Source of the DNA: Pseudomonadota bacterium
GTDB lineage: Bacteria > Desulfobacterota > Binatia > Binatales > Binataceae
Direction of reading: 5' to 3'
Assembly (NCBI GenBank): GCA_021324885.1
Contig: JAJPIF010000004.1
Location: 186,001 to 250,000, forward strand
Length of the DNA stretch: 64,000 nt
Shown here: piece by piece, positions 1 to 64,000 of the stretch
Numbering within the stretch: position 1 is the first letter of the stretch
How the letters are laid out: the number at the start of each line of letters is the position of its first letter
The notes under the pieces: model-generated
Told to the model about the DNA's origin: nothing
The model's database searches: none
The model's input: the letters and a program-made list of their open reading frames with translations, nothing else
Position numbers and translations under genes: made by a program

Positions 1-114
1 CCCGAGGTGCGCTTGATCGGCGTGCCAGTGTTCCCACTATATAGCAAACGCGCGGATGTGCTTACGGCAAATCGTGTCGGAACGCCCCCGCCCTTGCCCG
101 AGAATCCGTCTTTG
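1..114. other. window-edge stretch, nothing recognised
   Basis: I see no recognisable coding segment, RNA or repeat in these bases. They lie downstream of the minus-strand EthD-like gene that ends at 115. A plus-strand frame is open across part of the stretch but has no family resemblance and runs antisense into that gene. Confidence 0.3.
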
Positions 115-732
115 TCAGACCTGAACCTCGCCCTCCAAACAATAGATGCGAGGGGCGCGCATTATCGTGGAGTCCAGTGCGATCAGGTCGGGCCATGATT
201 TTCCGCTTAACGCGCCGGGGTGGAAAATCCTCAGTTCCATCCGGTCGCGATCGGGACGCAGCCCGCGCGCTTCACAGGTATGTCCGGCCATGTAGCCGCA
301 CAGTCCTGGCAGATTCCTGATTGAATTTTGATATGAGCGGCGCCGCCCCTCATCCGCTGGAGCACCCATGTTGTACAGCAGTGCAACAACCAGGCAGGAA
401 TCGCCCGACCGGCGGTCATCGAAGGGCCGGATTACTTCCACCTCAGCCGCGTCGACGACCGTATCAACGATGTGTTCGGCGCTGTCCGCCATCAGCTCCG
501 CGCCGATTGGGCAATCCAATGAGGTCAGCCCCTGCTGCGCGTTGTCATAGCCGAAGACCACGGCGCGGTATCGGTCGGGCTTGCTGGCCGCTGCCTGGAC
601 CAGCTTGCCCGTCAGATACATCCGCACGCCCGGAAGCTGGCGCGCCAGTCTGACGTGATTGTCAAAATAATTGGCGTCCTCGGCGTCGAGATCGGCGCTT
701 TTGAAATCGAAGCGCGCAAACATCATGAACAT
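115..732 (-). CDS. EthD-like tandem dimeric alpha/beta-barrel protein
   Basis: A 205-residue protein made of two similar halves. Half one (about 1-95) contains LPGVRMYLTG and half two (about 110-200) contains LPGLCGYMAG, each followed by a beta-strand-rich stretch. This is the pattern of stand-alone EthD / dimeric ferredoxin-like barrels, small proteins often found beside ring- or ether-degradation genes whose exact chemistry is usually unknown. I chose ATG at 732 because GGAGG lies 8 nt upstream (741-745); an in-frame ATG at 792 has no such site. It lies downstream of, and in the same direction as, a decayed oxidoreductase remnant, so it may be the survivor of a larger catabolic cluster. Family call moderately sure; substrate unknown. 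Confidence 0.65.
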   Translation of the reverse strand: MFMMFARFDFKSADLDAEDANYFDNHVRLARQLPGVRMYLTGKLVQAAASKPDRYRAVVFGYDNAQQGLTSLDCPIGAELMADSAEHIVDTVVDAAEVEVIRPFDDRRSGDSCLVVALLYNMGAPADEGRRRSYQNSIRNLPGLCGYMAGHTCEARGLRPDRDRMELRIFHPGALSGKSWPDLIALDSTIMRAPRIYCLEGEVQV

Positions 733-785
733 GATGACGTCCTCCGCCGGGATAATTATAGCGCAGACCCGGGGCGCCATTGAGA

Positions 786-960
786 TTAACACGGCAACGA
801 ATCGATCTTCACCCGTTCGCGCCGCTGCGCCGACGTTTCAATCGCCTCGATCACCATTATATGCGCAAGGCCGTCGCGAAAGTTGGCTGAGGTGACCGGT
901 GCGCTTGTGACACCTTGGAAAAGTCGACGAGCGGCGGTCTTACTTCTTCCGCTATCATGC
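786..960 (-). pseudogene. C-terminal remnant of a Gfo/Idh/MocA-type oxidoreductase
   Basis: Reading the minus strand, one frame gives EEVRPPLVDFSKV...RSPQ and the next frame continues ANFRDGLAHIMVIEAIETSA...RVKI before a TAA at 786-788. Joined across one frameshift near 890, this resembles the end of Gfo/Idh/MocA sugar or inositol dehydrogenases, whose last helix reads roughly FRDGL..VIEAIERSA. No catalytic or NAD-binding part remains: the sequence further upstream is not recognisable and soon meets an oppositely oriented DUF1329 remnant. The match is short and made by eye, so the family is tentative, but the frameshifted coding character looks real. Confidence 0.45.
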
Positions 961-1031
961 ATTTGCCTCTGCTTGACTTTCGTCGCCGGCAAATGGTACC
1001 TGCTTTTTGCGGGATGTACTCGTAGGCGGCA

Positions 1032-1636
1032 GTGGGGACTGCTGGCGCGGCCCGATGCGCGCCGGTTCTGGGCACCGACTTCGTCGAAGACGACAACGGA
1101 TGGATGCCCACGAATTTCAGGATAACCCTGCTGGGCAAGAAGAAATTACTCACTCCAGTAATGGATTATGACAAAGCCTTTAAACTGGATTCCTATATGC
1201 AGCCCCCGCCAGTTTCCCCGGATGGCCCAAAGCCGGCACCGGACACTGGGAGGTGCGCGATTATTGGGTCCTGAACCTGGAATGGCTCAAATCTCACGGC
1301 GCCTACTGCTACTCAAATCGCTTCTTCTACGAAGATGCGGAGTGGCAGCCGTCCGTTCCGCTTGAATCCTACGACCGCAGCGGCAGGTTCTGGAAAGCAG
1401 TGTGGGAAGCTCTTACGCCGATCAATTTCAGAGGTCAGCGCACCATGATCGAAATCGCGAGTATCGGCATGGTCAGCGGCGTCGATTTTGAGAACTCGCA
1501 CATAACCGCGACGGTCGAATCGCCGACCACGGTGGACGCCGACGGCGCCGGGACGATCGCGGGACCGGTTCCCGCGCAATACCGGGATGTAAGTGAAATC
1601 ACCACCCCGGGCAGCCTGGACCGCATCATGCGCTGA
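1032..1636 (+). pseudogene. frameshifted 3' remnant of a DUF1329 gene
   Basis: This segment resembles the C-terminal 190 residues of the intact DUF1329 protein at 58141-59481. Frame 1 reads AARCAPVLGTDFVEDDNGWM (intact: AARCTPLLGTDYIADDGSWL). Around 1205-1215 the frame changes, and frame 2 continues PGWPKAGTGHWEVRDYWVLN (intact: PGWPVAGTNHWELRDYYVID) to a near-identical ending TPGSLDRIMR (intact: TPGSLDRVMQ). The first ~250 residues and signal peptide are missing; an in-frame TAG lies just upstream at 1023. DUF1329 proteins are secreted, LolA/LolB-like fold proteins of unknown role, frequent in hydrocarbon or steroid degraders. Here the gene is clearly dead: truncated 5' and frameshifted. Confidence 0.8.
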
Positions 1637-1734
1637 AAACCGCACGACAAGGCGGCGCCGGACAAGGGGATGGTCCGCCGCCATTTGATTGTGGACCGCA
1701 TTGGGATAATCAGGCTGCCTGGGGGCAATGTAAT

Positions 1735-1839
1735 ATGTTGGATAACCTGCCGATCACGACCAACGATCTGTTAGTGCTGGGCGGCATGATCGTGGTGTTC
1801 GTCATGCTCAGTCTGCTGGTCTTCAGACGGGGCGGCTGA
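1735..1839 (+). CDS. 34-residue single-pass membrane peptide (tentative)
   Basis: ATG at 1735 opens a 34-codon frame: a polar N-terminus (MLDNLPITTNDLL), one hydrophobic helix of about 18 residues (GGMIVVFVMLSLLVF) and a positively charged end (RRGG), the layout of a single-spanning small membrane protein. A GGGGG run lies about 9 nt upstream. It sits in the gap between the DUF1329 remnant and the convergent SDR gene. No family is recognised; chance cannot be excluded for so short a frame. Confidence 0.35.
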   Translation: MLDNLPITTNDLLVLGGMIVVFVMLSLLVFRRGG

Positions 1840-1882
1840 AGGCAGCGGCCCGCCAGGACACTGGTGAATATGCGTTTCCCGT

Positions 1883-2674
1883 TCACCAGAGCTTGCGGCC
1901 CGCGTCCACCACCAGCGTCTGCGACGTCATCAGCGCGCTGTCGTCGGAGGCCAGGAAAACCGCGGCGCCGGTCATGTCCCGCGGTTCCATCGTGCAGCCC
2001 AGCAGCGCCTGCTCGCGCAGCACACCGATGAACTGCTCGGGCAGCGATTTCAGCGTCGCTTCGGACAGCACCACGCCGGGAACCAGTGCATTGACGCGAA
2101 TTTTGTATGGCCCGTAATCGATCGCCATCGCCTGCGTCAGATGGACAACCGCGGCCTTTGACAATCCGTAATAGTAAGCGCGACGGACATTGCTTTCGCT
2201 GATCGTGGTAAACTTCGCGCCGCGCGCCGCTATTCCGGGCCATGCCGCGTTCGAGGCGATATTGATGATCGAGCCGCCGCGGCGTCTGATCATGTAGGGC
2301 ACCACCGCCCAGGTCGCGGTCAGTACGCCGAAGACGTTTACATCCATCACCTTGCGCCCGTAAGAGATGGAAGCGTCGGCGAGGTCGATGTCATAGTAGA
2401 GCGCCGCGTTGTTGATCAGCGCGTCGATCCGGCCGAAGCGGCTGTTCACCTCGCCCGCAATCTGCTCCATCCGGACCTCATCGGTAACGTCGGCTTCGAT
2501 CGCAACGGCCTGGCCGCCCTTCGCTGCAATCTCCTTTGCGACGTCGCGCGCCTGCTCGATCCGCTTGTCGAGCAGCGCCACCGCCGCGCCTTCTTCAGCA
2601 AAGCGCAAGGCGTACTCCCGTCCGATACCTTGAGCGGCGCCCGTAATAACGGCAACTTTATCCTTAAGCCTCAT
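1883..2674 (-). CDS. SDR family NAD(P)-dependent oxidoreductase
   Basis: A 263-residue classical short-chain dehydrogenase. It shows the cofactor motif TGAAQGIG near residue 12, NNAA near 90, and the catalytic YGLSK (YxxxK) near 170, followed by the usual C-terminal substrate loop. An acidic D after strand 2 (LLDKR) suggests NAD preference. ATG at 2674 is preceded by AAAGGT. It is the last gene of the minus-strand operon 9794-1883, only 18 nt after an amidohydrolase, so it probably oxidises or reduces an alcohol/ketone intermediate of the same catabolic route. Substrate unknown. Confidence 0.9.
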   Translation of the reverse strand: MRLKDKVAVITGAAQGIGREYALRFAEEGAAVALLDKRIEQARDVAKEIAAKGGQAVAIEADVTDEVRMEQIAGEVNSRFGRIDALINNAALYYDIDLADASISYGRKVMDVNVFGVLTATWAVVPYMIRRRGGSIINIASNAAWPGIAARGAKFTTISESNVRRAYYYGLSKAAVVHLTQAMAIDYGPYKIRVNALVPGVVLSEATLKSLPEQFIGVLREQALLGCTMEPRDMTGAAVFLASDDSALMTSQTLVVDAGRKLW

Positions 2675-2692
2675 TCGCGATACCTTTCTCTT

Positions 2693-3853
2693 TCAGACGC
2701 CGTATACTCTTGCGGCGTTGCCGCCCATATAGTTTGCTATCACGTCTTCAGGAACGCCGGCCTCCTCAAACCGCGCGATCGCCGCAGCGCTGTCGGACGC
2801 GTCGTGATGCGGATAGCGCGAGCCCCACGCACCGATCGGCTTGTATATTTCATGTGCGGTCAGTGCCGCGCTTTCCCACGGGTTCAGCGTCACCAGGTAA
2901 TTGCGGTCGTAAAACGTCCGCTCGGTGTCCAGGTTGATGTTCTCGTACATGTAAAAGATTGCCCAGTTCGAGGTTTTCTCCAGCATCAGGCTGACCCATC
3001 CGATTCCGCCATGGGTGTAGGCAAGTTTTAGGTTGGGAAAGCGCTCCGGATGGCCGCAGTAGGTGAAAGCCGTGCCCGCGATCGCATTATCCATGGTGTA
3101 GGAAATGGATTCGGCCACGCGATGGCCGATCCTCAGATTGGCGGCAACCCGCTCGACGTAAGAGCCGGTGGAAGTCCATTCGGGATTGGCCACTCCCGGT
3201 GACGCATGGATGGATGCGGTCAGACCGGATTTTTCGATCTCAGCCCAAAGCACGTCGTAATAGGGATGGTTGAGAAAGCGGCCTTCGAAGAATACCGGGC
3301 GGATCGATACGGCTTTGAAGCCAAGTCCAGCCACCCGATGCAGTTCCTGAACGGCGAAGCCGGCGTCCTGAAGCGGGAGGATCGCGGCGGGGAACAGGCG
3401 CCGCGGAGCCTCGCTGCACAAGTCGCGGATCCAGTCGTTGTAGGCACGAGCAAGCGCCAGCGCGAGGTCGGGATTTTCGACGGTGGGGAAGTATTCGCCG
3501 AACAAAGTGGGGAAAATCAGGGCCTTGTCCACTCCCATGCGGTCCATGTCGGCAATCCGCGCGGACGCGGAATTCGCGCCGGGATTGATCGGATAAGGCC
3601 GATTGGGATCGAGCGCGCCGATTTCTTCCGGCGTCATTCCGGGGCGCCAGATGGCGGACCGGTTGATCCGCCCGCTGTGCATCAACGGCGCCTGGCGTCC
3701 GTTCAGGATAACGCCGGCGGAGTACTCATCTTCGTGATAGTAGAACGCGGAGCGTGCCGCGACGCGATAGGCGGGGTCGAGATACTTCTCCCAAATTATA
3801 TCCGGTTCGAATACATGGCTGTCGGCGTCAATTACCTGGAGTTTTTTGTGCAT
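2693..3853 (-). CDS. amidohydrolase-2 family metal-dependent hydrolase or decarboxylase
   Basis: A 386-residue TIM-barrel protein of the Amidohydro_2 (ACMSD-like) group. It starts with DADSHVFEP, the DxH metal motif at strand 1, has SIHASPG mid-barrel, THGGIGW near 280 and SRYPHHDASDS near 345, where the family carries its last metal ligand (usually GSDYPH.DS). The arginine in place of that Asp (SRYPH) is notable and might change metal binding. Members either hydrolyse C-N/C-O bonds or decarboxylate aromatic or beta-keto acids. It sits between another amidohydrolase (54 nt upstream) and an SDR gene (18 nt downstream) in the carboxylase operon. Exact reaction unknown. Confidence 0.85.
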   Translation of the reverse strand: MHKKLQVIDADSHVFEPDIIWEKYLDPAYRVAARSAFYYHEDEYSAGVILNGRQAPLMHSGRINRSAIWRPGMTPEEIGALDPNRPYPINPGANSASARIADMDRMGVDKALIFPTLFGEYFPTVENPDLALALARAYNDWIRDLCSEAPRRLFPAAILPLQDAGFAVQELHRVAGLGFKAVSIRPVFFEGRFLNHPYYDVLWAEIEKSGLTASIHASPGVANPEWTSTGSYVERVAANLRIGHRVAESISYTMDNAIAGTAFTYCGHPERFPNLKLAYTHGGIGWVSLMLEKTSNWAIFYMYENINLDTERTFYDRNYLVTLNPWESAALTAHEIYKPIGAWGSRYPHHDASDSAAAIARFEEAGVPEDVIANYMGGNAARVYGV

Positions 3854-3907
3854 ATACCAACTCCGCTACTGACTGGCGCAAAACCGATTTCGAGCAACTC
3901 GGCCAGC

Positions 3908-5308
3908 TCAGTACCTGTTCTCCTGATTGACTTCTCTCTGCCACCAACTGTTAAATTCCGCATCCTCTTTCGGGAACCACTCCGGCCGCTGGATTGGCGG
4001 CGCCTGTTCGTTCACGAAAGTGCGCGGCTCGATCCCATAGAAGCGGCGCGCGTTGCCTCCCAGCATCCTGGCCTGCGCGCTTTCCGGAACACCGGCGCGC
4101 TCCATGTGCCGGATTGCCTCCCACACGTCTTCGGCGTCGGGATGGTACATGTCGGACGCCCACACGCCGATGTTTTCGAATTTTCTGTACGTTCGGAATA
4201 CCAGATCCTCATCGGACTCGAAGGAGATCATGCATTGCTGGTTGAAAGCTTCGCTGGGCAGCCGCTTTAGCGGCGTCCTGCGCTCATTGGCGTACAGCTT
4301 GACCAGCAAATCGCAATGCTCGAGCAGTTCCGGCAGCCATGCCGCGTTGGATTCGAAAATCGCCATTTTGAGGCGCGGATATCGATCGAGAAACCCCGAC
4401 AACAGCACCTGCGCCAGCCAGGTCATCGCCTCGAAGATGAAGCTGAAGGTCGATCCCACGATCACGCGTCCGGTGCCCACACCCGTTCGCGTCAGGATAT
4501 CACCCGGCGAGATCGGCTTTTCGTTAACTTCCATGCCGACGCCGAGCGGCGGCGTGAAAGTGTGCATCCCGAGCACCATCCCGGTTTCCTCGATCGCCCG
4601 GAACAGCGCGTCAGTGTAGTTGATACCAAATCTGCCATGGCTGGTCGCGCGCTCCTGATCGGGATCGAGGCGGTTCGGATACAGTCCGCCGGCGTCGATT
4701 GGCCGCAGCAGGACGACGCGAAATCCCAGTTTTGCAACGCGATAGATCTCCTCGACCGCCAATCTGGTGTTCTGCAGCGCGAAGATCGCCGCCGGGAAGA
4801 GCCGCTGCGGCTGCGCCTTGCACCAGTCGTAAACCCAATTGTTGTAGGCGCGCGCGAACGCCGCCGCGCCCTGCGGGTTCTCGACGAAATACAGATTGTT
4901 GATGAGCATGGTCGGAATCACCAGCACCTGATCGATTCCCATAAGGTCCAGATCGCGCACACGCACCTGGGCGTCGTAGGCGCCGCGATGGTCCAGGTAG
5001 GCGACCTGCTCGTGGTTGAGCCGCGTGCGCATCAGGCGGCGCTTGACGCGCTTGTTGACGCCGGGACCGCTGACGGTGAGCGCATTGAGATTAATGAACC
5101 TGGGTCCGCTGCTCTCGCTGTTGCCGCTCATCACCATCTGGCGTTCGTTGATGAAGCCGGTGGCGCCGCTGCACCAGTACGCCCGTTTGACCAGCTCGCG
5201 ATCCTTCGGCTCGACGTAGTTTTCCCAGATCTCGACCGGATCATTGATGTGGGCGTCGCAGTCGAAGACCGGGAAATTCTTGCGCATCCGTTGTTTGCCG
5301 TTTTCCAT
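3908..5308 (-). CDS. amidohydrolase-2 family protein, longer form
   Basis: A 466-residue relative of the preceding amidohydrolase gene. It has FDCDAHINDP (DxH metal motif) near residue 15, GMHTFTPP mid-barrel, FESNAAWLPELLEHCD near 330 and ASDMYHPDAEDV near 390, the region of the catalytic Asp. It is about 80 residues longer than its neighbour, mostly in an N-terminal insertion. It starts 16 nt after the HyuB-gamma fusion ends, strongly suggesting co-transcription. A plausible role is processing of the acid made by the carboxylase, but this is inference from position. Confidence 0.82.
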   Translation of the reverse strand: MENGKQRMRKNFPVFDCDAHINDPVEIWENYVEPKDRELVKRAYWCSGATGFINERQMVMSGNSESSGPRFINLNALTVSGPGVNKRVKRRLMRTRLNHEQVAYLDHRGAYDAQVRVRDLDLMGIDQVLVIPTMLINNLYFVENPQGAAAFARAYNNWVYDWCKAQPQRLFPAAIFALQNTRLAVEEIYRVAKLGFRVVLLRPIDAGGLYPNRLDPDQERATSHGRFGINYTDALFRAIEETGMVLGMHTFTPPLGVGMEVNEKPISPGDILTRTGVGTGRVIVGSTFSFIFEAMTWLAQVLLSGFLDRYPRLKMAIFESNAAWLPELLEHCDLLVKLYANERRTPLKRLPSEAFNQQCMISFESDEDLVFRTYRKFENIGVWASDMYHPDAEDVWEAIRHMERAGVPESAQARMLGGNARRFYGIEPRTFVNEQAPPIQRPEWFPKEDAEFNSWWQREVNQENRY

Positions 5309-5324
5309 CGCCGTTCACCCCCGA

Positions 5325-7679
5325 TCAGCGCAGATTGAGGCGTACGTCCCAAAATGGCGGCTCATCGCCTCTGGCCAGTTCGTTTTCGAACAACACACCG
5401 CATCCGGGACAGATGTAGCTGCGGTAAACCATCTCGTCGTCGAGCTCCGCTTTGGCGTCGCCATAGAGAAAGTCGTCCAGTTCGGACAGACTGCCGTTGA
5501 TGCGCGCGGATCCCAGTTTGTAATTGCCGCCGCCTTCGCACAGATAATGCCCGCAATCGGCGCATACGATATAGGCGCGCCCGTCGGTCTCAACCACCTT
5601 CAATTCGCCGCCCATGTTGAACAGCAGTTTCTCGCCGCCGTTGGGCGCCGGGGGCTGGATCGATTGCAGCGGCGGTAGCGCACGCGCCAGCCGTTCACGC
5701 CGGATCTGCTCACGCCGCTGCGCGGTTGCGGCTGTATCCACCTGGCCATCAACGATGACGACCCCATAGATCCCCGACGCCTGCTCCAGGCGCAGTCCGT
5801 CGCCGACATCTTCCAGCACCGCCGCCGGATCGCGCTTGATTGGATCTCCATATCCGCCGGCCGATCCGATATCCATCACCCACACGTCATCGCGTAGCAG
5901 CGGCACACCGACGCTTTTGGGTGGAACTGCGTGCAGTCTCACACTCTCGCGCAGTTTTTCCACCGAAGCGGGGAGCCGCCCTTCGGCCATCGCCTGCGCG
6001 ATTCCGCAATTATGGGCCGACATGAAAAATCCGGCCTGCCCACAGTGGCCGCCCCACAAGCCGTTGGCGCCGGGCAGACTCAGCGGGATGCTGGCGGCTG
6101 ACATGACCTGGTTCTCGGTGCCGCGTCCCACCCATCCGAGCACGATGCCGCGTCCGCCGCGATACTTGCCGTGGCCGAAGCCGAGCGAATATCTCCTGAA
6201 CAGGTACAGGATGGGGCTGGCCTGCTCCCAGACTTCACAATCGCCGGCCTCGCTGCGCGGTATCGTATAGGTGCCGCCCTGGTCGATGCCATCCTTGAAC
6301 GAGAACGCGCCGCCACCGCTGGCGATCTCATCGAGCGATACGGTTGCGTACGGATGGCCCCACTGGTCGATACCGGACATTCCGGTCCATGCGCTGCTGG
6401 CCTTCACCGCCATCTGGTTGACGCGCAGTTCCTCGTCGCAGGCCAGCATTTTGGACAGCACCGTCGCGCTCATCGCGACCGACGACATGATGCCGAGCAG
6501 ATTGGACACCGCGCCGCTGCGGTCGATGCAGTTGATCGTGCCGGGGACCGGCCGGAAGCTGGCGTGCTTGAGGACGCCGCCGGTGCAATAGCGATGGTCC
6601 CACGCCAGCAGCGCGGACATCGAATTGGCGATCGCCGCGCGCCAGGCGCCGAAGCTGCAATTGGCCGAACCGAACTCGGTCTCGGTGCCTTCATTGGAAA
6701 AGACCAACTGATCGGCGGTTTTGGTCATCGTCATGGTCACGCGATGCGCCCGCCGATCGCCGCGGCTCAACGCGCCGAGATAGGTAACGTCGTGCCAGGT
6801 GCCGTCGGGGATTCGCAGCAGACGCCGCGATACCGCCGCCGAGGCGTCGTCTATTATCTTGCGCATCGCAGCTTTCACCGTCGCCGCGCCATAGCGCGCG
6901 ACCAGTTCCCGGGCGCGACTGGACGCCGCGTGGACGCCGGCGATTTGCGATCGCAGGTCGAGCGCGAGCAGGCCGGGAATCCGCGAATGGCGTCGGATCA
7001 TCTGCTCCACGTCGGTGCGCAGGCGGCCGCGTTCAACCAGCTTGATGGGCGGGATCGGCGTCGCCTCGCCGTACACATCCTTCGCCTCGACGCAGAAACT
7101 GCTCGGCTCGGTGCCGCCGATGTCGCGCACGTGAACCGAGTTGAAGACCCAGCAGAACAGCGCGCCGTCGATGAACACCGGGGCGAAAGTCTGGACATCC
7201 ATCTGATGACTGACGCCAATCAGCGGATCGTTTTGAAAAAACACGTCGCCGTCTTCGATGCCGGGATTGTGGCTGCGGTTCTCCAGTGTCCACTGCACGA
7301 CGAGATCGGCGACACCGGCGAAGTACTGGACGTAAGGCGCGAACATCACGGCTTCGCCGGTTTCGGTCTGGATTGAGGTGTTCAGGTCGTTGGCGAAGCT
7401 GGCCACCGGCGAAGCGCCGACCTTGCGGATCGTGTCGGCATGCTCCTCGTTGAGAATCCACAGCGCGTTGCGGATTACTTCAAACGCGATCGGATCGATT
7501 TCAGCCGCGGTCTCAGCGTGCAGCCGTAATTTCGGATTGATATTAAGTTGCGCGCGCGGCACATAGCTCAAATTGAAGCCGTCCCACAGCCGCGGATCGA
7601 GGACCTCGGTACGCGGCGCGGCCGGACGCTCCCCGGCTGGGGGCCGCTGGATTTCACCTGAGAGTCGTTGCTCTTCCAT
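5325..7679 (-). CDS. HyuB/acetone-carboxylase-alpha-like subunit fused to a gamma-like zinc module
   Basis: A 784-residue protein. Residues about 35-640 match the hydantoinase B / acetone carboxylase alpha family, including the NDPLIGVSHQMDV block that corresponds to NDPFAGGTHLPD in the HyuB at 56291. The last ~95 residues form a separate zinc-ribbon-like module with Cys at about 706, 709, 714, 757 and 760 (CADCGHYLC...CPGC), resembling the small gamma subunit of acetone carboxylase (AcxC). The plain HyuB at 56291 lacks this tail. Acetone and acetophenone carboxylases couple ATP cleavage to carboxylation of a ketone; the fusion plus a HyuA partner 18 nt upstream makes a ketone carboxylase likelier than a hydantoinase. 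Substrate unknown. Confidence 0.8.
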   Translation of the reverse strand: MEEQRLSGEIQRPPAGERPAAPRTEVLDPRLWDGFNLSYVPRAQLNINPKLRLHAETAAEIDPIAFEVIRNALWILNEEHADTIRKVGASPVASFANDLNTSIQTETGEAVMFAPYVQYFAGVADLVVQWTLENRSHNPGIEDGDVFFQNDPLIGVSHQMDVQTFAPVFIDGALFCWVFNSVHVRDIGGTEPSSFCVEAKDVYGEATPIPPIKLVERGRLRTDVEQMIRRHSRIPGLLALDLRSQIAGVHAASSRARELVARYGAATVKAAMRKIIDDASAAVSRRLLRIPDGTWHDVTYLGALSRGDRRAHRVTMTMTKTADQLVFSNEGTETEFGSANCSFGAWRAAIANSMSALLAWDHRYCTGGVLKHASFRPVPGTINCIDRSGAVSNLLGIMSSVAMSATVLSKMLACDEELRVNQMAVKASSAWTGMSGIDQWGHPYATVSLDEIASGGGAFSFKDGIDQGGTYTIPRSEAGDCEVWEQASPILYLFRRYSLGFGHGKYRGGRGIVLGWVGRGTENQVMSAASIPLSLPGANGLWGGHCGQAGFFMSAHNCGIAQAMAEGRLPASVEKLRESVRLHAVPPKSVGVPLLRDDVWVMDIGSAGGYGDPIKRDPAAVLEDVGDGLRLEQASGIYGVVIVDGQVDTAATAQRREQIRRERLARALPPLQSIQPPAPNGGEKLLFNMGGELKVVETDGRAYIVCADCGHYLCEGGGNYKLGSARINGSLSELDDFLYGDAKAELDDEMVYRSYICPGCGVLFENELARGDEPPFWDVRLNLR

Positions 7680-7697
7680 TGATGGACCCCGGTTTGT

Positions 7698-9794
7698 TTA
7701 GACATTAATCAAAAGGTTGCCGAAACGATCAACCTCGGCGCTCTGATGCGGACGTACCGGCACCGTGGTGTGCGGCAGCTCGATAATCGCGGGGCCGGAA
7801 ATGCGATGGCCCGCGCGGATGATGGCGCCGTCGAAAATCGGCGTGTCGGCGTAGTGCTCCATCTCCCACCAATATACCGGGCGGCGGCTCTTTATCTTGG
7901 GTCTGGTTTTGCGCCTGGGCGGCGAGCTTTGCGCAAGTTCGATCTGCGGCAGAACTCCGAGAGCCTTCAATCGCAGCCGCAGTACCTCGACACCCGCCTC
8001 GCGATAACCGGCCCCTTCGCCGTAGCGCTGCGTGTACAGGGTCTGGAAATCGTCGATCAGGCGCTCCGCGTCGGCAGCCGTCAAAGTTCCATTGGGGACC
8101 GTAATTTCCAGATGGGAGACCTGCGCGCAGTACTTAATCGCGATAGACCGCTCCAGGATGATGCTGGACGCGTCGAAACCCAGCTCCCGCATGCGATGCT
8201 CGGCCTGCCGATCCATTTCAGCATAAACGGCGTTGAGCGCGGCTACATCCAGTGGTTCGCGCAGATAAAGGTTGCGCTCGTATAGATGGACCATCCCGCC
8301 GACATAGGTGCCCAGAGCGGACCATGCCGCGGCGGCATTGCCCAGCGGGACCGCGACTTTCCTGACACCCAGCTCGCGCGCATACATCGCGGCATGAGTG
8401 GGACCGCCGCCGCCGAACGCAAAGACCACGAAGTCGCGCGGATCGTAGCCGCGAAACAGCGTCAGGCGGCGAATCTCACCGGCCATCCGCGAATCAACGA
8501 TGCGGCAGATGCCCGCCGCGGTGTTCTCCAGGCTCAGCCCCAGCGCATCCGCCAGACGCGCGATTCCGCGCCGCGCCGCCGCGACATCGAGCCGTCTCTG
8601 TCCACCCAGAAAATAGTCCGGGTTGATGATCCCCAGTACGACGTTGGCATCGGTGACGGTCGGCTCCTCTCCGCCCTTGCCGTAGCACATCGGCCCGGGT
8701 TCGGCACCGGCGCTGCGCGGTCCGACCTTCATCGTGTTGCTGGCCGGATCGATGTAGGCAATACTGCCGCCGCCCGCGCCGATCGACACGACATCGATCA
8801 TCGGCAAACGCATCTCGAAGCGGTCCAGCACAGTTTCATTGCGGGTCATCGGCACGCCCTTGTAAACGATGCCGACATCGAAGGTCGTGCCGCCCATATC
8901 GGTCGTAATGATGTTGTCGTAGCCCATCTTGGGTCCGAGCACGCTGGAGCCCTGCACGCCGCTGACCGGACCGGAATCGATTGTGTAAAGCGGCGCCGCC
9001 GCCACTTCGTCCGGCGGCACGCATCCGCCCACACATCGCGCGAACATCACTTCGGAACCGAGACCGGCCTCGCGCGCGCGTTGGTTGATTCCCTGGATGT
9101 AGCGCCCCATCAGCGGGCCGACATAGGCATTGAACAAGGTCGCGACCGTACGACCGTGCTCGCCCAGAAAGGGAGCGACTTCGCACGAGCAACTGATGAA
9201 CAGATGTGGGGCAATCGAAGCGGCCAGCCGCTTGAGTGCCCTTTCGTGATCGGGATTTTGAAACGACCACAGCAGGCAAATCGCCAGCGCTTCGATTCCT
9301 TTCGCCACCAGGCGCTCGATCGCCTCTCGCGCCTGCTCCTGGTCCAGCCGCACCACCACCTCGCCCTTGCAGTCGATGCGTTCCGTAATCTCCTCGATAA
9401 ACTCCCGCGCGACCAGCGGACGCGGTTTTTCCGATCCCGCCATGTACAGCAATTCGTCCACGCCCAGGCCCTTGGAGCGGCCGCTGCCGTTCATGATGAA
9501 AATTGATTGGCCATGACCCGCCGTCGTCAGCAACCCGAGTTTGGCGCCGCGTTTGGTGACGATTGCATTGGTTGCGGTGGTGGTCGCATTGACCAGGATT
9601 CGCGTCTGGCTCAGGAAGTTGCGCGAATCCAGCCCCAGTGCCGACGCGGCGTTTTCGAGCGCATCGAAAAACCCCTGGGCGGGATTGGACGGGGTGGTCG
9701 GCGCCTTCGCCGTCGTAAACGATCCCTTGCTGGAATCGAAAACGGCGCAATCGGTGAAGGTGCCGCCAATATCAACGCCGACGATATACTTCAT
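7698..9794 (-). CDS. HyuA/acetone-carboxylase-beta-like ATP-binding subunit
   Basis: A 698-residue ASKHA-fold protein. The phosphate-1 loop VDIGGTFTD lies at residues 6-14, the phosphate-2 loop TDMGGTTFDVG near 300, GAGGGSIA near 345 and the FGGGGP block near 470. These mark hydantoinase A / acetone carboxylase beta subunits, which phosphorylate the substrate or bicarbonate. ATG at 9794 has GAGAGG 10 nt upstream. It is directly followed by its HyuB partner (18 nt), and preceded by a small lipoprotein gene (19 nt), in a probable six-gene operon. The fused gamma module in the partner points to a carboxylase complex. Confidence 0.88.
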   Translation of the reverse strand: MKYIVGVDIGGTFTDCAVFDSSKGSFTTAKAPTTPSNPAQGFFDALENAASALGLDSRNFLSQTRILVNATTTATNAIVTKRGAKLGLLTTAGHGQSIFIMNGSGRSKGLGVDELLYMAGSEKPRPLVAREFIEEITERIDCKGEVVVRLDQEQAREAIERLVAKGIEALAICLLWSFQNPDHERALKRLAASIAPHLFISCSCEVAPFLGEHGRTVATLFNAYVGPLMGRYIQGINQRAREAGLGSEVMFARCVGGCVPPDEVAAAPLYTIDSGPVSGVQGSSVLGPKMGYDNIITTDMGGTTFDVGIVYKGVPMTRNETVLDRFEMRLPMIDVVSIGAGGGSIAYIDPASNTMKVGPRSAGAEPGPMCYGKGGEEPTVTDANVVLGIINPDYFLGGQRRLDVAAARRGIARLADALGLSLENTAAGICRIVDSRMAGEIRRLTLFRGYDPRDFVVFAFGGGGPTHAAMYARELGVRKVAVPLGNAAAAWSALGTYVGGMVHLYERNLYLREPLDVAALNAVYAEMDRQAEHRMRELGFDASSIILERSIAIKYCAQVSHLEITVPNGTLTAADAERLIDDFQTLYTQRYGEGAGYREAGVEVLRLRLKALGVLPQIELAQSSPPRRKTRPKIKSRRPVYWWEMEHYADTPIFDGAIIRAGHRISGPAIIELPHTTVPVRPHQSAEVDRFGNLLINV

Positions 9795-9813
9795 ATTTCA
9801 CGAGCCTCTCATC

Positions 9814-10224
9814 TTATCTTCCATCGGGAGCGCGCGAAGGAGTTTTCGCTGCCGCTTCGGTTCCCGACGCGGTAGCGTGCGCGGCGGGTTTGACACGATG
9901 GTGCCTTCTCGATTTACGCCGGCGCCTCAGCTCCCGGTCATGCATCGCGATCAGGTAATTGATGCGCGCGATGTCGGCGTCGATCGCCTTGCTGTCCTCG
10001 TGCACGGTTTTCTCCGCATGGTCCGCCGCGGCCATCGCATCGCGCGCGGCTTTTTCCGCTGCTTTCGCCGACTTCTCCGCGCGATCGGCGGCGGCGTCGG
10101 CGCGTTTTGCCTGCAACTGCGTTTCCTGCGCCGATCGATTGGACAGCAGCGAACAGCCGGCGGCGAAAGTCGAAAGCGCCGCCATCACGATTGCCGTTTG
10201 AATTGTGATTGCGCGATAATCCAT
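9814..10224 (-). CDS. Lpp/OprI-like alanine-zipper lipoprotein
   Basis: A 136-residue protein with a lipoprotein signal: hydrophobic stretch then FAAGC, predicting lipidation at Cys24. Residues about 33-80 are an Ala/Lys/Asp heptad-rich helix (AADRAEKSAKAAEKAARDAM), as in OprI and Lpp, which form coiled-coil trimers tethering outer membrane to peptidoglycan. The basic tail RRRRKSRRHHR (about 100-110) could bind anionic polymers. It is placed 19 nt ahead of the carboxylase operon, an unusual neighbour; it may simply share a promoter from the 67-nt divergent gap to the SDR at 10292. Confidence 0.75.
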   Translation of the reverse strand: MDYRAITIQTAIVMAALSTFAAGCSLLSNRSAQETQLQAKRADAAADRAEKSAKAAEKAARDAMAAADHAEKTVHEDSKAIDADIARINYLIAMHDRELRRRRKSRRHHRVKPAAHATASGTEAAAKTPSRAPDGR

Positions 10225-10291
10225 AACTTCTGGTGTGCTTTTAGGTTAAGTTGCGGCAGGCGTCCAGTCAGACGCCGGAAAGGAAATTCTT

Positions 10292-11152
10292 ATGCAGTAC
10301 GCGCAAAAAGTCGCCGTGGTCACCGGCGCTGGCAGCGGTATCGGCCGCGGCTTGGCGGGCAAGGCGGGATCTTTGGGCATGAAAGTGGTCGCCTGCGATA
10401 TCGACAGGAACGGCCTGAAAGCCACCGAGGAAGATCTCAAACAGCAAGGCGTTGACGTTCTGTCGGTCCAGACCGACGTAACCGATTATAATTCCGTGGC
10501 CAATGCGGCCGACGCCGCGTACGCCCGCTTCGGACGCGTCAACCTGCTTTTCAATAATGCGGGCGTGCTGGTCAGCGGAATCTCGTGGGAGCGCAGCCTG
10601 GAGGACTGGCGCTGGAATCTGGACGTTAACGTGATGGGCGTCATCCACGGAATCAAGGCATTCGTGCCGCGGATGGTCGCCGGCGGCGAAGAAGGAATTG
10701 TCGTCAACACCGCGTCGGTCGGAGGTCTGACCGCGGGCCCGTTCATGGGGCCGTACACGACGTCGAAGTTTGCCGTAGTCGGGCTGACAGAAACCTTGCA
10801 CGCAGAGTTCGTGGTGCTCGGACTCAAGCTGCGCGCGGCCTGTCTGTGCCCGGGCGAGGTATCGACCAGGATCTTCCGCTCCGAACGCATCCGCCCGGAA
10901 AAGTTCGGCGTCAGGGCCGAATCCTCGCGGCAAGAGGACGTTAAAATGCATGAATATCTGGCCAATTTTGTGGAGGGCAAGGGTATCACGCCGGCTGAGC
11001 TGGCCGAGCGCGTCTTCGCCGCCCTGGACGCGGGCAAATTCTGGATCTTTCCGCATCCCGATTTCAAAAAGGCGTTTACGGAGAGATACGAGGCGATGAT
11101 GAAGGACGAAGCCGTCCGCGCCCGCCTGCCCCGGCAGGTAACGAAGAGTTGA
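10292..11152 (+). CDS. SDR family oxidoreductase
   Basis: A 286-residue classical SDR: TGAGSGIGRG near residue 11, NNAG near 88, active-site Ser in NTASVGG near 143 and YTTSK (YxxxK) near 160. The Asp at the end of strand 2 (ACDIDRNG) favours NAD(H). AGGAAA precedes ATG at 10292. It is transcribed away from the carboxylase operon across a 67-nt divergent gap, so both units could be co-regulated. Substrate not predictable from sequence. Confidence 0.9.
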   Translation: MQYAQKVAVVTGAGSGIGRGLAGKAGSLGMKVVACDIDRNGLKATEEDLKQQGVDVLSVQTDVTDYNSVANAADAAYARFGRVNLLFNNAGVLVSGISWERSLEDWRWNLDVNVMGVIHGIKAFVPRMVAGGEEGIVVNTASVGGLTAGPFMGPYTTSKFAVVGLTETLHAEFVVLGLKLRAACLCPGEVSTRIFRSERIRPEKFGVRAESSRQEDVKMHEYLANFVEGKGITPAELAERVFAALDAGKFWIFPHPDFKKAFTERYEAMMKDEAVRARLPRQVTKS

Positions 11153-11194
11153 GGAGACCCGAGTCCCCGCGAGGGAAAGGGCAACTTGCTTTAG

Positions 11195-11977
11195 TCAATT
11201 CATGATGAAGCCGGCGTCGACGTTGAGGGTCTGGCCGGTTACGCCGGAGGATTGGTCGCTGGCGAAGAACAGGGCGACTTTGGCGACTTCCTCTTCGCTG
11301 ACCATCCGCTGCATCGCGGCCGCCGACACGAAACCGCGCTCGACTTGCTCGTAGGGAACGCCCATCGCTTTGGCGCGCGCGCTGATCACCCGTTGGATCC
11401 GATCGCCGAGGACGGGGCCTGGGCAGATGCAATTGACCCTGATCCCGCTGCGGCCCCATTCACCGGCCCAGGTCTGGGTAAGGCTGATCATCGCCCATTT
11501 GCTGGCTGAATATGGCGCGCGAAAGGGATAGCCCCGTCGCCCCGACCCCGACGATATATTGATGATGCCTCCAGCCTTCTGCTGCTTCATGGTGGGCAGC
11601 ACCGCTCGCGCCGCCAACCACGTGCCAGTCAGATCGATGTCGATTACTTCCTGCCATTCCTCAGGCGTCATGTCGGTGGTCAGCTTGGTCACGCCTTCAA
11701 TTCCAGCGTTGTTAACCAGGATATCGATACGTCCGAAGCGGTTCAGCGTCTGCTCTGCCATCCGGGAGCAATCGGCGATTCTGGCGACATCGGTGGGAAC
11801 TGCGATGCAATCGGCGCCGAGACTCGCGACCTCCTGGCGCGTGCTCTCCAGCTTGTCCACCGAACGCGCCGCCAGCACGACGCGTGCTCCGGCTCGCGCA
11901 AACACCAACGCAATCTGGCGGCCGATACCGTATCCGCCGCCGGTTATGATTGCCACTTTGTTCGCCAGTTCCTGCAT
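11195..11977 (-). CDS. SDR family oxidoreductase
   Basis: A 260-residue classical SDR with TGGGYGIGRQ near residue 12, NNAGIEG near 91, Ser in NISSGSG near 142 and YSASK (YxxxK) near 156. The end of strand 2 reads LAARS, more like NADP-binding members. It converges on the SDR at 10292 (42 nt apart). It is the third SDR in 10 kb and only distantly similar to the other two, so it is not a recent duplicate. Substrate unknown. Confidence 0.9.
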   Translation of the reverse strand: MQELANKVAIITGGGYGIGRQIALVFARAGARVVLAARSVDKLESTRQEVASLGADCIAVPTDVARIADCSRMAEQTLNRFGRIDILVNNAGIEGVTKLTTDMTPEEWQEVIDIDLTGTWLAARAVLPTMKQQKAGGIINISSGSGRRGYPFRAPYSASKWAMISLTQTWAGEWGRSGIRVNCICPGPVLGDRIQRVISARAKAMGVPYEQVERGFVSAAAMQRMVSEEEVAKVALFFASDQSSGVTGQTLNVDAGFIMN

Positions 11978-12131
11978 TGTCCCTTACCTTGGGAGTTTCC
12001 GAACTCACGGCGCCATAAATACGATCAGTCGGCGGGGAAGAAAAGCGAGCATAGAGCCCCGAGCGCTTCTGAATTGGTCAAAATTGCATTATAATTCTCG
12101 CAATGCCTGACGCGATGAGTCCAAGCGCTTG

Positions 12132-12848
12132 ATGAAATCACCCGCGCCGATTTCCTTCTCCAGCCGTTTCCATCTGCTGAGCGTCCTCAAACTGGCGCTG
12201 ATCATCCTGTTGATCGGCGCCACCGTGTATCTGTTCATGACCCAGGAGGACCTCTTTCGCAACCCCCAGCTGATCAAGGCCGAAGTGCTGCGCTGGGGCG
12301 CATGGGGGCCGATCGGCTTCATTTTGCTGTTCGCGTTCGGCCCGTCGATGCTGGTGCCGGGCGCGGTAATGACGCTGGCGGCGGGACTGGCGTTCGGCAC
12401 GTTGTGGGGCTCGGTCTATTCGATAATCGGGGCTGATTTGGGCGCGCTGATCGCATTCGGAGCGGGCCGGTTTCTAGGCAAGGGCTTCGTCCATTCGCTG
12501 CTGAGCGGACGCTTCGGCGAGGTGATGGACAAGATCGCCCGCAACGGCTTCCAGATCATCCTGTATCTTCGGGTCTTCCCGATTATACCTTACAATGCGC
12601 TCAATCTGCTGGCGGGCGCTTCGCCGATCTCGTTCAGCGACTATTTCTGGGCCAGCGTGATCGGAATGATCCCGGGAACGATTTTGTTCGCGTTCCTGGG
12701 CAACGAACTGTGGCATCCGACCTCGCCGCGATTCATGCTGGCGCTGGCGTTGATCGCATTGAGCTTTCTGTTCGGCGAATTGTACCGCCGCACCCGCGTC
12801 GACCGCAGCCCGCAGATCGAAGAAGGCCCGACGCTGTCGCCCAAATAG
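12132..12848 (+). CDS. TVP38/TMEM64 (VTT/DedA-like) membrane protein
   Basis: A 238-residue polytopic membrane protein with about six hydrophobic segments. The core GWGPIGFIL...GAVMTLAAGLAFGTLWGS...GAGRFLGKG...NGFQIILYLRVFPIIPYNALNLLAGAS is the VTT/SNARE-associated domain of the TVP38/TMEM64 family. Some DedA/VTT relatives flip lipids between membrane leaflets; the role of this one is unknown. ATG at 12132 is preferred; a TTG lies one codon upstream and no strong ribosome-binding site is visible. It appears to be a single-gene unit, convergent with ahcY. Confidence 0.85.
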   Translation: MKSPAPISFSSRFHLLSVLKLALIILLIGATVYLFMTQEDLFRNPQLIKAEVLRWGAWGPIGFILLFAFGPSMLVPGAVMTLAAGLAFGTLWGSVYSIIGADLGALIAFGAGRFLGKGFVHSLLSGRFGEVMDKIARNGFQIILYLRVFPIIPYNALNLLAGASPISFSDYFWASVIGMIPGTILFAFLGNELWHPTSPRFMLALALIALSFLFGELYRRTRVDRSPQIEEGPTLSPK

Positions 12849-12855
12849 CTTTGTC

Positions 12856-12991
12856 CAGTGGGACAGGTATCCTTGCCTGTCATAGAGGCGCGAGTGTTTT
12901 TCTCGCTCGCTCCAACTTTGTCATTGAAGGAGGCGCGAGGAAAAGGGTTTCGCGCGTCCAACGACAAGCGCGGATGCCTGTCCCGCCACTG
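12856..12991. repeat. imperfect inverted-repeat element between convergent genes
   Basis: The left arm CAGTGGGACAGGTATCC (12856-12872) is mirrored by the complement of GGATGCCTGTCCCGCCACTG (12972-12991), differing by a 3-nt insertion and one substitution. Inside are two copies of GAGGCGCGAG. The size and layout resemble REP/BIME-like non-coding repeats. It lies in the gap between the TVP38 gene and convergent ahcY and could act as a bidirectional terminator or mRNA stabiliser. I saw no second full copy in this window. Confidence 0.45.
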
Positions 12992-13013
12992 TGCTCAGAC
13001 TCTCAATTAATAA

Positions 13014-14330
13014 TCAGGTGCCGGTCTGCCATGAGGTCAGATAATGCTTCTGTTCGGCGGAGAGCGAATCGATTTTGATTGCCATCGAAGACAGCTTCAG
13101 CGTTGCAACTTCCTCTTCAATCTCGCGCGGGACGTTGTGGACCTTCACTTGATGGGTCCTGGAACCGGCCGCCCATCGTGCGCAGAGCGCCTGGGTGGCG
13201 AAACTCATGTCCATCACCTGGGCCGGATGGCCTTCGGCGCAGGTTAGGTTGACCAGGCGGCCCTGGCCCAGAAGGTAAAGCTTCTTTCCGCTGCGCAGAT
13301 GGTAGGCGTCGACATTGGGCACCACCTCCCTTTCGATTCTGCGCGTCAGCTTGCGCAGCGCGGCCAGGTCGATTTCGACGTCGAAATGGCCCGAATTCGA
13401 CAGGATCGCGCCGTCTTTCATCAGGTCGAAATGATCGCCGTTGATTACCTGCTTGTCGCCGGTGACGGTGATGAAGACGTCGCCCAGCTTCGCTGCCTGC
13501 TTCATCGGCATCACCTGGTAGCCTTCCATCGCGGCCTGCAGCGCACGAATCGGATCGACCTCGGTGACGATTACGTTGGCGCCCATGCCGTGCGCCCGCG
13601 AGGCGACACCGCGCCCGCACCATCCGTAGCCCGCCACCACGACCACCGAGCCGCCCAGCAGAATCCCGGTGGCGCGCATAATCGCTTCCATCGTGGACTG
13701 GCCGGTGCCGTAGCGGTTGTCGAACAGATGCTTGGTCTCAGCGTCGTTGACGGCAACCACCGGAATCTTGAGCGCCCCGTCGTTTTCCATCGCGCGCAGC
13801 CGGATTACACCGGTGGTGGTCTCCTCCATGCTGGCAATCACCTCCGAAGCCTGGGCCGTATATTCGGTATGCAGCAGGCTGACGAGGTCGGCGCCATCGT
13901 CCATCGTGATACTCGGATGGCTGTCGAGGACTGTGCGCAGATGCTTGTAATAGGTGTCGCGATCCTCGCCGTGAATCGCGAAGCAGGAAATCCCCTCATG
14001 TTTGACCAGCGCGGCGGCGACGTCGTCCTGCGTGGACAGCGGGTTGGAGGCGCACGCGAACACCTGTGCCCCGCCGGCCTTGAGCGCACGCAGCAGGTTG
14101 GCGGTTTCGCAGGTGATATGCAGACAGGCGCCCAGGCGCAGGCCGCGCAGCGGTTTGTCCCTGGCGAACTGCTCGCGGATCACGCGCAGGACGGGCATTT
14201 GCTGATCGGCCCACAGGATCCGGCGGCGGCCCTGGTCGGCCAGACTGAGGTCGGCCACGTCATAATTTCGGGGGGCGCTTTTGACGCGTAGAGCGGAAAC
14301 CGCCTTGCGGCGGCTTTTGATTGTAGCCAC
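13014..14330 (-). CDS. ahcY: adenosylhomocysteinase, archaeal/Thermotoga-type
   Basis: A 438-residue enzyme hydrolysing S-adenosylhomocysteine to homocysteine and adenosine in the methyl cycle. The substrate domain has HITCETANL; the NAD-binding domain has GYGWCGRGVA near 237. It lacks the ~40-residue insertion of most proteobacterial enzymes and ends in HYLTSWQTGT instead of the classical Lys/Tyr-containing tail that reaches the neighbouring subunit's NAD. That short end is typical of archaeal and Thermotoga enzymes. It follows metK by 56 nt in the same direction, forming a methyl-cycle operon. Confidence 0.93.
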   Translation of the reverse strand: MATIKSRRKAVSALRVKSAPRNYDVADLSLADQGRRRILWADQQMPVLRVIREQFARDKPLRGLRLGACLHITCETANLLRALKAGGAQVFACASNPLSTQDDVAAALVKHEGISCFAIHGEDRDTYYKHLRTVLDSHPSITMDDGADLVSLLHTEYTAQASEVIASMEETTTGVIRLRAMENDGALKIPVVAVNDAETKHLFDNRYGTGQSTMEAIMRATGILLGGSVVVVAGYGWCGRGVASRAHGMGANVIVTEVDPIRALQAAMEGYQVMPMKQAAKLGDVFITVTGDKQVINGDHFDLMKDGAILSNSGHFDVEIDLAALRKLTRRIEREVVPNVDAYHLRSGKKLYLLGQGRLVNLTCAEGHPAQVMDMSFATQALCARWAAGSRTHQVKVHNVPREIEEEVATLKLSSMAIKIDSLSAEQKHYLTSWQTGT

Positions 14331-14386
14331 TTGATTAACTCCGAATCGAGGTGCCGGCCGAAAGCCGCGCCGGTTGACGGTATGGG

Positions 14387-15571
14387 CTAACGGCCGTTGA
14401 TACCGAAAGCGCTCTGCAGCGCCTGCGACATATCATTTTTTTCCCAGGTAAACAGCCCATCATGGGGAGTGCGGCCAAAATGACCGTAAGCGGCGGTGGG
14501 CCGGTAAATCGGGCGTTTCAGGTCAAGCTTGCGGATGATTCCGGCCGGACGGAAATCGAACAGTTCGCGCAGGGTGGATGACAGCTTGGTGTCGGGCACG
14601 ATTCCCGTACCGAACGTATCCACCAGCAGCGATACCGGTTCGGCGACGCCGATCGCGTAGGCGACCTGGATCTCGCATTTGCGCGCCAGCCCCGCCGCGA
14701 CCACATTCTTGGCCACGTGACGCGCCATGTAGCAGGCCGAGCGATCCACCTTGGACGGATCCTTGCCTGAGAACGCGCCGCCCCCATGACGGCCGTAGCC
14801 GCCGTAGGTATCGACGATTATTTTGCGCCCGGTCAGACCGCAGTCGCCCTGCGGCCCGCCGACCACGAAGCGGCCGGTGGGATTGACGAAATATTTGGTC
14901 GATTTGTCCAGGTACTGCGGCGGGATCACCTTCTTGACTACTTCCTCGATCATGGCCTCGCGCAGTGTTTCGTATTTCACGTCGGCGCTGTGCTGGGTCG
15001 AGATGACCACGGTTTCGACGCCCACCGGGCGGTCGTCCGCGTAGCGCACCGTGACCTGGCTTTTCGCGTCGGGGCGCAGGAAATCGAACTTCTTTTCTTT
15101 GCGGATTTTGGTCAGGTACTCCATCAGCTTGTGGGCCAGCAGGATCGGTAGCGGCATCAGCTCCAGCGTCTCATCGCAGGCAAAGCCGAACATCAGCCCC
15201 TGGTCTCCCGCACCCTGCTCCTTGAACAGGCCTTCGCCCTCGGTCACTCCCTGCGAAATATCGGGAGACTGACGCTCGATAGCGGTCAGCACCGCGCAGG
15301 TGTTGCCGTCGAATCCGATCGAGGAATCGTCGTAGCCGATATCCAGCACGGTTTTGCGCGCGATGGTGGAGTAATCGATTTTGGCGTTGCTGGTGATTTC
15401 TCCGGCCAGCACGATCATCCCGGTTTTCGCCAGGCTTTCCAAGGCGACGCGCGAGTTCGGATCCTGTTCCAGCAAGGCGTCCAGCACCGCGTCCGAAATC
15501 TGGTCGCACATCTTGTCCGGATGACCTTCGGAGACCGACTCCGAAGTGAAAAGGAAATCTTTTAACGCCAT
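14387..15571 (-). CDS. metK: S-adenosylmethionine synthetase
   Basis: A 394-residue bacterial-type MAT that makes S-adenosylmethionine from methionine and ATP. Diagnostic motifs are [16 protein letters not shown] at the N-terminus, [10 protein letters not shown] near 120 and [16 protein letters not shown] near 262. ATG at 15571 is preceded by AGGAG at 6-nt spacing. It is upstream of ahcY (56 nt) and probably co-transcribed with it. A long leader (about 150 nt) with a possible promoter precedes it; no known SAM or SAH riboswitch class was recognised there. Confidence 0.97.
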
Positions 15572-15593
15572 TTTTCTCCTGGTGAATGCGTAT

Positions 15594-15758
15594 GAACAAC
15601 CGCGGATGCGAGAGTTGTCCCACAGCTGCGCCCGATACCTACAGACTGCGCCTGATTTTCGCTCGTAGTAATCGTCAGGAACATAACAACCTGCCCAACT
15701 TGGAGCAGTGAATACGCAGACTCGCCTTGGTAATAACGGAACCTGACCATCGGGTCAA
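15594..15758 (-). promoter_or_regulatory. putative metK promoter and leader hairpin
   Basis: On the minus strand TTGACC (15758-15753) and TATTAC (15735-15730) are 17 nt apart, a reasonable sigma-70 promoter. The transcript would carry a leader of about 150 nt that contains the hairpin GGACAAC (15620-15614) / GTTGTTC (15600-15594), 13-nt loop, shortly before the ribosome-binding site. No SAM-I, SAM-II or SAH aptamer signature was seen. Confidence 0.35.
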
Positions 15759-15796
15759 TAATTTATGCGCCTTAAGCCGAATAGAATACCAAGCTT

Positions 15797-16093
15797 TCAT
15801 TCTTCGCCAAAGCCGTCGCCGACCAGGCCGCCCAATTCAGCCACCGCCGCCTGGGCGTCTTCCCCTTCCGCTCGCAAACGCACACGGGTCCCCTTTCCCG
15901 CTCCCAGCATCAGCAACGCGGTCACGCTGCGGGCGCTGGCCGAATCCTTGCCCTTGATGACCGTGACTTTGGATTTGAATTTGGCAGCGGCCTGAGCCAG
16001 GGCGCTGGCTGCGCGCAAATGCAGGCCCAGACGGTTTTTGATTTCCACGGTTTCTTCGGCGACATTCGGCTCTGCACTTTCAGACATTACCAT
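15797..16093 (-). CDS. HPr-family phosphocarrier protein
   Basis: About 98 residues. NRLGLHLRAAS (His25) corresponds to the phospho-His site GLHARPA of HPr, and DSASARSVTALLMLGAG to the regulatory Ser-46 helix. HPr relays phosphate from Enzyme I to PTS permeases or, in bacteria without sugar PTS, to regulatory branches. The start is uncertain: ATG at 16093 or 16087; the frame is open further upstream but that part is not HPr-like. No Enzyme I, EIIA or HprK is in the window. It lies between the nanoRNase and metK genes, all in one direction. Confidence 0.85.
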   Translation of the reverse strand: MVMSESAEPNVAEETVEIKNRLGLHLRAASALAQAAAKFKSKVTVIKGKDSASARSVTALLMLGAGKGTRVRLRAEGEDAQAAVAELGGLVGDGFGEE

Positions 16094-16211
16094 CCGGGCG
16101 CATCGCGTCTTTGCCCTCCTCCGGCATACAGCCCCGCCCGTCGGCAGGCGCCGCACTTACAATATGACAAAAACCTGAGTTCAAAGGGACCAGAGACGGA
16201 CGCGCTTGGGG

Positions 16212-17258
16212 CTAATTCTGTTTGGCCGCGACTTTTTCTCCGGCGTCGTTGCCGCTCTCCTCGACCGGGACGATTTCGCGCGCGAACAACTCGCGCAGCC
16301 GCCGCTCGACCGCCTGCTCGGTGGTACTGCCCTCGCGCCTTCGCCACGCCTTGAGCGGTATTACGGCTTTGGCCATGTTGCGATGGCCGCCAGCGCTGCC
16401 GATATCGCCAAACAGCTTGCGCACGACCTCGCCGGCGCTGCGTCCGGAGCCATGATTACGCACCGCGATCACCACGTTGCCGGCCAGCTTGCCGGACACT
16501 GCCACCCATTCGGCGCCCTCGAATTGGAGGCAGAAATCCGCCATCTGCACGATCAGGTCGTCGCGTTTGACGGGCCCCAGATGCAAGACCGCCAGCTCAT
16601 CCTCGATCGTCAACCGCTGCATCGCACGCGCCAGAATACGGGCAAACGAAAGCGGCAGCTCAGGCCGCTCGATCCGCCGCAGCAGATTGTAATTGGCCAG
16701 CGGATAAAGGTAAGTGAAGGCCTGCAAATCGTCGTCGGTGACCCGCCGCGACAGCATCAGGGTGTCGCTTTTGATCCCGTAAAGCAGCGCCGTGGCTAAC
16801 CGTTCGCTGACCCGCTCGCCCGCCGTGACCAGATATTCCGTCAGGATCGTGGAAGTGGCGCCGTAGCGCGTGCGGACGTCCTCGAAGACCGCGTTGCCGG
16901 AGGTGTATCCCGGATGGTGGTCGATCACGATGTCGGCATGAGCCAACCGGCCGTTGAAGTAGGGCGGCTGCACGTCCACCATCGCGACCTTGTCGTAAGT
17001 CTCGAGCACTTCACGGGTCGCCATGGCGATTTCAATCTCCAGCAGATGGACCATCGCACGGTTCTCGGGCCGGGTGATCTCGGCGAAGCTGAACAGCGGA
17101 GTGGTCTGTTTGTTGCGCCCCAACAGCGTGCGCAGCGCGATACCGCTGGCGATCGCGTCGGGGTCGGGATCATCCTGAAGCACGATCGCTACGCGATCGC
17201 TCTCACGCACCAGAGCGCGAAGTTCCTTGAGCCTCTCCCTGGTGTAAGATTGGTCCAT
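16212..17258 (-). CDS. DHH/DHHA1 phosphoesterase (NrnA-like)
   Basis: A 348-residue protein. DHH motifs are seen in order: DPDPDAIASG near residue 30, VDVQP near 90, DHHPG near 107, then the DHHA1 nucleic-acid-binding motif GSAGGHRNMAKA near 300. Such proteins degrade short oligoribonucleotides or pAp with Mn2+. ATG at 17258 fits the family start; the frame is open for 58 more codons upstream without homology. It is divergent from the zinc-ribbon/lysS unit, with 137 nt between them. Confidence 0.88.
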   Translation of the reverse strand: MDQSYTRERLKELRALVRESDRVAIVLQDDPDPDAIASGIALRTLLGRNKQTTPLFSFAEITRPENRAMVHLLEIEIAMATREVLETYDKVAMVDVQPPYFNGRLAHADIVIDHHPGYTSGNAVFEDVRTRYGATSTILTEYLVTAGERVSERLATALLYGIKSDTLMLSRRVTDDDLQAFTYLYPLANYNLLRRIERPELPLSFARILARAMQRLTIEDELAVLHLGPVKRDDLIVQMADFCLQFEGAEWVAVSGKLAGNVVIAVRNHGSGRSAGEVVRKLFGDIGSAGGHRNMAKAVIPLKAWRRREGSTTEQAVERRLRELFAREIVPVEESGNDAGEKVAAKQN

Positions 17259-17395
17259 GAAAATCCTAAGGGCTGGAACCTGGGAAACTGATTCCTGAGA
17301 CGACCGGGCACCCCCGCGGGAATCGGCGTTAAACAATTGTACCACAGTGCGGCAGATTAATTTATTCTGAAGTTTCGATTCTGTACAGGTCCATC

Positions 17396-17611
17396 GTGGA
17401 CAACTCTCACTGTCAAATCTGCAATCGTCCAATCAAGGACTGGTTTCTCAAGCTTAGCGTTGAAGATAGCGCCGGTCTGAACGAAACCGCCCTGATCTGC
17501 GCCAACTGCGGCGTCAAGCTGCGGCTGGCTTCGGAAAAAACCCGTGATTTGCAAATCGATCCGTGGATTCATGAAGCGGTTGCCAACGTCCTGAGGGGCA
17601 AAACCAGGTGA
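17396..17611 (+). CDS. 71-residue two-CxxC zinc-ribbon-like protein
   Basis: A short protein with CQIC near residue 6 and CANC near 35, spaced like a treble-clef or zinc-ribbon finger, then a helical tail. No family is recognised. The start is GTG at 17396 with ACAGGT upstream. Its stop overlaps the GTG start of lysS by 4 nt (GTGA), so the two are translationally coupled. This could mean a partner role near tRNA charging, but only proximity supports that. Confidence 0.7.
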   Translation: MDNSHCQICNRPIKDWFLKLSVEDSAGLNETALICANCGVKLRLASEKTRDLQIDPWIHEAVANVLRGKTR

Positions 17612-19212
17612 GCCCATCCGACCGTTCTCCGACTCCGGGCGAACAGTGGCCTCACGAAGAGGCCCGTAAGCTCGCTGACCGCGTCGCCAGCTACGAGCCC
17701 GACCGTCCCGCAATCATAGAAAGCGGCTTCGGTCCTTCCGGCCTGCCGCATCTGGGCACGATGGGCGAGGTGCTGCGGCCCTCCTACGTTCGCCACGCCT
17801 TCGCGCTGATCAACCCGTCGCGGCCGTCGCGGCTCATCGTATTTATCGACGACATGGACGGGCTTCGCAAAGTGCCCGAAAGCGTGCCCCATCGCGAGGC
17901 GACGGCTGCCTACCTGGGCAGGCCGGTGTCCCGAATCCCCGACCCTTTCGGATGCTGCCAGAGCTTCTCCGAACACATGATCGGGATGTTGATCGATTTT
18001 CTCAAGCCGGTCGCCGTCAGCTACGAACTGATGCGCTCCAGCCAGACCTACGCCACCGGCGTGTTCGATCCGACCTTGCGGCTGATTCTGGAGAAACACC
18101 GGGAAATCATCGACATCATCACCCCAACGCTGCGCAAGGAAAACCGCGGCCAGTGGTCGCCATTCATGCCGATCTGCCCCTCTTGCGGTCAGGTCAATTC
18201 CACCCTGGTCACCGCCTATCATCCCGAGCGCGGCACAGTCGAATTCTCATGCCAGCGCAGCTTCGGCGGCGCCCACGGATGCGGCTTTCGGGGCGAGCAG
18301 AGCGTGCTGGGCGGCAAGGCTAAGGTCCAATGGAAGGTCGATTGGGCGCTGCGATGGTTCGCGCTGAAGGTCGATTATGAATTATATGGCAAGGATCTGA
18401 TCGATTCCGCCAACCTGTCGGGCCGGATCGTGCGTCTGTTGGGCGGCAATCCGCCGCTCGGGTTCGCCTACGAGATGTTTTTGGACGAAGAGGGGCATAA
18501 GGTCTCCAAATCGATCGGCCGCGGCGTGACGGTCGATCAATGGCTGCGCTACGCGCCGATCGAGGTGCTGAAGTATTTCCTGGTTCTCAATCCGCGCCGC
18601 GCCCGCAAGCTGTTCATCGAAGCGATCCCGCAGTACGTGGATGACTATTTGGGCGAGCTCCGCGCCTGGGCTGCGTCCGACGAGCAACAGCGGCGCGCAT
18701 CCAATTTGGAATTCGTCTTGCAACCCGATAGCATCCGCAGCTTCAAGTCCGACCTGACCTACGGCCTGATAATGAACCTGGTATCGGCGCTGGGCACGTC
18801 CAATCCGGAGCTGATTTGGAACTACCTGACGCATTACGATCCGGCAATCACCGAAGACCAGGACACCAGAACCCTGGCCGACCGGCTGGTACAATGCGCG
18901 CTCAACTTCTATCACGACTTCATAGAGCCCACGAAGCAGCGCTACCAGCCCACCAGGGAAGAGCAGGCGCAAATTGCCGAACTGGTCAGCTTCCTGACCC
19001 ACAACCCCGAAGCGCCGGCGGAACAAATCGAAAAAGAAATCTATGAAATAGGCCGGCGCCACTACGACAAGCCGGGCAAAATCTTCCCGCTCTTGTACAA
19101 GGTCCTGCTAGGCCAGAAACAAGGTCCCCGTTTGGGCGTATTCATCAAACTCGCCACGCCGCAGAGGATCGTGATGCTGCTGGAGCAATCAGGGCGCGTC
19201 TTCGGAGCGTGA
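17608..19212 (+). CDS. lysS: class I lysyl-tRNA synthetase
   Basis: A 534-residue archaeal-type (class I) LysRS. The class I signatures are present: PHLGT at residues 47-51 (HIGH) and KVSKS at 298-302 (KMSKS), with GPSGLPHLGTMGEV and FIDDMDGLRKVP typical of the family. CPSCG near 191 and later Cys (FSCQRSFGG, GCGF) form the family's zinc site. It charges tRNA-Lys. Most bacteria use the unrelated class II LysRS; class I occurs in archaea, spirochaetes, alphaproteobacteria and scattered others. GTG start overlaps the preceding gene. Confidence 0.95.
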   Translation: MSPSDRSPTPGEQWPHEEARKLADRVASYEPDRPAIIESGFGPSGLPHLGTMGEVLRPSYVRHAFALINPSRPSRLIVFIDDMDGLRKVPESVPHREATAAYLGRPVSRIPDPFGCCQSFSEHMIGMLIDFLKPVAVSYELMRSSQTYATGVFDPTLRLILEKHREIIDIITPTLRKENRGQWSPFMPICPSCGQVNSTLVTAYHPERGTVEFSCQRSFGGAHGCGFRGEQSVLGGKAKVQWKVDWALRWFALKVDYELYGKDLIDSANLSGRIVRLLGGNPPLGFAYEMFLDEEGHKVSKSIGRGVTVDQWLRYAPIEVLKYFLVLNPRRARKLFIEAIPQYVDDYLGELRAWAASDEQQRRASNLEFVLQPDSIRSFKSDLTYGLIMNLVSALGTSNPELIWNYLTHYDPAITEDQDTRTLADRLVQCALNFYHDFIEPTKQRYQPTREEQAQIAELVSFLTHNPEAPAEQIEKEIYEIGRRHYDKPGKIFPLLYKVLLGQKQGPRLGVFIKLATPQRIVMLLEQSGRVFGA

Positions 19213-19291
19213 ATCATCGCCGCGCTTCGGAAAAATACTCAGAGGGGATTCTAAAAGTACGCCTGAGTATCAACCATCACTTTGGCGTCCG

Positions 19292-20614
19292 CTACCGTCC
19301 TACTGGCACGCCGATTAGCGAATGGCTGGTCGCCGATATTATCCGAACCGGGATGAGATCGCCGGGTTGAGCTTGTGCGGCAAATACCGCGGTTTTGAAT
19401 TGCGGGGTCTTGCCGCACAGCATCCCATCGCCGCGGCGCGCCGGCCCCTCGACCAGGACTTCGCGAATGCGCCCGACTTCGTTCTGATTGCTGGCCGTCG
19501 AGAGCGACTCCTGGAGCTCGATTATCGCCGCTAGACGCCGCGCCTTTTCGGTTTCGCTCACCGTATCGCCCAGTTTGTAGGCGCGCGTATGCTCGCGGAC
19601 CGAGTACTTGAAAGTGAACGCCGAATCGAATGCGACTTCGCGCATCAGATCCATCGTGGCGATGAAGTCAGTTTCCTCTTCGCCGTGAAATCCCACGATA
19701 ATGTCGGTGGACAGCGCGAGCTCGGGAATCACGCTGCGCAACCGCTCGACCAGGTCCAGGTACTCCTTGACGCTGTACCCGCGCTGCATCGCTGCCAGTA
19801 TCCGGTCCGATCCGGACTGCACCGGCAGATGCAGGTAGGGCTGGACTTTCGGCTCGCCTGCCATCGCGTCGATAACCGCAGCGGTCATGTCGCACGGATG
19901 CGGCGAGGTGAAACGGATGCGCTCGATCCCGTCGATCGCCGCGATCATCCTGAGCAGCCCCCCGAAATCGACTTCGCCGTGACGATAAGCATTGACAGTC
20001 TGGCCAAGCAGCACAACCTCCCTGACACCATGGGCCGCCATTTCGCGGCATTCGTGGAGCACGGCGTCAGGTGCGACGCTGCGTTCGCGCCCGCGGACGT
20101 AGGGGACGACGCAAAAGGTGCAGAATCTGTCGCACCCGCGCATCACAGTGACATAGGCCCGCGGATGGGGAGCGCGGTCGGCGCCAATTCCGGCGTAGGT
20201 CTCTTCGCGATCAAGCCTAACATCAACGATTGGATCGAAACCGGTCCGACCCAGGAACTCGGGCAGACGCCGGTAACTATCGGGCCCGGCAACCAGGTCG
20301 AGATAAGGCGCCTTTTCAATCAGCTGGGCGCGATTGTGCTGGGCCATGCATCCGAGCAGGCCCAGGCGCAAAGCGGGGCGTTTGTGCTTGAGTCTGGCCA
20401 GCGTGGATAACCTGCTCAGGACACGCTCTTCGGCGTGCTCGCGAATCGCGCAGGTGTTGAGCAGCACCACGTCGGCGTCCTCCGGGCAGGCGGCGCGGCC
20501 ATAGCCGGCCCGGCGCAAAATTGCGGCGATCAACTCGGAGTCGGCGATATTCATCTGGCAGCCATAGGTCTCCAGGTAAACCGTGGGCTGCGAGCTGTCA
20601 TGCGCGGTATTCAT
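19292..20614 (-). CDS. miaB: tRNA-2-methylthio-N6-dimethylallyladenosine synthase
   Basis: A 440-residue radical-SAM methylthiotransferase. The N-terminal UPF0004 domain has the cluster cysteines in TYGCQMN, NTCAIRE and LGCMAQ; the radical-SAM motif is CDRFCTFC near 157; a C-terminal TRAM domain follows. It adds the 2-methylthio group to i6A37 in tRNAs. NTCAIREHAEERV is typical of MiaB rather than RimO or MtaB. It is convergent with lysS; an 8-bp inverted repeat (19235-19242 / 19263-19270) lies in the gap between them. Confidence 0.95.
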   Translation of the reverse strand: MNTAHDSSQPTVYLETYGCQMNIADSELIAAILRRAGYGRAACPEDADVVLLNTCAIREHAEERVLSRLSTLARLKHKRPALRLGLLGCMAQHNRAQLIEKAPYLDLVAGPDSYRRLPEFLGRTGFDPIVDVRLDREETYAGIGADRAPHPRAYVTVMRGCDRFCTFCVVPYVRGRERSVAPDAVLHECREMAAHGVREVVLLGQTVNAYRHGEVDFGGLLRMIAAIDGIERIRFTSPHPCDMTAAVIDAMAGEPKVQPYLHLPVQSGSDRILAAMQRGYSVKEYLDLVERLRSVIPELALSTDIIVGFHGEEETDFIATMDLMREVAFDSAFTFKYSVREHTRAYKLGDTVSETEKARRLAAIIELQESLSTASNQNEVGRIREVLVEGPARRGDGMLCGKTPQFKTAVFAAQAQPGDLIPVRIISATSHSLIGVPVGR

Positions 20615-20722
20615 GGCACTGGCGGAATTTTATGTGACCGGCACAATGCAAGACAACGCAGGCCTGGCCGCGCCTTGCGGACGTTGCGCCTGGGGGGCTT
20701 AATGCATATCTTTTAGGCTATC

Positions 20723-20929
20723 ATGGTGCCCCAACGTCAGCCGTCCTTCCAGCGCATGGAAGCATCGCTGTTGGCCTGCCCCAAATGCAAGGTGGCCGTG
20801 CCGGTGCGCAAGCGTTTGCTGCTTATACTACCTGAAGGCAACAAGTACGAGTATCTGTGCCCGCAATGTTCCTCAACTTGCGGCACGACGATCGAAAAGG
20901 ACGACGGCGAGCGCCGGTTCATTTCCTAG
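20723..20929 (+). CDS. 68-residue zinc-ribbon protein, function unknown
   Basis: A short protein with CPKC near residue 19 and CPQC near 46, plus an extra Cys (STCGTT) just after: a small rubredoxin/zinc-ribbon-like fold. ATG at 20723 has TAGG about 7 nt upstream; a second in-frame ATG at 20756 has no such site. It is divergent from miaB and lies 74 nt before the heptosyltransferase gene. I do not recognise a family; coding character is supported by the paired CxxC motifs. Confidence 0.55.
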   Translation: MVPQRQPSFQRMEASLLACPKCKVAVPVRKRLLLILPEGNKYEYLCPQCSSTCGTTIEKDDGERRFIS

Positions 20930-21003
20930 TTCCCGCCGTTCTGACTTCGGCGGTATGCAACGAAATTTAACCGGCGAAGCATAGCAACCCAACCAGGGCG
21001 TAA

Positions 21004-22125
21004 GTGTCTGCTGCTTCGGAAACCAAAAGAATTCTTATCGTACGCCTGAGCTCGCTGGGCGACGTCATCCAGACTCTGCCGATGCTTGCGGCGATCAGAC
21101 GTTCGTTCCCACGTGCCGTGATCGGGTGGGCAATCGACGCGGAACTGGTTGCGGCGATCGCTGGCCACCCTGATCTCGATACGATCCACCCCTGCCCGCG
21201 CCACGGACGGGGCCGGCGGCGGTGGCCGCAGCTGATTGATGAAATGCTGGAGTTTGCCGCGGAAATCAGGGCCGCGAGTTACGATGTTTCGATCGATGCG
21301 CAAGGCCTGTTGGTCTCGGCCATGATTCCATTCGTGGCCGGGATTAAACGGCGCGTCGGCTTCGGGCATCGCCGCGAACTGAGTCATTTCTTCTACACCG
21401 AAAAGTACCTGTCCAACGGCGAGTACTTTGCTCCCGATCGCCATCATTCCGAGCACATGCTGGCGCTGGCGCGAGTTCTCGGATGCGAGACCGACGGCTG
21501 CCAACCCTCGCTGCCGGAAGTGCCTTCGCAGGTCAGGGCGGCCGTCAACGCGATGCTGGAGCGGGCATTGGGCAGCGACGCTCCTCTGATCGCCATCGCG
21601 CCGGGTACCCGATGGGCCAGCAAACATTGGCCGGTCGAGTTTTGGTCCCGCTTGTTGAACGATATTGTGACCAATACCCCGGCCAAGATCATCCTGATCG
21701 GATCGGGCAGTGAGGCGGCGATTGCCGATCAACTGCTGCAAGCTCTCCCGCAATCGGGATCCCATCGAGTGCTGAATCTGACCGGCAAGACGTCGCTGCT
21801 CGAACTTTTTGCACTGCTGGGCCGGGTGCCGCTCACGATCGCCCCGGACAGCGCCCCGCTGCACATCGCCGGCGCGGCAGGATGCGCTCATCTGATCGGA
21901 ATTTACGGTCCCACGCCCGCCTCCAGAACCGGTCCCCTGGGTGTCAGCGACATAAGGCTGCTGGCGTCCGACCCGTGGCTGCCATGCCAGCCGTGCCGCC
22001 GTCCGCGATGCCGCTACGGGACCAATCAGTGCATGCGCAATGTGACGCCGCCGCAGGTCTTTGCGGCCGTTCAGGACGCCCTGGCAGCGCTCGACGGCGG
22101 CATCAGGCCGTTGCCAAAGAGATAG
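21004..22125 (+). CDS. ADP-heptose:LPS heptosyltransferase-like GT9 protein
   Basis: A 373-residue glycosyltransferase family 9 protein. ILIVRLSSLGDVIQTLP at the N-terminus is the diagnostic WaaC/WaaF start; IAPGTRWASKHWP near 195 and APDSAPLHIAGAAG near 278 form the ADP-heptose site. The C-terminal CQPCRRPRCRYGTNQCM is a Cys-rich end common in this family. It would transfer heptose to lipopolysaccharide core at the inner face of the inner membrane. The start is GTG at 21004. No other LPS genes are nearby. Confidence 0.9.
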   Translation: MSAASETKRILIVRLSSLGDVIQTLPMLAAIRRSFPRAVIGWAIDAELVAAIAGHPDLDTIHPCPRHGRGRRRWPQLIDEMLEFAAEIRAASYDVSIDAQGLLVSAMIPFVAGIKRRVGFGHRRELSHFFYTEKYLSNGEYFAPDRHHSEHMLALARVLGCETDGCQPSLPEVPSQVRAAVNAMLERALGSDAPLIAIAPGTRWASKHWPVEFWSRLLNDIVTNTPAKIILIGSGSEAAIADQLLQALPQSGSHRVLNLTGKTSLLELFALLGRVPLTIAPDSAPLHIAGAAGCAHLIGIYGPTPASRTGPLGVSDIRLLASDPWLPCQPCRRPRCRYGTNQCMRNVTPPQVFAAVQDALAALDGGIRPLPKR

Positions 22126-22213
22126 CGTCAACTATATTGAAGCGGGCTGGGACAAAGGAACGTCGGCTCCGGCCCTCGCTTTGAGTCCCTTCTCCTTTCG
22201 CAAAGAGTGAGCG

Positions 22214-22708
22214 ATGGCAGAACAGGAAGAAACGCTGGTCACTCCGGAAATGACCGCGAGCAAGGGAATCTGGGGCAATGAGCAGGTGTCGCCGCCGATA
22301 GCGCTGTCCGATATCCGCAAATGGGCGATCGCGGTTTACTGGCCCCAGACGCCGCCACGCCTTTTCTGGGACGAGCAATACGCGCGGACCACACGCTTTG
22401 GGGGCATCATCGCGCCGCAGGACTTCAATCCCTTTGCCTGGCCGATTAAGCCCGAAAACCCTCCCGAATTCGCCAAACCCCGACGCGAAGGCGGAAAGGG
22501 ACGGCGCGGGATGAACGGCGGACAGGTCGATACTTATTTTACACCGATGCGCCCGGGCGACGTTATCCGCGCCCGCACCCGTCTGCGCGACTGGTTCGAG
22601 CGGCAGACCCGCTTTGGTCTGACTCTGTTTGTATTTACCGAAACAGAGTGGTGGAACCAGGATAACAAGTTGGTGAAGCGTCACGTGCAGACGTTCATCC
22701 GCTATTGA
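22214..22708 (+). CDS. MaoC/FAS1-like hot-dog dehydratase domain protein
   Basis: A 164-residue protein matching the N-terminal half-hot-dog of MaoC-like / FAS1-like dehydratases: IRKWAIAVYWPQTPPRLFWDEQYA, RFGGIIAPQDFNPFAW and NGGQVDTYFTPMRPGDVIRARTRL. Such domains normally pair with a second MaoC half to hydrate enoyl-CoA. The catalytic D/H-containing hydratase-2 motif is not evident here, so it may need a partner encoded elsewhere. It stands alone between the heptosyltransferase and the convergent cobS gene. ATG at 22214 has GAGTGAG just upstream. Confidence 0.8.
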   Translation: MAEQEETLVTPEMTASKGIWGNEQVSPPIALSDIRKWAIAVYWPQTPPRLFWDEQYARTTRFGGIIAPQDFNPFAWPIKPENPPEFAKPRREGGKGRRGMNGGQVDTYFTPMRPGDVIRARTRLRDWFERQTRFGLTLFVFTETEWWNQDNKLVKRHVQTFIRY

Positions 22709-22724
22709 CTCCGGCATTCGATTT

Positions 22725-22774
22725 GTGGGGGTGAACAAACCCCCACCCTATCCTAATCCTCGCCCGATCGGGCG
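22725..22774 (+). terminator. paired hairpins after the hot-dog gene
   Basis: Two perfect inverted repeats lie in the convergent gap: GTGGGGGT (22725-22732) / ACCCCCAC (22739-22746) with a 6-nt loop, and the palindrome CGCCCGATCGGGCG (22761-22774) followed by AATAAAA. They suit a bidirectional terminator between the hot-dog gene and cobS, but no long U-tract is present, so they may be a dispersed repeat instead. Confidence 0.45.
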
Positions 22775-22811
22775 AATAAAACAGGTTCGACCAAGGGATG
22801 AGGGGAAAGCC

Positions 22812-23606
22812 TCATGCCAGATGGGATGCCATTGCCAGCATCGCTGCCACTTCTGCGATCGCGCCGGCGGCGCCGATAAGGTCGCCCGTCACTCCGCCCA
22901 GCCATCGCCGATAAAACCATCGCGCGGCCAACGCCACCACAATCCCTGCTGCAGCCGCTGCTCGCGCCTGAGATGAAAAAGCAGGGATAATCGCGATGAC
23001 CGCGATCGCACTGGCAATCCGCAGGTTAGGCCCGCTCCATTGCGGTTTCAAAAAAGAACCGGCACCCGCGGGGCGAAGATAATCCAAGCCCGCGGCGACC
23101 GCGACCATTGCCCATCTGCCCACGCCCGGCGCCATGTAGATGGCAACCATCCGCGCATGACCATCCAACTGAGCGAGCGCCGTCCATTGCAGTCCCAGCC
23201 AGAACAAAACTGCGGCCACACCGAACACGCCCACGCTGGAATCGCGAAGGATAATCAACGCGCGCTCTCGATCGCCACCGGCAGCGAGCGCGTCGGCGGT
23301 ATCGGCCAACGCATCCAGATGCAGCCCGCCGGTTAACACCACCAGGGTCAGAACCACCAGTCCGGATCTGATCATGGTGCCGAACAGGAACGACAGAATT
23401 CCGTCCTCGATTGCCAGCGTGCCGCCAATCAGGAATCCGACCAGCGCAAAAAGGCCGAAAGACGCGGCGAGATCATCTTCGGAGGCCGGCGTGCGAGGAC
23501 CGATCGGCAGGATAGTAAGGAAACTGGCCGCCAGCCGCAGCCGCGTCAGGTAGCCGGCGGTCAACCTGGGATGGGCTGCGCCCGGGCCCGCGCCGCTGCC
23601 GTCCAT
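22812..23606 (-). CDS. cobS: adenosylcobinamide-GDP ribazoletransferase
   Basis: A 264-residue polytopic membrane enzyme that joins adenosylcobinamide-GDP to alpha-ribazole in the last steps of cobalamin assembly. GGLHLDALADTADAL near 90 and RDSSVGVFGVAAVLFWLGLQW near 120 are the CobS core. About six hydrophobic segments are visible. Its ATG overlaps the cobT stop by one base (TGATG), so the two are translationally coupled. The protein acts in the inner membrane. Confidence 0.95.
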   Translation of the reverse strand: MDGSGAGPGAAHPRLTAGYLTRLRLAASFLTILPIGPRTPASEDDLAASFGLFALVGFLIGGTLAIEDGILSFLFGTMIRSGLVVLTLVVLTGGLHLDALADTADALAAGGDRERALIILRDSSVGVFGVAAVLFWLGLQWTALAQLDGHARMVAIYMAPGVGRWAMVAVAAGLDYLRPAGAGSFLKPQWSGPNLRIASAIAVIAIIPAFSSQARAAAAAGIVVALAARWFYRRWLGGVTGDLIGAAGAIAEVAAMLAMASHLA

Positions 23607-24667
23607 CAGAGTTTTTCGGCAACGCCGGCGGAATCGAAAGTCGCCATTTGATGGAACAGGGCCAAGGCGGCCTGGATTATTGATATGCCAAGTGTCGCGC
23701 CGGTCCCTTCACCCAGGCGCATGTCGAGGTGGAGCAGTGGGCGGGCGCCCAGATACTCAAGCGCTAGATGGTGTCCACCTTCGGCCGAACGATGGGAAAA
23801 AAACATGCGCGTGGCCAGGCCGGGAAAAATACGATCGCCCACCGCAGCCGCCGCGGTCGCGATAAATCCGTCCACCACGACCGGAACACGGGCGGCCGCT
23901 GCGCCCAGGCACACCCCGGTCATCGCCGCGATTTCGAATCCACCCAGGGCGGCCAGCATTTCAACGCCATCGCCCAGGCTGCTCTGATGGCGCCGCAGTG
24001 CCGCGCGAATGACCTCGACCTTGCGCGCCACTCCGGCGTCGTCCAGACCGGTGCCGCGGCCCGCGATCAGCGCCGGGTCGGCCCCAGTGATTGCGCTGAG
24101 CAGCGCCGCCGCGGAGGTGCTGTTGCCGATACCCATTTCGCCGATTCCAACCAGCGTGCATCCGGCGGCCGCAGTCTCGTTGAGCAAGGCGATCCCGGTT
24201 TCCACGGCCGCTCGCGCCTGCGCGATGGTCATTGCCGGCTGCGTCATGAAGTTGCGGGTGCCAGGCCCGATGCGCCGATAAATGACTTCAGCCAGACCCT
24301 CGGCGCTGGTATCGGCCGCCACTCCCATGTCGACGACCTTCAACTGGCAACCGTAGTGCCGGGCCAGCACATTGATGGCAGCGCCGCCATTGGCGAAGTT
24401 GCGCAGCATCTGCGCCGTAACCTCAGCGGGATAGGCGCTGACGCCCTCTTGCGCCACGCCATGATCGGCAACGAAGACAAGCAGCGCCGCCTGAACGAAG
24501 CGCGCTTGAGGATCGTGGCGGACCGCAGCGTAATGGCGCACCACCTCTTCCAGATAGCCAAGGCTGCCGAGCGGCTTGGTGAGGGTATCGAGGCGGCGCC
24601 CTGCCGCACGCTTGGCAGATTGGTCCAGCGGTTCGATCGACGCAATTGTATCGTCCAGCAGACCCAT
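23606..24667 (-). CDS. cobT: nicotinate-nucleotide-dimethylbenzimidazole phosphoribosyltransferase
   Basis: A 353-residue CobT, which makes alpha-ribazole-5'-phosphate from nicotinate mononucleotide and dimethylbenzimidazole. It shows LVFVADHGVAQEGVSAYP near 66, FANGGAAINVLAR near 92, GEMGIGNSTSAAALL near 176 and the catalytic-Glu end HLDMRLGEGTGA near 315. It precedes cobS in a two-gene unit for the lower-ligand branch. No cobalamin riboswitch is recognised in the 200 nt upstream. Confidence 0.95.
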   Translation of the reverse strand: MGLLDDTIASIEPLDQSAKRAAGRRLDTLTKPLGSLGYLEEVVRHYAAVRHDPQARFVQAALLVFVADHGVAQEGVSAYPAEVTAQMLRNFANGGAAINVLARHYGCQLKVVDMGVAADTSAEGLAEVIYRRIGPGTRNFMTQPAMTIAQARAAVETGIALLNETAAAGCTLVGIGEMGIGNSTSAAALLSAITGADPALIAGRGTGLDDAGVARKVEVIRAALRRHQSSLGDGVEMLAALGGFEIAAMTGVCLGAAAARVPVVVDGFIATAAAAVGDRIFPGLATRMFFSHRSAEGGHHLALEYLGARPLLHLDMRLGEGTGATLGISIIQAALALFHQMATFDSAGVAEKL

Positions 24668-24729
24668 CGATCGCTTCGGTTATGCGATCCGCATTGTCAA
24701 CGCAAGAGCGGCGCTTAGTAAATCCGTGG

Positions 24730-24758
24730 CGCGCGTGAAAAGCGCGCACTCACGCGCG
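24730..24758 (-). terminator. strong hairpin between dacA-type gene and cobT
   Basis: CGCGCGTGA (24730-24738) pairs perfectly with TCACGCGCG (24750-24758) around an 11-nt loop. It lies downstream of the D,D-carboxypeptidase stop and upstream of cobT, both on the minus strand. It could end the upstream transcript; there is no clear U-run. The rest of the 24668-24867 gap holds nothing I recognise. Confidence 0.35.
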
Positions 24759-24867
24759 ACGGGAAAGGCCGGCACCAAAAAGGACCGGCGTTAATCAGCT
24801 TTTGCAGCCTGCCCCAGGCGGACCTCATCGAGGATCAGGTATGAGCGTTGTACCACGAATCCGTCGC

Positions 24868-26181
24868 TTATCCCGGCACCAATCTGGGGCCGATAAAAGG
24901 GATTTTGTGGATTGCTGCGGCGATGGCCGAGACGATCAGCGCGCCGAGGCGATGCATCAACAGAGCGAGCTTGTCGACCATGACTCTGAAGATACCGCCG
25001 CGGGCGACTTCGTTTTGGGTTACGATCGGCACGCTGAGCAAAGTCCGATCGTCCTCGCGCACGGTGACGGAGCCGACCTTGGCGCCTTTGGCGACCGGAG
25101 CCACCAGATAGGAAACGTCGAGTCCGCCGCTCATTTTGATTTTCTTCTCTTCGCCCCTGGGCAACGTGATGTACATCGAATCCGGCGGCGCCAATGCGAC
25201 CGAGGGCGCGGCTCCTTCGTAAACCGGCAGCGAGGCCGGGGCCAGAGAATGCCAGTCCGGCTGCACGTTGACGAATGAACGGAAGGCCCACGCCAGCAGC
25301 TTCTCGGTTTCCGTACGCCGTTTTTCGGCATTGGGCGCGCCCATCACGGCGGAGATCAGCCGCATATTATCCTGATGCGCGGTCGAAACCAGATGAAATC
25401 CGGCTTCATCAACATGTCCGGTTTTGATCCCGTCCACCCGCGCATCGTACAGCAACAAGGTGTTCCAGTTGCGCTGCGTGATCTTGTCGAAGGTGAACTC
25501 CTTGGCCGAAGTATACTCCAGGGCATTGGGGAAGCGCGTGAGCAGCAGGCTCCCCAGTTTCACCATGTCGGAGGCCGTGGTGTATTGATCGGGTTCGGGC
25601 AGGCCGTCGGGGCTGGCAAAGTGGGTTTCATCCAAGCCCATCCGCTGGCAATGCTCGTTCATCATCGCCACAAAGCCCTCTTCGCTGCCTCCCAGATATT
25701 CCGCCAGCGCCATCGCCGCGTCATTGCCCGACGAGACCATCAGGCCATAGAGCAATTGCTTGACCGGCACCTGCTGTCCGACTTCGAGAAACATCTTGGA
25801 AACCGTCTGATTAATCGACAGCCGCCACGCTTTCTCGCTGATAGTCACCGGCGTGTCCAGAGTCAGCTTGCCGTTCTGAAGCGCCTCCAGCGTGATATAA
25901 AAAGTCATGATCTTGGCAAGGCTGGCCGGCTGCATGCGCATATGTTCGTTGTATGCGTACAGGACCTCGCCGGAGTGGAACTCAGTCAGCATCGCCGCGC
26001 GCGCGTCCAGCGCGAAGGGCGCGGGACCGCTGCCCAGGACTCGAATCAGGTTAAGGGGCTCGACGGGAGGCGGTGCCATGGTGTGCGCATAATGGCGCGC
26101 CAAGCCTGCAGCCGGCACTGTCAACAAAACAATCAACGCAACTGCCCAAATAAGTTTCCACCGCTTCAATGCCCAGAGCAT
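24868..26181 (-). CDS. D-alanyl-D-alanine carboxypeptidase, PBP5/6 type
   Basis: A 437-residue periplasmic penicillin-binding protein. An N-terminal signal/anchor helix (about 9-28) precedes the serine peptidase domain with SLAK at 87-90 (SxxK), SGN at 151-153 and KTG at 253-255: all three catalytic motifs are intact. A beta-rich PBP5 C-terminal domain follows (about 305-395), then a C-terminal hydrophobic/amphipathic segment (VDKLALLMHRLGALIVSAIAAAI) that probably anchors it to the membrane. It trims the terminal D-Ala of peptidoglycan stem pentapeptides. Confidence 0.93.
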   Translation of the reverse strand: MLWALKRWKLIWAVALIVLLTVPAAGLARHYAHTMAPPPVEPLNLIRVLGSGPAPFALDARAAMLTEFHSGEVLYAYNEHMRMQPASLAKIMTFYITLEALQNGKLTLDTPVTISEKAWRLSINQTVSKMFLEVGQQVPVKQLLYGLMVSSGNDAAMALAEYLGGSEEGFVAMMNEHCQRMGLDETHFASPDGLPEPDQYTTASDMVKLGSLLLTRFPNALEYTSAKEFTFDKITQRNWNTLLLYDARVDGIKTGHVDEAGFHLVSTAHQDNMRLISAVMGAPNAEKRRTETEKLLAWAFRSFVNVQPDWHSLAPASLPVYEGAAPSVALAPPDSMYITLPRGEEKKIKMSGGLDVSYLVAPVAKGAKVGSVTVREDDRTLLSVPIVTQNEVARGGIFRVMVDKLALLMHRLGALIVSAIAAAIHKIPFIGPRLVPG

Positions 26182-26327
26182 AGAGCATCACCCCTCACGA
26201 CCCGCATTATTACGTAGAACATTAGAACCGCGACGTGGGATCAGCAAGGCCGGTCGGGCAGAAAAAGGCGTAAATATAGACAGGCGAAGGAGACTTTAGT
26301 GGGCCAGGCTATCAAAGGGTCCAGGCT

Positions 26328-26343
26328 TGGCACGATCGATGCT
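26328..26343 (+). promoter_or_regulatory. putative sigma-54 promoter
   Basis: TGGCACGATCGATGCT has GG (26329-26330) and GC (26341-26342) separated by exactly 10 nt, as sigma-54 -24/-12 promoters require (consensus TGGCACG-N4-TTGCW, one mismatch in the -12 box). Transcription would start near 26354, about 30 nt before the ATG at 26386. It is non-coding sequence upstream of a gene 1.4 kb from a sigma-54 activator gene. Confidence 0.6.
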
Positions 26344-26385
26344 CGCATCCTGCTGCAAATATTTTGACCAAGAGTTTCAACCCAA

Positions 26386-26889
26386 ATGGATGAGCAGCCG
26401 GTATTACCAAACAACGCATTAATGACTCAGGACGCATCCTTTCGAGACAGCGGCACGATCAGCCTGTTTAAGAGACGTCGTTTGAATGGCTATATCTCGC
26501 TGGCCGACATCCTGGAACCGGAATTTCTGCTGCCGGCCCAGTACAACGACCTGATACGCAGGCACGTTGCCAGAGACGGCGAACGGCGGCTTCTGTTAGC
26601 GGTTTTGAAGGACGCGCTGCGTTGTTATCTGAAGACCATGAACGACACCAATGCTCGCGCCTACCGGATCTTCGAGGAAACCGCCCACTGGTTTTATGCC
26701 AAACATCAGGTAGGAATCTTCGCCTTCGAGCAGCTGTGCGACGCTTTGGGAATCGATCCTGAGCCGCTGCGGGAATGGCTTAAATCTCTGCATCATAACG
26801 AAGGCGGCATCGCCCGCGACCCCATCCACGGCCTCCGCAACGGCCGGCGTGCGCGCGAATTCATGAAAACCAGGATGGTGCTTGCCTGA
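26386..26889 (+). CDS. conserved-looking hypothetical protein
   Basis: A 167-residue soluble protein without signal peptide or membrane segment. It is helix-rich, with charged stretches (RRRLNG, RRHVARDGERRLL) and a segment FEETAHWFYAKHQVGIFAFEQLCDALGI that may form a small helical bundle. I do not recognise a family. A well-formed -24/-12 promoter precedes it, and the DUF882 and sigma-54 activator genes follow in the same direction, so a stress- or envelope-linked role under sigma-54 is the best contextual guess. Confidence 0.75.
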   Translation: MDEQPVLPNNALMTQDASFRDSGTISLFKRRRLNGYISLADILEPEFLLPAQYNDLIRRHVARDGERRLLLAVLKDALRCYLKTMNDTNARAYRIFEETAHWFYAKHQVGIFAFEQLCDALGIDPEPLREWLKSLHHNEGGIARDPIHGLRNGRRAREFMKTRMVLA

Positions 26890-27027
26890 CTAGCCTGTCT
26901 CTTCCATCCGCACTGCAATCTCTTGCGCTCTGCGCCGGCTTGCGCCATATGATCGAATGGCTTGAGGCCGGGCTAACAAAACAATAACTGGCTCGGCACG
27001 CGAGGTACACATCCGGAGGACATCCTG

Positions 27028-27642
27028 ATGGGACGCTTTGACGTTGGAGTGGTTGAGGGTCGCCGCGTGGGGAGTCGCGCCAATGATGCGTCCTGGGGCA
27101 CTTTAAATCGCAGGCAATTGCTCAAAATCGGAACCGTGATCGCGGGATGCGCAATAGCGCCAGGGGCGGCGATGGCGGCTTTGCGGGTGGGCTACGCGCC
27201 GGAGCGCTCGCTTAAGATCTACAACCTGCATACGGGCGAAAGCCTCAACGCGACTTACTGCGAAAAGGGTTGTTACGTCGGCGAAGCGCTGCGCGATATC
27301 AATTACATAATGCGTGATTTCAGGGCCAACGAGATCAAACCGATCGATACCCGCCTGCTCGATCTGCTGTACACTTTGAACCGCCGCCTCGACACATCGG
27401 AGCCGTTTCAACTGATATCGGGGTACCGCACGCCGAAAACCAATGCGATGCTGGCCGCGCGCAGTGAGGGAGTGGCGCACCACAGCTTGCATATCGAAGC
27501 CAAGGCGGCCGATATCCGTGTACCGGGCCGGCAGCTTCGCGAGGTCTGGATGGCTTCGATGAGCTTGATGGCCGGGGGGGTCGGTTATTACCCCCGTTCC
27601 GATTTCGTGCACGTTGACGTCGGGCGCGTACGCTACTGGTAA
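27028..27642 (+). CDS. Tat-exported DUF882 (YcbK-like, M15-fold) protein
   Basis: A 204-residue exported protein. NRRQLLKIG (Arg28-Arg29) followed by a hydrophobic stretch and AMA is a twin-arginine signal, with cleavage near 50. The mature part has SGYRTPKTN, HHSLHIEAKAADIRV and VHVDVG, the zinc-ligand arrangement of DUF882 / peptidase M15A-like proteins related to murein endopeptidase MepK (YcbK). It probably cuts or binds peptidoglycan cross-links in the periplasm. ATG at 27028 has GGAGGA 7 nt upstream. Confidence 0.88.
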   Translation: MGRFDVGVVEGRRVGSRANDASWGTLNRRQLLKIGTVIAGCAIAPGAAMAALRVGYAPERSLKIYNLHTGESLNATYCEKGCYVGEALRDINYIMRDFRANEIKPIDTRLLDLLYTLNRRLDTSEPFQLISGYRTPKTNAMLAARSEGVAHHSLHIEAKAADIRVPGRQLREVWMASMSLMAGGVGYYPRSDFVHVDVGRVRYW

Positions 27643-27738
27643 GCGCGGGTTACTGCTAAAATTCGCTGAAAAGGGGTGGCTTTCGCGGCGCAAACGACTT
27701 GTCTATCATGAGCGCTAAGGGTTACATGGTGTTGCACG

Positions 27739-29304
27739 ATGTCCCAACCAGCCGAAGGCCGTTCCACCAAAGCCGATGATTTAACCGCTCCAGGCGAGGC
27801 GGCTGGGAGCATTCCCGCTGGCGCTCCAGCATATTTCCATCTGCTGTGGGATCATGAACTGGAGAGCCTCGCACCCATCCTCGATTCGATTCTGAGTCGC
27901 CGCGAGCAGGTTCTGGCACATTGGCATCGTCTGTATCTGCTCCATTTTGGCGATTCGCGCTCGCTCTCGGACCGGGAGTTCATGGAGATTTTCGGCGCCG
28001 ACCTGGCCGCTACAATCGGTGACCTGCGGGCCAAAGACGTCGACAAATTCACCTCCGATGTGCGCCGGATTGGCGAGGCCCTGGCGGAACGGCACGTACC
28101 GTTTCCCGAAATTGTGGTCTCAATGCATCTGTTCGAGGAAAGCGCCACGTCCGCTTTTCCCCATTTTCCTCCGCCCTTGCCCAAGGTTTTTCTGGCCTTC
28201 GACAAACTAAGTCACTGCCGGATGATTGTGTTGGCCGATGCCTATTTCCGGTCGACATCGGCGGTGGCCAACGCGCGCATCCGCGACCTCGAACGCGAGG
28301 CTGCGATGCTGCCGCGCCAGGCGCGCAGCCGCTTCCATGGTCTGGTCGGGGCGAATCCGGCGATGCGCCAGCTCTACGAGCGCATCGAAGCGGCGGCGCG
28401 GAGCCGAGGCACAATCCTGATTGTGGGCGAAAGCGGTACCGGCAAGGAACTGGTGGCCAGGGCGATTCATGAAGCCTCAGAGCAGTCGCGTGCTCCGTTC
28501 GTCGCGCTCAACTGCGCGGCGATCCCGCGCGAACTGATAGAAAGCGAGCTGTTCGGCTACAAGCGCGGCGCTTTCAGCGGCGCCAACGCCGAACATCTGG
28601 GGCTGTTTCGATCCGCCGAAGGCGGCACACTGTTTCTCGACGAGATCACCGAGATGGCTCCGGAAACTCAGACCAAGCTGTTGCGCGCATTGCAGGAGCG
28701 CTCGGTACGGCCGGTCGGCGCCAATCGCGAAATCCCTGTCGATGTCAGAGTCATCGCCACCACCAACCGAGACCCGGCCGAGGCCGCGCGCAGCGGCCAG
28801 CTGCGCCAGGATCTCTATTACCGGCTGCAGGCGAATGTTCTACGCATACCGGCGTTGCGGGAGCGATTGGATGACGTCCCGCTTCTGATTGAGCACTTTA
28901 TCAACGTGTTCAACGAGCGGCTGAAGCGGCCGATCCCGGTGGCCGGCATCGCGGAGGACGCGCTGGCGGCGATGCGCGCCTATCAATGGCCGGGTAATGT
29001 GCGTGAACTGTCCAACGCAATCGAAGGCGCTTTCACTTTTGGCCACGGTTCGCTGATCACACTGGCAGATCTGCCTTCACAAGTGGCGGATGCGTGCCGG
29101 CCGCGATCATTTTCGGGAACCAACAGCCCCGCAGCGGGTTCGCTCGAACCGGCCACGGGTGTACAAAGTTTTGCCGATGTCGAACGCGAACTCATCCGCC
29201 GCGCGCTCGAAAATACCGAAGGCAATAAGGTCCAGGCCGCCAAACTGCTGCGGATCTCGCGCAAAAAACTATACGCGAAAATCGAGAAGTACGGCTTGGG
29301 CTGA
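27739..29304 (+). CDS. sigma-54-dependent enhancer-binding protein
   Basis: A 521-residue transcription activator in three parts. Residues about 28-185 are an all-helical N-terminal sensor resembling RsbRD-type N-terminal domains (tentative). The AAA+ domain (about 200-430) has Walker A GESGTGKE from 230, the sigma-54 contact loop as GAFSGA at 277-282 (usual GAFTGA) and Walker [10 protein letters not shown]. The C-terminal Fis-type helix-turn-helix (about 478-518) reads [25 protein letters not shown]. There is no receiver domain, so the trigger is likely a ligand or partner. Four candidate -24/-12 promoters lie within 8 kb. Confidence 0.92.
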
Positions 29305-29429
29305 AGCTCGTTGCTCAATCAGACTCCAGCCCACGATTTCACGAATTCTTCGCCCCTCACACTCTCTCCTTGCTCCGCAAGAGGGTCTCACGCTGAGAGC
29401 GACTCAATCGCGACCGGCGTGCGCCCACC

Positions 29430-29879
29430 TTACGTCTCTTTGTCCTGCGGGACTTGCGCGCCCAACGCCAGGCACATGAAGGCGTCCAGAACATCGCTGC
29501 GGGTCAGGATTCCGACCACACGCTGGTGGTCGACAATCGGAATTGCACCAAAACGCTCGCGCCGCATAATCCTGACTGCATCCTCGACCGTGTCTTCGGG
29601 GCCCAGCGAGAACACCTTTTCCGTCATCACGGTCTCAACCGCCACTTTCTCCGGATCAAGCGCCGCCGGAATTTGACCGAGGTCAACCGCCGCCTGTTCC
29701 ATGGCCGAGGGCGAAGCATTGCGCAAATCCCGATCGGTGACGATTCCAATCAGAACGCCATCTCTGACCACCGGAAGCTGATTGATCCGACGACGTTCCA
29801 GCAGCATCCGGGCATGAGCTACGGAGTCCCGTGGTTTAACCGTTTGAACGGGAGAGTTCATCCAATCCTTGATTTTCAC
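29430..29879 (-). CDS. twin CBS-domain protein
   Basis: About 149 residues: two CBS motifs, KIKDWMNSPVQTVKP...QLPVVRDGVLIGIVTDRDL and VMTEKVFSLGPEDT...AIPIVDHQRVVGILTRSDV, forming one Bateman module that would bind adenine nucleotides. I chose GTG at 29879: AGGTGA lies just upstream and the protein then begins VKIKDWM, as most CBS proteins do. An ATG at 29909 is also in frame, but the sigma-54 promoter at 29913-29928 would start transcription near 29902, inside that version. It is divergent from the Usp-CBS operon. Confidence 0.85.
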   Translation of the reverse strand: MKIKDWMNSPVQTVKPRDSVAHARMLLERRRINQLPVVRDGVLIGIVTDRDLRNASPSAMEQAAVDLGQIPAALDPEKVAVETVMTEKVFSLGPEDTVEDAVRIMRRERFGAIPIVDHQRVVGILTRSDVLDAFMCLALGAQVPQDKET

Positions 29880-29912
29880 TTCGTCACCTGTACTTTTTCC
29901 GACGGCCATTTA

Positions 29913-29928
29913 AGCAAGAGTTCTGCCA
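29913..29928 (-). promoter_or_regulatory. putative sigma-54 promoter for the CBS gene
   Basis: Minus-strand TGGCAGAACTCTTGCT matches TGGCACG-N4-TTGCW closely: GG at 29927-29926, GC at 29915-29914, exactly 10 nt between. The TTGCT -12 box is perfect. Predicted start near 29902, giving a leader of about 20 nt before GTG 29879. Confidence 0.68.
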
Positions 29929-30174
29929 ACGTTCGCAGAAAACCAGTGCATCCGTTAGGGATGCTCTGGTGGGGTCGCGGAAATGGACCGCCAGCCCCAA
30001 TTGCACCGTTTGGATACAGCTCGGGCGCGCTTTGAGCTGGCGGATTCCATTTGGAAACAACCGCTGTCCGTCAGCAGAATGCAACCGGTCTGAGCGGTCG
30101 GCGGCCGTGAAAAAAATCTTTGATCTTCGCCTATTTTTTCCCGCCGGCAAAGCGCAACCAATGCCTCCGGGAAA

Positions 30175-30190
30175 TGGCACGGCAGTCGCT
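30175..30190 (+). promoter_or_regulatory. putative sigma-54 promoter for the Usp-CBS operon
   Basis: TGGCACGGCAGTCGCT has a perfect TGGCACG -24 box, 10-nt spacing between GG (30176-30177) and GC (30188-30189), and one mismatch in the -12 box. Predicted start near 30201, about 40 nt before the GTG at 30242 and its GGAGG. It faces the opposite way to the promoter at 29913-29928. Confidence 0.65.
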
Positions 30191-30241
30191 AAGCTAGGCG
30201 GTGTGTCGCCGACGGACAGCAAAGGCAAGGAGGCAAAACCC

Positions 30242-31060
30242 GTGTCCTTCCCGTTTCGTTCGATTCTCCTGCCGGTGGACTTTGATGACAGCGCAGGAAT
30301 TGCGCTGGATTTGGCGAAACGTATCGCCCGCTTCGGCGACGCCACGATCCATCTGATGCACGTAATGACCATTGTGTTGGTGCCAGGTGAGGCCGCCAGC
30401 GTCCTGGCCGTGCGCGAGGACGAAGTCAAAGCGGCGCTGGACAAGATTGCTCGTGAACAGCTCAGCGGCACGCGCTATCAGATCCATTTGCGTACCGGTG
30501 ACACCGCGCGGGCGGTGGTCGAAGCGGCGCACGATCTGGCCGCCGACCTGATCGTAATGCCGACACATGGCCGCCGCGGCCTGTCCCGATTCTTTCTGGG
30601 CAGCGTCGCCGAACGCGTTGTCCGGGAAGCCCCCTGTCCCGTCCTGACTGTGCGCCCCTTAACGGCTCACAATGCAAGCCGGTCTGTTGGCGAGGTAATG
30701 ATCAGGAATCCGCCTTCGGTTAGCCCCACTGACACCTTGGCGCAGGCTCAGGCGGTTATGCAGCGCGAAGATCTGCGGTCTGTTCCCGTGGTCGCCAATG
30801 GCGTTTTGGTTGGAATAATTACCGACCGTGATATCCGCGCTCATCTTGGTTCGCTCGAACAGACGCGGGTGGATCAGGCAATGTCGCCGGGGCCGGTCAC
30901 GGTGGCGTCCACGATGGCGGTTGAAGAAGCGGCGCGATTGCTGGTGAAGCTGGGAGTCGGCACGCTGCCGGTCGTGGATAATGGCCAACTGGTGGGCCTC
31001 CTCACCACCCGCGAGGTGATCACCAGCCTGCTTGACCGCGGTGTGGCGTCAACCGATTAA
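30242..31060 (+). CDS. universal stress protein fused to twin CBS domains
   Basis: A 272-residue fusion. Residues about 1-145 are a UspA domain (SILLPVDFDDSA at the start; the ATP-binding motif GRRGLSRFFLGSVAERVVREAPCPVL, i.e. G-x2-G-x9-G-S/T, near 115). Residues about 155-270 hold two CBS motifs (VGEVMIRNPPSV, VDQAMSPGPVTV). Both halves bind adenine nucleotides, so the protein could sense energy charge. The frame is open 91 codons further upstream, but GGAGG 8 nt before GTG 30242 and the internal sigma-54 promoter fix the start here. First gene of a three-gene operon. Confidence 0.88.
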   Translation: MSFPFRSILLPVDFDDSAGIALDLAKRIARFGDATIHLMHVMTIVLVPGEAASVLAVREDEVKAALDKIAREQLSGTRYQIHLRTGDTARAVVEAAHDLAADLIVMPTHGRRGLSRFFLGSVAERVVREAPCPVLTVRPLTAHNASRSVGEVMIRNPPSVSPTDTLAQAQAVMQREDLRSVPVVANGVLVGIITDRDIRAHLGSLEQTRVDQAMSPGPVTVASTMAVEEAARLLVKLGVGTLPVVDNGQLVGLLTTREVITSLLDRGVASTD

Positions 31061-31089
31061 CCGGCCGCATAAGCTGCTAAGGAGCTCTG

Positions 31090-32685
31090 ATGGCACCAGA
31101 GGACTTGATTGACGCGATGAGCGATCCGGGTTTTTACCCCCATCGGCCGGCGCGCGTCGAGTTCAGGCAGACACACATTTCCCGCGTCTTTGTGGCCGGC
31201 GACTTCGTCTACAAGACCAAGAAGCCCCTGCGGCTCGCATTCCTGGATTACTCGACGCTGGAGCGGCGCTATCACTTTTGCCAGGAAGAGGTGCGGCTCA
31301 ATCAGCGGCTCGCGCCGCGGGTTTACCTCGGCGTCTTCGCGATTATGAAAAATGGCGCCGGGTTTTCGATCGGCACTAAACCGGCGCAGCGGTTCGATCC
31401 TCAGGCGGTCGAGTATGCGGTTAAAATGCGCCGTCTGCCGGACGATCGCAACCTCGAGCGCCTGGTAGCCGGCGGTCAGGCCGACGCTGCGCAGATGCGG
31501 CGGATTGCGTTCGTGCTGGCCAATTTTCATATCCTCGCGGCGCGCGAACGGTCCATGCGCTACGGCTCCGCCGACGCAATCAGGCGCAGCGTCGCAACCA
31601 ACCTGGAAGAATGCCGCCCGTTTGTCGGCGAGAGTATCAACGCGGCGCGCTTTGCCTTCCTGAGGGATTTCGCCGACGCCTTCGTGACCAAACATCGCGA
31701 CCTGCTCGACCGGCGCGCCCGCGAAGGATGGGTGCGCGATGGACACGGCGACCTGCGCAGCGAGCACGTCTGCATCGCTGATGGAATCGAAATCATCGAC
31801 TGCGTCGAGTTCAGCGAGGAGCTGCGCTATGCCGACATCGCCTCGGATGTCGGCTTCCTCCTGATGGATCTGGACCGGCTGCGCGCGCCGGCCTTGGGGC
31901 ATGCTCTGCTGCGCGCCTACGTGGCCGAAATCGGTGACCCGGATTTCAGCCGCCTGCTCAACTTCTACAAATGCTATCGGGCGGCGGTGCGCGCCAAGGT
32001 CGCCAGCCTCAAGGCGATCGAAAACGAGGTCGATGTGGCGCAGCGCAGCAAGGCCCGCCAATCAGCGCATGACTACTTCGAAGCCGCATATCATTACGCC
32101 GCGGTTGGCTCACCCGCGGTGATTGTAGTCTGTGGCCTGCCCGGAACCGGCAAATCCACCCTGGCTCAGACGCTCTCCGAGCGCATCGGCTTGGAGGTCC
32201 TCAATTCCGACGCGGTGCGCAAAAACCTGGCGGGTATCCCTCCGGTCGAGCGTGCCGGCGGCGGCTGGGCCGAGGGCATTTACAGCCAGGAATTCAGCCG
32301 CGCGACTTACCAGGCGCTGGCCGATGCCGCCGGAGCAAGGCTGCGCGGCGGCGACGGGATCATAGTAGATGCCACCTACAGAGATTTTGCCGAACGTGTC
32401 CGCTTGCGTGAGATCGCACTGCAGGCCGGAGTTCCGATCGTGTTTGCCGAATGCGTGATTGCGGACGATGAAGCCCGCCGCCGTCTGGAGATGCGATCAC
32501 AGCGGCCCGACACCATCTCAGATGCCACCTGGGACACCTATTTGCGGCAAAAGGCGTCCTTTGCGCCTTTTGGCCGCGAATTCGACGGTTGTCATCTGCG
32601 CCTCGACGGGACCCGGGAAGCCGCTTGCAACGCTCTGGAAATCGAGAAGTTTATCGCCGCTCACGGCAGCGTCGTACGAGCGTGA
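31090..32685 (+). CDS. APH-like kinase fused to P-loop nucleotide kinase
   Basis: A 531-residue two-domain protein. The N-terminal half (about 1-330) is aminoglycoside-phosphotransferase/COG2187-like, with catalytic-loop HGDLRSEHVCI near 219 and a following D. The C-terminal part has a Walker A GLPGTGKST starting at 349 and a gluconate/zeta-kinase-like layout (COG0645). The same two-domain architecture is found in mycobacterial Rv2004c of the DosR dormancy regulon; its substrate is unknown. AAGGAG lies 6 nt before ATG 31090, and it is 29 nt downstream of the Usp-CBS gene. Confidence 0.88.
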   Translation: MAPEDLIDAMSDPGFYPHRPARVEFRQTHISRVFVAGDFVYKTKKPLRLAFLDYSTLERRYHFCQEEVRLNQRLAPRVYLGVFAIMKNGAGFSIGTKPAQRFDPQAVEYAVKMRRLPDDRNLERLVAGGQADAAQMRRIAFVLANFHILAARERSMRYGSADAIRRSVATNLEECRPFVGESINAARFAFLRDFADAFVTKHRDLLDRRAREGWVRDGHGDLRSEHVCIADGIEIIDCVEFSEELRYADIASDVGFLLMDLDRLRAPALGHALLRAYVAEIGDPDFSRLLNFYKCYRAAVRAKVASLKAIENEVDVAQRSKARQSAHDYFEAAYHYAAVGSPAVIVVCGLPGTGKSTLAQTLSERIGLEVLNSDAVRKNLAGIPPVERAGGGWAEGIYSQEFSRATYQALADAAGARLRGGDGIIVDATYRDFAERVRLREIALQAGVPIVFAECVIADDEARRRLEMRSQRPDTISDATWDTYLRQKASFAPFGREFDGCHLRLDGTREAACNALEIEKFIAAHGSVVRA

Positions 32686-32692
32686 AGCTCAA

Positions 32693-35413
32693 ATGCAATC
32701 CACCCCGATCAAAGAATTGCGCAACTACACGGCCAGAGGAATTTTGACCGACGGCAGTTCGATCCTGATTCGTGCCCTCTCACCCGAGGACCGCCAACGG
32801 CTGCGCGAGCATCTTTCGCGCCTGAGCCCCGAGTCCGCCTACTTCCGCTTCATGACCGCGAAAAAAAGCTGGACCGACGCGGACCTCGATCGCTTCACCG
32901 ACCTGGATTACTTCCATCGATTCGGTCTGGTCGTCACCCGCCGCTATCAGGACGAGCAACGGATAATCGGCGTCGGGATCTATGCCGCCGATCCGCAAAA
33001 TCAGAAGCCCGAAAGCGCCGAAGTCGCCTTTAGCGTTGAGGACGAATACCAGGGGCGCGGTGTCGGTACCCTGCTGCTCGAACATTTGTGCCGTATCGCG
33101 CACGTCAACGGCATCAACCGGCTCGAAGCTGAAGTGATGGCCAACAACGCGCGGATGCTGGACGTTTTCGCGCGCAGCGGGTTCAACATCAGCCGTTCGA
33201 TCGAAGGCGGCGTGGTCAAGGTTTGGTTCGCCAACGAGGAAACCGAACAGTTCCTTAACCAGAGCCTGCGGCGTGAACGGCTGGCAGCCGCGCAGAGCAT
33301 CTCGCGCCTGCTCAATCCGCGTTCGGTCGCGGTGATCGGCGCTTCGCGCGATACGGGCAAAATCGGCGGCGCGATTGTGGCGAACCTGATTGCGGCCGGC
33401 TTCAGCGGTCCGATCTATCCCATCAATCCGCTCGCCGGCGAAGTGCTGGGGCTCAAGGCCTATCCGAGTCTGAGCGCCGTCGGCGCGCCGGTCGATCTCG
33501 GGGTGATTTGCATTCCCACCGCGATGGTCGAAAACGCGATTAAGGAATGCGCTGCGGCGGGAGTTCACGGCGTCGTGGTGATCACCGCGGGCTTTTCGGA
33601 AGTGGCGGGCGGGCGCGAGGCGCAGGATCGCATCACCAACCTGGTGCGATCGTGCGGGATGCGAATGGTCGGGCCCAATTGTATGGGGATTATCAACACC
33701 GATCCCGCCGTGAATCTCAACGCCACCTTCGCGCCGGTGATGCCGCGGCCGGGCAATATCGGGATGCTCTCGCAAAGCGGCGCGCTCGGAATTGCGGTGC
33801 TCGACGAGGCGCGCCTGCGCAACATCGGCCTGTCCAGTTTCGTTTCGGCCGGCAACAAGGCCGACGTCTCGGGCAACGATCTGATCTGCTACTGGGCGGA
33901 TGACCCGCGCACCAGGGCGATCGTCCTTTACCTGGAAAGCTTCGGCAATCCGCGCAAATTCGCGCGGCTGGCTCCGGCGGTGGCGCGTCAGAAGCCAATC
34001 GTGGCGGTGAAGTCGGGACGCTCGGCTGCGGGACGGCGCGCCGCGACGAGTCATTCGGCGGCGCTGGCCAATCTCGATGTGGCCGTCGAAGCATTGTTCG
34101 AGCAAACCGGCGTAATCCGGACCAATACCCTGGAAGAACTGTTCGATGTAGTCTCGCTGCTTTCGATGCAGCCGCTGCCCGCTGGACCGCGCGTGGGGGT
34201 GATTACCAATGCCGGGGGTCCGGGAATCCTGCTGGCCGACGCCTGCGAAGCCAGGGGCCTGCAACTGCCCGAACTGGACCAGGCCACGATCGCCCAATTG
34301 CGTTCATTCCTCCTCCCACGCAGCGGTTTTTCCAATCCGGTTGATATGACCGCCCAGGCCGGCGGTGAGGATTTCGCGCGGACCATCGCGGTAGTCGGGA
34401 ACGATAAGAACATCGATGCAGTCGTCGCAATCTACATTCCCCCGATGGTCACACAGCCGGTGGAAATCGCTCGCGGCATTGCCAGCGGAGCAGCGCAAGT
34501 GCCCGCGCACAAGCCGGTGGCCTGCGCCTTCATGTCTTCGGAGCAGGCACCCGAGGAAATCAACGCCGGGGCGCGCGGCGCCATACCCTGCTACAAATTT
34601 CCTGAAAACGTCGCGCTCGCGCTGGATGCGGCCAACCGTTATCGCCAATGGCGAAGCCGTCCAACGGGCGCCATCATGACCCTGGACAAAGCGGCTGAAA
34701 GTACAATCCGCGCCGTTGTGGATCGGGCGATCGCCGAAGCTGATGGGCCAGCGTGGCTCAAGCCCGGCGAAATCGCATCCATTCTCAAAGCCGCCGGCAT
34801 CCAAATGGTAACCGGCGAGCAGACCGACCTCGAACAAGCGCCCGCCGTGGCCGATCGAATCGGCTATCCGCTGGTCGCAAAGATCGTATCGCCCGATGTC
34901 CTCCACAAAAGCGACGTGGGCGGCGTCATCATGGGCTTGCGCTCGGCCGCCGAAGTGCGCGCCGCGACGATCCAGCTCAAACGCCGGATGGACGAACTAG
35001 GCAAACGACTGGACGGTGTTTTGCTGCAACCTGAAGTCCATGGTGGAATCGAAGCTCTGGTGGGCGTCACCACCGACCCAACCTTCGGCCCGCTCATAGT
35101 CTGCGGTCTGGGCGGCGTCATGGTCGAGTTGGTCAAGGATGTCGTCTTCCGGCTCCATCCAGTGACCGATGTTGACGCGGCGGAGATGGTCGCGGCGCTG
35201 CGCTCGAGTCCCCTGCTGGACGGCTATCGCGGCGCACCTCCCGGCGATCGACCGGCACTGATTTCGGTCATCCGCACAATCTCAGCCCTGGTTGAATTGG
35301 TACCGGAAATCACCGAACTCGACCTCAATCCGGTAAAGGTGCTGGCGCCGGGACAGGGTGCCATCGTAATCGATGCCCGTATGCGCATCGCACCCGGGCA
35401 TAGACTATCCTGA
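32693..35413 (+). CDS. GNAT-ADP-forming acyl-CoA synthetase fusion (Pat-type protein acyltransferase)
   Basis: A 906-residue fusion. The GNAT domain is N-terminal (about 15-180) with the acetyl-CoA loop YQGRGVGTLL. Next are the NDP-forming acyl-CoA synthetase domains: CoA-binding SVAVIGASRDTGKIGG near 215, the phospho-His segment TSHSAAL (His454), and a C-terminal ATP-grasp (about 690-900). With GNAT first it is the reverse of E. coli PatZ and matches the order reported for some actinobacterial Pat proteins. Such enzymes acetylate metabolic enzymes, often acetyl-CoA synthetase. ATG at 32693, 7 nt after the kinase stop; the frame extends further upstream inside that gene. Confidence 0.9.
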   Translation: MQSTPIKELRNYTARGILTDGSSILIRALSPEDRQRLREHLSRLSPESAYFRFMTAKKSWTDADLDRFTDLDYFHRFGLVVTRRYQDEQRIIGVGIYAADPQNQKPESAEVAFSVEDEYQGRGVGTLLLEHLCRIAHVNGINRLEAEVMANNARMLDVFARSGFNISRSIEGGVVKVWFANEETEQFLNQSLRRERLAAAQSISRLLNPRSVAVIGASRDTGKIGGAIVANLIAAGFSGPIYPINPLAGEVLGLKAYPSLSAVGAPVDLGVICIPTAMVENAIKECAAAGVHGVVVITAGFSEVAGGREAQDRITNLVRSCGMRMVGPNCMGIINTDPAVNLNATFAPVMPRPGNIGMLSQSGALGIAVLDEARLRNIGLSSFVSAGNKADVSGNDLICYWADDPRTRAIVLYLESFGNPRKFARLAPAVARQKPIVAVKSGRSAAGRRAATSHSAALANLDVAVEALFEQTGVIRTNTLEELFDVVSLLSMQPLPAGPRVGVITNAGGPGILLADACEARGLQLPELDQATIAQLRSFLLPRSGFSNPVDMTAQAGGEDFARTIAVVGNDKNIDAVVAIYIPPMVTQPVEIARGIASGAAQVPAHKPVACAFMSSEQAPEEINAGARGAIPCYKFPENVALALDAANRYRQWRSRPTGAIMTLDKAAESTIRAVVDRAIAEADGPAWLKPGEIASILKAAGIQMVTGEQTDLEQAPAVADRIGYPLVAKIVSPDVLHKSDVGGVIMGLRSAAEVRAATIQLKRRMDELGKRLDGVLLQPEVHGGIEALVGVTTDPTFGPLIVCGLGGVMVELVKDVVFRLHPVTDVDAAEMVAALRSSPLLDGYRGAPPGDRPALISVIRTISALVELVPEITELDLNPVKVLAPGQGAIVIDARMRIAPGHRLS

Positions 35414-35546
35414 CACGGCATTATTGGGTACACAGTATGACTCCAAATGCACTTTGTGATGGCTCTGACTGTTTCACTTTCCTCAATGGATGGAACCCTC
35501 AACATGATTTAGCTCAAAAACTCTTGATATTGTCTGGTTCTTCGAA

Positions 35547-35562
35547 TGGCATGATTGATGCT
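35547..35562 (+). promoter_or_regulatory. putative sigma-54 promoter
   Basis: TGGCATGATTGATGCT has GG (35548-35549) and GC (35560-35561) with the required 10-nt spacing; the -24 box has one mismatch and the -12 box one (ATGCT, the same -12 variant as at 26328-26343). It lies in an AT-richer gap. Predicted start near 35573, about 20 nt before ATG 35595. Confidence 0.55.
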
Positions 35563-35594
35563 TCGTCGCAGATGTGTCGAATGATTGGAATTCA

Positions 35595-36011
35595 ATGGTG
35601 CCGGTTGTGAGTGCGTCGAATACGAGTCACCGCCAAAAGCGGCATCCCACTATGCTGGCGTTGAGTGACGATCACGAGCTTGTGGAACTATTGCTCAAGA
35701 CCTGCAGCCGGCCATGGAAAGTGAAAGTGGCTGGTGATTTTACCTCCTACTTTAACCTGATACCGAACGGTGATTGCAGAGTAGTGGTCGTCGACGACGA
35801 GAAGCTGTTGGAAGCTGACCGCGGCTGGCTGCTGAACAAAATACAGAACTGGATGCCGCAGGCTTTCATTGTTTACATCGCATCGCAACATTCACCCGAA
35901 GTTGAGCGAACAGCTCGTTCCCGCGGCGCCGGCTACTATCTCTCCAAACCAGTGGACACCGAAAGACTCGCCCATCTGCTCAACGGCCTGCAACGGCTGA
36001 ACCTGACGTAG
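35595..36011 (+). CDS. receiver-like single-domain protein
   Basis: About 138 residues resembling a response-regulator receiver without output domain. MLALSDDHELVELLL fits strand 1 with the acidic pair, CRVVVVDDEKLLE holds the candidate phospho-Asp, FIVYIASQHS the conserved Ser/Thr region, and GAGYYLSKPVD the invariant Lys-Pro. The phospho-acceptor position is imperfectly aligned, so it may be a degenerate receiver. GTG at 35574 is in frame, but predicted sigma-54 transcription begins there, so ATG 35595 is preferred; ATG 35652 is another option. Confidence 0.7.
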   Translation: MVPVVSASNTSHRQKRHPTMLALSDDHELVELLLKTCSRPWKVKVAGDFTSYFNLIPNGDCRVVVVDDEKLLEADRGWLLNKIQNWMPQAFIVYIASQHSPEVERTARSRGAGYYLSKPVDTERLAHLLNGLQRLNLT

Positions 36012-36049
36012 GCGGTCCGCTCTTCGAACAATCAATCCCGCATTTATTT

Positions 36050-37492
36050 TCAGCCCATCAACTTCGCCGCTGCGCCTTCCACCGGCGTTCCCTTGAAAAA
36101 TTGTGGATTGAGCGCGGTCCACAGCCGCACCGGATTGGTAAACACGAAATCGCGGAAATCGTCTTGCGTGATCATCCCGCGCTCGACCATTTCGTATGCC
36201 TCAAGCGCCACCTCGCTCATATCGGGGACATCGAAATGTCCGATATCCGACCCGAAGACGGCGTTGAGCCGCACTCCGAATGGGTTTCGCTTTGCATCGA
36301 AGGCGGCTGAAGTCACGGGATCATCCGCTTCGCAGCCGAAATAGAAGTTCGGCACAAAGCGGCGCACGACGTCCTCCCTGTTCTCGATCGCGCAAGCGGC
36401 AAATTCGTCGATCGTGGCGGGATCCTCAACATTGGTGCCGAACTGGGCCGCCTCGCGTCCGGCCACGTTATCGCGCCACAATTTGCCGCCGTAACGGCGG
36501 TAAAGTTCGCTCAGCATTTCGCGGTTAACAGCGCGCGGATCATATCTGGTCACCTCGTTGACATTGCGTTTTTCCCAATGGCCAAGCAGGTCCCACAACA
36601 GCGAGCGCGCCCATCCGACGCCGCCTTCAAGAAAAAGAAACTTCATTTTTGGAAAGCGCCGCGTCACTCCGCCCATGAACAGGGATTTGGCGATTCCCTC
36701 TCCCGCCGCCGCGAAGTGACCGATATGGTTGTACACGAAATTTGAAATCGACGTGCGCCATCCCATCCCTTCTCCCGGACTGTGAAAGGTCGCCGCGACG
36801 CCGAGTTCCTGGCATTTTGCCCATACCGGATCGTAATCATATTCGCTGTCGATTCCGTACGTATCCAGACGAAATGCATAACGGGCGGCTTGCGGGAAAG
36901 ACTTCGCCGCCGCGATCGGACGCTTGACGTAGCTCGGCAGCATCACCACCTTGAGCCCGCGGCGGCCGACTGCGTAATCAAGTTCCGCAATCGCTTCGGC
37001 CGGCGTATGCATCGGGATTGCCGCCGCCGGCGTCATCCGATCGCCGTATTCCTGGAACAGGTCGGCGTAGTAGTCATTGAGCGCGCGGCATCCCAGACGG
37101 CGGATCTCGTCGTTGGCGAACATCGGCGGATGCAGCCCCATCGTGGGATACAGCACCGCGTAATCGAACCCGAACTCATCGATCCTTTCGTGCAAAAGAT
37201 TGGGGAAAAGTCCGGTGGCGAGGTCCAGCGTGTTGCGCGCCGGGACCATGTAGAAGGGCGGACGTCGCGACCACTGCTCGCGCCGCTCCTGCTGGCTCTG
37301 GCGGTACCAGTCAAAGTTCAGGTAGGTGGTCCTGAAGCCGGTGCGAAAATCCTTGACCGCCTGCGCGCCTCCGGCCTTTTGCACGTATTCAGTCAGGACC
37401 GGAAGGAACTCCAGCAGATGGCCGTCGGAGTCCACTATCGGATGATTCAAACGGGCCCGAAGTTCAGCGGATTTCGATTTGCCTGTCGCCAT
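36050..37492 (-). CDS. amidohydrolase-2 family protein
   Basis: A 480-residue TIM-barrel protein. IVDSDGHLLEF near residue 20 supplies the DxH metal motif, FHSPGEGMGW the mid-barrel His, LEGGVGWARSLLWDL the third strand region and FGSDIGHFDVPDM near 425 the catalytic Asp. It is the third amidohydrolase-2 gene in the window but differs from the pair at 2693-5308 in length and detail. ATG at 37492 is favoured (AGCAGG upstream); another ATG at 37555 is in frame. It is a single-gene unit convergent with the receiver-like gene. Substrate unknown. Confidence 0.82.
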   Translation of the reverse strand: MATGKSKSAELRARLNHPIVDSDGHLLEFLPVLTEYVQKAGGAQAVKDFRTGFRTTYLNFDWYRQSQQERREQWSRRPPFYMVPARNTLDLATGLFPNLLHERIDEFGFDYAVLYPTMGLHPPMFANDEIRRLGCRALNDYYADLFQEYGDRMTPAAAIPMHTPAEAIAELDYAVGRRGLKVVMLPSYVKRPIAAAKSFPQAARYAFRLDTYGIDSEYDYDPVWAKCQELGVAATFHSPGEGMGWRTSISNFVYNHIGHFAAAGEGIAKSLFMGGVTRRFPKMKFLFLEGGVGWARSLLWDLLGHWEKRNVNEVTRYDPRAVNREMLSELYRRYGGKLWRDNVAGREAAQFGTNVEDPATIDEFAACAIENREDVVRRFVPNFYFGCEADDPVTSAAFDAKRNPFGVRLNAVFGSDIGHFDVPDMSEVALEAYEMVERGMITQDDFRDFVFTNPVRLWTALNPQFFKGTPVEGAAAKLMG

Positions 37493-37636
37493 CGCAAAGA
37501 CCTGCTCATGATGATTTTGCCTTAAAATATCACACTTGCGGAAAACCGATTCCACCGCGCGGCAGACGCGGCCTGGATGCGGAAATTCACCCGGAATTGC
37601 TCCGCCGCGCCCCGGTCAACATCCAAACCGCCGGGT

Positions 37637-38378
37637 AGTGTCCTAATCTGCGACGGTTCGAGGTAAAATCTCGTCAGTTTGGCGGCTATGGGAGTAGATC
37701 GGCATGCCTTCGGTAATCCTTGAGTGCCCGCATTGCGGCGCAGAAAAAATGGGGTTTAATCTGGTTTACCAAGTTCCGGCCACGGTCCCACCAGGCCAGC
37801 CGGCCAAGTACAGAGTTCCCGCTATTTGTTTTAACTGCGAAGAAATGGTTGTCCTTATTTTTGAAAACACCGGTCAGGGGCAGCGCCAACCTACGCAATG
37901 CAATGCGGACCCCACCAGAGAAGGCTGGGCAGTCGTTAACACCTATCCTAAACCGAAACCATCGCGCTGCCCGAGTCATACACCGGACGAACTGAAACGG
38001 GTTTTTCTTCAAGCTGCAAACGCCTTGAAACGGGGTGACCCTGACGCCTCGGGCGTTATGAGCAGAAAGGTTGTTGATATTTCCACCCAGCGTCTTTTGG
38101 AAGCAGAGTCTGGTAATTACAGAAACATCTACCAGCGGGTAGAAGCGGTGGCCGCCAAGGGCCTGCTTACGCCCGAACTCAAGGAGTGGGCTCACGAACT
38201 GCGCCTTGGGGGTGCGGATGCAGCCCACGACCTCAATCCCTTTACCCAAGAAGAGGCAGACGAATTGCTCGAGTTTGCGGAGTTGTACTTGACATACGTA
38301 TATACGCTCCCAAATCGACTGAAAGAACGACGCGCGCGCGCAGAGCGGGAAAAGGCAAAAACGGCGAATTAGGACACT
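37637..38378 (+). mobile_element. 742-bp cassette bounded by 11-bp inverted repeats
   Basis: AGTGTCCTAAT (37637-37647) is repeated exactly as its reverse complement ATTAGGACACT (38368-38378). The interval holds just one gene, a DUF4145 protein, whose TAG stop (38370-38372) is part of the right repeat. Stretches inside are markedly AT-richer than the surroundings (37801-37860 is about 42% GC). No transposase is inside and no target duplication is obvious. It may be a non-autonomous transposon-like cassette mobilised in trans, or a chance repeat. Confidence 0.45.
37704..38372 (+). CDS. DUF4145 domain protein
   Basis: A 222-residue protein. The N-terminal part has CPHCG near residue 9 and CFNCEE near 46, a zinc-finger pair; the C-terminal part, about 110-205, matches DUF4145: AANALKRG...NIYQRVEAVAAKGLLTPELKEWAHELRLGGADAAHDL...EADELLEFAELYLTYVYTLPNRL. 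DUF4145 domains occur alone or attached to restriction and other defence-type proteins; the molecular role is unknown. Base composition is lower in GC than its neighbours and it sits inside an inverted-repeat cassette, suggesting recent arrival. Confidence 0.85.
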   Translation: MPSVILECPHCGAEKMGFNLVYQVPATVPPGQPAKYRVPAICFNCEEMVVLIFENTGQGQRQPTQCNADPTREGWAVVNTYPKPKPSRCPSHTPDELKRVFLQAANALKRGDPDASGVMSRKVVDISTQRLLEAESGNYRNIYQRVEAVAAKGLLTPELKEWAHELRLGGADAAHDLNPFTQEEADELLEFAELYLTYVYTLPNRLKERRARAEREKAKTAN

Positions 38379-38397
38379 CCCAACCGGCTCGGCTTGC

Positions 38398-38428
38398 TTG
38401 ACAATCGCGCAATAGTTGCATATACAAG
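38398..38428 (+). promoter_or_regulatory. marR promoter overlapped by MarR operator 1
   Basis: TTGACA (38398-38403) and TATACA (38421-38426) are exactly 17 nt apart, a near-perfect sigma-70 promoter. The -10 box lies inside TAGTTGCATATACAA (38413-38427), which matches the sequence at 38879-38893 in 14 of 15 bases. Binding of MarR here would block its own promoter. Start is predicted near 38433. Confidence 0.7.
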
Positions 38429-38433
38429 TTGAT

Positions 38434-38859
38434 GTGCTGCAGGAAACCCGGAAGATCGCGCGCGAGTGCCTCGCCTTTCGAATCCGGATGCTGAGCCGGA
38501 TCGTGACTGCCGCTTACGACGAGGCGGTTTCGAAGGCCGGATTGAAGATCAGCCAGTTCACGGTGCTAGTGGCGGTCAGCAACGCCGAAAAGTGCCGGCC
38601 CAGGGACCTCGCGCGATCGCTGGAAATGGACGAATCCACGCTCAGCCGCAATGTCGAGCGGATGTGCGCCAGGGGCTGGTTGAGGCTGGAACCGGATGAG
38701 GATCGGCGCGGCCACCTGATCACGATCACCGATAAAGGCAAAGCGACGATCCTCAAGGCCTATCCGCAATGGCAAAAAGCCCAGGAACAAATCGTCCGCC
38801 AACTCGGCGGAGAAGGTGTTGCCGCCGTCAGGTCGGCCCTCCGCAAGGTCCGCCAGTGA
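38434..38859 (+). CDS. MarR family transcriptional regulator
   Basis: A 141-residue winged-helix repressor: helix ECLAFRIRMLSRIVTAAYDEA, the recognition segment ARSLEMDESTLSRNVERMCARGWL and the wing PDEDRRGHLITITDKGKA are all typical. It probably senses a small lipophilic or phenolic ligand and represses the efflux operon starting at 38913. GTG at 38434 is taken as start; given the promoter at 38398-38426, this makes the mRNA almost leaderless. A TTG at 38416 is also in frame but lies upstream of the predicted transcript start. Confidence 0.88.
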   Translation: MLQETRKIARECLAFRIRMLSRIVTAAYDEAVSKAGLKISQFTVLVAVSNAEKCRPRDLARSLEMDESTLSRNVERMCARGWLRLEPDEDRRGHLITITDKGKATILKAYPQWQKAQEQIVRQLGGEGVAAVRSALRKVRQ

Positions 38860-38869
38860 CCCTTTTTTT
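38845..38869 (+). terminator. possible terminator at the end of marR
   Basis: AAGGTC (38845-38850) can pair with GACCCTT (38858-38864, one bulged C) around a 7-nt loop and is followed by seven T (38863-38869). It overlaps the marR stop codon. It would separate marR transcription from the efflux operon, which then needs the promoter at the second operator. Confidence 0.4.
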
Positions 38870-38878
38870 GTGCGAAGA

Positions 38879-38894
38879 TAGTTGTATATACAAC
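38879..38894 (+). promoter_or_regulatory. MarR operator 2 before the efflux operon
   Basis: GTTGTATATACAAC (38881-38894) is a perfect 14-bp palindrome containing a -10-like TATACA. With its TA flank it repeats operator 1 almost exactly (TAGTTGYATATACAA). It sits 18 nt before the EmrA-like start codon, so repressor binding would block the operon promoter. No good -35 box is visible. Confidence 0.65.
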
Positions 38895-38912
38895 GAGTGT
38901 CTTCGGTGCCAT

Positions 38913-40073
38913 ATGGACAATACTTTCGAAGTTTCCGAATTGCCGCGCCGCTCAGCGGCCAGCCCGCGGCTCCCTCATCCGGAGATCGCCGCCCACTCCG
39001 ATGACCAGGCTCAAGCGCTCGGTCACGACCCCATTGAGCATCGCGGCCTTGTCCAACCCGCCGGCGGTTCCCCACTTCGGCCTCAGCGTCGATGGTTCCG
39101 GCCAGTGGGCAGACGCGGTTTGCTGATCTCGGTGCTGGCGCTCGCGTTCGCCGCCGTTGCGCCGTTTGGATGGAACTATCTGCAATCCTACCAGAGCACC
39201 GATGATGCCCAGATCGACGGACATATCGATCCGATCAGCTCGCGCATCGACGGGACCGTGATCCACGTTTATGCCGAAGACGACGATCGCGTGCATCAGG
39301 GCGACCTGCTGGTCGAGATCGATCCGCGCGACTACCAAGTCGCAGCGCAGCGGGCCAGGGCGCGGCTCGAATTGGCGGCCGCCCAGGTGGCCGCGGCCCG
39401 CCAGGATTATGCCGCGCGCATTGCCAAAGTGCGTCAAGCGCGAGCCGTAAATTTCAGAGCTCAGCGCGACGCCCGCCGATACGCCGCGCTGCTCCAGGAC
39501 CAGGTGGTGCCGGCCGAGCAGTACGATCAATACACCGCCGCTGCCTGGGTTGACGCCGCGAAAGTGGATTCCGCGCGGGAAGCGGCGAAGTCGGCTGACA
39601 AGGAGATCGCCGCGCGCCAGGCCGACGCCGACGCGGCCCGGGCGGCGCTGGATCAGGCGCTGCTGAACCTGAGCTACACGAAAATATACGCACCGGCCGA
39701 CGGCATCGTCGGCAAAAGGTCGGTCCAGTTGGGATCGCGGATCGAACCCGGGCAGACGCTGATGTTCCTGACCGAAACCGACGAAATCTGGGTGACGGCG
39801 GATTTCAAGGAAACTCAACTGGCGTGCATGCGGCCTGGCCAGAGGGTCACGATCCACGTCGACACCTTCGCCCGCGACTACCGCGGCTATGTCAAGAACA
39901 TGCCCGGCGCCAGTGGCGATCGTTTCAGTCTTTTGCCTCCGGAAAACGCGACCGGCAATTACGTCAAGGTCGTCCAGCGGCTACCCGTGAGGATCATGTT
40001 CGAGCCGGGCCAGGATCCCGATCACCTGTTGCATCCCGGAATGTCGGTGGAACCAACCGTATGGCTGCGTTAG
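38913..40073 (+). CDS. EmrA/HlyD-type membrane fusion protein
   Basis: A 386-residue periplasmic adaptor. After a cytoplasmic start comes one membrane helix (LLISVLALAFAAVAPFGW, near 75), then the first barrel/lipoyl half STDDAQIDGHIDPISSRIDG, a long Ala/Arg/Gln coiled-coil hairpin (about 135-245), the second lipoyl half NLSYTKIYAPADGIVGKRSV and a beta-barrel. It would bridge an inner-membrane pump to an outer-membrane channel; no TolC-like gene is in the window. ATG 38913 is taken as start; the longer frame runs back into marR. Its end overlaps the next gene by 13 nt. Confidence 0.9.
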   Translation: MDNTFEVSELPRRSAASPRLPHPEIAAHSDDQAQALGHDPIEHRGLVQPAGGSPLRPQRRWFRPVGRRGLLISVLALAFAAVAPFGWNYLQSYQSTDDAQIDGHIDPISSRIDGTVIHVYAEDDDRVHQGDLLVEIDPRDYQVAAQRARARLELAAAQVAAARQDYAARIAKVRQARAVNFRAQRDARRYAALLQDQVVPAEQYDQYTAAAWVDAAKVDSAREAAKSADKEIAARQADADAARAALDQALLNLSYTKIYAPADGIVGKRSVQLGSRIEPGQTLMFLTETDEIWVTADFKETQLACMRPGQRVTIHVDTFARDYRGYVKNMPGASGDRFSLLPPENATGNYVKVVQRLPVRIMFEPGQDPDHLLHPGMSVEPTVWLR

Positions 40074-41680
40074 TCAGCTTGAGGGCCGCCGTGCCGCAGT
40101 CTGCGCCGGCTTCACGATCGCGCGGGCACAACGTCTGGGCAATCGCCCTGACGGTGACTTTGGCGACGTTCATGGAGCTGCTCGACACCAGCATCTCCAA
40201 TGTGTCTCTGCCCCATATCGCCGGTGGACTGGGCACCAGTTATGACGAAAGCACCTGGATCCTGACCAGTTACCTGGTCGCCAATGCGGTAGTCCTGCCG
40301 ATGAGTGCATGGCTCAGCCAGTTCTTTGGGCGCAAGCGCTACTACATGATGAGTGTGGCGCTGTTCACCGCGACTTCGTTGCTGTGCGGCGCCGCTCCGA
40401 ACCTTGCGATGCTGGTAATCTTCCGTGTATTGCAGGGAGCCGGCGGCGGCGGTCTGGCGCCGGTCGAACAGGCCATCCTGGTGGACACGTTTCCCAAAGA
40501 AAAGCTGGGCGGCGCCTTCGCCCTCTACAGTATGGCTATAGTCACGGCCCCCGCCATCGGTCCGCCGCTCGGCGGATGGATTACCGACAGCTTCTCCTGG
40601 CGCTGGGTTTTCTTCATCAACATTCCGATCGGCATCATATCCCTGATGCTTTCAAGCCAGCTCCTGCATGATCCTCCCGAATTCACGGCGGAGAGGAAAC
40701 GCGACCGGCGCGGCAGCCAGCTCCGGATCGACTACGCCGGGATTATCCTGATCGCGGTGGGTTTCGCCTGCCTGGAGGTGGTGCTGGATCGCGGCGAGCG
40801 CGACGACTGGCTGCGAAGCCAGTTCATCGCCACGTTCCTGGTAATCGCGGTGATCGCGATTGCGGCAGCGGTCTGGCGGGAATGGCATCATCACGATCCG
40901 GTGGTGGAACTGACGCTGCTGCGCGAACGCAATTTCGCGATCGCCAACGTGTACTACTTCCTGTTTGCGTTCGGCCTGTTCGGCAGCACCGTTTTGATTC
41001 CCGAGATGCTTCAGACGCTTTACGGCTACACCGCAACGGATGCGGGACTGGTGCTGGGTCCGGGCGCCGCCGTAATCACGATCCTAGCGCCCGTGGTGGT
41101 GCGGATCGTGCCGCGGATCGGCGCCAGACGCCTGCTTGCGGCCAGTTTCACAATTGCCGCCCTCTCGATGCTTTATTACAGCCGCCTCACTCCTGCGACT
41201 GACTATTTTCATTTCGCTCTGGCCCGCTGCTTCCAGGGATTCGGCTACGCATTCATGTTCGTTCCGGTAAGCCAGCTCGCCTATTCCTATCTGCCGAAGG
41301 ACAAAAACAATAAGGGATCAAGCCTTACCAATCTGTGCCGCAACTGGGGTGGGAGCTTCGGCATCGCATTCGTCACCACAATGCTGGAGCGGCGCAGCCA
41401 GTATCACCAAAGTGTACTGACAAGCCACATCAGCGCCGCCGACATCGGCGTGGGGCAGTTCGTACGTAGTTCGAGCCGCTACCTGCTCACTCGCGCAACC
41501 AGCGGCCCCGATGCGATCCATCAGGCGCACGGGCTGGTCAACCGCCTCATGACGCAGCAGGCATCGATGCTGGCCTTCATGGACTGTTTTCATCTGCTGA
41601 TGCTGGTCGTGATGCTCGGCCTGCCACTGGCCTTGCTGATCCGGCATTTCGACGCAGGCGGCGCGGGCGCGGCACACTGA
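40061..41680 (+). CDS. EmrB/QacA-type MFS drug:H+ antiporter, DHA2 family
   Basis: A 539-residue inner-membrane transporter with about 14 hydrophobic segments. FMELLDTSISNVSLPHIAGGLGTS in helix 1 is the DHA2 signature (motif D1), WLSQFFGRKRYY the motif A loop, and GPPLGGWITDSFSWRWVFFINIPIG motif C and the following helix. It would expel lipophilic or aromatic compounds using the proton gradient together with the EmrA-like adaptor upstream. ATG 40061 overlaps the adaptor gene by 13 nt, indicating translational coupling. Confidence 0.93.
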   Translation: MAALVSLRAAVPQSAPASRSRGHNVWAIALTVTLATFMELLDTSISNVSLPHIAGGLGTSYDESTWILTSYLVANAVVLPMSAWLSQFFGRKRYYMMSVALFTATSLLCGAAPNLAMLVIFRVLQGAGGGGLAPVEQAILVDTFPKEKLGGAFALYSMAIVTAPAIGPPLGGWITDSFSWRWVFFINIPIGIISLMLSSQLLHDPPEFTAERKRDRRGSQLRIDYAGIILIAVGFACLEVVLDRGERDDWLRSQFIATFLVIAVIAIAAAVWREWHHHDPVVELTLLRERNFAIANVYYFLFAFGLFGSTVLIPEMLQTLYGYTATDAGLVLGPGAAVITILAPVVVRIVPRIGARRLLAASFTIAALSMLYYSRLTPATDYFHFALARCFQGFGYAFMFVPVSQLAYSYLPKDKNNKGSSLTNLCRNWGGSFGIAFVTTMLERRSQYHQSVLTSHISAADIGVGQFVRSSSRYLLTRATSGPDAIHQAHGLVNRLMTQQASMLAFMDCFHLLMLVVMLGLPLALLIRHFDAGGAGAAH

Positions 41681-41719
41681 ATTCCTCTCATCGCCTCTGA
41701 AGGATTGGGGAGAATGAAG

Positions 41720-42163
41720 ATGAACGACTTAAAACATCCTACCGAACAGCGGCCGGAGCGGACTCGGGAACGCTTTCCAGCTCCGATCGGCGAGCTTTTC
41801 GATCTCACCCTTACGCAGGACGAGCCAGGAAAGGCGACGATTGAATTCGAAGCGACGGCGCGTTTTGCCAATCCGATGGGAACGCTGCACGGCGGAGTGC
41901 TCTGCGATATCGCGGATGCCGCGATGGGCGCTGCTTATCGCGGCACTGTGTCCGAAGGCGAGACCTTCACCACGCTGGAGCTGAAAATCAATTTTCTGCG
42001 GCCGGTGTGGAACGCGAAGCTGAGCGCGCAGGCCCACGTCATCAGCCGCGGCAAAACCGTCGGCATGGTCCAATGCGATATAGTCGATGAACGCGGACGC
42101 CTGATCGCTCGCGCTTCGAGCACCTGCATGACTCTGCGTGGGCAAGTCGCTGCGGGCAGGTAA
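41720..42163 (+). CDS. PaaI-type hot-dog thioesterase
   Basis: A 147-residue hot-dog protein with PMGTLHGGVLCDIADAAMGAA, the HGG active-site motif of PaaI/YdiI acyl-CoA thioesterases, and TLELKINFLRPV, the strand that forms the dimer interface. It hydrolyses small or aryl acyl-CoAs. ATG at 41720 is favoured by GGGGAG at 7-nt spacing; ATG 41714 is an alternative. It follows the efflux pump by 39 nt in the same direction and may be in its operon, which would link efflux with aromatic acyl-CoA clearing. Confidence 0.87.
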   Translation: MNDLKHPTEQRPERTRERFPAPIGELFDLTLTQDEPGKATIEFEATARFANPMGTLHGGVLCDIADAAMGAAYRGTVSEGETFTTLELKINFLRPVWNAKLSAQAHVISRGKTVGMVQCDIVDERGRLIARASSTCMTLRGQVAAGR

Positions 42164-42243
42164 CGCGCTGCCCCGCCTAAGATCCGTTGGCGGCGGGGGT
42201 GGGCGGCCCCGCCTTCCACTTCCGCGAAAGACGGGCAGGCCGC

Positions 42244-43533
<1,290 letters not shown>

Positions 43534-43600
43534 TCATTGTGCCCGACGCGCCGATTCTTGACTGCCGGTTTGGATCTATTCATTGATGATAAGCATAGAG

Positions 43601-43655
43601 GGTGATGGGGTTCCACCGAAACCGCTCATTGTCAATTGAGCTGATGACTCCTACC
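43601..43655 (+). promoter_or_regulatory. fluoride riboswitch (crcB motif)
   Basis: The 55-nt segment fits the crcB/fluoride aptamer: GGTGATGGGGTTCCACC (43601-43617), GAAACC, a GCTC/GAGC stem (43624-43627 / 43638-43641) and TGATGACTCCTACC ending at 43655. GGTG pairs with CACC, and GGGGT can pair with ACTCC as the long-range helix. It stands about 150 nt before the DUF190-CBS gene and the crcB channel gene. The intervening platform has AGACC/GGTCT (43687-43691 / 43709-43713) and AGTCTG/CAGACT (43724-43729 / 43738-43743) hairpins. A TTGACT -35-like box is at 43558. Confidence 0.88.
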
Positions 43656-43807
43656 AATTTCGCGGGTTAGGGCTCTTGCGTTGCGGAGACCTTGCCCTGA
43701 TGGAGCGAGGTCTTTGCTTGATTAGTCTGTTGGAGCGCAGACTCTCCCAATCGCGGCTCATCTCGATGCCTGACTGCCCATTGCTCGTTTGCGGAGGGCG
43801 ATAAGTC

Positions 43808-45088
43808 ATGTTCACCGGGCGAGCCGCGCAACTCACCGTATATTTTGGCGAGAGCGATCAATACCATAGCCGGGCGCTTTACGCTGCGCTGCTCGAGATG
43901 CTGCGGCGCGAGGGATGCAGCGGCGCGACGGTCACCCGCGGCATCGCCGGATTCGGCGCCTCCAGCGTGATTCATACCTCGGCAATCCTGCGTCTTTCGA
44001 TGGATATGCCCATCGTTATTTCCGTCGTCGATCGGCCCCAGCGCATCGAGCGGATCATTCCCCACATCCGTGAAATGGCTCCCAACGCCCTGATCACGCT
44101 GGCCGAGGTCGAGGTGATCCAGTCCGGCGCGCCGTTCAAAGAGGGCTTGCCCGACGTCAAGGTCTCCGAGGTGATGCGCCGCGAGGTGGTTTCGGTCCAC
44201 TCTGACAGCGCGCTAACCGAGGTCGTGCGTCTGCTGCTGGACAAGGATTTCACCGCCGTACCCGTGATCGATGATCAGAACAAAGTGATCGGAATGATCA
44301 GCGACAGCGACCTGCTAAAGCGCGGCGGAGTCGCGGTGACGCTCAGTCTCAAGAAAGCCACCGATCCCGATTTCGTCGAGCAACTGCATAAGGCGCTCAG
44401 GGACCCGGGACGCAAGGTGGCCGAGGTTATGACGCGCGAAGTGGTCACGATCGCGCCTGATACCCTGCTCGCAAAAGCCGCCCGGCTGATGGTTGACAAA
44501 CATCTCAAGCGTCTTCCGGTGGTCGATAACCAAGGCAGGCTGGTGGGCATCCTGGGCCGCCTCGACGTCCTCAACACGATTGCCGCGGTCCATATCGCGC
44601 AATGGCATCCGCAGGCGCGCGTCGCGGGGAGTCATGCCACGGTCGCGGACGTGATGACGCGCGAGGTTCCAACCGTGCACGAATCCGCCAATCTGGAGGA
44701 AGTCTTCCACCTTCTGGTGTCTTCCTCGCACAAGCGAGTTGTAGTGATCGACGATCGGCGGCAGGTGGTGGGCATAATCGCGGACTCCGACCTGATTTCC
44801 CGGGTCAGCCGCGAGAATTGGCCGGGTTTGATCGAGTTGCTGGCCTCCAAACTCCCGTTCGAGAAAATCAGCGCCCCGGCCCGCGAGCATTTGTCAAAGC
44901 TGCGGGCGCGATCGGCGAAAGACCTGATGACGCGCAACCCAATCACGGTGCGGCAGGAGATGCCGGTTGCCAGCGCCCTGGTCATCTCCGCGGAAAATGC
45001 GACCAAGCGGCTGCCGGTAATCGATGCCGACGGCCGGCTGGTCGGAATTGTCGGGCGCACCGAGATGATGCGCGCGTTGCTGGCGTAA
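43808..45088 (+). CDS. DUF190 protein fused to four CBS domains
   Basis: A 426-residue cytosolic protein. Residues 1-107 are a DUF190 (PII-like ferredoxin-fold) domain: QLTVYFGESDQY, GCSGATVTRGIAGFG, LPVVISVVDRP-like segment. Four CBS motifs follow, starting near 118 (VSEVMRREVVSV), 200 (VAEVMTREVVTI), 280 (VADVMTREVPTV) and 375 (AKDLMTRNPITV), i.e. two Bateman modules able to bind adenine nucleotides. GGAGGG precedes ATG 43808. DUF190 genes often neighbour crcB; here the fluoride riboswitch upstream ties it to fluoride stress, perhaps as a nucleotide-sensing regulator of the channel. Confidence 0.9.
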   Translation: MFTGRAAQLTVYFGESDQYHSRALYAALLEMLRREGCSGATVTRGIAGFGASSVIHTSAILRLSMDMPIVISVVDRPQRIERIIPHIREMAPNALITLAEVEVIQSGAPFKEGLPDVKVSEVMRREVVSVHSDSALTEVVRLLLDKDFTAVPVIDDQNKVIGMISDSDLLKRGGVAVTLSLKKATDPDFVEQLHKALRDPGRKVAEVMTREVVTIAPDTLLAKAARLMVDKHLKRLPVVDNQGRLVGILGRLDVLNTIAAVHIAQWHPQARVAGSHATVADVMTREVPTVHESANLEEVFHLLVSSSHKRVVVIDDRRQVVGIIADSDLISRVSRENWPGLIELLASKLPFEKISAPAREHLSKLRARSAKDLMTRNPITVRQEMPVASALVISAENATKRLPVIDADGRLVGIVGRTEMMRALLA

Positions 45089-45108
45089 GGCCGCAAGCGG
45101 AGGGGTTG

Positions 45109-45480
45109 GTGGCAGTCTTGCTTGTGGCAGTCGGTGGCGCGATAGGATCGGTCGCGCGCTATCTGGTCGGCGGATGGATCGCCGCCCGCTTTGGAGCATC
45201 GTTCCCCTATGGAACGCTGGTCATCAATCTGACCGCCAGCTTCGCCATCGGGTTGTTTCTCGCCTTCGCCGAGCAAAGAGCCGGTCTGAGTCCATACTGG
45301 CGATTGCTTTTTGCGATCGGCTTTCTCGGTGGCTATTCGACCTTTTCCAGCTATGAATACGAGGCCGTCCGCCTTTTACAGGACGGCGAGTTGCTGCTCG
45401 GTTCGGTTTACCTCGCAGGCAGCATGGTCGCCGGAGCGATCGCCACCATCGGCGGAATCGCGGTCGGTAGTTTGATCTGA
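45109..45480 (+). CDS. crcB: CrcB/FluC fluoride channel
   Basis: A 123-residue four-helix membrane protein that exports fluoride as an antiparallel dimer. GGAIGSVARYLVGG at the start, GTLVINLTASFAIG (pore Asn) and GGYSTFSSYEYE (pore Phe/Ser and Na+ site region) are the family hallmarks. GTG at 45109 is preceded by GGAGG. It begins 20 nt after the DUF190-CBS gene, so both lie under the fluoride riboswitch. The family's usual GSF in helix 2 is ASF here. Confidence 0.93.
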   Translation: MAVLLVAVGGAIGSVARYLVGGWIAARFGASFPYGTLVINLTASFAIGLFLAFAEQRAGLSPYWRLLFAIGFLGGYSTFSSYEYEAVRLLQDGELLLGSVYLAGSMVAGAIATIGGIAVGSLI

Positions 45481-45691
45481 ACTTTAGCATCGGCACCGGT
45501 CCCACCTGACTCTGACGCAAAAATAAATCCGCGCTTTTCAAAACCGGCGAAGAAGAAGGATCCTTTTGGAGGACCCGGCCCTGACAACAGGCTTCGCCGT
45601 GCGGACCACAGCCGTTTCGCAGTTGGCGCAGAGTTATTTCCTGACCAGGGCGGGAGAGGCGAAGGTGAAGTCTCCCTTAATCAGGCCTGAA

Positions 45692-46519
45692 TTAAAACGT
45701 GATCAAAAACCTGCCCTCCGCTGGATGCTCGAGGGCGGCGAGCCTTCCCACCTTGATCGCTGCGGCTGCGCTCAGCGCCAGAATTTCCGCATCGACCTGA
45801 TCCAGTGTGTCCGGCGGTGGTTCGGTTGCGATTGCGAGCCAACGGCGCAGGCGCCTGATGATAGCGATGCGCTCGGCGAGCGCCGCCTTCTTATCAGCTT
45901 TGGGCGGCAACTGCCTGCCGCTCGCCAGCCTGAATTGCAGTTCGGGATAGGCCTCCAGAGTCGGCACCCCCAGTTTCTGCCAGGCTCGAAAGGTCAGAAA
46001 GCCGGCCAACATGAAACGAGTGAACGTTCCGCCGCGAATTGAGGCCGACTGACTGGCCGGAGCATTCGACCAGACGCCCGCGTCGCCGCCGAACAGTTGC
46101 AGATAGATTGAGCGCAGATGCGGCTTGCATGAAGGCATGCCGGCGCAATCCCTGAAATACTCCAGCCGGGGAGTCGGAAACATCGACAATCGGACCGGAT
46201 CGCGATTGGACAAACGCCGCAGCCGCTCGCGCACAGCCTGATCGAGTATCCGGGCCGGCGGAACCGGATCGCGCAGGGCTAGGATGTGGCTTGAATAATC
46301 CAGGTCGCGCGGCCATCGCGGCGAGTCGATCAGGGCCAGCCATGCGGGGCTCGAATCAGGACAGGATTCCGATAGCCGCTCGCACAGGATTCGAAGGGGG
46401 TCGGGGTCCAGACCAGCCAACGCCACCCGGCGATGTTCAACCGCGTCGGACCCGGCTCGCATCAGCGCAAGGTCGAGGAAGTTCTCGCCGACATCGACGC
46501 CGACCAGTGATTGAGGCAC
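45692..46519 (-). CDS. DUF429 family predicted RNase-H-fold nuclease
   Basis: About 275 residues. SLVGVDVGENFLDLAL (strand 1 with Asp), WLALIDSPRWP, SMFPTPRLEYFRDC, LEAYPELQFRL and the C-terminal DTLDQVDAEILALSAAAAIKVGRLAALEHPAEG follow the DUF429 (COG2410) layout, a predicted nuclease family with no settled function. Start is uncertain: GTG at 46519 places strand 1 directly at the N-terminus; a TTG at 46603 would overlap the upstream gene by 38 nt. It follows the alarmone-hydrolase-like gene by 46 nt on the same strand. Confidence 0.65.
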   Translation of the reverse strand: MPQSLVGVDVGENFLDLALMRAGSDAVEHRRVALAGLDPDPLRILCERLSESCPDSSPAWLALIDSPRWPRDLDYSSHILALRDPVPPARILDQAVRERLRRLSNRDPVRLSMFPTPRLEYFRDCAGMPSCKPHLRSIYLQLFGGDAGVWSNAPASQSASIRGGTFTRFMLAGFLTFRAWQKLGVPTLEAYPELQFRLASGRQLPPKADKKAALAERIAIIRRLRRWLAIATEPPPDTLDQVDAEILALSAAAAIKVGRLAALEHPAEGRFLITF

Positions 46520-46565
46520 CGGAATGTGCGCCGGTTGGCATCCGGAAAATGAAACGAGAGTGCAG

Positions 46566-47162
46566 TCAGCGGCTTTGCTCGCCGTTGGAGCACAGAGCTT
46601 CAAGTTCCTGCACCGCGCGTTTGAGTTCCTCGGCCAAAGGACGGGCGCGGCCGTTTCCCGCCGCCGCTGAAATTGCAGCGGTGACCTCGCGATAATACCA
46701 GAGTTGATCCGATTTCCCGGCGTTAAAGCGCCCCCAAACCTCGTCGCCGACCCACCGATAATCCTTCATGACGGCGCGGGCGTTGACCAGTTTATCGGCC
46801 GCCGCGACCATCAGTACCGATTGATCGGCGCCGCGCAGATGCGCGATGTATTTTTCCTTGCGCGGTCTCCATGGCGGTTTCGGCATTACGGTCGAGTCGC
46901 TGCAACTCTCGACGATATCCGCGACGGCGCCGCCGAAGCGTTTGGCAATGCCTTCGAATGACGAAACATCCGGATGGTCCTCGACACTGTCGTGCAACAG
47001 CGCCGCGATCGCCTCGTCCTCGTTGCCGCCGTAAGACAGCACCACAGCGGCAACCTCCAGCAGATGCGCCATATATGGAATGGTGGTGCTTTTTTTGTTC
47101 TGTTCGCGATGCACGTCAAAAGCAAATGCAAAAGCGTCGGTAAAGCGTGATGTAAGTTTCAT
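46566..47162 (-). CDS. HD-domain small alarmone hydrolase-like protein
   Basis: A 198-residue single-domain protein resembling the hydrolase domain of RelA/SpoT and Mesh1: FAFDVHREQNKKSTTIPYMAHLLEVAAVV, then AIAALLHDSVEDHPDV with the HD metal pair and ED box, and AAADKLVNARAVMKDYR as the last motif. Stand-alone enzymes of this kind (SAH) remove the 3'-pyrophosphate of (p)ppGpp, in Mesh1 also the 2'-phosphate of NADPH. It has no synthetase, TGS or ACT domain. It lies between the lytic transglycosylase and DUF429 genes, all on one strand. Confidence 0.82.
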   Translation of the reverse strand: MKLTSRFTDAFAFAFDVHREQNKKSTTIPYMAHLLEVAAVVLSYGGNEDEAIAALLHDSVEDHPDVSSFEGIAKRFGGAVADIVESCSDSTVMPKPPWRPRKEKYIAHLRGADQSVLMVAAADKLVNARAVMKDYRWVGDEVWGRFNAGKSDQLWYYREVTAAISAAAGNGRARPLAEELKRAVQELEALCSNGEQSR

Positions 47163-47192
47163 AGAGTGTATTGCTCGGCGGGCTGTTTTGAG

Positions 47193-49253
47193 TCATTGGT
47201 TCGAGGCGGTTTCGACCGACAAATTCGGATAGAGCATCCGGTATTCGCGCATTCCGCCTACGACCTTTTTCACGTAGTTGCGAGTTTCCGCGAATTCTAT
47301 ATTTTCGACCCATTCGTCGTCGGCGCCGCCGTAACGTTCAACCCAGCGCCGGACCGCGTCCTCGCCGCCGTTGTATGCGGCGATCGCCTTGAACTCGTCG
47401 CCGCCGAACATCTCCAGCAGCATCTTCAGATTCGCACTGCCCAGTTCGATATTGATGGCGGGATCATACAAATCGATTCGATATTGCGGCACCCCGGTTT
47501 GCGCGGCGACCCTCGCCGCCGTGCTGGGCAGCAACTGCATCACGCCGCGCGCGTCCGCGTACGAGCACGCCCGCGGATCGAACAGGCTTTCCTGCCGCGA
47601 GAGCGCGAGCAGCAGATAAGGTTTGACGCCGGTGCGCGCCGCCGCCTGGCTGAACAGCGGCCAAAAGGCACGCGGATAACGAATCCGCTCCGCCAGCCGG
47701 CTGGAAATTTCGCCTCGCATCGCCATCTGCGTCGCCAGCACGGTGGCGTCATGATAGCCGCCGGCCTGGGGATATTCCGCCAGCAGGAACATCCTCATCT
47801 GATGGCTGCCACCGTCAATCGCTGCAAGCTCCCTCAACTCGCCCAGTTCAAGCTGCTCCAGCGCGAGCGCCTTGAGCGCCAGGGCGCGCTGCAAATGAAA
47901 CGTTTCCGGTCCGTTAACCGGCGCGAATGCCGGTGGCGGGTCCAACGCCGCAGCCGGCAATTCAATTTCCGGAGCACCGACGCGGCGGGCTGCCAATTCG
48001 GGATAATAATTGGTGACGGTGCTGGCGGCCAGATCGTAATAGATGTCGCGGGCGCGATCGCCCTGGCCCGCCTGTTCGAGCGACCGCGCGTCCCAGTACC
48101 GGTACATCGCGCGCTCGATGGGATCGTTGGCCCGCGGCTCCATCGACTGGAATCCCGCGGCGGCCTCGGCGAAACGACGACTGCGATAAAGCAGCCACAC
48201 CGCCCTGAAGCGAGCGTCGGCGGCGGCTTCGGAATGGGGATGTGCGGCGGCCGCAGCCAGATAAGCCGAACGGGCCAGATCGAAACGCTGGTCGTCCTCG
48301 TAGGTGCGGCCAATGCGCAGCATCGCGCCCGGTGTCAGACTGGAAGTGGGAAAGCGCGCGGCCAGCATACGGAAATACGTGCGCGCGCCCGCCGTGTCAT
48401 CGCGATGCCAGTAAATACGCGCCAGATCGAACATCGCCTCCGCTGCCTTGGGACCGGCTGGCGCGACTGCCAGGTATGCCTTGAGCGCGCGTTCACGGTT
48501 GGCCGCCGACGATTTGGCTTCGATCCACAGCATCGCGGCGCGCACCGGCGATGGCGGCCGGAGGGCCAGCGCCTGGGCCGCGGTCCGATAGGCCTCGACG
48601 CTCTGGCCTTCGCTCAGCAGCGTCTGCGCTTCCTCGGTCAGATAGGACAGAGAAGAGGTGTCGGCGAGTTCCGGATGGGCCTGCAGCAGGGACTTCTGTA
48701 ACGCCCGGGCACCCGCGTCAGCATCGCTGCGCGGATAATGCCGTCTTATCTCCTCGGTTTGTTCGTAGGCTTGAGAAAACTCGCCCAGTCCTGCCATCGC
48801 GCGCGCCAAGGTCAGGCGGCCAGAGGCCTGCAGCCATTCCCGATCGGACCTGACCAGCGCGGAGGATGCCAGTTGGCGCGCCTGGCTGAACTTGTTCTGG
48901 GTCAACGCGATATTGGCCGCGGCCAGTTCGGCGCGTGCGGCGAAGATACTTTGCGGGTAGCGTGCGCAAAGGCTGATGAAGCTGGCGGCCGCGCCGTCCA
49001 GATCATGCTGCTTGAGCTGCGCCTGTCCCAGGTAGAAAAGCCGGTAATCGCCCAGAATTCCTGGATCCGTGACCGCCTCCAGGTTCTGTATGACCGCGCC
49101 CATATCGCCGCGCTGGTACGCCGAGTATCCAGCCGCGAACCACGACTGTGCTTGAGGTGCGTTTGCGGCCGATACCGCCAACGCCGCCACGATTAAAGCT
49201 GCCCCAATTCCGCCAATCCACCACCCGACCCGATAAAAAAGCTTCATCGTCAA
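47193..49253 (-). CDS. soluble lytic murein transglycosylase, Slt70-like
   Basis: A 686-residue periplasmic enzyme. An N-terminal signal helix (about 11-30) is followed by a long TPR-like superhelix (about 35-480) and a goose-type lysozyme/SLT domain (about 520-670). The catalytic Glu is in LALSRQESLFDPRACSYADARGVMQLLPSTA; NIELGSANL and AAYNGGEDAVRRW complete the family motifs. It cleaves glycan strands to 1,6-anhydromuropeptides. A gap of 30 nt separates it from the HD gene downstream. Confidence 0.93.
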   Translation of the reverse strand: MTMKLFYRVGWWIGGIGAALIVAALAVSAANAPQAQSWFAAGYSAYQRGDMGAVIQNLEAVTDPGILGDYRLFYLGQAQLKQHDLDGAAASFISLCARYPQSIFAARAELAAANIALTQNKFSQARQLASSALVRSDREWLQASGRLTLARAMAGLGEFSQAYEQTEEIRRHYPRSDADAGARALQKSLLQAHPELADTSSLSYLTEEAQTLLSEGQSVEAYRTAAQALALRPPSPVRAAMLWIEAKSSAANRERALKAYLAVAPAGPKAAEAMFDLARIYWHRDDTAGARTYFRMLAARFPTSSLTPGAMLRIGRTYEDDQRFDLARSAYLAAAAAHPHSEAAADARFRAVWLLYRSRRFAEAAAGFQSMEPRANDPIERAMYRYWDARSLEQAGQGDRARDIYYDLAASTVTNYYPELAARRVGAPEIELPAAALDPPPAFAPVNGPETFHLQRALALKALALEQLELGELRELAAIDGGSHQMRMFLLAEYPQAGGYHDATVLATQMAMRGEISSRLAERIRYPRAFWPLFSQAAARTGVKPYLLLALSRQESLFDPRACSYADARGVMQLLPSTAARVAAQTGVPQYRIDLYDPAINIELGSANLKMLLEMFGGDEFKAIAAYNGGEDAVRRWVERYGGADDEWVENIEFAETRNYVKKVVGGMREYRMLYPNLSVETASNQ

Positions 49254-49383
49254 CCCTACGCGATCTGGTTAGCATTTCCCGCAAGTACAAGACAGGCGTG
49301 CATCCCTGACCTCTCAACTTGCGCCGTCACAACGGCTGTGACAGGTGTTGATGATTCCAGATCCAATCCTTTTTGGTTCGATA

Positions 49384-50001
49384 ATGCCAGAGGACAAAAC
49401 AATCCGGCACCCAGATACGCATCCACCACTGGTGCTCGCTTCAACTTCGCCGCGCCGCCGCCAATTGCTGCAAGGCGCCGGGCTGGGCTTCGAAATCGTC
49501 GAAAGCGGCGTGGACGAACAGATGCGTCAGTCCGAATCCGGACGAAGTTTCGCGCTTCGGATGGCGTGCGAAAAAGCTCTAGCGGTATCCGGGCGCCGTC
49601 CAGATGCGCTGGTGCTGGGAGCGGATACCGTGGTTGAAATCGAGGGGGAAATTCTCGGCAAACCGCAAACTCCGGACGAAGCACGAAGTATGCTGCAAAA
49701 GCTGTCAGGCCGGGTTCATCGCGTCTTTACTGGATTCGCACTGGCGCGCCGCAGCATAATCGTCGAGAGTGCCGCGGTCCTGAGCCAGGTCAGATTCCGC
49801 GAGCTTGCCCGCGCGGACATCGAAAGATACATCGCCACGCAAGAGCCGTACGATAAGGCCGGCGGCTACGCGGTCCAGGGCGAAGCCGGGGAGTTCATCG
49901 CCGCAGTCGAAGGCTCGATCACAAATGTGATGGGTCTGCCGATTGACGAAGTGCTCGAAGCGCTGCGCCGCCACGGGATTGGCAACCTTCTTGCTCGTTA
50001 A
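49384..50001 (+). CDS. maf: Maf-like nucleotide pyrophosphatase
   Basis: A 205-residue Maf/HAM1-fold protein: LVLASTSPRRRQLLQGAG at the start, LGADTVVEIEGEILGKPQTPDEARSML mid-protein and EPYDKAGGYAVQGEAGEFIAAVEGSITNVMGLP at the end. It hydrolyses non-canonical or standard NTPs for housekeeping. ATG 49384 is the most economical start; GTG 49345 and ATG 49351 are in frame upstream. It opens a plus-strand group with yggS, proC, yggT and yggU-type genes, divergent from the lytic transglycosylase. Confidence 0.92.
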   Translation: MPEDKTIRHPDTHPPLVLASTSPRRRQLLQGAGLGFEIVESGVDEQMRQSESGRSFALRMACEKALAVSGRRPDALVLGADTVVEIEGEILGKPQTPDEARSMLQKLSGRVHRVFTGFALARRSIIVESAAVLSQVRFRELARADIERYIATQEPYDKAGGYAVQGEAGEFIAAVEGSITNVMGLPIDEVLEALRRHGIGNLLAR

Positions 50002-50030
50002 ATTCCTCGGGCTCACACGCAGCCAAGCCA

Positions 50031-50717
50031 GTGGACGTCAACGACATAGCCCAGCGGTTCGACTCTGTGCGGCGGCGGATCGAGGCAGCGGCGCGGCGGG
50101 CCGGACGCGATCCCGCTTCGGTGCGGCTGGTGGCGGCCAGCAAAACCTGGACCGCCGACGCGATCCGCGCCGCGTACCGCGCCGGTGCGCGGGAGTTCGG
50201 CGAAAACTATGTGCAGGAGGCCTTGTCCAAGCAGTCCGAACTGTCCGACTTGCGCGACATCACCTGGCACCTCATCGGCCATCTTCAGACCAATAAGGCG
50301 AAAACCGCGGCGCGGGCGTTTGCGATGGTCCACAGTCTGGATTCCGTCCGCCTGGCCCACGCGCTGCATAAGGCACGTCCCGATTCGCGGATGGCAGTGC
50401 TGGTCGAAGTCAATCTCGGCGGAGAAGCAAGCAAGACCGGAGCGTCGCCCGACGCTCTGGAACCGCTGCTCAACGCGATCCGTGACCAGGTTGATGTCCA
50501 CGGTTTGATGGCGATCCCGCCCCCGGGCAGCACGCCTGAGGACAGCCGGCCCTATTTCGCCCAATTGCGCAACTTGCGCGACCGGCTTGCAGCGGCTACC
50601 GGACTTGCGCTAAGCGAGCTTTCAATGGGAATGACTGACGATTTCGAAATTGCGATCGAGGAAGGGGCGACAATCGTGCGCGTGGGGCGCGCGATTTTCG
50701 GCGAGCGGACACGGTGA
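50031..50717 (+). CDS. YggS/PROSC-type PLP homeostasis protein
   Basis: A 228-residue PLP-binding TIM-barrel protein: VRLVAASKTWTADAIRAAYRAGAREFGENYVQEAL has the PLP lysine in ASK and the GENYVQE motif; WHLIGHLQTNKAK, LVEVNLGGEASKTG and LSMGMTDDFEIAIEEGATIVRVGRAIFG complete it. It buffers free pyridoxal phosphate. GTG at 50031. Its stop overlaps the proC start by 4 nt, the common yggS-proC coupling. Confidence 0.94.
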   Translation: MDVNDIAQRFDSVRRRIEAAARRAGRDPASVRLVAASKTWTADAIRAAYRAGAREFGENYVQEALSKQSELSDLRDITWHLIGHLQTNKAKTAARAFAMVHSLDSVRLAHALHKARPDSRMAVLVEVNLGGEASKTGASPDALEPLLNAIRDQVDVHGLMAIPPPGSTPEDSRPYFAQLRNLRDRLAAATGLALSELSMGMTDDFEIAIEEGATIVRVGRAIFGERTR

Positions 50718-51535
50718 AAAAACTCGGTTTTATTGGCGCAGGCAACATGGGTCGGGCGCTCGCCAAAGGATTGGTCGATCGCAAGGTTTACAAGGCGCGC
50801 GAGATGATCGCGTCGGATGTGGACGCGGCGGCGCGGCGCAAGTTCGCCCGCGCCACCGGAATCGAAGTCGTGCGCGACAATCTGGAAGTGGTGCGCCAGG
50901 CCCCCGCGATCGTTATCGCGGTCAAGCCGCAGATAATCGACCAGGTGCTGGAGGAAATCGGCGCCAGCCTCGACAACGACGGTACGGCGGCCCGAAAGCT
51001 GTTCGTTTCGATCGCCGCCGGCGTCCCAATCGCCCGGCTCGGGTCGCATCTGGGCGCACGATGCCGGATCATCCGCGTAATGCCAAATGCACCTGCGATG
51101 GTGGGCGAAGGGATGGCGGCGTTGGTCGGCGGTCCGACCGCTAGCAAGGCCGATTTGGCCTTCGCTCTCAAACTGTTTCGCGCGGTCGGACGCGCAGTCG
51201 CGTTGAACGACGAAAGTCTGCTCGATGCGGTCACGGCGGTTTCCGGCAGCGGACCCGCATACGTTTATTTGTTCGTCAAGGCGATGGCCGATGGGGGAGT
51301 TGAGCAGGGGTTGCCCGCCAAGCTAGCCTATGAGATGGCGCTGCAAACGCTGTGCGGCGCCGCAGCGCAGATGCGCCAGTCAAAATTGCCCGTGGAGGAA
51401 TTGATCAGAGTGGTCGCATCGCCGGGCGGCACCACCGAGGCTGCGTTGCGCAGTTTTGCGGCTTTGGGCTTCCATCGCGTGGTCGCGCAAGCTATCAAAG
51501 CCGCCGCCGACCGCTCGCGCGAGCTCGGCTCGTGA
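50714..51535 (+). CDS. proC: pyrroline-5-carboxylate reductase
   Basis: A 273-residue enzyme making proline from pyrroline-5-carboxylate with NAD(P)H. IGAGNMGRALAKGL is the Rossmann start, VKPQIIDQVL follows strand 4, IIRVMPNAPAMVGEGMAAL is the signature, and AVSGSGPAYVYLFVKAMADGGVEQGL lines the proline site. GTG start at 50714 overlaps yggS by 4 nt. Confidence 0.96.
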   Translation: MKKLGFIGAGNMGRALAKGLVDRKVYKAREMIASDVDAAARRKFARATGIEVVRDNLEVVRQAPAIVIAVKPQIIDQVLEEIGASLDNDGTAARKLFVSIAAGVPIARLGSHLGARCRIIRVMPNAPAMVGEGMAALVGGPTASKADLAFALKLFRAVGRAVALNDESLLDAVTAVSGSGPAYVYLFVKAMADGGVEQGLPAKLAYEMALQTLCGAAAQMRQSKLPVEELIRVVASPGGTTEAALRSFAALGFHRVVAQAIKAAADRSRELGS

Positions 51536-51550
51536 TTTAGGATTAGCCCC

Positions 51551-51853
51551 GTGTTCGTCTATACCAATTTCGTGATAACGGTCGCCCAGCTGTTGAGCAG
51601 TCTGCTCGAGGTTTACCTGTGGGTGGTGATCATCTCGGCAGTGATGAGCTGGATCGAGCCCAATCCGTACAATCCGATCGTCCGCGTTATCTATTCCCTG
51701 ACCGAGCCTGTGTTCGATTGGGTGCGCCGGCGTTTGCCGGTATTCTTCGGGGGGTTGGATTTCTCACCATTAATTGTGATGGTCGCGATCTGGTTCGCAC
51801 AGGCCTACTTCATTCCAACTTTCGCGCGCCTGGCAATCAGCGGCTTCAACTGA
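51551..51853 (+). CDS. YggT family membrane protein
   Basis: A 100-residue membrane protein with two hydrophobic hairpins: LLEVYLWVVIISAVMSWIEPNPYNPIVRVIYSLTEPVFDWVRRRLP is the YggT core. The family is linked to osmotic stress or cell-division placement; the exact function is open. GTG start at 51551, 15 nt after proC, consistent with the conserved maf-yggS-proC-yggT-yggU order. Confidence 0.92.
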   Translation: MFVYTNFVITVAQLLSSLLEVYLWVVIISAVMSWIEPNPYNPIVRVIYSLTEPVFDWVRRRLPVFFGGLDFSPLIVMVAIWFAQAYFIPTFARLAISGFN

Positions 51854-51953
51854 ACGTCATCCCTGCCGCTAAACTTCAGATCGTAGCCGCTCCTAATCAG
51901 AAGGCGGAGCTTGCATGCATAACACCGGCCGCCGGGCCGGCGTTTTGTGCCAC

Positions 51954-52286
51954 ATGAGCGCCGTCGAACCCTCATGGCTGCGGATGAGTAAAGATCATCT
52001 GACGATCGAGTTAAGCGTCCGTCCCGCTGCCGGCAAGCGGGGTATCGCGAGCGTCCGTCCCACAGGACCGGTGATTGCCCTGAACTCGCCGCCCGAGAAA
52101 GGCCGCGCCAACCACGAACTGATCGAGTTCATCGCCAGACTGCTGGAAGTCCCGCCAGCCTCAGTCAGCATCATCAAGGGACAAACCGCGCGCCAGAAGG
52201 TCGTCCGAGTGGAAACCGCGGCGCCCTCTGCAACGGCTTCGAAGCTGAAAGATCTACTACCGATTCCAGGCACCGGTTTCCGCTGA
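51954..52286 (+). CDS. DUF167 (YggU) family protein
   Basis: A 110-residue small alpha/beta protein with LTIELSVRPAAGKRGI, ALNSPPEKGRANHELIEFIARLLEVPPASVSIIKGQTARQKVVRV, the DUF167 core. ATG 51954 is preferred; another ATG lies 39 nt upstream in frame. It is the last gene of the maf-yggS-proC-yggT group. Function unknown. Confidence 0.9.
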   Translation: MSAVEPSWLRMSKDHLTIELSVRPAAGKRGIASVRPTGPVIALNSPPEKGRANHELIEFIARLLEVPPASVSIIKGQTARQKVVRVETAAPSATASKLKDLLPIPGTGFR

Positions 52287-52289
52287 TTG

Positions 52290-52514
52290 CTACCTGGCCG
52301 GTGATTGCCGGGAGTCGGTGGGGATTTGGCGCATGTCGCCGAGCGACACGAAGGGGATGGGAGACTGGGCCGAGGTGTACATCGGGACGTCACCTTTCCA
52401 GCGCTGGATTGCCAGGTATCGGATCAATTCGGGCGTCATGCTGGCCGCGATCAGTTGGTTGGCCTTGGCCTCGGCTCCTTTTTCGGTCAGCAGAGCATCG
52501 GCACGCCCTTGTGC
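52290..52514 (-). pseudogene. C-terminal remnant of an SPFH/prohibitin-family protein
   Basis: The minus strand codes for about 74 residues ending at TAG 52290-52292 and opening after an in-frame TAA at 52515-52517. It begins AQGRADALLTEKGAEAKANQ and continues LIAASMTPELIRYLAIQRWK...PIPFVSLGDM, the classic coiled-coil end and C-terminal tail of prohibitin-like SPFH proteins. No start codon or SPFH domain precedes it, so only the 3' end of a former gene is left. The remaining sequence up to 52788 is not recognisable. Confidence 0.65.
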
Positions 52515-52788
52515 TTACGTACCCGACCACGTATGCGCATTGCCGCAGCCATGAGGGAATCAGGGCGATCTCCGCAGTGTGCGATGGCGAGTCTGGCTGG
52601 GGCGTAACAGTGAGGTCTCGGCGCTCAGTGCCTTCGGAACGCGAACGGTCCGATATTCCGCAATCGGAAGCCAAATCTTGCTCCTATGATTTAATTTAAT
52701 CATCTGCGGTTACCTGTCCAGAGCACCGACGCCACCGTTTTTGTCGGCCGCGACCCCGGTCGGAGCGTCGCTCGCTCGCATTTTGCCG
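52515..52788. other. non-coding gap with AT-rich inverted repeat
   Basis: No gene is supported here. The only structure seen is ATGATT-TAATTT-AATCAT (52686-52703), 6-bp perfect arms in an otherwise GC-rich area. It could be a regulator site or the base of a terminator for the decayed SPFH locus. Confidence 0.3.
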
Positions 52789-52816
52789 TTGACACCCTGT
52801 GCATGATGGTTATTTA
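52789..52816 (+). promoter_or_regulatory. putative sigma-70 promoter for the FmdB-type gene
   Basis: TTGACA (52789-52794), a 16-nt spacer and TATTTA (52811-52816) make a good sigma-70 promoter. The start would be near 52823, about 70 nt before ATG 52892. Confidence 0.5.
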
Positions 52817-52891
52817 GTGAACAAAGAGCTTTCATGCATTCTCGCGGATGGACTGTTCCCGGGAGCCGGGTTAGAGTGGATGCTGTAAGGT

Positions 52892-53191
52892 ATGCCAATC
52901 TACGAATATCGATGCGACAGCTGCGGGGTTTTTGAAATCAGTCAGCGGATAACGGAAGATCCGCTGAAAAAGTGTCCCACCTGCAAGAGCAAGGTTCAGC
53001 GCCTGATCTCCAACACCTCCTTTATGCTGAAGGGTAACGGCTGGTACGCCACGGACTACGGGCGTTCCAAGAGTTCCGGCAATGAATCTTCTTCAGCCAA
53101 CGGCAAATCGGAGGCGTCTCCCACAGCCTCAGGGGACAAGGGCTCGAGTTCGACGGAAAAGAGTTCCGCAAGCGAGAAAACGGCCAGTTAA
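52892..53191 (+). CDS. FmdB-type zinc-ribbon protein
   Basis: A 99-residue protein beginning [20 protein letters not shown] with a second pair [13 protein letters not shown], the FmdB/CxxC_CxxC_SSSS regulator-like zinc ribbon. The [14 protein letters not shown] segment is also typical. The last ~45 residues are a low-complexity Ser/Gly/Lys/Glu tail, as in many family members. It was first noted near formamidase genes; function is unresolved. It is 131 nt upstream of the dehydrogenase-HyuAB operon, same strand. Confidence 0.9.
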
Positions 53192-53322
53192 TAGCCGGTT
53201 GTAAGGCCCATACCTTCAAATGCCCGCCGCCAGGGCGGCCCACGGATTTGTTTTCCTCGCACTTTAGCCGCGCATAGCATTGGGTTAAGCTGGCCGGCCA
53301 GTGACCGTCCTGGATTCTTGTA

Positions 53323-54297
53323 ATGCGCGCGCTTGTCCTCAAATCATCGAGTTCGGCAGAATCCGCGAATCGAGTTGCGTTTCGTCAGGACTATCCGATA
53401 CCGGTGCCGCCAGCGGGCGAAAGCCTGGTGCGCGTCCGGATGGCGGGAATTTGCGGTACCGACCTCGAGATGGTGCAAGGTTACATGGACTTCAGCGGGG
53501 TCCTCGGCCATGAATTCGTGGGCGAAGTCGTCCAGACCGCAAACCGGGCTTTGGCCGGCAGGCGAGTCGTGGGCGAGATCAACGCCGCTTGCGGCCGTTG
53601 CGAATGGTGTCAGGCGGAGATGGGACGCCATTGCCCGAATCGTACCGTGCTCGGAATCCTTGGGCGTGACGGCGCCTTCGCCGAATACCTTTGCCTGCCC
53701 GACGCCAACCTGATCCCGGTCAGCGACAAGTTGCCGGACGAGGCGGCTGTGTTCGCGGAGCCATTGGCGGCGGGTTTCGAGATTCTCGAACAGACCCGGA
53801 TCGCACCGGCCGATCGAATCGCGATTTTAGGCGACGGCCGTCTTGGCGCGATTATCGCCCTGGCATTGAAAGCTCGCGGTCTCAAACCCGTAATCGGGGG
53901 CCATCACGATGAAAAACTTCAGCGCCTGCATGAAATGGGAATCGCCGGACAGGATGAGAGCACGCTTGAGCCCGGATTCGATATAGTCGTCGATTGCACC
54001 GGTTCGGCGCAGGGTCTGAGCCGGGCGCTGGAACTGGTGCGGCCCCGCGGCAGGCTGGTGCTCAAGACCACGGTCGCAGGCTCCGCCGGGATCAACCTGG
54101 CTCCGGTCGTGATCAACGAAATCGAAATAATCGGTTCGCGATGCGGCCGGATGCTGCCGGCGTTGCGTGCGCTGGAAACCGGCCTGGTCGATCCGCAACC
54201 GCTGGTCTGCGCCGTCTTTCCTCTGACCGAAGCCGAAGTGGCGCTCGGACGAGCTTCGGACCGCTCGGTTTTCAAGGTCCTGCTGAAAGCGTTCTGA
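53323..54297 (+). CDS. zinc-binding MDR alcohol dehydrogenase-like protein
   Basis: A 324-residue medium-chain dehydrogenase. AGICGTDLEMVQGY carries the catalytic-zinc Cys, GVLGHEFVGEVV the His-Glu, CGRCEWCQAEMGRHC the four structural-zinc Cys, and ILGDGRLGAIIALALKARG the cofactor loop. It is somewhat shorter than typical 340-350-residue members. It lies 2 nt before the HyuA gene, so it should act on the same substrate family as that pair, for example on an alcohol or polyol precursor. ATG at 53323. Confidence 0.9.
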   Translation: MRALVLKSSSSAESANRVAFRQDYPIPVPPAGESLVRVRMAGICGTDLEMVQGYMDFSGVLGHEFVGEVVQTANRALAGRRVVGEINAACGRCEWCQAEMGRHCPNRTVLGILGRDGAFAEYLCLPDANLIPVSDKLPDEAAVFAEPLAAGFEILEQTRIAPADRIAILGDGRLGAIIALALKARGLKPVIGGHHDEKLQRLHEMGIAGQDESTLEPGFDIVVDCTGSAQGLSRALELVRPRGRLVLKTTVAGSAGINLAPVVINEIEIIGSRCGRMLPALRALETGLVDPQPLVCAVFPLTEAEVALGRASDRSVFKVLLKAF

Positions 54298-54299
54298 GG

Positions 54300-56294
54300 G
54301 TGGCCGCCTCACCACGCAGCGCGGATAACCGCCCAATCGTTATCGGGATCGATACGGGCGGCACTTTTACCGATGTCGTCGCGGTCATCAACCGCGAGTT
54401 GAAGGTCCACAAGCTGCCTTCCACCCCGCATGATCCGGCCATTGCCGTGCTGGAAGGAGTGCGTGCGCTGATCGGACCGCGAACCGCGCAAACGCTGACC
54501 TACAGTTCGACGGTCGCCACCAATGCCCTGCTGCAACGGCGTGGCGCCCGGGTCGCATTGTTCACCAATGCCGGCTTCGAGGATCTGATCGAGATCGGCC
54601 GCCAAAACCGGACCGATATTTACGCCCTTGCTCCCGCGCGTCCGCAGCCGCTGGTCGAGCGCGCGATGCGCTTTGGCGTTGCGCAGCGGACTCTGTTCGA
54701 CGGTCAAATCGCGCTGGAACTGACGCGGACCGAGCTGGGCCGCATCGCCCGACTCGCGCAACGAAGCCGCGCTCAATCCTTCGCCATCTGTCTGCTCCAT
54801 AGCTATGCCAATCCCAGCGGCGAGCAGGCCCTGGCGCAATCACTCAAAGAGCTGGGACGGCCGCTGTCGGTGTCCCATCTGATCCTGCCCGAGTACCGCG
54901 AGTTCGAACGCCTTTCGACCACCGTCGTCAACGCCTACGTGGCGCCGCTGATGGTCGAGCATCTGGGACGCCTGGAACGCGAACTGCCGGCTCACCGCCT
55001 GCGCATCATGCAGTCCGACGGTCACGCGATCGGCGTCGAACTGGCGCGCCAGGAGCCAGTCCGAACAATTCTGTCCGGGCCGGCCGCGGGCGTAATCGGG
55101 GCGGCCACCCTGGCGCGGTCCTTCGGCGTCGATCGATTCATCACCTTCGACATGGGCGGCACTTCCACCGACGTCTCGCTTTTCGACCGCCGCGCCAATA
55201 TCCGATCCCTGAGTTATCCAGCGGGATATCCGGTACGAACTCCGGTGATCGACATCCATACCGTGGGCGCCGGCGGCGGGTCCCTGGCGCGCATCGACGA
55301 AGGCGGATCGCTGAAGGTCGGGCCGGAAAGCGCCGGCGCCGATCCGGGCCCAGCCTGCTATGGGCGCGGCGGAGACCCGACGGTAACCGACGCCGACCTG
55401 GTCGCGGGGCGTTTGATGGCGGCCAATTTCCTGGGCGGCCGGATGCGGCTTTATCCGCAAAATGCCGAGCGGGCCCTGGGCCGTATCGCTCGCGCGATGA
55501 AATGCGGGCTCGACAATGCCGCCCGCGGAGTCATTCGAGTCGTCAACGCCAACATGGCGCGTGCAGTGCGTCTAATCACGGTCGAGCGCGGCTTCGATCC
55601 GCGCGACTTCGCACTGCTTGCATTCGGCGGCGCCGGTCCGATGCATGCCTGCGAACTGGCCGCCGAATTGGGGATCCGCCGCGTGATTCTGCCGTCGAAC
55701 CCGGGACTGGCGTGCGCGTATGGCGCGCTGAACGCCGCGCTGGGGCGCGAATACTCACTGACGGTCAGGCGCACGGCACCCTCTTATGACGAACTGAAAA
55801 AGCTGATGCGCCCGCTTATGACGCGCGCGCGTCGCGAAATGGCCGCGCAAGGCGTTCGATCATCCCAGGTTGAAAACCAACCATGGTTGGACGTGCGCTA
55901 TCGCGGCCAGTCCTTCGAATTGAAGGTGGCGCTGACGCCCCACTTTCTTGAGGACTTTCACCGCGCGCACGAGCGTACCTTCGGCTATGCCGCCCGCGAT
56001 GCGGTCGTCGAGGTGGTGAACCTGCGACTTGAAGCGCGCGCCGGCGAATACGAACATCGCCCGGTCCGGATCAGGCGCGCGGCGCGTCGACCTGAACCGA
56101 TTGGCCGAATCAGCGCAATCGCACAAGGACGCCGCCGCACCATCCCCGTTTTCGAGCGCGATCACCTGGGTGCCGCGACTCGGTTGCAGGGCCCGATGCT
56201 ATTGGTCGAACTCAGCGCCACTGCTTACGTTGCGCCAGGCTTTACCATGCGCGTGGACGATTTCGGCAACATTCATCTGGAGGCGGGGGCGTGA
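54300..56294 (+). CDS. hydantoinase/oxoprolinase subunit A (HyuA)
   Basis: A 664-residue ASKHA-fold ATPase: IGIDTGGTFTDVVAV at the start, TFDMGGTSTDVSLF near 285, HTVGAGGGSLARIDEGGSLKVGPESAGADPGPACYG near 325 and LLAFGGAGPMHACELA near 445. It pairs with the HyuB gene that starts 4 nt inside its end. Members hydrolyse hydantoins or 5-oxoproline with ATP, or carboxylate ketones. GTG 54300 gives a standard N-terminus; the frame is open further upstream within the dehydrogenase gene. Confidence 0.9.
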   Translation: MAASPRSADNRPIVIGIDTGGTFTDVVAVINRELKVHKLPSTPHDPAIAVLEGVRALIGPRTAQTLTYSSTVATNALLQRRGARVALFTNAGFEDLIEIGRQNRTDIYALAPARPQPLVERAMRFGVAQRTLFDGQIALELTRTELGRIARLAQRSRAQSFAICLLHSYANPSGEQALAQSLKELGRPLSVSHLILPEYREFERLSTTVVNAYVAPLMVEHLGRLERELPAHRLRIMQSDGHAIGVELARQEPVRTILSGPAAGVIGAATLARSFGVDRFITFDMGGTSTDVSLFDRRANIRSLSYPAGYPVRTPVIDIHTVGAGGGSLARIDEGGSLKVGPESAGADPGPACYGRGGDPTVTDADLVAGRLMAANFLGGRMRLYPQNAERALGRIARAMKCGLDNAARGVIRVVNANMARAVRLITVERGFDPRDFALLAFGGAGPMHACELAAELGIRRVILPSNPGLACAYGALNAALGREYSLTVRRTAPSYDELKKLMRPLMTRARREMAAQGVRSSQVENQPWLDVRYRGQSFELKVALTPHFLEDFHRAHERTFGYAARDAVVEVVNLRLEARAGEYEHRPVRIRRAARRPEPIGRISAIAQGRRRTIPVFERDHLGAATRLQGPMLLVELSATAYVAPGFTMRVDDFGNIHLEAGA

Positions 56295-57856
56295 AACTCG
56301 ATCCGGTAACGCTTGAAGTGATGAACAGCCGCCTGGCCGCGATTGCCGAGGAGATGGGCGTGGTGCTGGGCCAAACCGGATATTCGCCCAATATCAAGGA
56401 GCGGCGTGATTTCTCCTGCGCCCTGTTCGACGGCAGCGGCGAGATGGTGGCCCAGGCGGCCCATCTGCCAGTACATCTGGGGTCCACGCCGCTTTCCGTG
56501 CGCGCCGCGATCCAACGCCTTGAGCTAGGTCCTGGCGACGTGGCCGCCGTCAACGATCCGTTCGCCGGAGGCACTCATCTACCCGACCTGACGCTGGTCG
56601 AGCCGGTGTTTATCCGTGGCCGGCGCGCCCCGTTCGCCTATGTCGCCAACCGGGCGCATCACGCGGATATCGGCGGGATGGCGCCGGGGTCGATGGCGCT
56701 GTCGCGCGAAATCTACCAGGAAGGATTCCGGCTGCCGCCAGTCAAGCTAATCGCCGCCGGTCAACCGGTCCGCGACATCTTCGAATTGTTTTTCGCCAAT
56801 ACCCGAGTGCGCCAGGAGCGCGAGGGCGATTTGCGCGCCCAAATCGGGGCCCTCACGGTCGGTCGCCGGCGAGTAGTCGATCTAGTTCGATCGCAGGGCG
56901 CCTCGCTGGTCGGCACCGCGATGGAAGAACTGAAAAGCTATTCGGGCCGTTTGATGAAAGCGGCGCTCAGCAAGCTCAAGGACGGCACCTACGCCGCCGA
57001 GGATTTTCTCGACGACGATGGCTTCGGTTGCGGTCCGATTCGACTTTGCGTCGCGATCCAGATGAAGCGAGGCCGCGCCCGTGTCGATTTTACCGGCTCG
57101 GCGCCACAGGTCAGCGGCCCCGTCAACGCCAACTATGCTATTACGCTGTCGGCCGTGTTCTACGTGATGAAGTGCCTGGGGGCGGAAGCGGTGCCGCCCA
57201 ACGAGGGGTTGATGCGCGCGGTAAAAGTGATTGCGCCCGCCGGGACTATAGTCAACGCCAATGAGCCGGCCGCGGTCGCCGGCGGCAACGTGGAAACGTC
57301 GCAACGGCTGGTGGACGTGCTGTTCAGGGCGCTGGCGCGGGCGGCGCCCGATCGAATTCCGGCCGCCAGCTCGGGCTCGATGTCGAATCTGACAATCGGC
57401 GGCTATGATACCTCACGGGGACGCGGTTTTACCTATTACGAAACCATCGCCGGAGGAGCCGGAGCGGCGCCGGGCTTCGATGGTGCTTCGGGAATCCATA
57501 CTCATATGACTAATACCCTGAACACGCCGATCGAGGCGCTCGAGGCTTACTACCCGATGCGCGTGACGCAGTATGGGATCCGCGCAGGTTCCGGAGGAAA
57601 GGGCAAATTCACTGGCGGGGACGGATTGATCCGCGAACTGGAATGCCTGGTCGAATCCGATGTGAGCGTGCTCAGCGAACGCCGAGTCCTGGCGCCTTAC
57701 GGGCTCTATGGCGGGGGTGAAGGAAAGCGCGGCGCTAACTATCTAATCCGCAGCGGGCGCCGCCACACGCTACCGGGCAAAGCCAGCGTCCGGCTTGCTC
57801 CCGGCGACCATATCCGCATCGAAACACCCGGGGGCGGCGGCTGGGGCCGCCGCTGA
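56291..57856 (+). CDS. hydantoinase/oxoprolinase subunit B (HyuB)
   Basis: A 521-residue HyuB. MKLDPVTLEVMNSRLAAIAEEM, SPNIKERRDFSCALFDGSGEMVAQAAHLPVHLG, NDPFAGGTHLPDLTLVEPVF, NRAHHADIGGMAPGSM and the C-terminal IRIETPGGGGWG are standard. Unlike the copy at 5325-7679 there is no zinc module at the C-terminus. GTG start overlaps HyuA by 4 nt. With HyuA and an MDR dehydrogenase it forms a compact operon; a cyclic amide (hydantoin, oxoproline) or ketone substrate is equally possible. Confidence 0.92.
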   Translation: MKLDPVTLEVMNSRLAAIAEEMGVVLGQTGYSPNIKERRDFSCALFDGSGEMVAQAAHLPVHLGSTPLSVRAAIQRLELGPGDVAAVNDPFAGGTHLPDLTLVEPVFIRGRRAPFAYVANRAHHADIGGMAPGSMALSREIYQEGFRLPPVKLIAAGQPVRDIFELFFANTRVRQEREGDLRAQIGALTVGRRRVVDLVRSQGASLVGTAMEELKSYSGRLMKAALSKLKDGTYAAEDFLDDDGFGCGPIRLCVAIQMKRGRARVDFTGSAPQVSGPVNANYAITLSAVFYVMKCLGAEAVPPNEGLMRAVKVIAPAGTIVNANEPAAVAGGNVETSQRLVDVLFRALARAAPDRIPAASSGSMSNLTIGGYDTSRGRGFTYYETIAGGAGAAPGFDGASGIHTHMTNTLNTPIEALEAYYPMRVTQYGIRAGSGGKGKFTGGDGLIRELECLVESDVSVLSERRVLAPYGLYGGGEGKRGANYLIRSGRRHTLPGKASVRLAPGDHIRIETPGGGGWGRR

Positions 57857-58140
57857 ATATTCGGCCCTGCCGTTCTTTTGGGAAGACTCAAACAGGCCTT
57901 GCGGTACAGCCGAGTTTTGCGGTATGTAGCACGCATGCGGTGAGCCTTGGGCTCGCCCGACCTCGACCTGACTCAGCGGTTTCCAATGCGCCCGGCTTTT
58001 TCGGGGACCTGTCCATCGGCGCGAACAATGCCGTTGAGCACCTCCTGATGCGTTGCTGAATGATTGCGATTGGGGAGTGGAGAAAGCAACTGGGGCCCCT
58101 TCCCGTAAAAAATCATCGACTGCAGAGCAGAGGAGACTAT

Positions 58141-59481
58141 ATGAAAAAGCTGGGGTTTTCTTATCTTACCGCGTCGGCAGCGGCGCTGGTGATCTGCCTG
58201 GCGGCGGGGATGGCGCCGGCGGAAATGATGTTCAACCAGGAGAACTACAAAAACCTGGTCGATTCGTCGTCTTCCCAAACCATTGCGCCCGGAACAAAAA
58301 TCACCCTGCAGAATTGGAAACAATATAAAAACTTCATGCCGATTTGGCTCCAGGCGGCGTACTCGGGCGACTATCACTGGCATATCGGCCCCGGACCGGA
58401 GTTCACAATCAACGTTGCGCCGACCAGTAATTTTCCACTACCCAGAAAATTTCTCGAGGATACGGAGAAGTTTCATGATCAGGTGGTTCTGCAAAAACTT
58501 CCTGACGGCGGATATACGATCAAGGGTTATACGGCGGGTGTCCCTTTTCCCAATCCGACCGACCCGGATATGGCGGTCAAAGTGATGTACGATGCGTGGC
58601 TGCCGTGGCGCCCAGCGGTTTCCTACTACTATACCTGGGACCGCATCGTTGACCGGTTTGGAAACGTGAGTCCTGAGGATACTGCCGATACCTTTTACAT
58701 GATGTCTTTCCTGAGCGATGAGGGCTACCCGAACAGTACTAGTTACGGCACTGACTATTTCCAGGCGGGCCGTTATTTTGTGGCCGCCCCGGAGCAGTCC
58801 AAGTACACCACGGAGCTTCAGCTTCAGCCCAAGGATCCAACCCGGCTTCAGGAATTATACGCCTTCCTGCCGTCTTTGCGCCGCTCGCTGCGGCTTTCCA
58901 GCGCCGCTCGTTGCACTCCGCTGCTGGGGACCGATTATATCGCGGACGACGGCTCCTGGCTGCCGCCGAATTTCGCCCCGACCTACCTGGGGCTCAAGAA
59001 GGTGCTGACTATCGTGATGGATCCCAGCAAATCCGAAGATCCCAAGTCTTACGCCGGCGGGGGCGCCTATCCCGGCGACGCTTTCCCGGGATGGCCGGTG
59101 GCCGGGACCAATCACTGGGAGCTGCGCGATTATTATGTTATCGATCTGCTCGCGCTACCCAAATTGGGCAACTATTGCTATTCTCATCGCATCTTTTACG
59201 TCGATAAGCAGACCTATTACGCTGCGATGGCCGGGGCCGAAGCCTACGATCGAACCGGTAAAATCTACAAGATGTTGTGGACCGCCAACTATCCGGTCAA
59301 TATTCACGGCGTTACGACCATTTATGCCTATGCGACCGGCATGAGCATGGCTATCGACTTTCAGAATTCGCATGTAACCTGGAACAACGATATACATGTG
59401 CAGATCGACAATGATGCTCCGGCCAGCGTCCGCGATATGGCCAACAGCACTCCCGGCAGCCTTGACCGCGTGATGCAGTGA
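58141..59481 (+). CDS. DUF1329 family exported protein
   Basis: A 446-residue protein with a Sec signal (MKKLGFSYL, hydrophobic core, cleavage near ...AGMAPA-E, residue 28). The rest matches DUF1329: YKNLVDSS near 35, a central YAFLPSLRRSLRLSSAARC segment near 240, LGTDYIADDGSWLPPNF, GWPVAGTNHWELRDYYVIDLLALP and the end TPGSLDRVMQ. The family is LolA-like in fold and often sits near RND exporters and lipid or hydrocarbon catabolism genes. GAGGAG precedes ATG 58141. It appears monocistronic and is followed by a strong hairpin. Confidence 0.93.
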   Translation: MKKLGFSYLTASAAALVICLAAGMAPAEMMFNQENYKNLVDSSSSQTIAPGTKITLQNWKQYKNFMPIWLQAAYSGDYHWHIGPGPEFTINVAPTSNFPLPRKFLEDTEKFHDQVVLQKLPDGGYTIKGYTAGVPFPNPTDPDMAVKVMYDAWLPWRPAVSYYYTWDRIVDRFGNVSPEDTADTFYMMSFLSDEGYPNSTSYGTDYFQAGRYFVAAPEQSKYTTELQLQPKDPTRLQELYAFLPSLRRSLRLSSAARCTPLLGTDYIADDGSWLPPNFAPTYLGLKKVLTIVMDPSKSEDPKSYAGGGAYPGDAFPGWPVAGTNHWELRDYYVIDLLALPKLGNYCYSHRIFYVDKQTYYAAMAGAEAYDRTGKIYKMLWTANYPVNIHGVTTIYAYATGMSMAIDFQNSHVTWNNDIHVQIDNDAPASVRDMANSTPGSLDRVMQ

Positions 59482-59495
59482 ACCTGACCTCCGCA

Positions 59496-59524
59496 CTCCC
59501 TCTTCCCGTTTCGGGAAGAGGGAG
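59496..59524 (+). terminator. hairpin terminator after the DUF1329 gene
   Basis: CTCCCTCTTCCC (59496-59507) and GGGAAGAGGGAG (59513-59524) form a perfect 12-bp stem with a 5-nt loop, 14 nt after the stop codon. The following sequence is ACTTTG, so the U-tract is weak, but the stem strength and position make termination likely. Confidence 0.65.
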
Positions 59525-59565
59525 ACTTTGCGGCGCAGCTGTAGAGTATTCATCGGAGGATATCC

Positions 59566-60201
59566 TTGTCCGAGACGCCAAGTGCTCCGGTTTTGGTTCT
59601 TTATCCTGAATTGCAGCTTGAGGCGGCCCGGATGCTCGGGCGCGCTTTCGTTGACGATCCGTTGTTCCGGGCTATAGCTCCTGGGATCGAGACCAATGCG
59701 GCGCGCATTGCCGCGCTGGGCGAGCTTTTTAGCGCGATGTTCGCGGTCGAGCGCCGGACCGGCCAGCCTTCATTCGGCCTGCTACGCGATGGCAAAGTCG
59801 TGGCTGCGGCCGTAACCGAGGGTACGGCTCGCGCCTCAACAGTGGACACCATGATGTCGGGATTGAGCCAAACTCCACGCGTGCTCCGTGCAATCGGCTT
59901 CGACGGCGTCTATCGCGCGCTCTCCGCCTTTCAGGTGCTCGCGCGAAACCATCCCACCGAACCCCACTTATATTTGCAGGTGCTCGGTGTGGAACCCGAT
60001 TATCAGAGGCAGCATCTGGGGGGTGCGCTGCTTGACCATTTGCGCGATCAGGCGCGCGCCCGTACCGACGTCACCGGCGTGTACCTGGAAACCGCCACCG
60101 AAGCAAACGTCGCGTATTACAGCGCCAGGGGCTATCAGGTTATCGGCGAGATCTATCCCGTTGGCGTGAAGATGTGGCGGATGTATCAGCGGGTGCGTTA
60201 A
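59566..60201 (+). CDS. GNAT family N-acetyltransferase
   Basis: A 211-residue acyltransferase with the GNAT motif A LYLQVLGVEPDYQRQHLGGALLDHL near 140 and YLETATEANVAYYSARGYQVIGEI near 175. The start is TTG at 59566, supported by GGAGGA at 6-nt spacing and no nearby ATG in frame. Substrate unknown. It stands alone between the DUF1329 gene and a convergent lipoprotein gene. Confidence 0.85.
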   Translation: MSETPSAPVLVLYPELQLEAARMLGRAFVDDPLFRAIAPGIETNAARIAALGELFSAMFAVERRTGQPSFGLLRDGKVVAAAVTEGTARASTVDTMMSGLSQTPRVLRAIGFDGVYRALSAFQVLARNHPTEPHLYLQVLGVEPDYQRQHLGGALLDHLRDQARARTDVTGVYLETATEANVAYYSARGYQVIGEIYPVGVKMWRMYQRVR

Positions 60202-60224
60202 AGCCGCGACGCAATCGGCCAATC

Positions 60225-60737
60225 TCAATGTGCCGCGGCCTGGCTGGCGGACTGATTGGTGTAGACGATCGCGACCGCGTCAACGTAAGTCCCCCGATGG
60301 CCCACCGAGCCTATTCCTGGCTGGTTCTCGCGGTCGCTGATGTAGTCACCTTCGGTCTCCGTGCCGCTGGCTTCGCGCGTTGGATTGGGAGCGCCTTCGT
60401 AGAGCAGCCGCCGTGTTTTCTGCTGGCTGCCTGACAGGTACAGCACCGCATCGGCGCCGGTTTCGCAGGCCTTGCGTTTGACCTCGGCCAGCACCTGGTC
60501 TTCCGAGTACTCCAACGAAGCCCAGGCGTCGACAATGGCGACTTTTTGATAGTCGACGGTGGGCTCTGTGTAGATGATCGGCATGTAACAGTTAGGATCC
60601 TTGGCGGGGCGGGAGATGGTTTCGATCGGGGTGACGGCGGCGGTGGGCGGCATGTTCGGCTCGGCGGAGCATGCGGCCAAGGCGACCATCAAAGACAAGC
60701 CCAGTGAAGCTTTCGCACAATTAATCATCCAGATCAT
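60225..60737 (-). CDS. small lipoprotein of unknown function
   Basis: A 170-residue protein with a lipoprotein signal: hydrophobic LGLSLMVALAAC, lipidated Cys at 23. The mature part has IIYTEPTVDYQKVAIVDAWASLEYSEDQVLAEVKRKACETGADAVLYLSG, a pattern seen in bacterial lipoproteins with an alpha/beta (YbjQ/DUF4156-like) core. Family not certain. AGGGG lies 8 nt before ATG 60737. It is divergent from the VanZ-type gene. Confidence 0.72.
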   Translation of the reverse strand: MIWMINCAKASLGLSLMVALAACSAEPNMPPTAAVTPIETISRPAKDPNCYMPIIYTEPTVDYQKVAIVDAWASLEYSEDQVLAEVKRKACETGADAVLYLSGSQQKTRRLLYEGAPNPTREASGTETEGDYISDRENQPGIGSVGHRGTYVDAVAIVYTNQSASQAAAH

Positions 60738-60940
60738 TGCTCTGTCCCCTAGCTCGCATCCGCAACGCGGGCCTCATGCGGCCGGTCAACCGCAACTATT
60801 ACAACAAAGACGGCGCTGCGATCCAAATCCCTGGCGGCCGGGCCAGAACCATCCGAGCAGCCGCCGTTCCTATTGCCTCAACCTCTTATTACGCCGAAAT
60901 CAGCCTCGCTAAAAGCCCGTCCAACAGCTAGAATGTCATC

Positions 60941-61384
60941 ATGGCGCAGGACGTGGTTTTTGGTAACTCGCTTTTCGGGCGTGATAAGCTGCGCGCCTGG
61001 CTGCCAGTCGCGATTTGGGCGGTCGTAATTTTTTTCCTATCGACCTCGGCTTTCGGCGCCCAGTATACCAGCTTGTGGATCGAGCCGGTTCTGCGGTGGC
61101 TGCTGCCTTCGGCCAGCGCCCACACCATCGACGTTATGCATTACGCGATCCGCAAGCTGGCTCACTTTACCGAATACGGAATCCTTTTCCTGCTATTGAT
61201 CCGCGGTCCGATGCGCGGTCACGCCTTGTGGGCATTGGGCGTTTGCCTGGCCTACGCGATGCTGGATGAAGGCCATCAGATATTTGTGCCCGACCGCACA
61301 GCGTCGCTGTATGACGTCGCGCTGGATTGCAGCGGAGCGCTGTTCAGCCATTTCCTCAGCAGCGGCGTCGCTGAACTGGTCTGA
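60941..61384 (+). CDS. VanZ family membrane protein
   Basis: A 147-residue membrane protein with about four helices and the VanZ motifs RKLAHFTEYGILFLLL and LDEGHQIFVPDRTASLYDVALDCSGAL. VanZ-like proteins are named from low-level teicoplanin resistance, but chromosomal members are of unknown function and probably bind lipids or envelope precursors. ATG at 60941. Convergent with the GST gene (4 nt apart). Confidence 0.9.
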   Translation: MAQDVVFGNSLFGRDKLRAWLPVAIWAVVIFFLSTSAFGAQYTSLWIEPVLRWLLPSASAHTIDVMHYAIRKLAHFTEYGILFLLLIRGPMRGHALWALGVCLAYAMLDEGHQIFVPDRTASLYDVALDCSGALFSHFLSSGVAELV

Positions 61385-61388
61385 GCCC

Positions 61389-62051
61389 CTACGGTTCGAT
61401 AGCCGCGGAGAGCCGATCGATTCGCTTGAAAAACTCGCGAAGGTTGGAAAACTCCCGCGGGATCTTCAGCTCGCCGGTGAATCCCAGATTCCAGAGCTGC
61501 CCGTAAAGCGCGAAATCGGCCAGCCCCAGCCGCCCCATCAAAAACGCCTTTTCATTCAACGCCTCGTCCAACGGCAATAACAGCTCGCGCACCAGTTGCC
61601 AATTCGAATCGCTGGCTTCAGCCATCCGATCACAGAAACCGGCGCCATATCTGGCGTCCTGAACCATCGTGAAAAACGCCAGCTGCTGATCACCCTGGCG
61701 GCGGTAAAATTCGCGCAGGTCGGGAATCGCCGAACGCATCATCACTTCACTCAGGCCCGTGTCGAAGTATCGGGCCAGGGTCAGATGCAGTCCGCGGCTA
61801 AGCGGCGGTAGCACCGTAGGTTCAGGCATCAGCGCCTCCAGCCGTGTCACGATCCATTCCGAGCCCACCGCAACCTCGCCGCCGTCAATTTCAAGCGCCG
61901 GAACTTCGATCTGCCGCGAAACGGCAAACAATTCGGCGCGGTCGAGGAAATCGACTTCAATCACTTCGCAGGAGATGCCTTTGAACTCCAGAATCTTGCG
62001 GACCTTGGCGGATTGCGGGTCGGGATAGAGCTGGAACAGGCGTGTGTTCAT
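61389..62051 (-). CDS. glutathione S-transferase-like protein
   Basis: A 220-residue protein with an N-terminal thioredoxin fold (TRLFQLYPDPQSAKVRKILEFKGISCEVIEVDF; EVPALEIDGGEVAVGSEWIVTRLE with the cis-Pro and Glu/Ser site) and a helical C-terminal half. No catalytic Cys or Tyr is obvious near the start, so activity is uncertain. Its ATG overlaps the stop of the DUF72 gene by 4 nt. Confidence 0.85.
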   Translation of the reverse strand: MNTRLFQLYPDPQSAKVRKILEFKGISCEVIEVDFLDRAELFAVSRQIEVPALEIDGGEVAVGSEWIVTRLEALMPEPTVLPPLSRGLHLTLARYFDTGLSEVMMRSAIPDLREFYRRQGDQQLAFFTMVQDARYGAGFCDRMAEASDSNWQLVRELLLPLDEALNEKAFLMGRLGLADFALYGQLWNLGFTGELKIPREFSNLREFFKRIDRLSAAIEP

Positions 62052-62962
62052 GTTGCGTCGCGCGGTTGGCGCGCCAGGATCTGCGCCATCGTGGTGGCGT
62101 TCATCACTCCAAAATTGGCGTAACAGTTATTGAAGATAACATATGCGCGCCGCACGTTCGCAACCCTCCTGATCCGGGCGGCCTGCTCTTCCAGTTCGCG
62201 CTCGGAGTAAAGGTACTTGAAGCGCTCCGCCGCGGTGACGTTCTTCTTGAACCAGACCTCGCGATTCCTGCCGTGAAACCGCACGTACATTTGCGAGGTG
62301 GTCGCTTCTATAAATGACGGCACGATCGAGGGATCCGACGGGGCATCGATCGAGACGTATGACAGCTCGTGGCGGCGCAGAAAATCCATGGTCTGCTGGC
62401 GTGCCGATTGCTCCGCCACCCAACTCGGATGGCGAAATTCGATGGCCAGATCGCCGTCCGGCAGGCGTTCGCGCAATCCGGCCAGGTAATCCAGATTGGC
62501 GCGGTTGCGGATAAAATACGGCGGGAACTGAAACAGCAGCATGCCCAGCTTGTGCGCCTGCTTCAGCGGCACCAGCGCCGACCAGAACATGTCAAAGGCG
62601 AGGTCGAGCACCGGCGGCGGCGGCCGGCTCAGCCGTTTTTCCCGGCTTTGTTCCTGGTCCAGCAGATTCTTGAGCGCAAGCGGCAGACGCGCCACCTCGA
62701 CCGGATGTTGTGTGAGCAGTGCAAACGCCTTGATGTTGAAGATGAAACCGGGCGGCGTACGCTCAACCCAGGCACGCGCGGTGCTTTCCTTCAGCAGCGT
62801 GTAATAGCTGGAATCTACCTCGACCGTGTTGAAGTGCGACGCATAAAAGCGCAGCCGCTCTTCTGCGGTCTTAAGCGATTTGGGATAGAAAACGTCGGAC
62901 TTTACCAGCGTCGGATCGGTCCATGATGCGGTCCCAACCAGGTAAGTGGTGTGCGCTGTCAT
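62048..62962 (-). CDS. DUF72 family protein
   Basis: A 304-residue TIM-barrel protein of the DUF72 (YecE) family: YLVGTASWTDPTLVKSDVFYPKSLKTAEERLRFYASHFNTVEVDSSYYTL, FIFNIKAFALLTQHP, LLFQFPPYF, LAIEFRHPSWV and YVRFHGRNREVWF. Function unknown. It is coupled to the GST-like gene (4-nt overlap) and follows the HAD gene by 21 nt, so the three form one minus-strand unit. Confidence 0.92.
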   Translation of the reverse strand: MTAHTTYLVGTASWTDPTLVKSDVFYPKSLKTAEERLRFYASHFNTVEVDSSYYTLLKESTARAWVERTPPGFIFNIKAFALLTQHPVEVARLPLALKNLLDQEQSREKRLSRPPPPVLDLAFDMFWSALVPLKQAHKLGMLLFQFPPYFIRNRANLDYLAGLRERLPDGDLAIEFRHPSWVAEQSARQQTMDFLRRHELSYVSIDAPSDPSIVPSFIEATTSQMYVRFHGRNREVWFKKNVTAAERFKYLYSERELEEQAARIRRVANVRRAYVIFNNCYANFGVMNATTMAQILARQPRDAT

Positions 62963-62983
62963 CCGCCGTCACCAAACCGGCAA

Positions 62984-63670
62984 TCAACGCTCGAAACTCC
63001 GTAGCACTTCTTCCAAATTGGTTTCCGACAGCGACGGACGAACAAGATCAGCATTGCTCAGCGCCTCAGCAGGCGAGGTGTGCGCGATTGCCAGAACCTT
63101 CATTCCGGCGGCGCGCGCCGCCTCCACCCCCATGGCGGTATCTTCGATCACAAGACATTGATTGGCGCCGATTGCGGGACCCGACTCGATACGGCTTTGG
63201 AGATGGCGCAGGGCCATCATAAATGCGTCCGGGGCGGGTTTGCTGCGTTCGACGTCCTCGGCGCTGACCACCGCGAGGAACAGACTGCGCAAGTCGGCGC
63301 GGCGCAAGATGGTTTCCGCTTCGATCCGCAGCGTTCCGGTCGCCAACACCAGAGGAAAGCGCGCTGCGCAGGCGCGCACAAACTCCTGCGCCGCCGGATA
63401 GAAAAGGTCTTCGCCATGGATTAATTCCATGTACCGCGCGTTTTTTTGCGCTATCAGCCGATCGACGATTTCGGAGCGGGGTTCGCGCCGATTTTCGCAC
63501 AGCACAACCGTAAAACACTCGCGGTCGTTGTAGCCGATGAGGCGCTGATAGTAGTCGTCTTCGCGCAGCTCGATATTTTCCTCCGCCAGCACCTCGCGAA
63601 AGCATCTGAAATGCAGCGGCTCGGTATCGACCAGAGTTCCGTCAAGGTCAAATATAATCGCGCGGATCAT
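62984..63670 (-). CDS. HAD family phosphatase, beta-phosphoglucomutase-like
   Basis: A 228-residue HAD hydrolase with a C1 helical cap: IIFDLDGTLVDTEPLHF (nucleophile Asp in DxDGT), LATGTLR (motif II Thr), KPAPDAF (motif III Lys) and VIEDTAMGVEAARAAGM (motif IV acidic pair). It would dephosphorylate or isomerise a small phosphometabolite. ATG at 63670. First gene of the HAD-DUF72-GST unit. Confidence 0.92.
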   Translation of the reverse strand: MIRAIIFDLDGTLVDTEPLHFRCFREVLAEENIELREDDYYQRLIGYNDRECFTVVLCENRREPRSEIVDRLIAQKNARYMELIHGEDLFYPAAQEFVRACAARFPLVLATGTLRIEAETILRRADLRSLFLAVVSAEDVERSKPAPDAFMMALRHLQSRIESGPAIGANQCLVIEDTAMGVEAARAAGMKVLAIAHTSPAEALSNADLVRPSLSETNLEEVLRSFER

Positions 63671-63727
63671 CAGCTAATCGCTTTATCAGAAAGTTCACAT
63701 CCGGCGCGATCGTGGAGGCCGTGGTTG

Positions 63728-64000
63728 TCAGCTCGAGGTATCCGCTTCCTTGAAGCGGGCGCCCCAGACGTGGACGTCCAGCTGTTCGTTGCGGACCATC
63801 AGGTTGACGCCGTAGCTCAAGGCCATGTCGCGGTACTGGGGGTACTTGTCGCGCAGGTTGCGCAGGGCGAGCATGTATTCCTCGCGGCCTTCGACGATCC
63901 GCGCCCGGCCGTTGATCAGCACGTAGGCCAGATGACTCCAGTCCTCTTCGTAATGGTCGATCAGCAGCGAGACGCACGGATTTTCGGCGATGTTGCGCAT
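63728..64000 (-). CDS. PPOX-class flavin/F420-type protein, C-terminal part only
   Basis: Only the last ~90 codons lie in the window; the gene continues beyond the right edge. LRNIAENPCVSLLIDHYEEDWSHLAYVLINGRARIV followed by LRDKYPQYRDMA and VHVWGARF matches the Rv0121-type PPOX family (pyridoxamine-phosphate-oxidase-like split barrel, F420- or flavin-binding). The ATG at the very edge is probably internal. Upstream neighbour unseen; the HAD gene follows 57 nt downstream on the same strand. Confidence 0.8.
   Translation of the reverse strand: MRNIAENPCVSLLIDHYEEDWSHLAYVLINGRARIVEGREEYMLALRNLRDKYPQYRDMALSYGVNLMVRNEQLDVHVWGARFKEADTSS

Follow-up and report, generated by a model that had tools for sequence, protein, structure and literature searches.

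We find that a HyuB-type protein encoded in a 64,000-nt stretch of DNA from a soil bacterium (here called the window) ends in a domain of the acetone carboxylase gamma type, and this assignment of the tail, fused to the metal subunit, is well supported by sequence comparison. Together with the HyuA-type protein encoded next to it, the HyuB-gamma fusion is likely to carboxylate a ketone-like substrate in an ATP-dependent reaction that needs no biotin. What leads us to a carboxylase is the presence of gamma, the place of the protein in our trees and the occurrence of acyl-CoA ligase genes near related loci; according to published work, it is gamma that sets carboxylases apart from hydantoinases (PMC5214803, PMC4959651). 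A preliminary description of this DNA had already proposed a two-protein ketone carboxylase. Its account of the parts stands, with gamma inside the HyuB-type subunit and a single HyuA, while carboxylation is kept only as the best inference.

The genes lie on the minus strand (Table 1), in the order HyuA, HyuB-gamma, Amd1, Amd2 and SDR1, with successive gaps of 18, 16, 54 and 18 nt. The order HyuA-HyuB-Amd1-Amd2 is common to both same-genus genomes, in one of which (L039) an SDR gene also comes after Amd2; the layout therefore behaves as an operon. The preliminary description had reported a HyuB with a Cys-rich C-terminal module and a HyuA partner 18 nt upstream, and we recover both: the two reading frames are spaced as stated there, and the tail of the 784-aa frame (residues 683-782) holds two CxxC pairs. 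It was also right that the module is absent from the second HyuB of the window (56291-57856, 521 aa), where PF02538 is present and PF08882 absent. That gamma-less HyuA/HyuB pair (53994-56294 and 56291-57856) adjoins a zinc alcohol dehydrogenase gene, the whole spanning 53323-57856.

Table 1. Features of the HyuA/HyuB-gamma operon, in positions of the window.
Feature	Position	Strand	Basis
HyuA-type ATP-binding subunit, 698 aa	7698..9794	-	Pfam Hydant_A_N, Hydantoinase_A, Hydant_A_C
HyuB-gamma fusion protein, 784 aa	5325..7679	-	ORF, Pfam, AlphaFold2
HyuB body, residues 62-613	5841..7496	-	PF02538, E 4e-85; fold match
Predicted catalytic metal ligands D98, H158, D161, H183	7131..7388	-	Alignment to 5m45_A
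Fused gamma domain, residues 683-782, with putative zinc Cys C706/C709/C757/C760	5334..5633	-	PF08882, PDB, Foldseek
Amd1, PF04909, ARO-like, operon gene 3	3908..5308	-	Pfam, PDB match, ligands, synteny
Amd2, PF04909, ARO-partner-like, operon gene 4	2693..3853	-	Pfam, ligands, synteny
SDR1, short-chain dehydrogenase, operon gene 5	1883..2674	-	ORF, Pfam

That the tail belongs to the acetone carboxylase gamma family, as had been supposed, is borne out by Pfam, since residues 683-782 match PF08882 (Acetone_carb_G) with an E-value of 8.7e-10 and 39.3 bits, the cut-off being 21. When the tail alone was compared with all PDB chains, acetone carboxylase gamma (5svb_C, 2.3e-6; 5m45_C, 5.5e-6) was found and nothing besides it at E <= 1e-3. 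The zinc-type pairs are C706/C709 and C757/C760, and all four residues are invariant in an alignment of 55 fused relatives. Of 88 fused proteins left after removal of redundancy, 87 have the four Cys in an uninterrupted fusion, a recurrence that rules out a frameshift, an assembly artefact or a chance fusion. The exception has CxC for the first CxxC, which is the spacing found in the gamma subunit of X. autotrophicus (Cys74, Cys76, Cys124 and Cys127; PMC5543143). The AlphaFold2 model of HyuB-gamma rose from pLDDT 67 with 11 sequences to pLDDT 88.6 (pTM 0.91) with the 55 fused relatives, most tail blocks lying at 74-96. The fold match of the tail comes from a Foldseek run on the earlier, poorer model (probability 1.00 to 5m45_C), the later comparison on the better model barely testing the tail. 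A profile built from fused tails also recovers true stand-alone gammas, including archaeal ones encoded beside hyuB.

The fused arrangement is the usual form of a large multi-phylum family and is not peculiar to the source genome, so that the preliminary description understated its spread. A fusion unique to that genome is ruled out by the two copies present there and the many in other phyla. The second copy (L038, 9876-12242, on contig 3) has no adjoining HyuA and is kept in the genus (L060, L061); two further HyuA genes of the source genome (on C21 and C9) have no HyuB match on the same contigs. The gamma family was found in 20 of 57 close genomes, in several of them as fusions of 700-820 aa, and a scan of species genomes gave 79 loci, nearly all fused, from Actinomycetota, Pseudomonadota, Acidobacteriota, Bacillota and others. 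The fusion is also present in some haloarchaea. Elsewhere gamma is a gene of its own: in Labrys (L080, L081) and a relative (L055) a separate gene of about 95 aa comes directly after hyuB, and on several haloarchaeal plasmids hyuA, hyuB and gamma are three close or overlapping genes, in one case with an AMP-binding ligase directly after them. The RefSeq name of the third haloarchaeal gene is "acetone carboxylase subunit gamma". As the fusion unites genes that are adjacent elsewhere, it bears the classic sign that both parts work together. The open-licence papers that we searched do not describe the fused form, and a description may exist elsewhere.

Variants of these arrangements were also seen. 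L048 (5804-14995) and L052 (3522-15699) each encode one HyuA and then three tandem HyuB-gamma paralogues, with a second HyuA in the opposite orientation. PF08882 lies at the C-terminus of a 435-aa protein in L165 (9167-10474), and in L057 (9655-10464) a 269-aa frame with a gamma-like N-terminus directly follows hyuB. The HyuB of a Rhodococcus plasmid (L175, 3459-5636) ends in a CxxC...CxxC tail too divergent for the gamma profile to pick up, and CoA transferase and enoyl-CoA hydratase genes come after it.

A tree of 84 HyuB bodies, from which the gamma columns were left out, separates 20 gamma-less proteins from 64 others with a branch support of 99 (all support values are SH-aLRT from quick searches). 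The larger side holds the fused, split, Acx-type and Apc-type proteins and L130, the Acx- and Apc-type rows being named by a strong PF08882 match or an NCBIfam ApcD score and not by assay. The same gamma/gamma-less split, again with support 99, is seen in a tree of 66 HyuA partners, which includes Acx partners and no Apc. HyuB-gamma of the window has a deeply nested place within the main fused clade, outside that of Acx. As to a possible origin of the separate Acx gamma by fission, fused lineages make up the main clade and appear again close to the base, but one branch with support 94 can still divide fused proteins from Acx and Apc. The HyuB of L130 (7938-9902, 654 aa) falls within the fused clade, and no gamma was detected in its neighbourhood; this is possibly a natural loss of gamma, and could then serve as a test of the purpose of gamma.

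Three known systems and a haloarchaeal one invite comparison. Acetone carboxylase (AcxABC of X. autotrophicus and A. aromaticum; 5M45, 5SVB, 5SVC) likewise combines a single ATP subunit of the HyuA type with a single metal subunit of the HyuB type and a Cys4 zinc gamma, its metal ligands are at equivalent positions, and it falls on the same side of the tree. However, its gamma is a separate 168-aa subunit encoded by the third gene of acxABC, whereas that of the window is a fused tail of about 100 residues; the HyuB proteins are about 24% identical, Glu89 of Acx is Asp98 in the window, and Acx-specific HyuA residues are mostly absent from the fused partners. We exclude a strict Acx system because gamma is not a separate gene and the protein lies outside the Acx clade. 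Acetophenone carboxylase (ApcABCDE; 5L9W) gives the best structural match to the HyuB body (Z 33.8 to 5l9w_A), and shares with it a short gamma and a metal-site Asp in place of Glu, and with many of the fused relatives a CoA-ligase gene in the operon. Apc has five subunits, however, including a second HyuA-like alpha' and epsilon, and in the operon of the window no second HyuA-like gene was found. The single HyuA, together with NCBIfam equivalog scores far below the cut-off of 1500 bits (ApcC 422, ApcD 180), excludes Apc. The hydantoinases, 5-oxoprolinases and caprolactamases (HyuAB/CapAB; 6YRA, 7HK5) have the two-gene hyuA-hyuB layout, the ATP motifs and the metal ligands, but no gamma domain, and the sampled gamma-less HyuAB are set apart in both trees as described above. 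An ordinary member of this group is excluded because gamma is present and the proteins of the window lie on the opposite side of both trees. In haloarchaea such as Haloterrigena alkaliphila and Haladaptatus pallidirubidus, the HyuB is 39-40% identical over residues 31-644 and the gene order is the same, but the gamma of about 95 aa is unfused and directly downstream.

By homology, the HyuB body would be the metal-site and C-C-bond-forming subunit ("alpha" of Acx, beta of Apc). Its predicted ligands D98, H158, D161 and H183, which do not vary among 55 fused proteins, correspond in the alignment to E89, H150, D153 and H175 of X. autotrophicus acetone carboxylase alpha in 5m45_A, the metal ligands described for that enzyme; those of Apc beta are Asp65, His123, Asp126 and His148 (PMC5543143, PMC5214803). 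The HyuA, counterpart of "beta" in Acx and of alpha in Apc, has the ASKHA motifs DIGGT at residue 8, DMGGT at 299 and GAEPGP at 363, as well as ERID at 138, the contact motif described for the alpha subunit touching HyuB, and the nearest solved chain is acetophenone carboxylase 5l9w_B (E 1.7e-118). With ASKHA motifs, HyuB fold and metal ligands all present, the pair belongs to the wider hydantoinase/ketone carboxylase family. The metal ligands and ATP motifs also occur in hydrolases and have no discriminating power, only 3 HyuB columns separate the carboxylase from the hydrolase groups, and the body fold does not discriminate either, since it resembles carboxylases and caprolactamase alike (Z 31.1 to 5svc_A, acetone carboxylase alpha, and 30.3 to caprolactamase 6yra_B).

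A rival reading is an ATP-dependent hydrolase of cyclic amides or lactams (hydantoinase/oxoprolinase type), which would fix no CO2 and in which the gamma-like zinc domain would be purely structural or regulatory. By NCBIfam score the HyuA is nearer to caprolactamase CapA (532 bits, also below its cut-off) than to ApcC, and at the columns where the HyuA of Acx differs from that of hydantoinases, the residues of the fused partners are mostly hydantoinase-like. Such residue signatures speak somewhat against a carboxylase, but do not tell it apart from a hydrolase. A hydrolase would also agree with the plasmid records, which where annotated name the large fused-type proteins hydantoinase B, and with the place of L130 within the fused clade. 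Against it stands the coincidence of gamma with the branch of Acx and Apc in the HyuB tree and of Acx in the HyuA tree, as well as the gene neighbourhoods: an acyl-CoA ligase gene lies within 6 kb of 49 of the 95 fused loci and of none of 24 controls, selected for their lack of gamma and drawn mostly from the window's own relatives. The ligase-linked loci are not independent, as most of them represent one conserved actinobacterial operon (HyuA-HyuBgamma-ligase-FAD monooxygenase-TetR). Separate cases are found in Acidobacteriota (L071), Bacillota (L084), a Rhodococcus plasmid (L171) and haloarchaea (L168 and L174), and the operon of the window itself has no acyl-CoA ligase gene. A parallel to the ligase-bearing loci is the apc operon, which includes a benzoylacetate-CoA ligase gene (PMC5214803). 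Weighing these points, we consider a hydrolase unlikely, and favor the ketone carboxylase.

A carboxylase of another substrate class, namely one that acts via a phosphorylated enol on a phenol or other enol instead of a simple ketone, seems to us more improbable still. It is suggested by the FAD monooxygenase that comes after the ligase in the actinobacterial operon and resembles salicylyl-CoA 5-hydroxylase, and by the acidobacterial locus L071 (3454-14070), where PEP-synthase-like mobile-domain and C-terminal-domain proteins lie around HyuA-HyuB-gamma. We take these domain proteins to recall phenylphosphate synthase. However, the neighbours in question belong to other clades and not to the operon of the window, and a gene of the 2,4'-dihydroxyacetophenone dioxygenase family at a Mycobacterium branderi plasmid locus fits aryl ketones at least equally well. 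At that locus (L170, 3578-11424) HyuB-gamma and HyuA lie among P450 genes, and the dioxygenase family gene nearby is a hint of aryl ketones. At L071, two proteins of about 390 aa encoded before HyuA have no Pfam match, and for the one that was searched there was no PDB match; neighbours of similar length are found at L077 (11227-16886). The neighbours at L071 and L077 may form a phosphotransfer system like that of phenylphosphate synthase. Finally, the idea that the tail is an unrelated zinc ribbon matching the gamma model by chance is hardly credible and we reject it: zinc ribbons converge easily and Zn_Ribbon_TF matches at the same place (E 0.037, below the cut-off), but the PF08882 score is almost twice its cut-off over 100 residues, the only significant PDB match and the Foldseek match are to acetone carboxylase gamma, and the fused-tail profile finds the stand-alone archaeal gammas.

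For the ketone carboxylase that we prefer, the fusion, the homology, the conserved sites, the tree position and the gene context are observed, whereas we infer carboxylation itself, its mechanism, the presence of zinc, the nature of the substrate and the sequence of pathway steps. With ATP, HyuA would convert a carbonyl substrate that can enolise to its enol phosphate and, as in acetone carboxylase, would use that one ATP site also to activate bicarbonate to carboxyphosphate. A beta-keto acid would then form from the two intermediates at the HyuB metal site (D98/H158/D161/H183). The gamma domain would hold one structural zinc and pack on HyuB, and the fusion could fix the gamma:HyuB stoichiometry at 1:1 and spare an assembly step. 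In the related operons, the acyl-CoA ligase may then activate the acid.

In the source genome, the ketone could be supplied by hydroxylation by Amd1/Amd2 and oxidation by SDR1. Amd1 and Amd2 resemble a pair of amidohydrolase-related dinuclear oxygenases (ARO) and are probably monooxygenase parts of the AibH1H2/PtmU3 type rather than amidohydrolases. The best PDB match of Amd1 is the diiron hydroxylase PtmU3 (6omp_A, E 3.7e-20), and it holds all six dinuclear ligands (D18, H20, H249, E319, D386 and H389), which in AibH2 are D25, H27, H211, E265, D337 and H340 (PMC7782822). Amd2 has His and Arg in place of the Glu and Asp ligands. The pair recalls AibH1H2, where one subunit is catalytic. The operon contains no Rieske ferredoxin gene; all Rieske genes of the genome lie outside it, one example being a 105-aa frame at C13:309991.

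Biochemical knowledge of ketone carboxylases that depend on ATP but not on biotin comes from very few enzymes, and the part that gamma plays in them has been called unclear. The covalent gamma is a natural construct with which to probe that role, as the tail could be deleted or mutated without losing stoichiometry. Our trees suggest an annotation rule, namely that HyuB with a gamma, fused or adjacent, marks the branch of the known carboxylases, so that many "hydantoinase B" genes may be misfiled CO2-fixing enzymes. Taken as a whole, we put forward only tentatively the possibility that a large and unnamed branch of biotin-independent carboxylases, with gamma and the metal subunit in one polypeptide, is filed as "hydantoinase B" in Bacteria and haloarchaea, and that the source organism uses its member as the last step of an O2-dependent module, in which the Amd pair would hydroxylate an unactivated carbon, the SDR would form the ketone and HyuA/HyuB-gamma would convert it to the beta-keto acid.

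Follow-up and report, generated by a model that had tools for sequence, protein, structure and literature searches.

A conserved gene set in Binataceae as the probable core of a sigma-54 survival regulon, with a predicted haem-less globin on its activator

Introduction

Do closely packed genes for a CBS protein, a Usp-CBS fusion, a kinase fusion and an acyl-CoA synthetase constitute a survival module in the Binataceae, and if so, by what switch are they controlled? The question arises from a stretch of 64,000 nucleotides (the window) of a Binataceae MAG (phylum Binatota; the bacteria concerned are uncultured and live in soil), in which a sequence-only reading had proposed a dormancy-like module resembling the mycobacterial DosR genes and using sigma-54 instead of DosR. 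The DosR regulon includes the CBS protein Rv2626c, and Rv2004c has a two-domain kinase architecture of the APH/P-loop kind; DosR itself is of the NarL type, and DosS and DosT sense via haem.

Results

All four genes lie where that reading had placed them and carry the domains it had assigned. A two-CBS-domain protein (29430..29909, minus strand; CBS 4.1e-32) is encoded divergently from a protein with one Usp and two CBS domains (30242..31060, plus strand, from a putative GTG start; Usp 2.4e-32, CBS 3.8e-28), which is followed on the plus strand by an APH-like plus P-loop kinase fusion (31090..32685; AAA_33 1.6e-27, APH 2.5e-5) and by a GNAT-first, ADP-forming-type acyl-CoA synthetase (GNAT-ACD; 32693..35413) with matches to GNAT and CoA_binding_2/Succ_CoA_lig/ATP-grasp_5. 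By its domain matches, the Rv2004c sequence itself being uncompared, the kinase has the Rv2004c-type order of an APH-like domain and then a P-loop kinase domain. The GNAT-ACD has the Pat-type combination of GNAT with NDP-forming acyl-CoA synthetase domains and is Pat-like in that sense, its GNAT part scoring 90.6 bits against the mycobacterial Pat model, far under the cut-off of 460. Translation of the Usp-CBS gene probably begins at GTG 30242 rather than at 29969, since AAGGAGG (30227-30233) and a sigma-54 site (30175-30190) stand in front of the former; the GNAT-ACD is predicted to start at ATG 32693 and not at TTG 32459. As just 3 bp separate the predicted promoter of the CBS gene from ATG 29909, that gene may instead begin at GTG 29879.

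The span singled out by the earlier reading omits three further plus-strand genes. These encode a sigma-54 activator (bEBP; 27739..29304), a small receiver-like protein (35574..36011; Response_reg E 3.9e-5, below the gathering score) and an orphan of 167 residues (26386..26889), the latter two being probable sigma-54 targets. No Pfam or NCBIfam family matched the orphan; it has homologues in three kinase regions of relatives (L203, L211, L213).

A kinase homologue is present in 70 of 96 relatives, the kinase genes in their regions having been called by homology-forced gene calling. Among the 31 family genomes with a kinase region examined, Usp-CBS lies immediately upstream of the kinase in 22, the activator within 10 kb in 18 (several contigs being short), the CBS gene within 8 kb in 12, and an ACD adjoins the kinase in 11. 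This arrangement exceeds chance. The earlier claim of a module, which was to fall if these families did not co-occur in other genomes, is thus sustained by a gene set that recurs in relatives.

The host genome encodes RpoN. A sigma-54 -24/-12 site, TGGCACGGCAGTCGCT (30175..30190, plus strand), precedes Usp-CBS, and a strong site is found in 21 of the 26 Usp-CBS upstreams examined, or 19 of 24 distinct ones, as two contigs had been counted twice. Since the sigma-54 pattern at up to one mismatch is not enriched genome-wide (560 matches, forward plus reverse, against 622 in the reversed control), single sites were distrusted unless conserved. The sigma-54-like site of the CBS gene, TGGCAGAACTCTTGCT (29913..29928, minus strand), has two mismatches, a class of which 12 are expected by chance in the window; a similar site occurs in a related region (L069). 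Before the orphan, TGGCACGATCGATGCT (26328..26343, plus strand; one mismatch) has similar counterparts at orthologues in L196 and L213, and before the receiver-like gene, TGGCATGATTGATGCT (35547..35562, plus strand) is matched by sites before response regulator (RR) relatives in seven further regions.

De novo motif search revealed a palindrome, TGTnTCC-N3-GGAnACA, as predicted operator; it generally lies 50-160 bp before the Usp-CBS promoters. Expectation maximization on 22 upstreams, with sigma-54 sites masked and with L199 and L202 (near duplicates of L198) and L074 and L224 (duplicate contigs) left out, gave a log-likelihood of 133, against 32-38 in four shuffled controls; the same motif emerged from 61 other sigma-54 upstreams, none of them belonging to a Usp-CBS or kinase gene (124, against 31-45 in six controls). 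An exact 5-mer dyad count for the operator gave none above random (five regions; random maximum 5). The top match in the 64-kb window, at 16.8 bits, is TGCACCGTTTGGATACA (30002..30018, no strand assigned), a predicted upstream activator site lying between the divergent promoters, 74 bp upstream of the CBS site and 157 bp from that of Usp-CBS. With this operator and the conserved -24/-12 promoters, the earlier guess of sigma-54 control is strongly supported. The sigma-54 sites of the orphan and receiver-like genes in the window have no good operator match; operator and promoter do occur together at RR relatives in six regions (L197, L201, L202, L266, L268, L271).

Operator-promoter pairs were scored with leave-one-region-out matrices in genomes with a kinase region (G008, G018, G022, G033, G039 and G040 being absent from the count), weak partial activator hits in G040, G084 and G086 being scored as absent. 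There were 42 pairs in 34 regions of family genomes bearing the activator, 12 of these regions having none, and the 31 regions taken from other families' genomes that lack the activator had 0. This contrast is partly confounded with phylogeny because activator-bearing genomes are nearly all of one family. Shuffled sequences yielded a mean of 0.1 pairs (maximum 1 in 20) and the reversed sequence 1. No pair occurs in the kinase regions L225, L227 and L228, which come from three genomes outside the family that do carry the activator; in two of these genomes, pairs lie next to the activator gene itself (L268, L269). Across whole genomes at up to one mismatch, the operator occurs 191 times and its reversed pattern 30 times in 33 family genomes with the globin-activator, and 14 and 7 times in eight family genomes without it (operator numbers with versus without, Mann-Whitney p 0.0017); genomes of other families that lack the activator nonetheless give 167 operator matches, with 82 for the reversed pattern. 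In the stretches of the host genome examined, a sigma-54-like site (score at least 7) lies downstream of 8 of 10 intergenic strong operators and of 0 of 4 intragenic ones.

Could the locus be a chance neighbourhood of common stress proteins, furnished with chance promoter matches? Usp and CBS genes are indeed common (16 Usp matches in the host genome), and the promoter pattern is unenriched as noted, but gene order and promoters are conserved, the motif was found twice independently and far above shuffles, and the pair counts contradict such an account, which we regard as highly improbable.

Further predicted operator targets in the host genome are an alternate F1F0-ATPase operon, a sulfide-quinone-reductase-like flavoprotein and another Usp. 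In L194, from a sister species, an operator precedes the gene for a cytochrome oxidase subunit II; operators are likewise followed by RND efflux and HlyD genes, and relatives' regions carry Hsp20, P-type cation ATPase and phosphoribosyltransferase genes.

The activator has the features of an enhancer-binding protein (Sigma54_activat 6.9e-68, HTH_8, Walker A/B, a GAFTGA-type loop and a Fis HTH), in a genome that encodes RpoN and has palindromic operators ahead of -24/-12 promoters. Its neighbours could instead be controlled by another enhancer-binding protein of the genome, with the adjacent activator serving other targets; the host genome has three globin-bearing activators, and one relative (G031) has three operator-promoter pairs with no activator found there. 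We consider this unlikely, as 18 of 31 family genomes have the activator next to the module and operator numbers within the family track its presence.

In front of the AAA+ module lies a domain (27805..28311, plus strand, residues 23-191 of the activator; AlphaFold pLDDT 89.6) of predicted globin fold. Its best Foldseek match was 5ohe (E 7.2e-3, prob 1.00; none with E <1e-3), and it superimposes on BpeGReg 4uiq (Z 13.4, rmsd 2.7, 140 aligned) and on the RsbR N-domain 2bnl_C (Z 13.4, rmsd 2.4 over 130); at the sequence level, three of ten members match Protoglobin weakly, with E 0.0061 at best. No conserved histidine was found in the F-helix columns checked (residues 87-99), where Leu93, invariant in 43 of 43, aligns, albeit weakly (E 0.17), with the haem histidine of Vibrio-type RsbR. 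His97 was rejected as a haem ligand, being histidine in just 8 of 43. Conserved histidines (domain numbering) are His47 (40/43), His108 (39/43) and His137 (43/43). The model thus predicts a globin without haem histidine, fused to an AAA+ sigma-54 module, and direct haem-O2 sensing by the activator is accordingly judged unlikely. The protein showed no STAS domain, despite its N-domain match to 2bnl, and no Response_reg match, a globin fold occupying the place of an NmpR-type receiver.

Discussion

The gene set probably forms the core of a sigma-54 regulon with which Binataceae survive stress or low energy. In the mechanism we propose, a haem-less sensor globin resembling RsbR would provide the input to the AAA+ module, so that the activator would act as an enhancer-binding protein of the one-component type; upon its signal the activator would bind TGTnTCC-N3-GGAnACA operators, contact sigma-54 RNA polymerase at -24/-12 promoters and open them with ATP. 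One operator would serve two divergent promoters, that of the CBS gene and that of Usp-CBS, kinase and GNAT-synthetase, and operators of the same type would recruit the alternate F1F0-ATPase operon, the flavoprotein and another Usp. The CBS and Usp products may sense adenine nucleotides, the kinase may phosphorylate targets, and the GNAT-ACD may rework acetyl/acyl-CoA metabolism or acetylate proteins.

The nearest known systems are NmpR of Myxococcus and mycobacterial DosR. Likeness to DosR holds by analogy, in shared families: Usp proteins, a CBS protein and an Rv2004c-type kinase, with DosR-type Hsp20, P-type ATPase and phosphoribosyltransferase families in relatives' regions (PMC5309233, PMC11203133, both in excerpt). 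It does not extend to control, for DosR is a response regulator that works with the kinases DosS/DosT, whereas the window has sigma-54 and an enhancer-binding protein, and a search of the window for the DosR box, allowing up to three mismatches, gave 0 matches. Low-oxygen-induced clusters of Usp and alpha-crystallin genes also occur in the lxa locus of Burkholderia cenocepacia, likened to DosR by its authors, and in Anr/FixK regulons; CRP/FNR-type control was proposed for lxa, in contrast to sigma-54 here (PMC6127331, in excerpt). In Planctomycetes, sigma-54 targets include Usp and CBS, and the excerpted text does not mention Binatota (PMC12316311).

The NmpRSTU system of Myxococcus xanthus shares with the window a sigma-54 activator, a CBS protein, Usp and respiratory genes, and paired palindromic operators (PMC11841059, in excerpt). 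NmpR, however, is a response regulator that is phosphorylated, its input coming from a haem protoglobin kinase, whereas the window's activator has the globin domain fused on and lacks the haem histidine; its operator is GCGCA-N5-TGCGC, and an APH/P-loop kinase and GNAT-ACD are not named among its targets in the excerpted account (PMC11841059). No such NmpR-type sequence (one base degenerate per side) lies before the listed sigma-54-like sites of activator-less regions. The regulon may tentatively be read as specifically hypoxia-induced, like DosR, Anr/FixK or NmpR, with the activator measuring oxygen. The gene families match known hypoxia regulons, NmpR acts through sigma-54 on CBS, Usp and cbb3 genes that hypoxia induces (PMC11841059, in excerpt), and operators precede the flavoprotein and ATPase operons and, in the sister species, the oxidase subunit; the missing haem histidine weighs against this, and such gene sets answer starvation and energy stress too, leaving it somewhat doubtful.

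A general energy or envelope stress response, in which the haem-less globin reads a ligand, metal, proton or partner protein, is quite conceivable, if a little short of an even prospect. A non-haem cue has been proposed for RsbR of the stressosome, whose sensor globins are haem-less in Bacillus and haem-binding in Vibrio (PMC4976288, in excerpt); PMC9237128 does not mention haem. The fold match to RsbR, the conserved His47, His108 and His137, and the efflux and HlyD genes behind operators are consistent with such a response, although function is not given by fold similarity. Like Bacillus RsbR (PMC4976288, in excerpt), the window's activator has a haem-less N-terminal globin fold; its output is an AAA+ sigma-54 activator and that of RsbR a STAS domain. 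Literature on globins with sigma54/AAA+ showed, in titles and abstract openings, no globin-fused enhancer-binding protein, Nmp papers and unrelated work appearing instead. Bolder still, with the case evenly balanced, is the idea that a haem-less sensor globin coupled directly to a sigma-54 AAA+ engine represents a one-component activator of a new class, one that independently captured DosR-like quiescence genes and a second ATP synthase, and in which the three histidines may form a ligand or metal site of a non-haem energy or redox sensor.

Overall, these findings suggest that the Usp/CBS/kinase set of mycobacterial dormancy is a portable survival package placed under differing switches: DosR, FNR-type regulators, NmpR and, in Binataceae, a sigma-54 activator with a fused globin. 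Through the predicted operator, a regulon takes concrete shape in a phylum that has been described as still uncultured (PMC8262859, in excerpt). It is also predicted that a haem-less sensor globin, of a kind whose signal is debated in stressosomes, here drives a simple transcriptional readout via an enhancer-binding protein.

Gene Set and Genomic Context

Domain searches placed the CBS (29430-29909, minus strand), Usp-CBS (30242-31060), APH/P-loop kinase (31090-32685) and GNAT-ACD (32693-35413) genes, the last three on the plus strand, where the sequence-only reading had them and with the domains it had named, bearing out its four-gene set. The Usp-CBS start appears better placed at GTG 30242, with AAGGAGG at 30227-30233, and that of GNAT-ACD at ATG 32693; the CBS gene possibly starts at GTG 29879. 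The set adjoins a gene for a sigma-54 activator (27739-29304, plus strand) and is flanked by a receiver-like gene (35574-36011) and an orphan gene (26386-26889). An ordinary-looking EmrAB-like efflux pair (38769-41680; membrane fusion protein and MFS transporter by reading of translations), with a MarR-like regulator beside it, lies further along. The host is a Binatota MAG (30 contigs, 4.53 Mb) that encodes RpoN, and the nearest activator relatives in a DNA search were from Binataceae, 'Deltaproteobacteria' and 'Proteobacteria' MAGs, the best being 82% identical.

Among 96 relatives the kinase was matched in 70 and the activator N-terminal domain in 39, nearly all of the latter being members of family f1. 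For the 31 family genomes whose kinase region was examined, counts are lower bounds, several contigs being short: Usp-CBS lay directly 5' of the kinase in 22, an ACD protein (sometimes the GNAT part alone) adjoined it in 11, a CBS protein was no more than 8 kb away in 12, and 18 had the activator at a distance of at most 10 kb. In one genus a conserved block of cytochrome b, Fe-S flavoprotein and cytochrome c-like genes adjoins the kinase module (L197:10532-17438; also regions L198, L199 and L202).

Promoters and Operator

The window holds 12 sites with at most two mismatches to the -24/-12 consensus vs 12.5 expected, which is not above chance, and four of these stand just 5' of genes in this cluster. 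Since their number is at chance level, we took conservation across Usp-CBS upstream regions as deciding: 21 of 26 (19 of 24 when each contig is counted once) carry a strong sigma-54 site, located 27-60 bp 5' of the aligned start. Upstreams of the operon-internal kinase and ACD genes were mostly without one. A wider scan of 66 regions gave 69 strong sites, 55 of which precede a called gene. Usp-CBS and the receiver-like gene recurred, the others including Hsp20, chaperonin, P-type ATPase, DUF2267, GAPDH and phosphoribosyltransferase-hydrolase genes.

With sigma-54 sites masked, an EM search of 22 upstream regions returned the palindrome TGTnTCC-N3-GGAnACA at a log-likelihood of 133; four shuffled controls reached 32-38. 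Its usual distance 5' of the promoter is 50-115 bp, with a maximum near 160 bp. The same palindrome emerged separately from 61 other sigma-54 upstreams, Usp-CBS and kinase genes left out (124 vs 31-45 in six controls). Its best match in the window, 30002-30018, lies between the divergent CBS and Usp-CBS promoters, 74 and 157 bp from their respective sigma-54 sites. The receiver-like gene and the orphan gene (167 aa, of no known family; 26328-26889 including its conserved site) have a sigma-54 site, and no good operator was found upstream of either.

Scored with leave-one-region-out matrices, kinase regions of activator-bearing family genomes contained 42 operator-promoter pairs in 574 kb (22 of 34 regions) vs a mean of 0.1 in shuffles and 1 in reversed sequence; those of activator-less genomes of other families contained none in 459 kb (0 of 31). 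Three pairs, all in one genome, G031, came from the two family regions where no activator was detected. Three kinase regions from activator-bearing genomes of other families gave none, and in two of these genomes pairs are present in the activator's own region (L268, L269). Genome-wide, at no more than one mismatch, operators numbered 191 vs 30 reversed in 33 activator-bearing family genomes, 14 vs 7 in eight family genomes without the activator, 22 vs 8 in three activator-bearing genomes of other families, and 167 vs 82 in 52 other genomes, a twofold excess that shows compositional background. Within the family, operator numbers with and without the activator differ significantly by a statistic that ignores kinship (Mann-Whitney p 0.0017). 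Activator, operator and promoter are predictions with good support, and the earlier guess of sigma-54 control is upheld by the conserved Usp-CBS sites, RpoN and these pairs.

Sensor Domain of the Activator

A model of the N-terminal domain (27805-28311) from 10 aligned sequences is all helical (mean pLDDT 89.6, pTM 0.80). Foldseek ranked globins first (cytoglobin at E 6.9e-3 and the AfGcHK sensor globin at E 7.2e-3), with no E value under 1e-3, and VIA-align gave Z 13-14 to cytoglobin, BpeGReg, a Geobacter sensor globin and the RsbR N-domain, values that helical folds can reach by chance, in a match list made up nearly entirely of globins. Among the 10 members, three matched Pfam Protoglobin (best E 0.0061) and four Arfaptin (best E 0.00041). 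The best PDB profile match (E 0.17) was the anti-anti-sigma factor 7o0i, which we take to be Vibrio RsbR, its GEIH histidine aligning with activator Leu93. A passage of PMC4976288 describes the proximal haem histidine as kept in Vibrio RsbR (stated for V. brasiliensis) and absent in Bacillus RsbR. Position 93 is Leu in 43/43 sensor-domain sequences; histidines occur at 137 (43/43), 47 (40/43) and 108 (39/43). With Leu93 at the place of the 7o0i haem histidine in a globin-like fold, we read the domain as a haem-less sensor globin. The host has two further globin-domain activators (contig 25:200820-201314 and contig 26:22916-23365; N-domain identity 68% and 36%).

Predicted Regulon and Biological Setting

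About 657 kb of the host genome, plus the window, yielded 14 strong operators; a sigma-54-like site scoring at least 7 lay downstream of 8 of the 10 intergenic and none of the 4 intragenic ones. Predicted targets in the window are CBS and Usp-CBS. Elsewhere in the genome they comprise a further Usp (L188); in L290, both an SQR-like flavoprotein (the arrangement recurs with a relative in L076) and a TolC-type protein 5' of an RND pump; an HlyD-type protein in L293; and, at L291:8602-15252 on contig 13, a second ATPase operon of the alternate F1F0 type. Two operators (8546 and 8579) and a sigma-54-like site precede that operon, and NCBIfam called its beta, epsilon, a, b, alpha and gamma subunits. 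In region L296 a perfect palindrome is accompanied by a promoter-like site that points towards no called gene. In genomes of two bacterial families, luciferase-like monooxygenase genes also carry operator and sigma-54 site (L196:17991-19124, L269:3609-4868).

Product roles follow from protein families: CBS and Usp proteins are described in part of PMC11841059 as often binding adenine nucleotides, and the GNAT-ACD protein could serve in protein acetylation or acyl-CoA formation. An acetate kinase gene beside GNAT-ACD in four relatives (gene clustering; Pfam on one member) points to a link with acetyl-CoA energy metabolism. In another Binatota family (L235, L236) a different, sensor-less 314-aa sigma-54 activator lies some 160-180 bp 5' of the kinase gene, a hint that sigma-54 control may have been recruited more than once. 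The comparison with DosR holds as an analogy of gene content and fails as membership in that regulon; a distinct type of regulator and a distinct operator are additional findings. Because comparable gene sets, as described in passages on NmpR (PMC11841059), lxa (PMC6127331) and DosR (PMC5309233, PMC11203133), respond to low oxygen, low oxygen or low energy would be the likeliest setting of this gene set.
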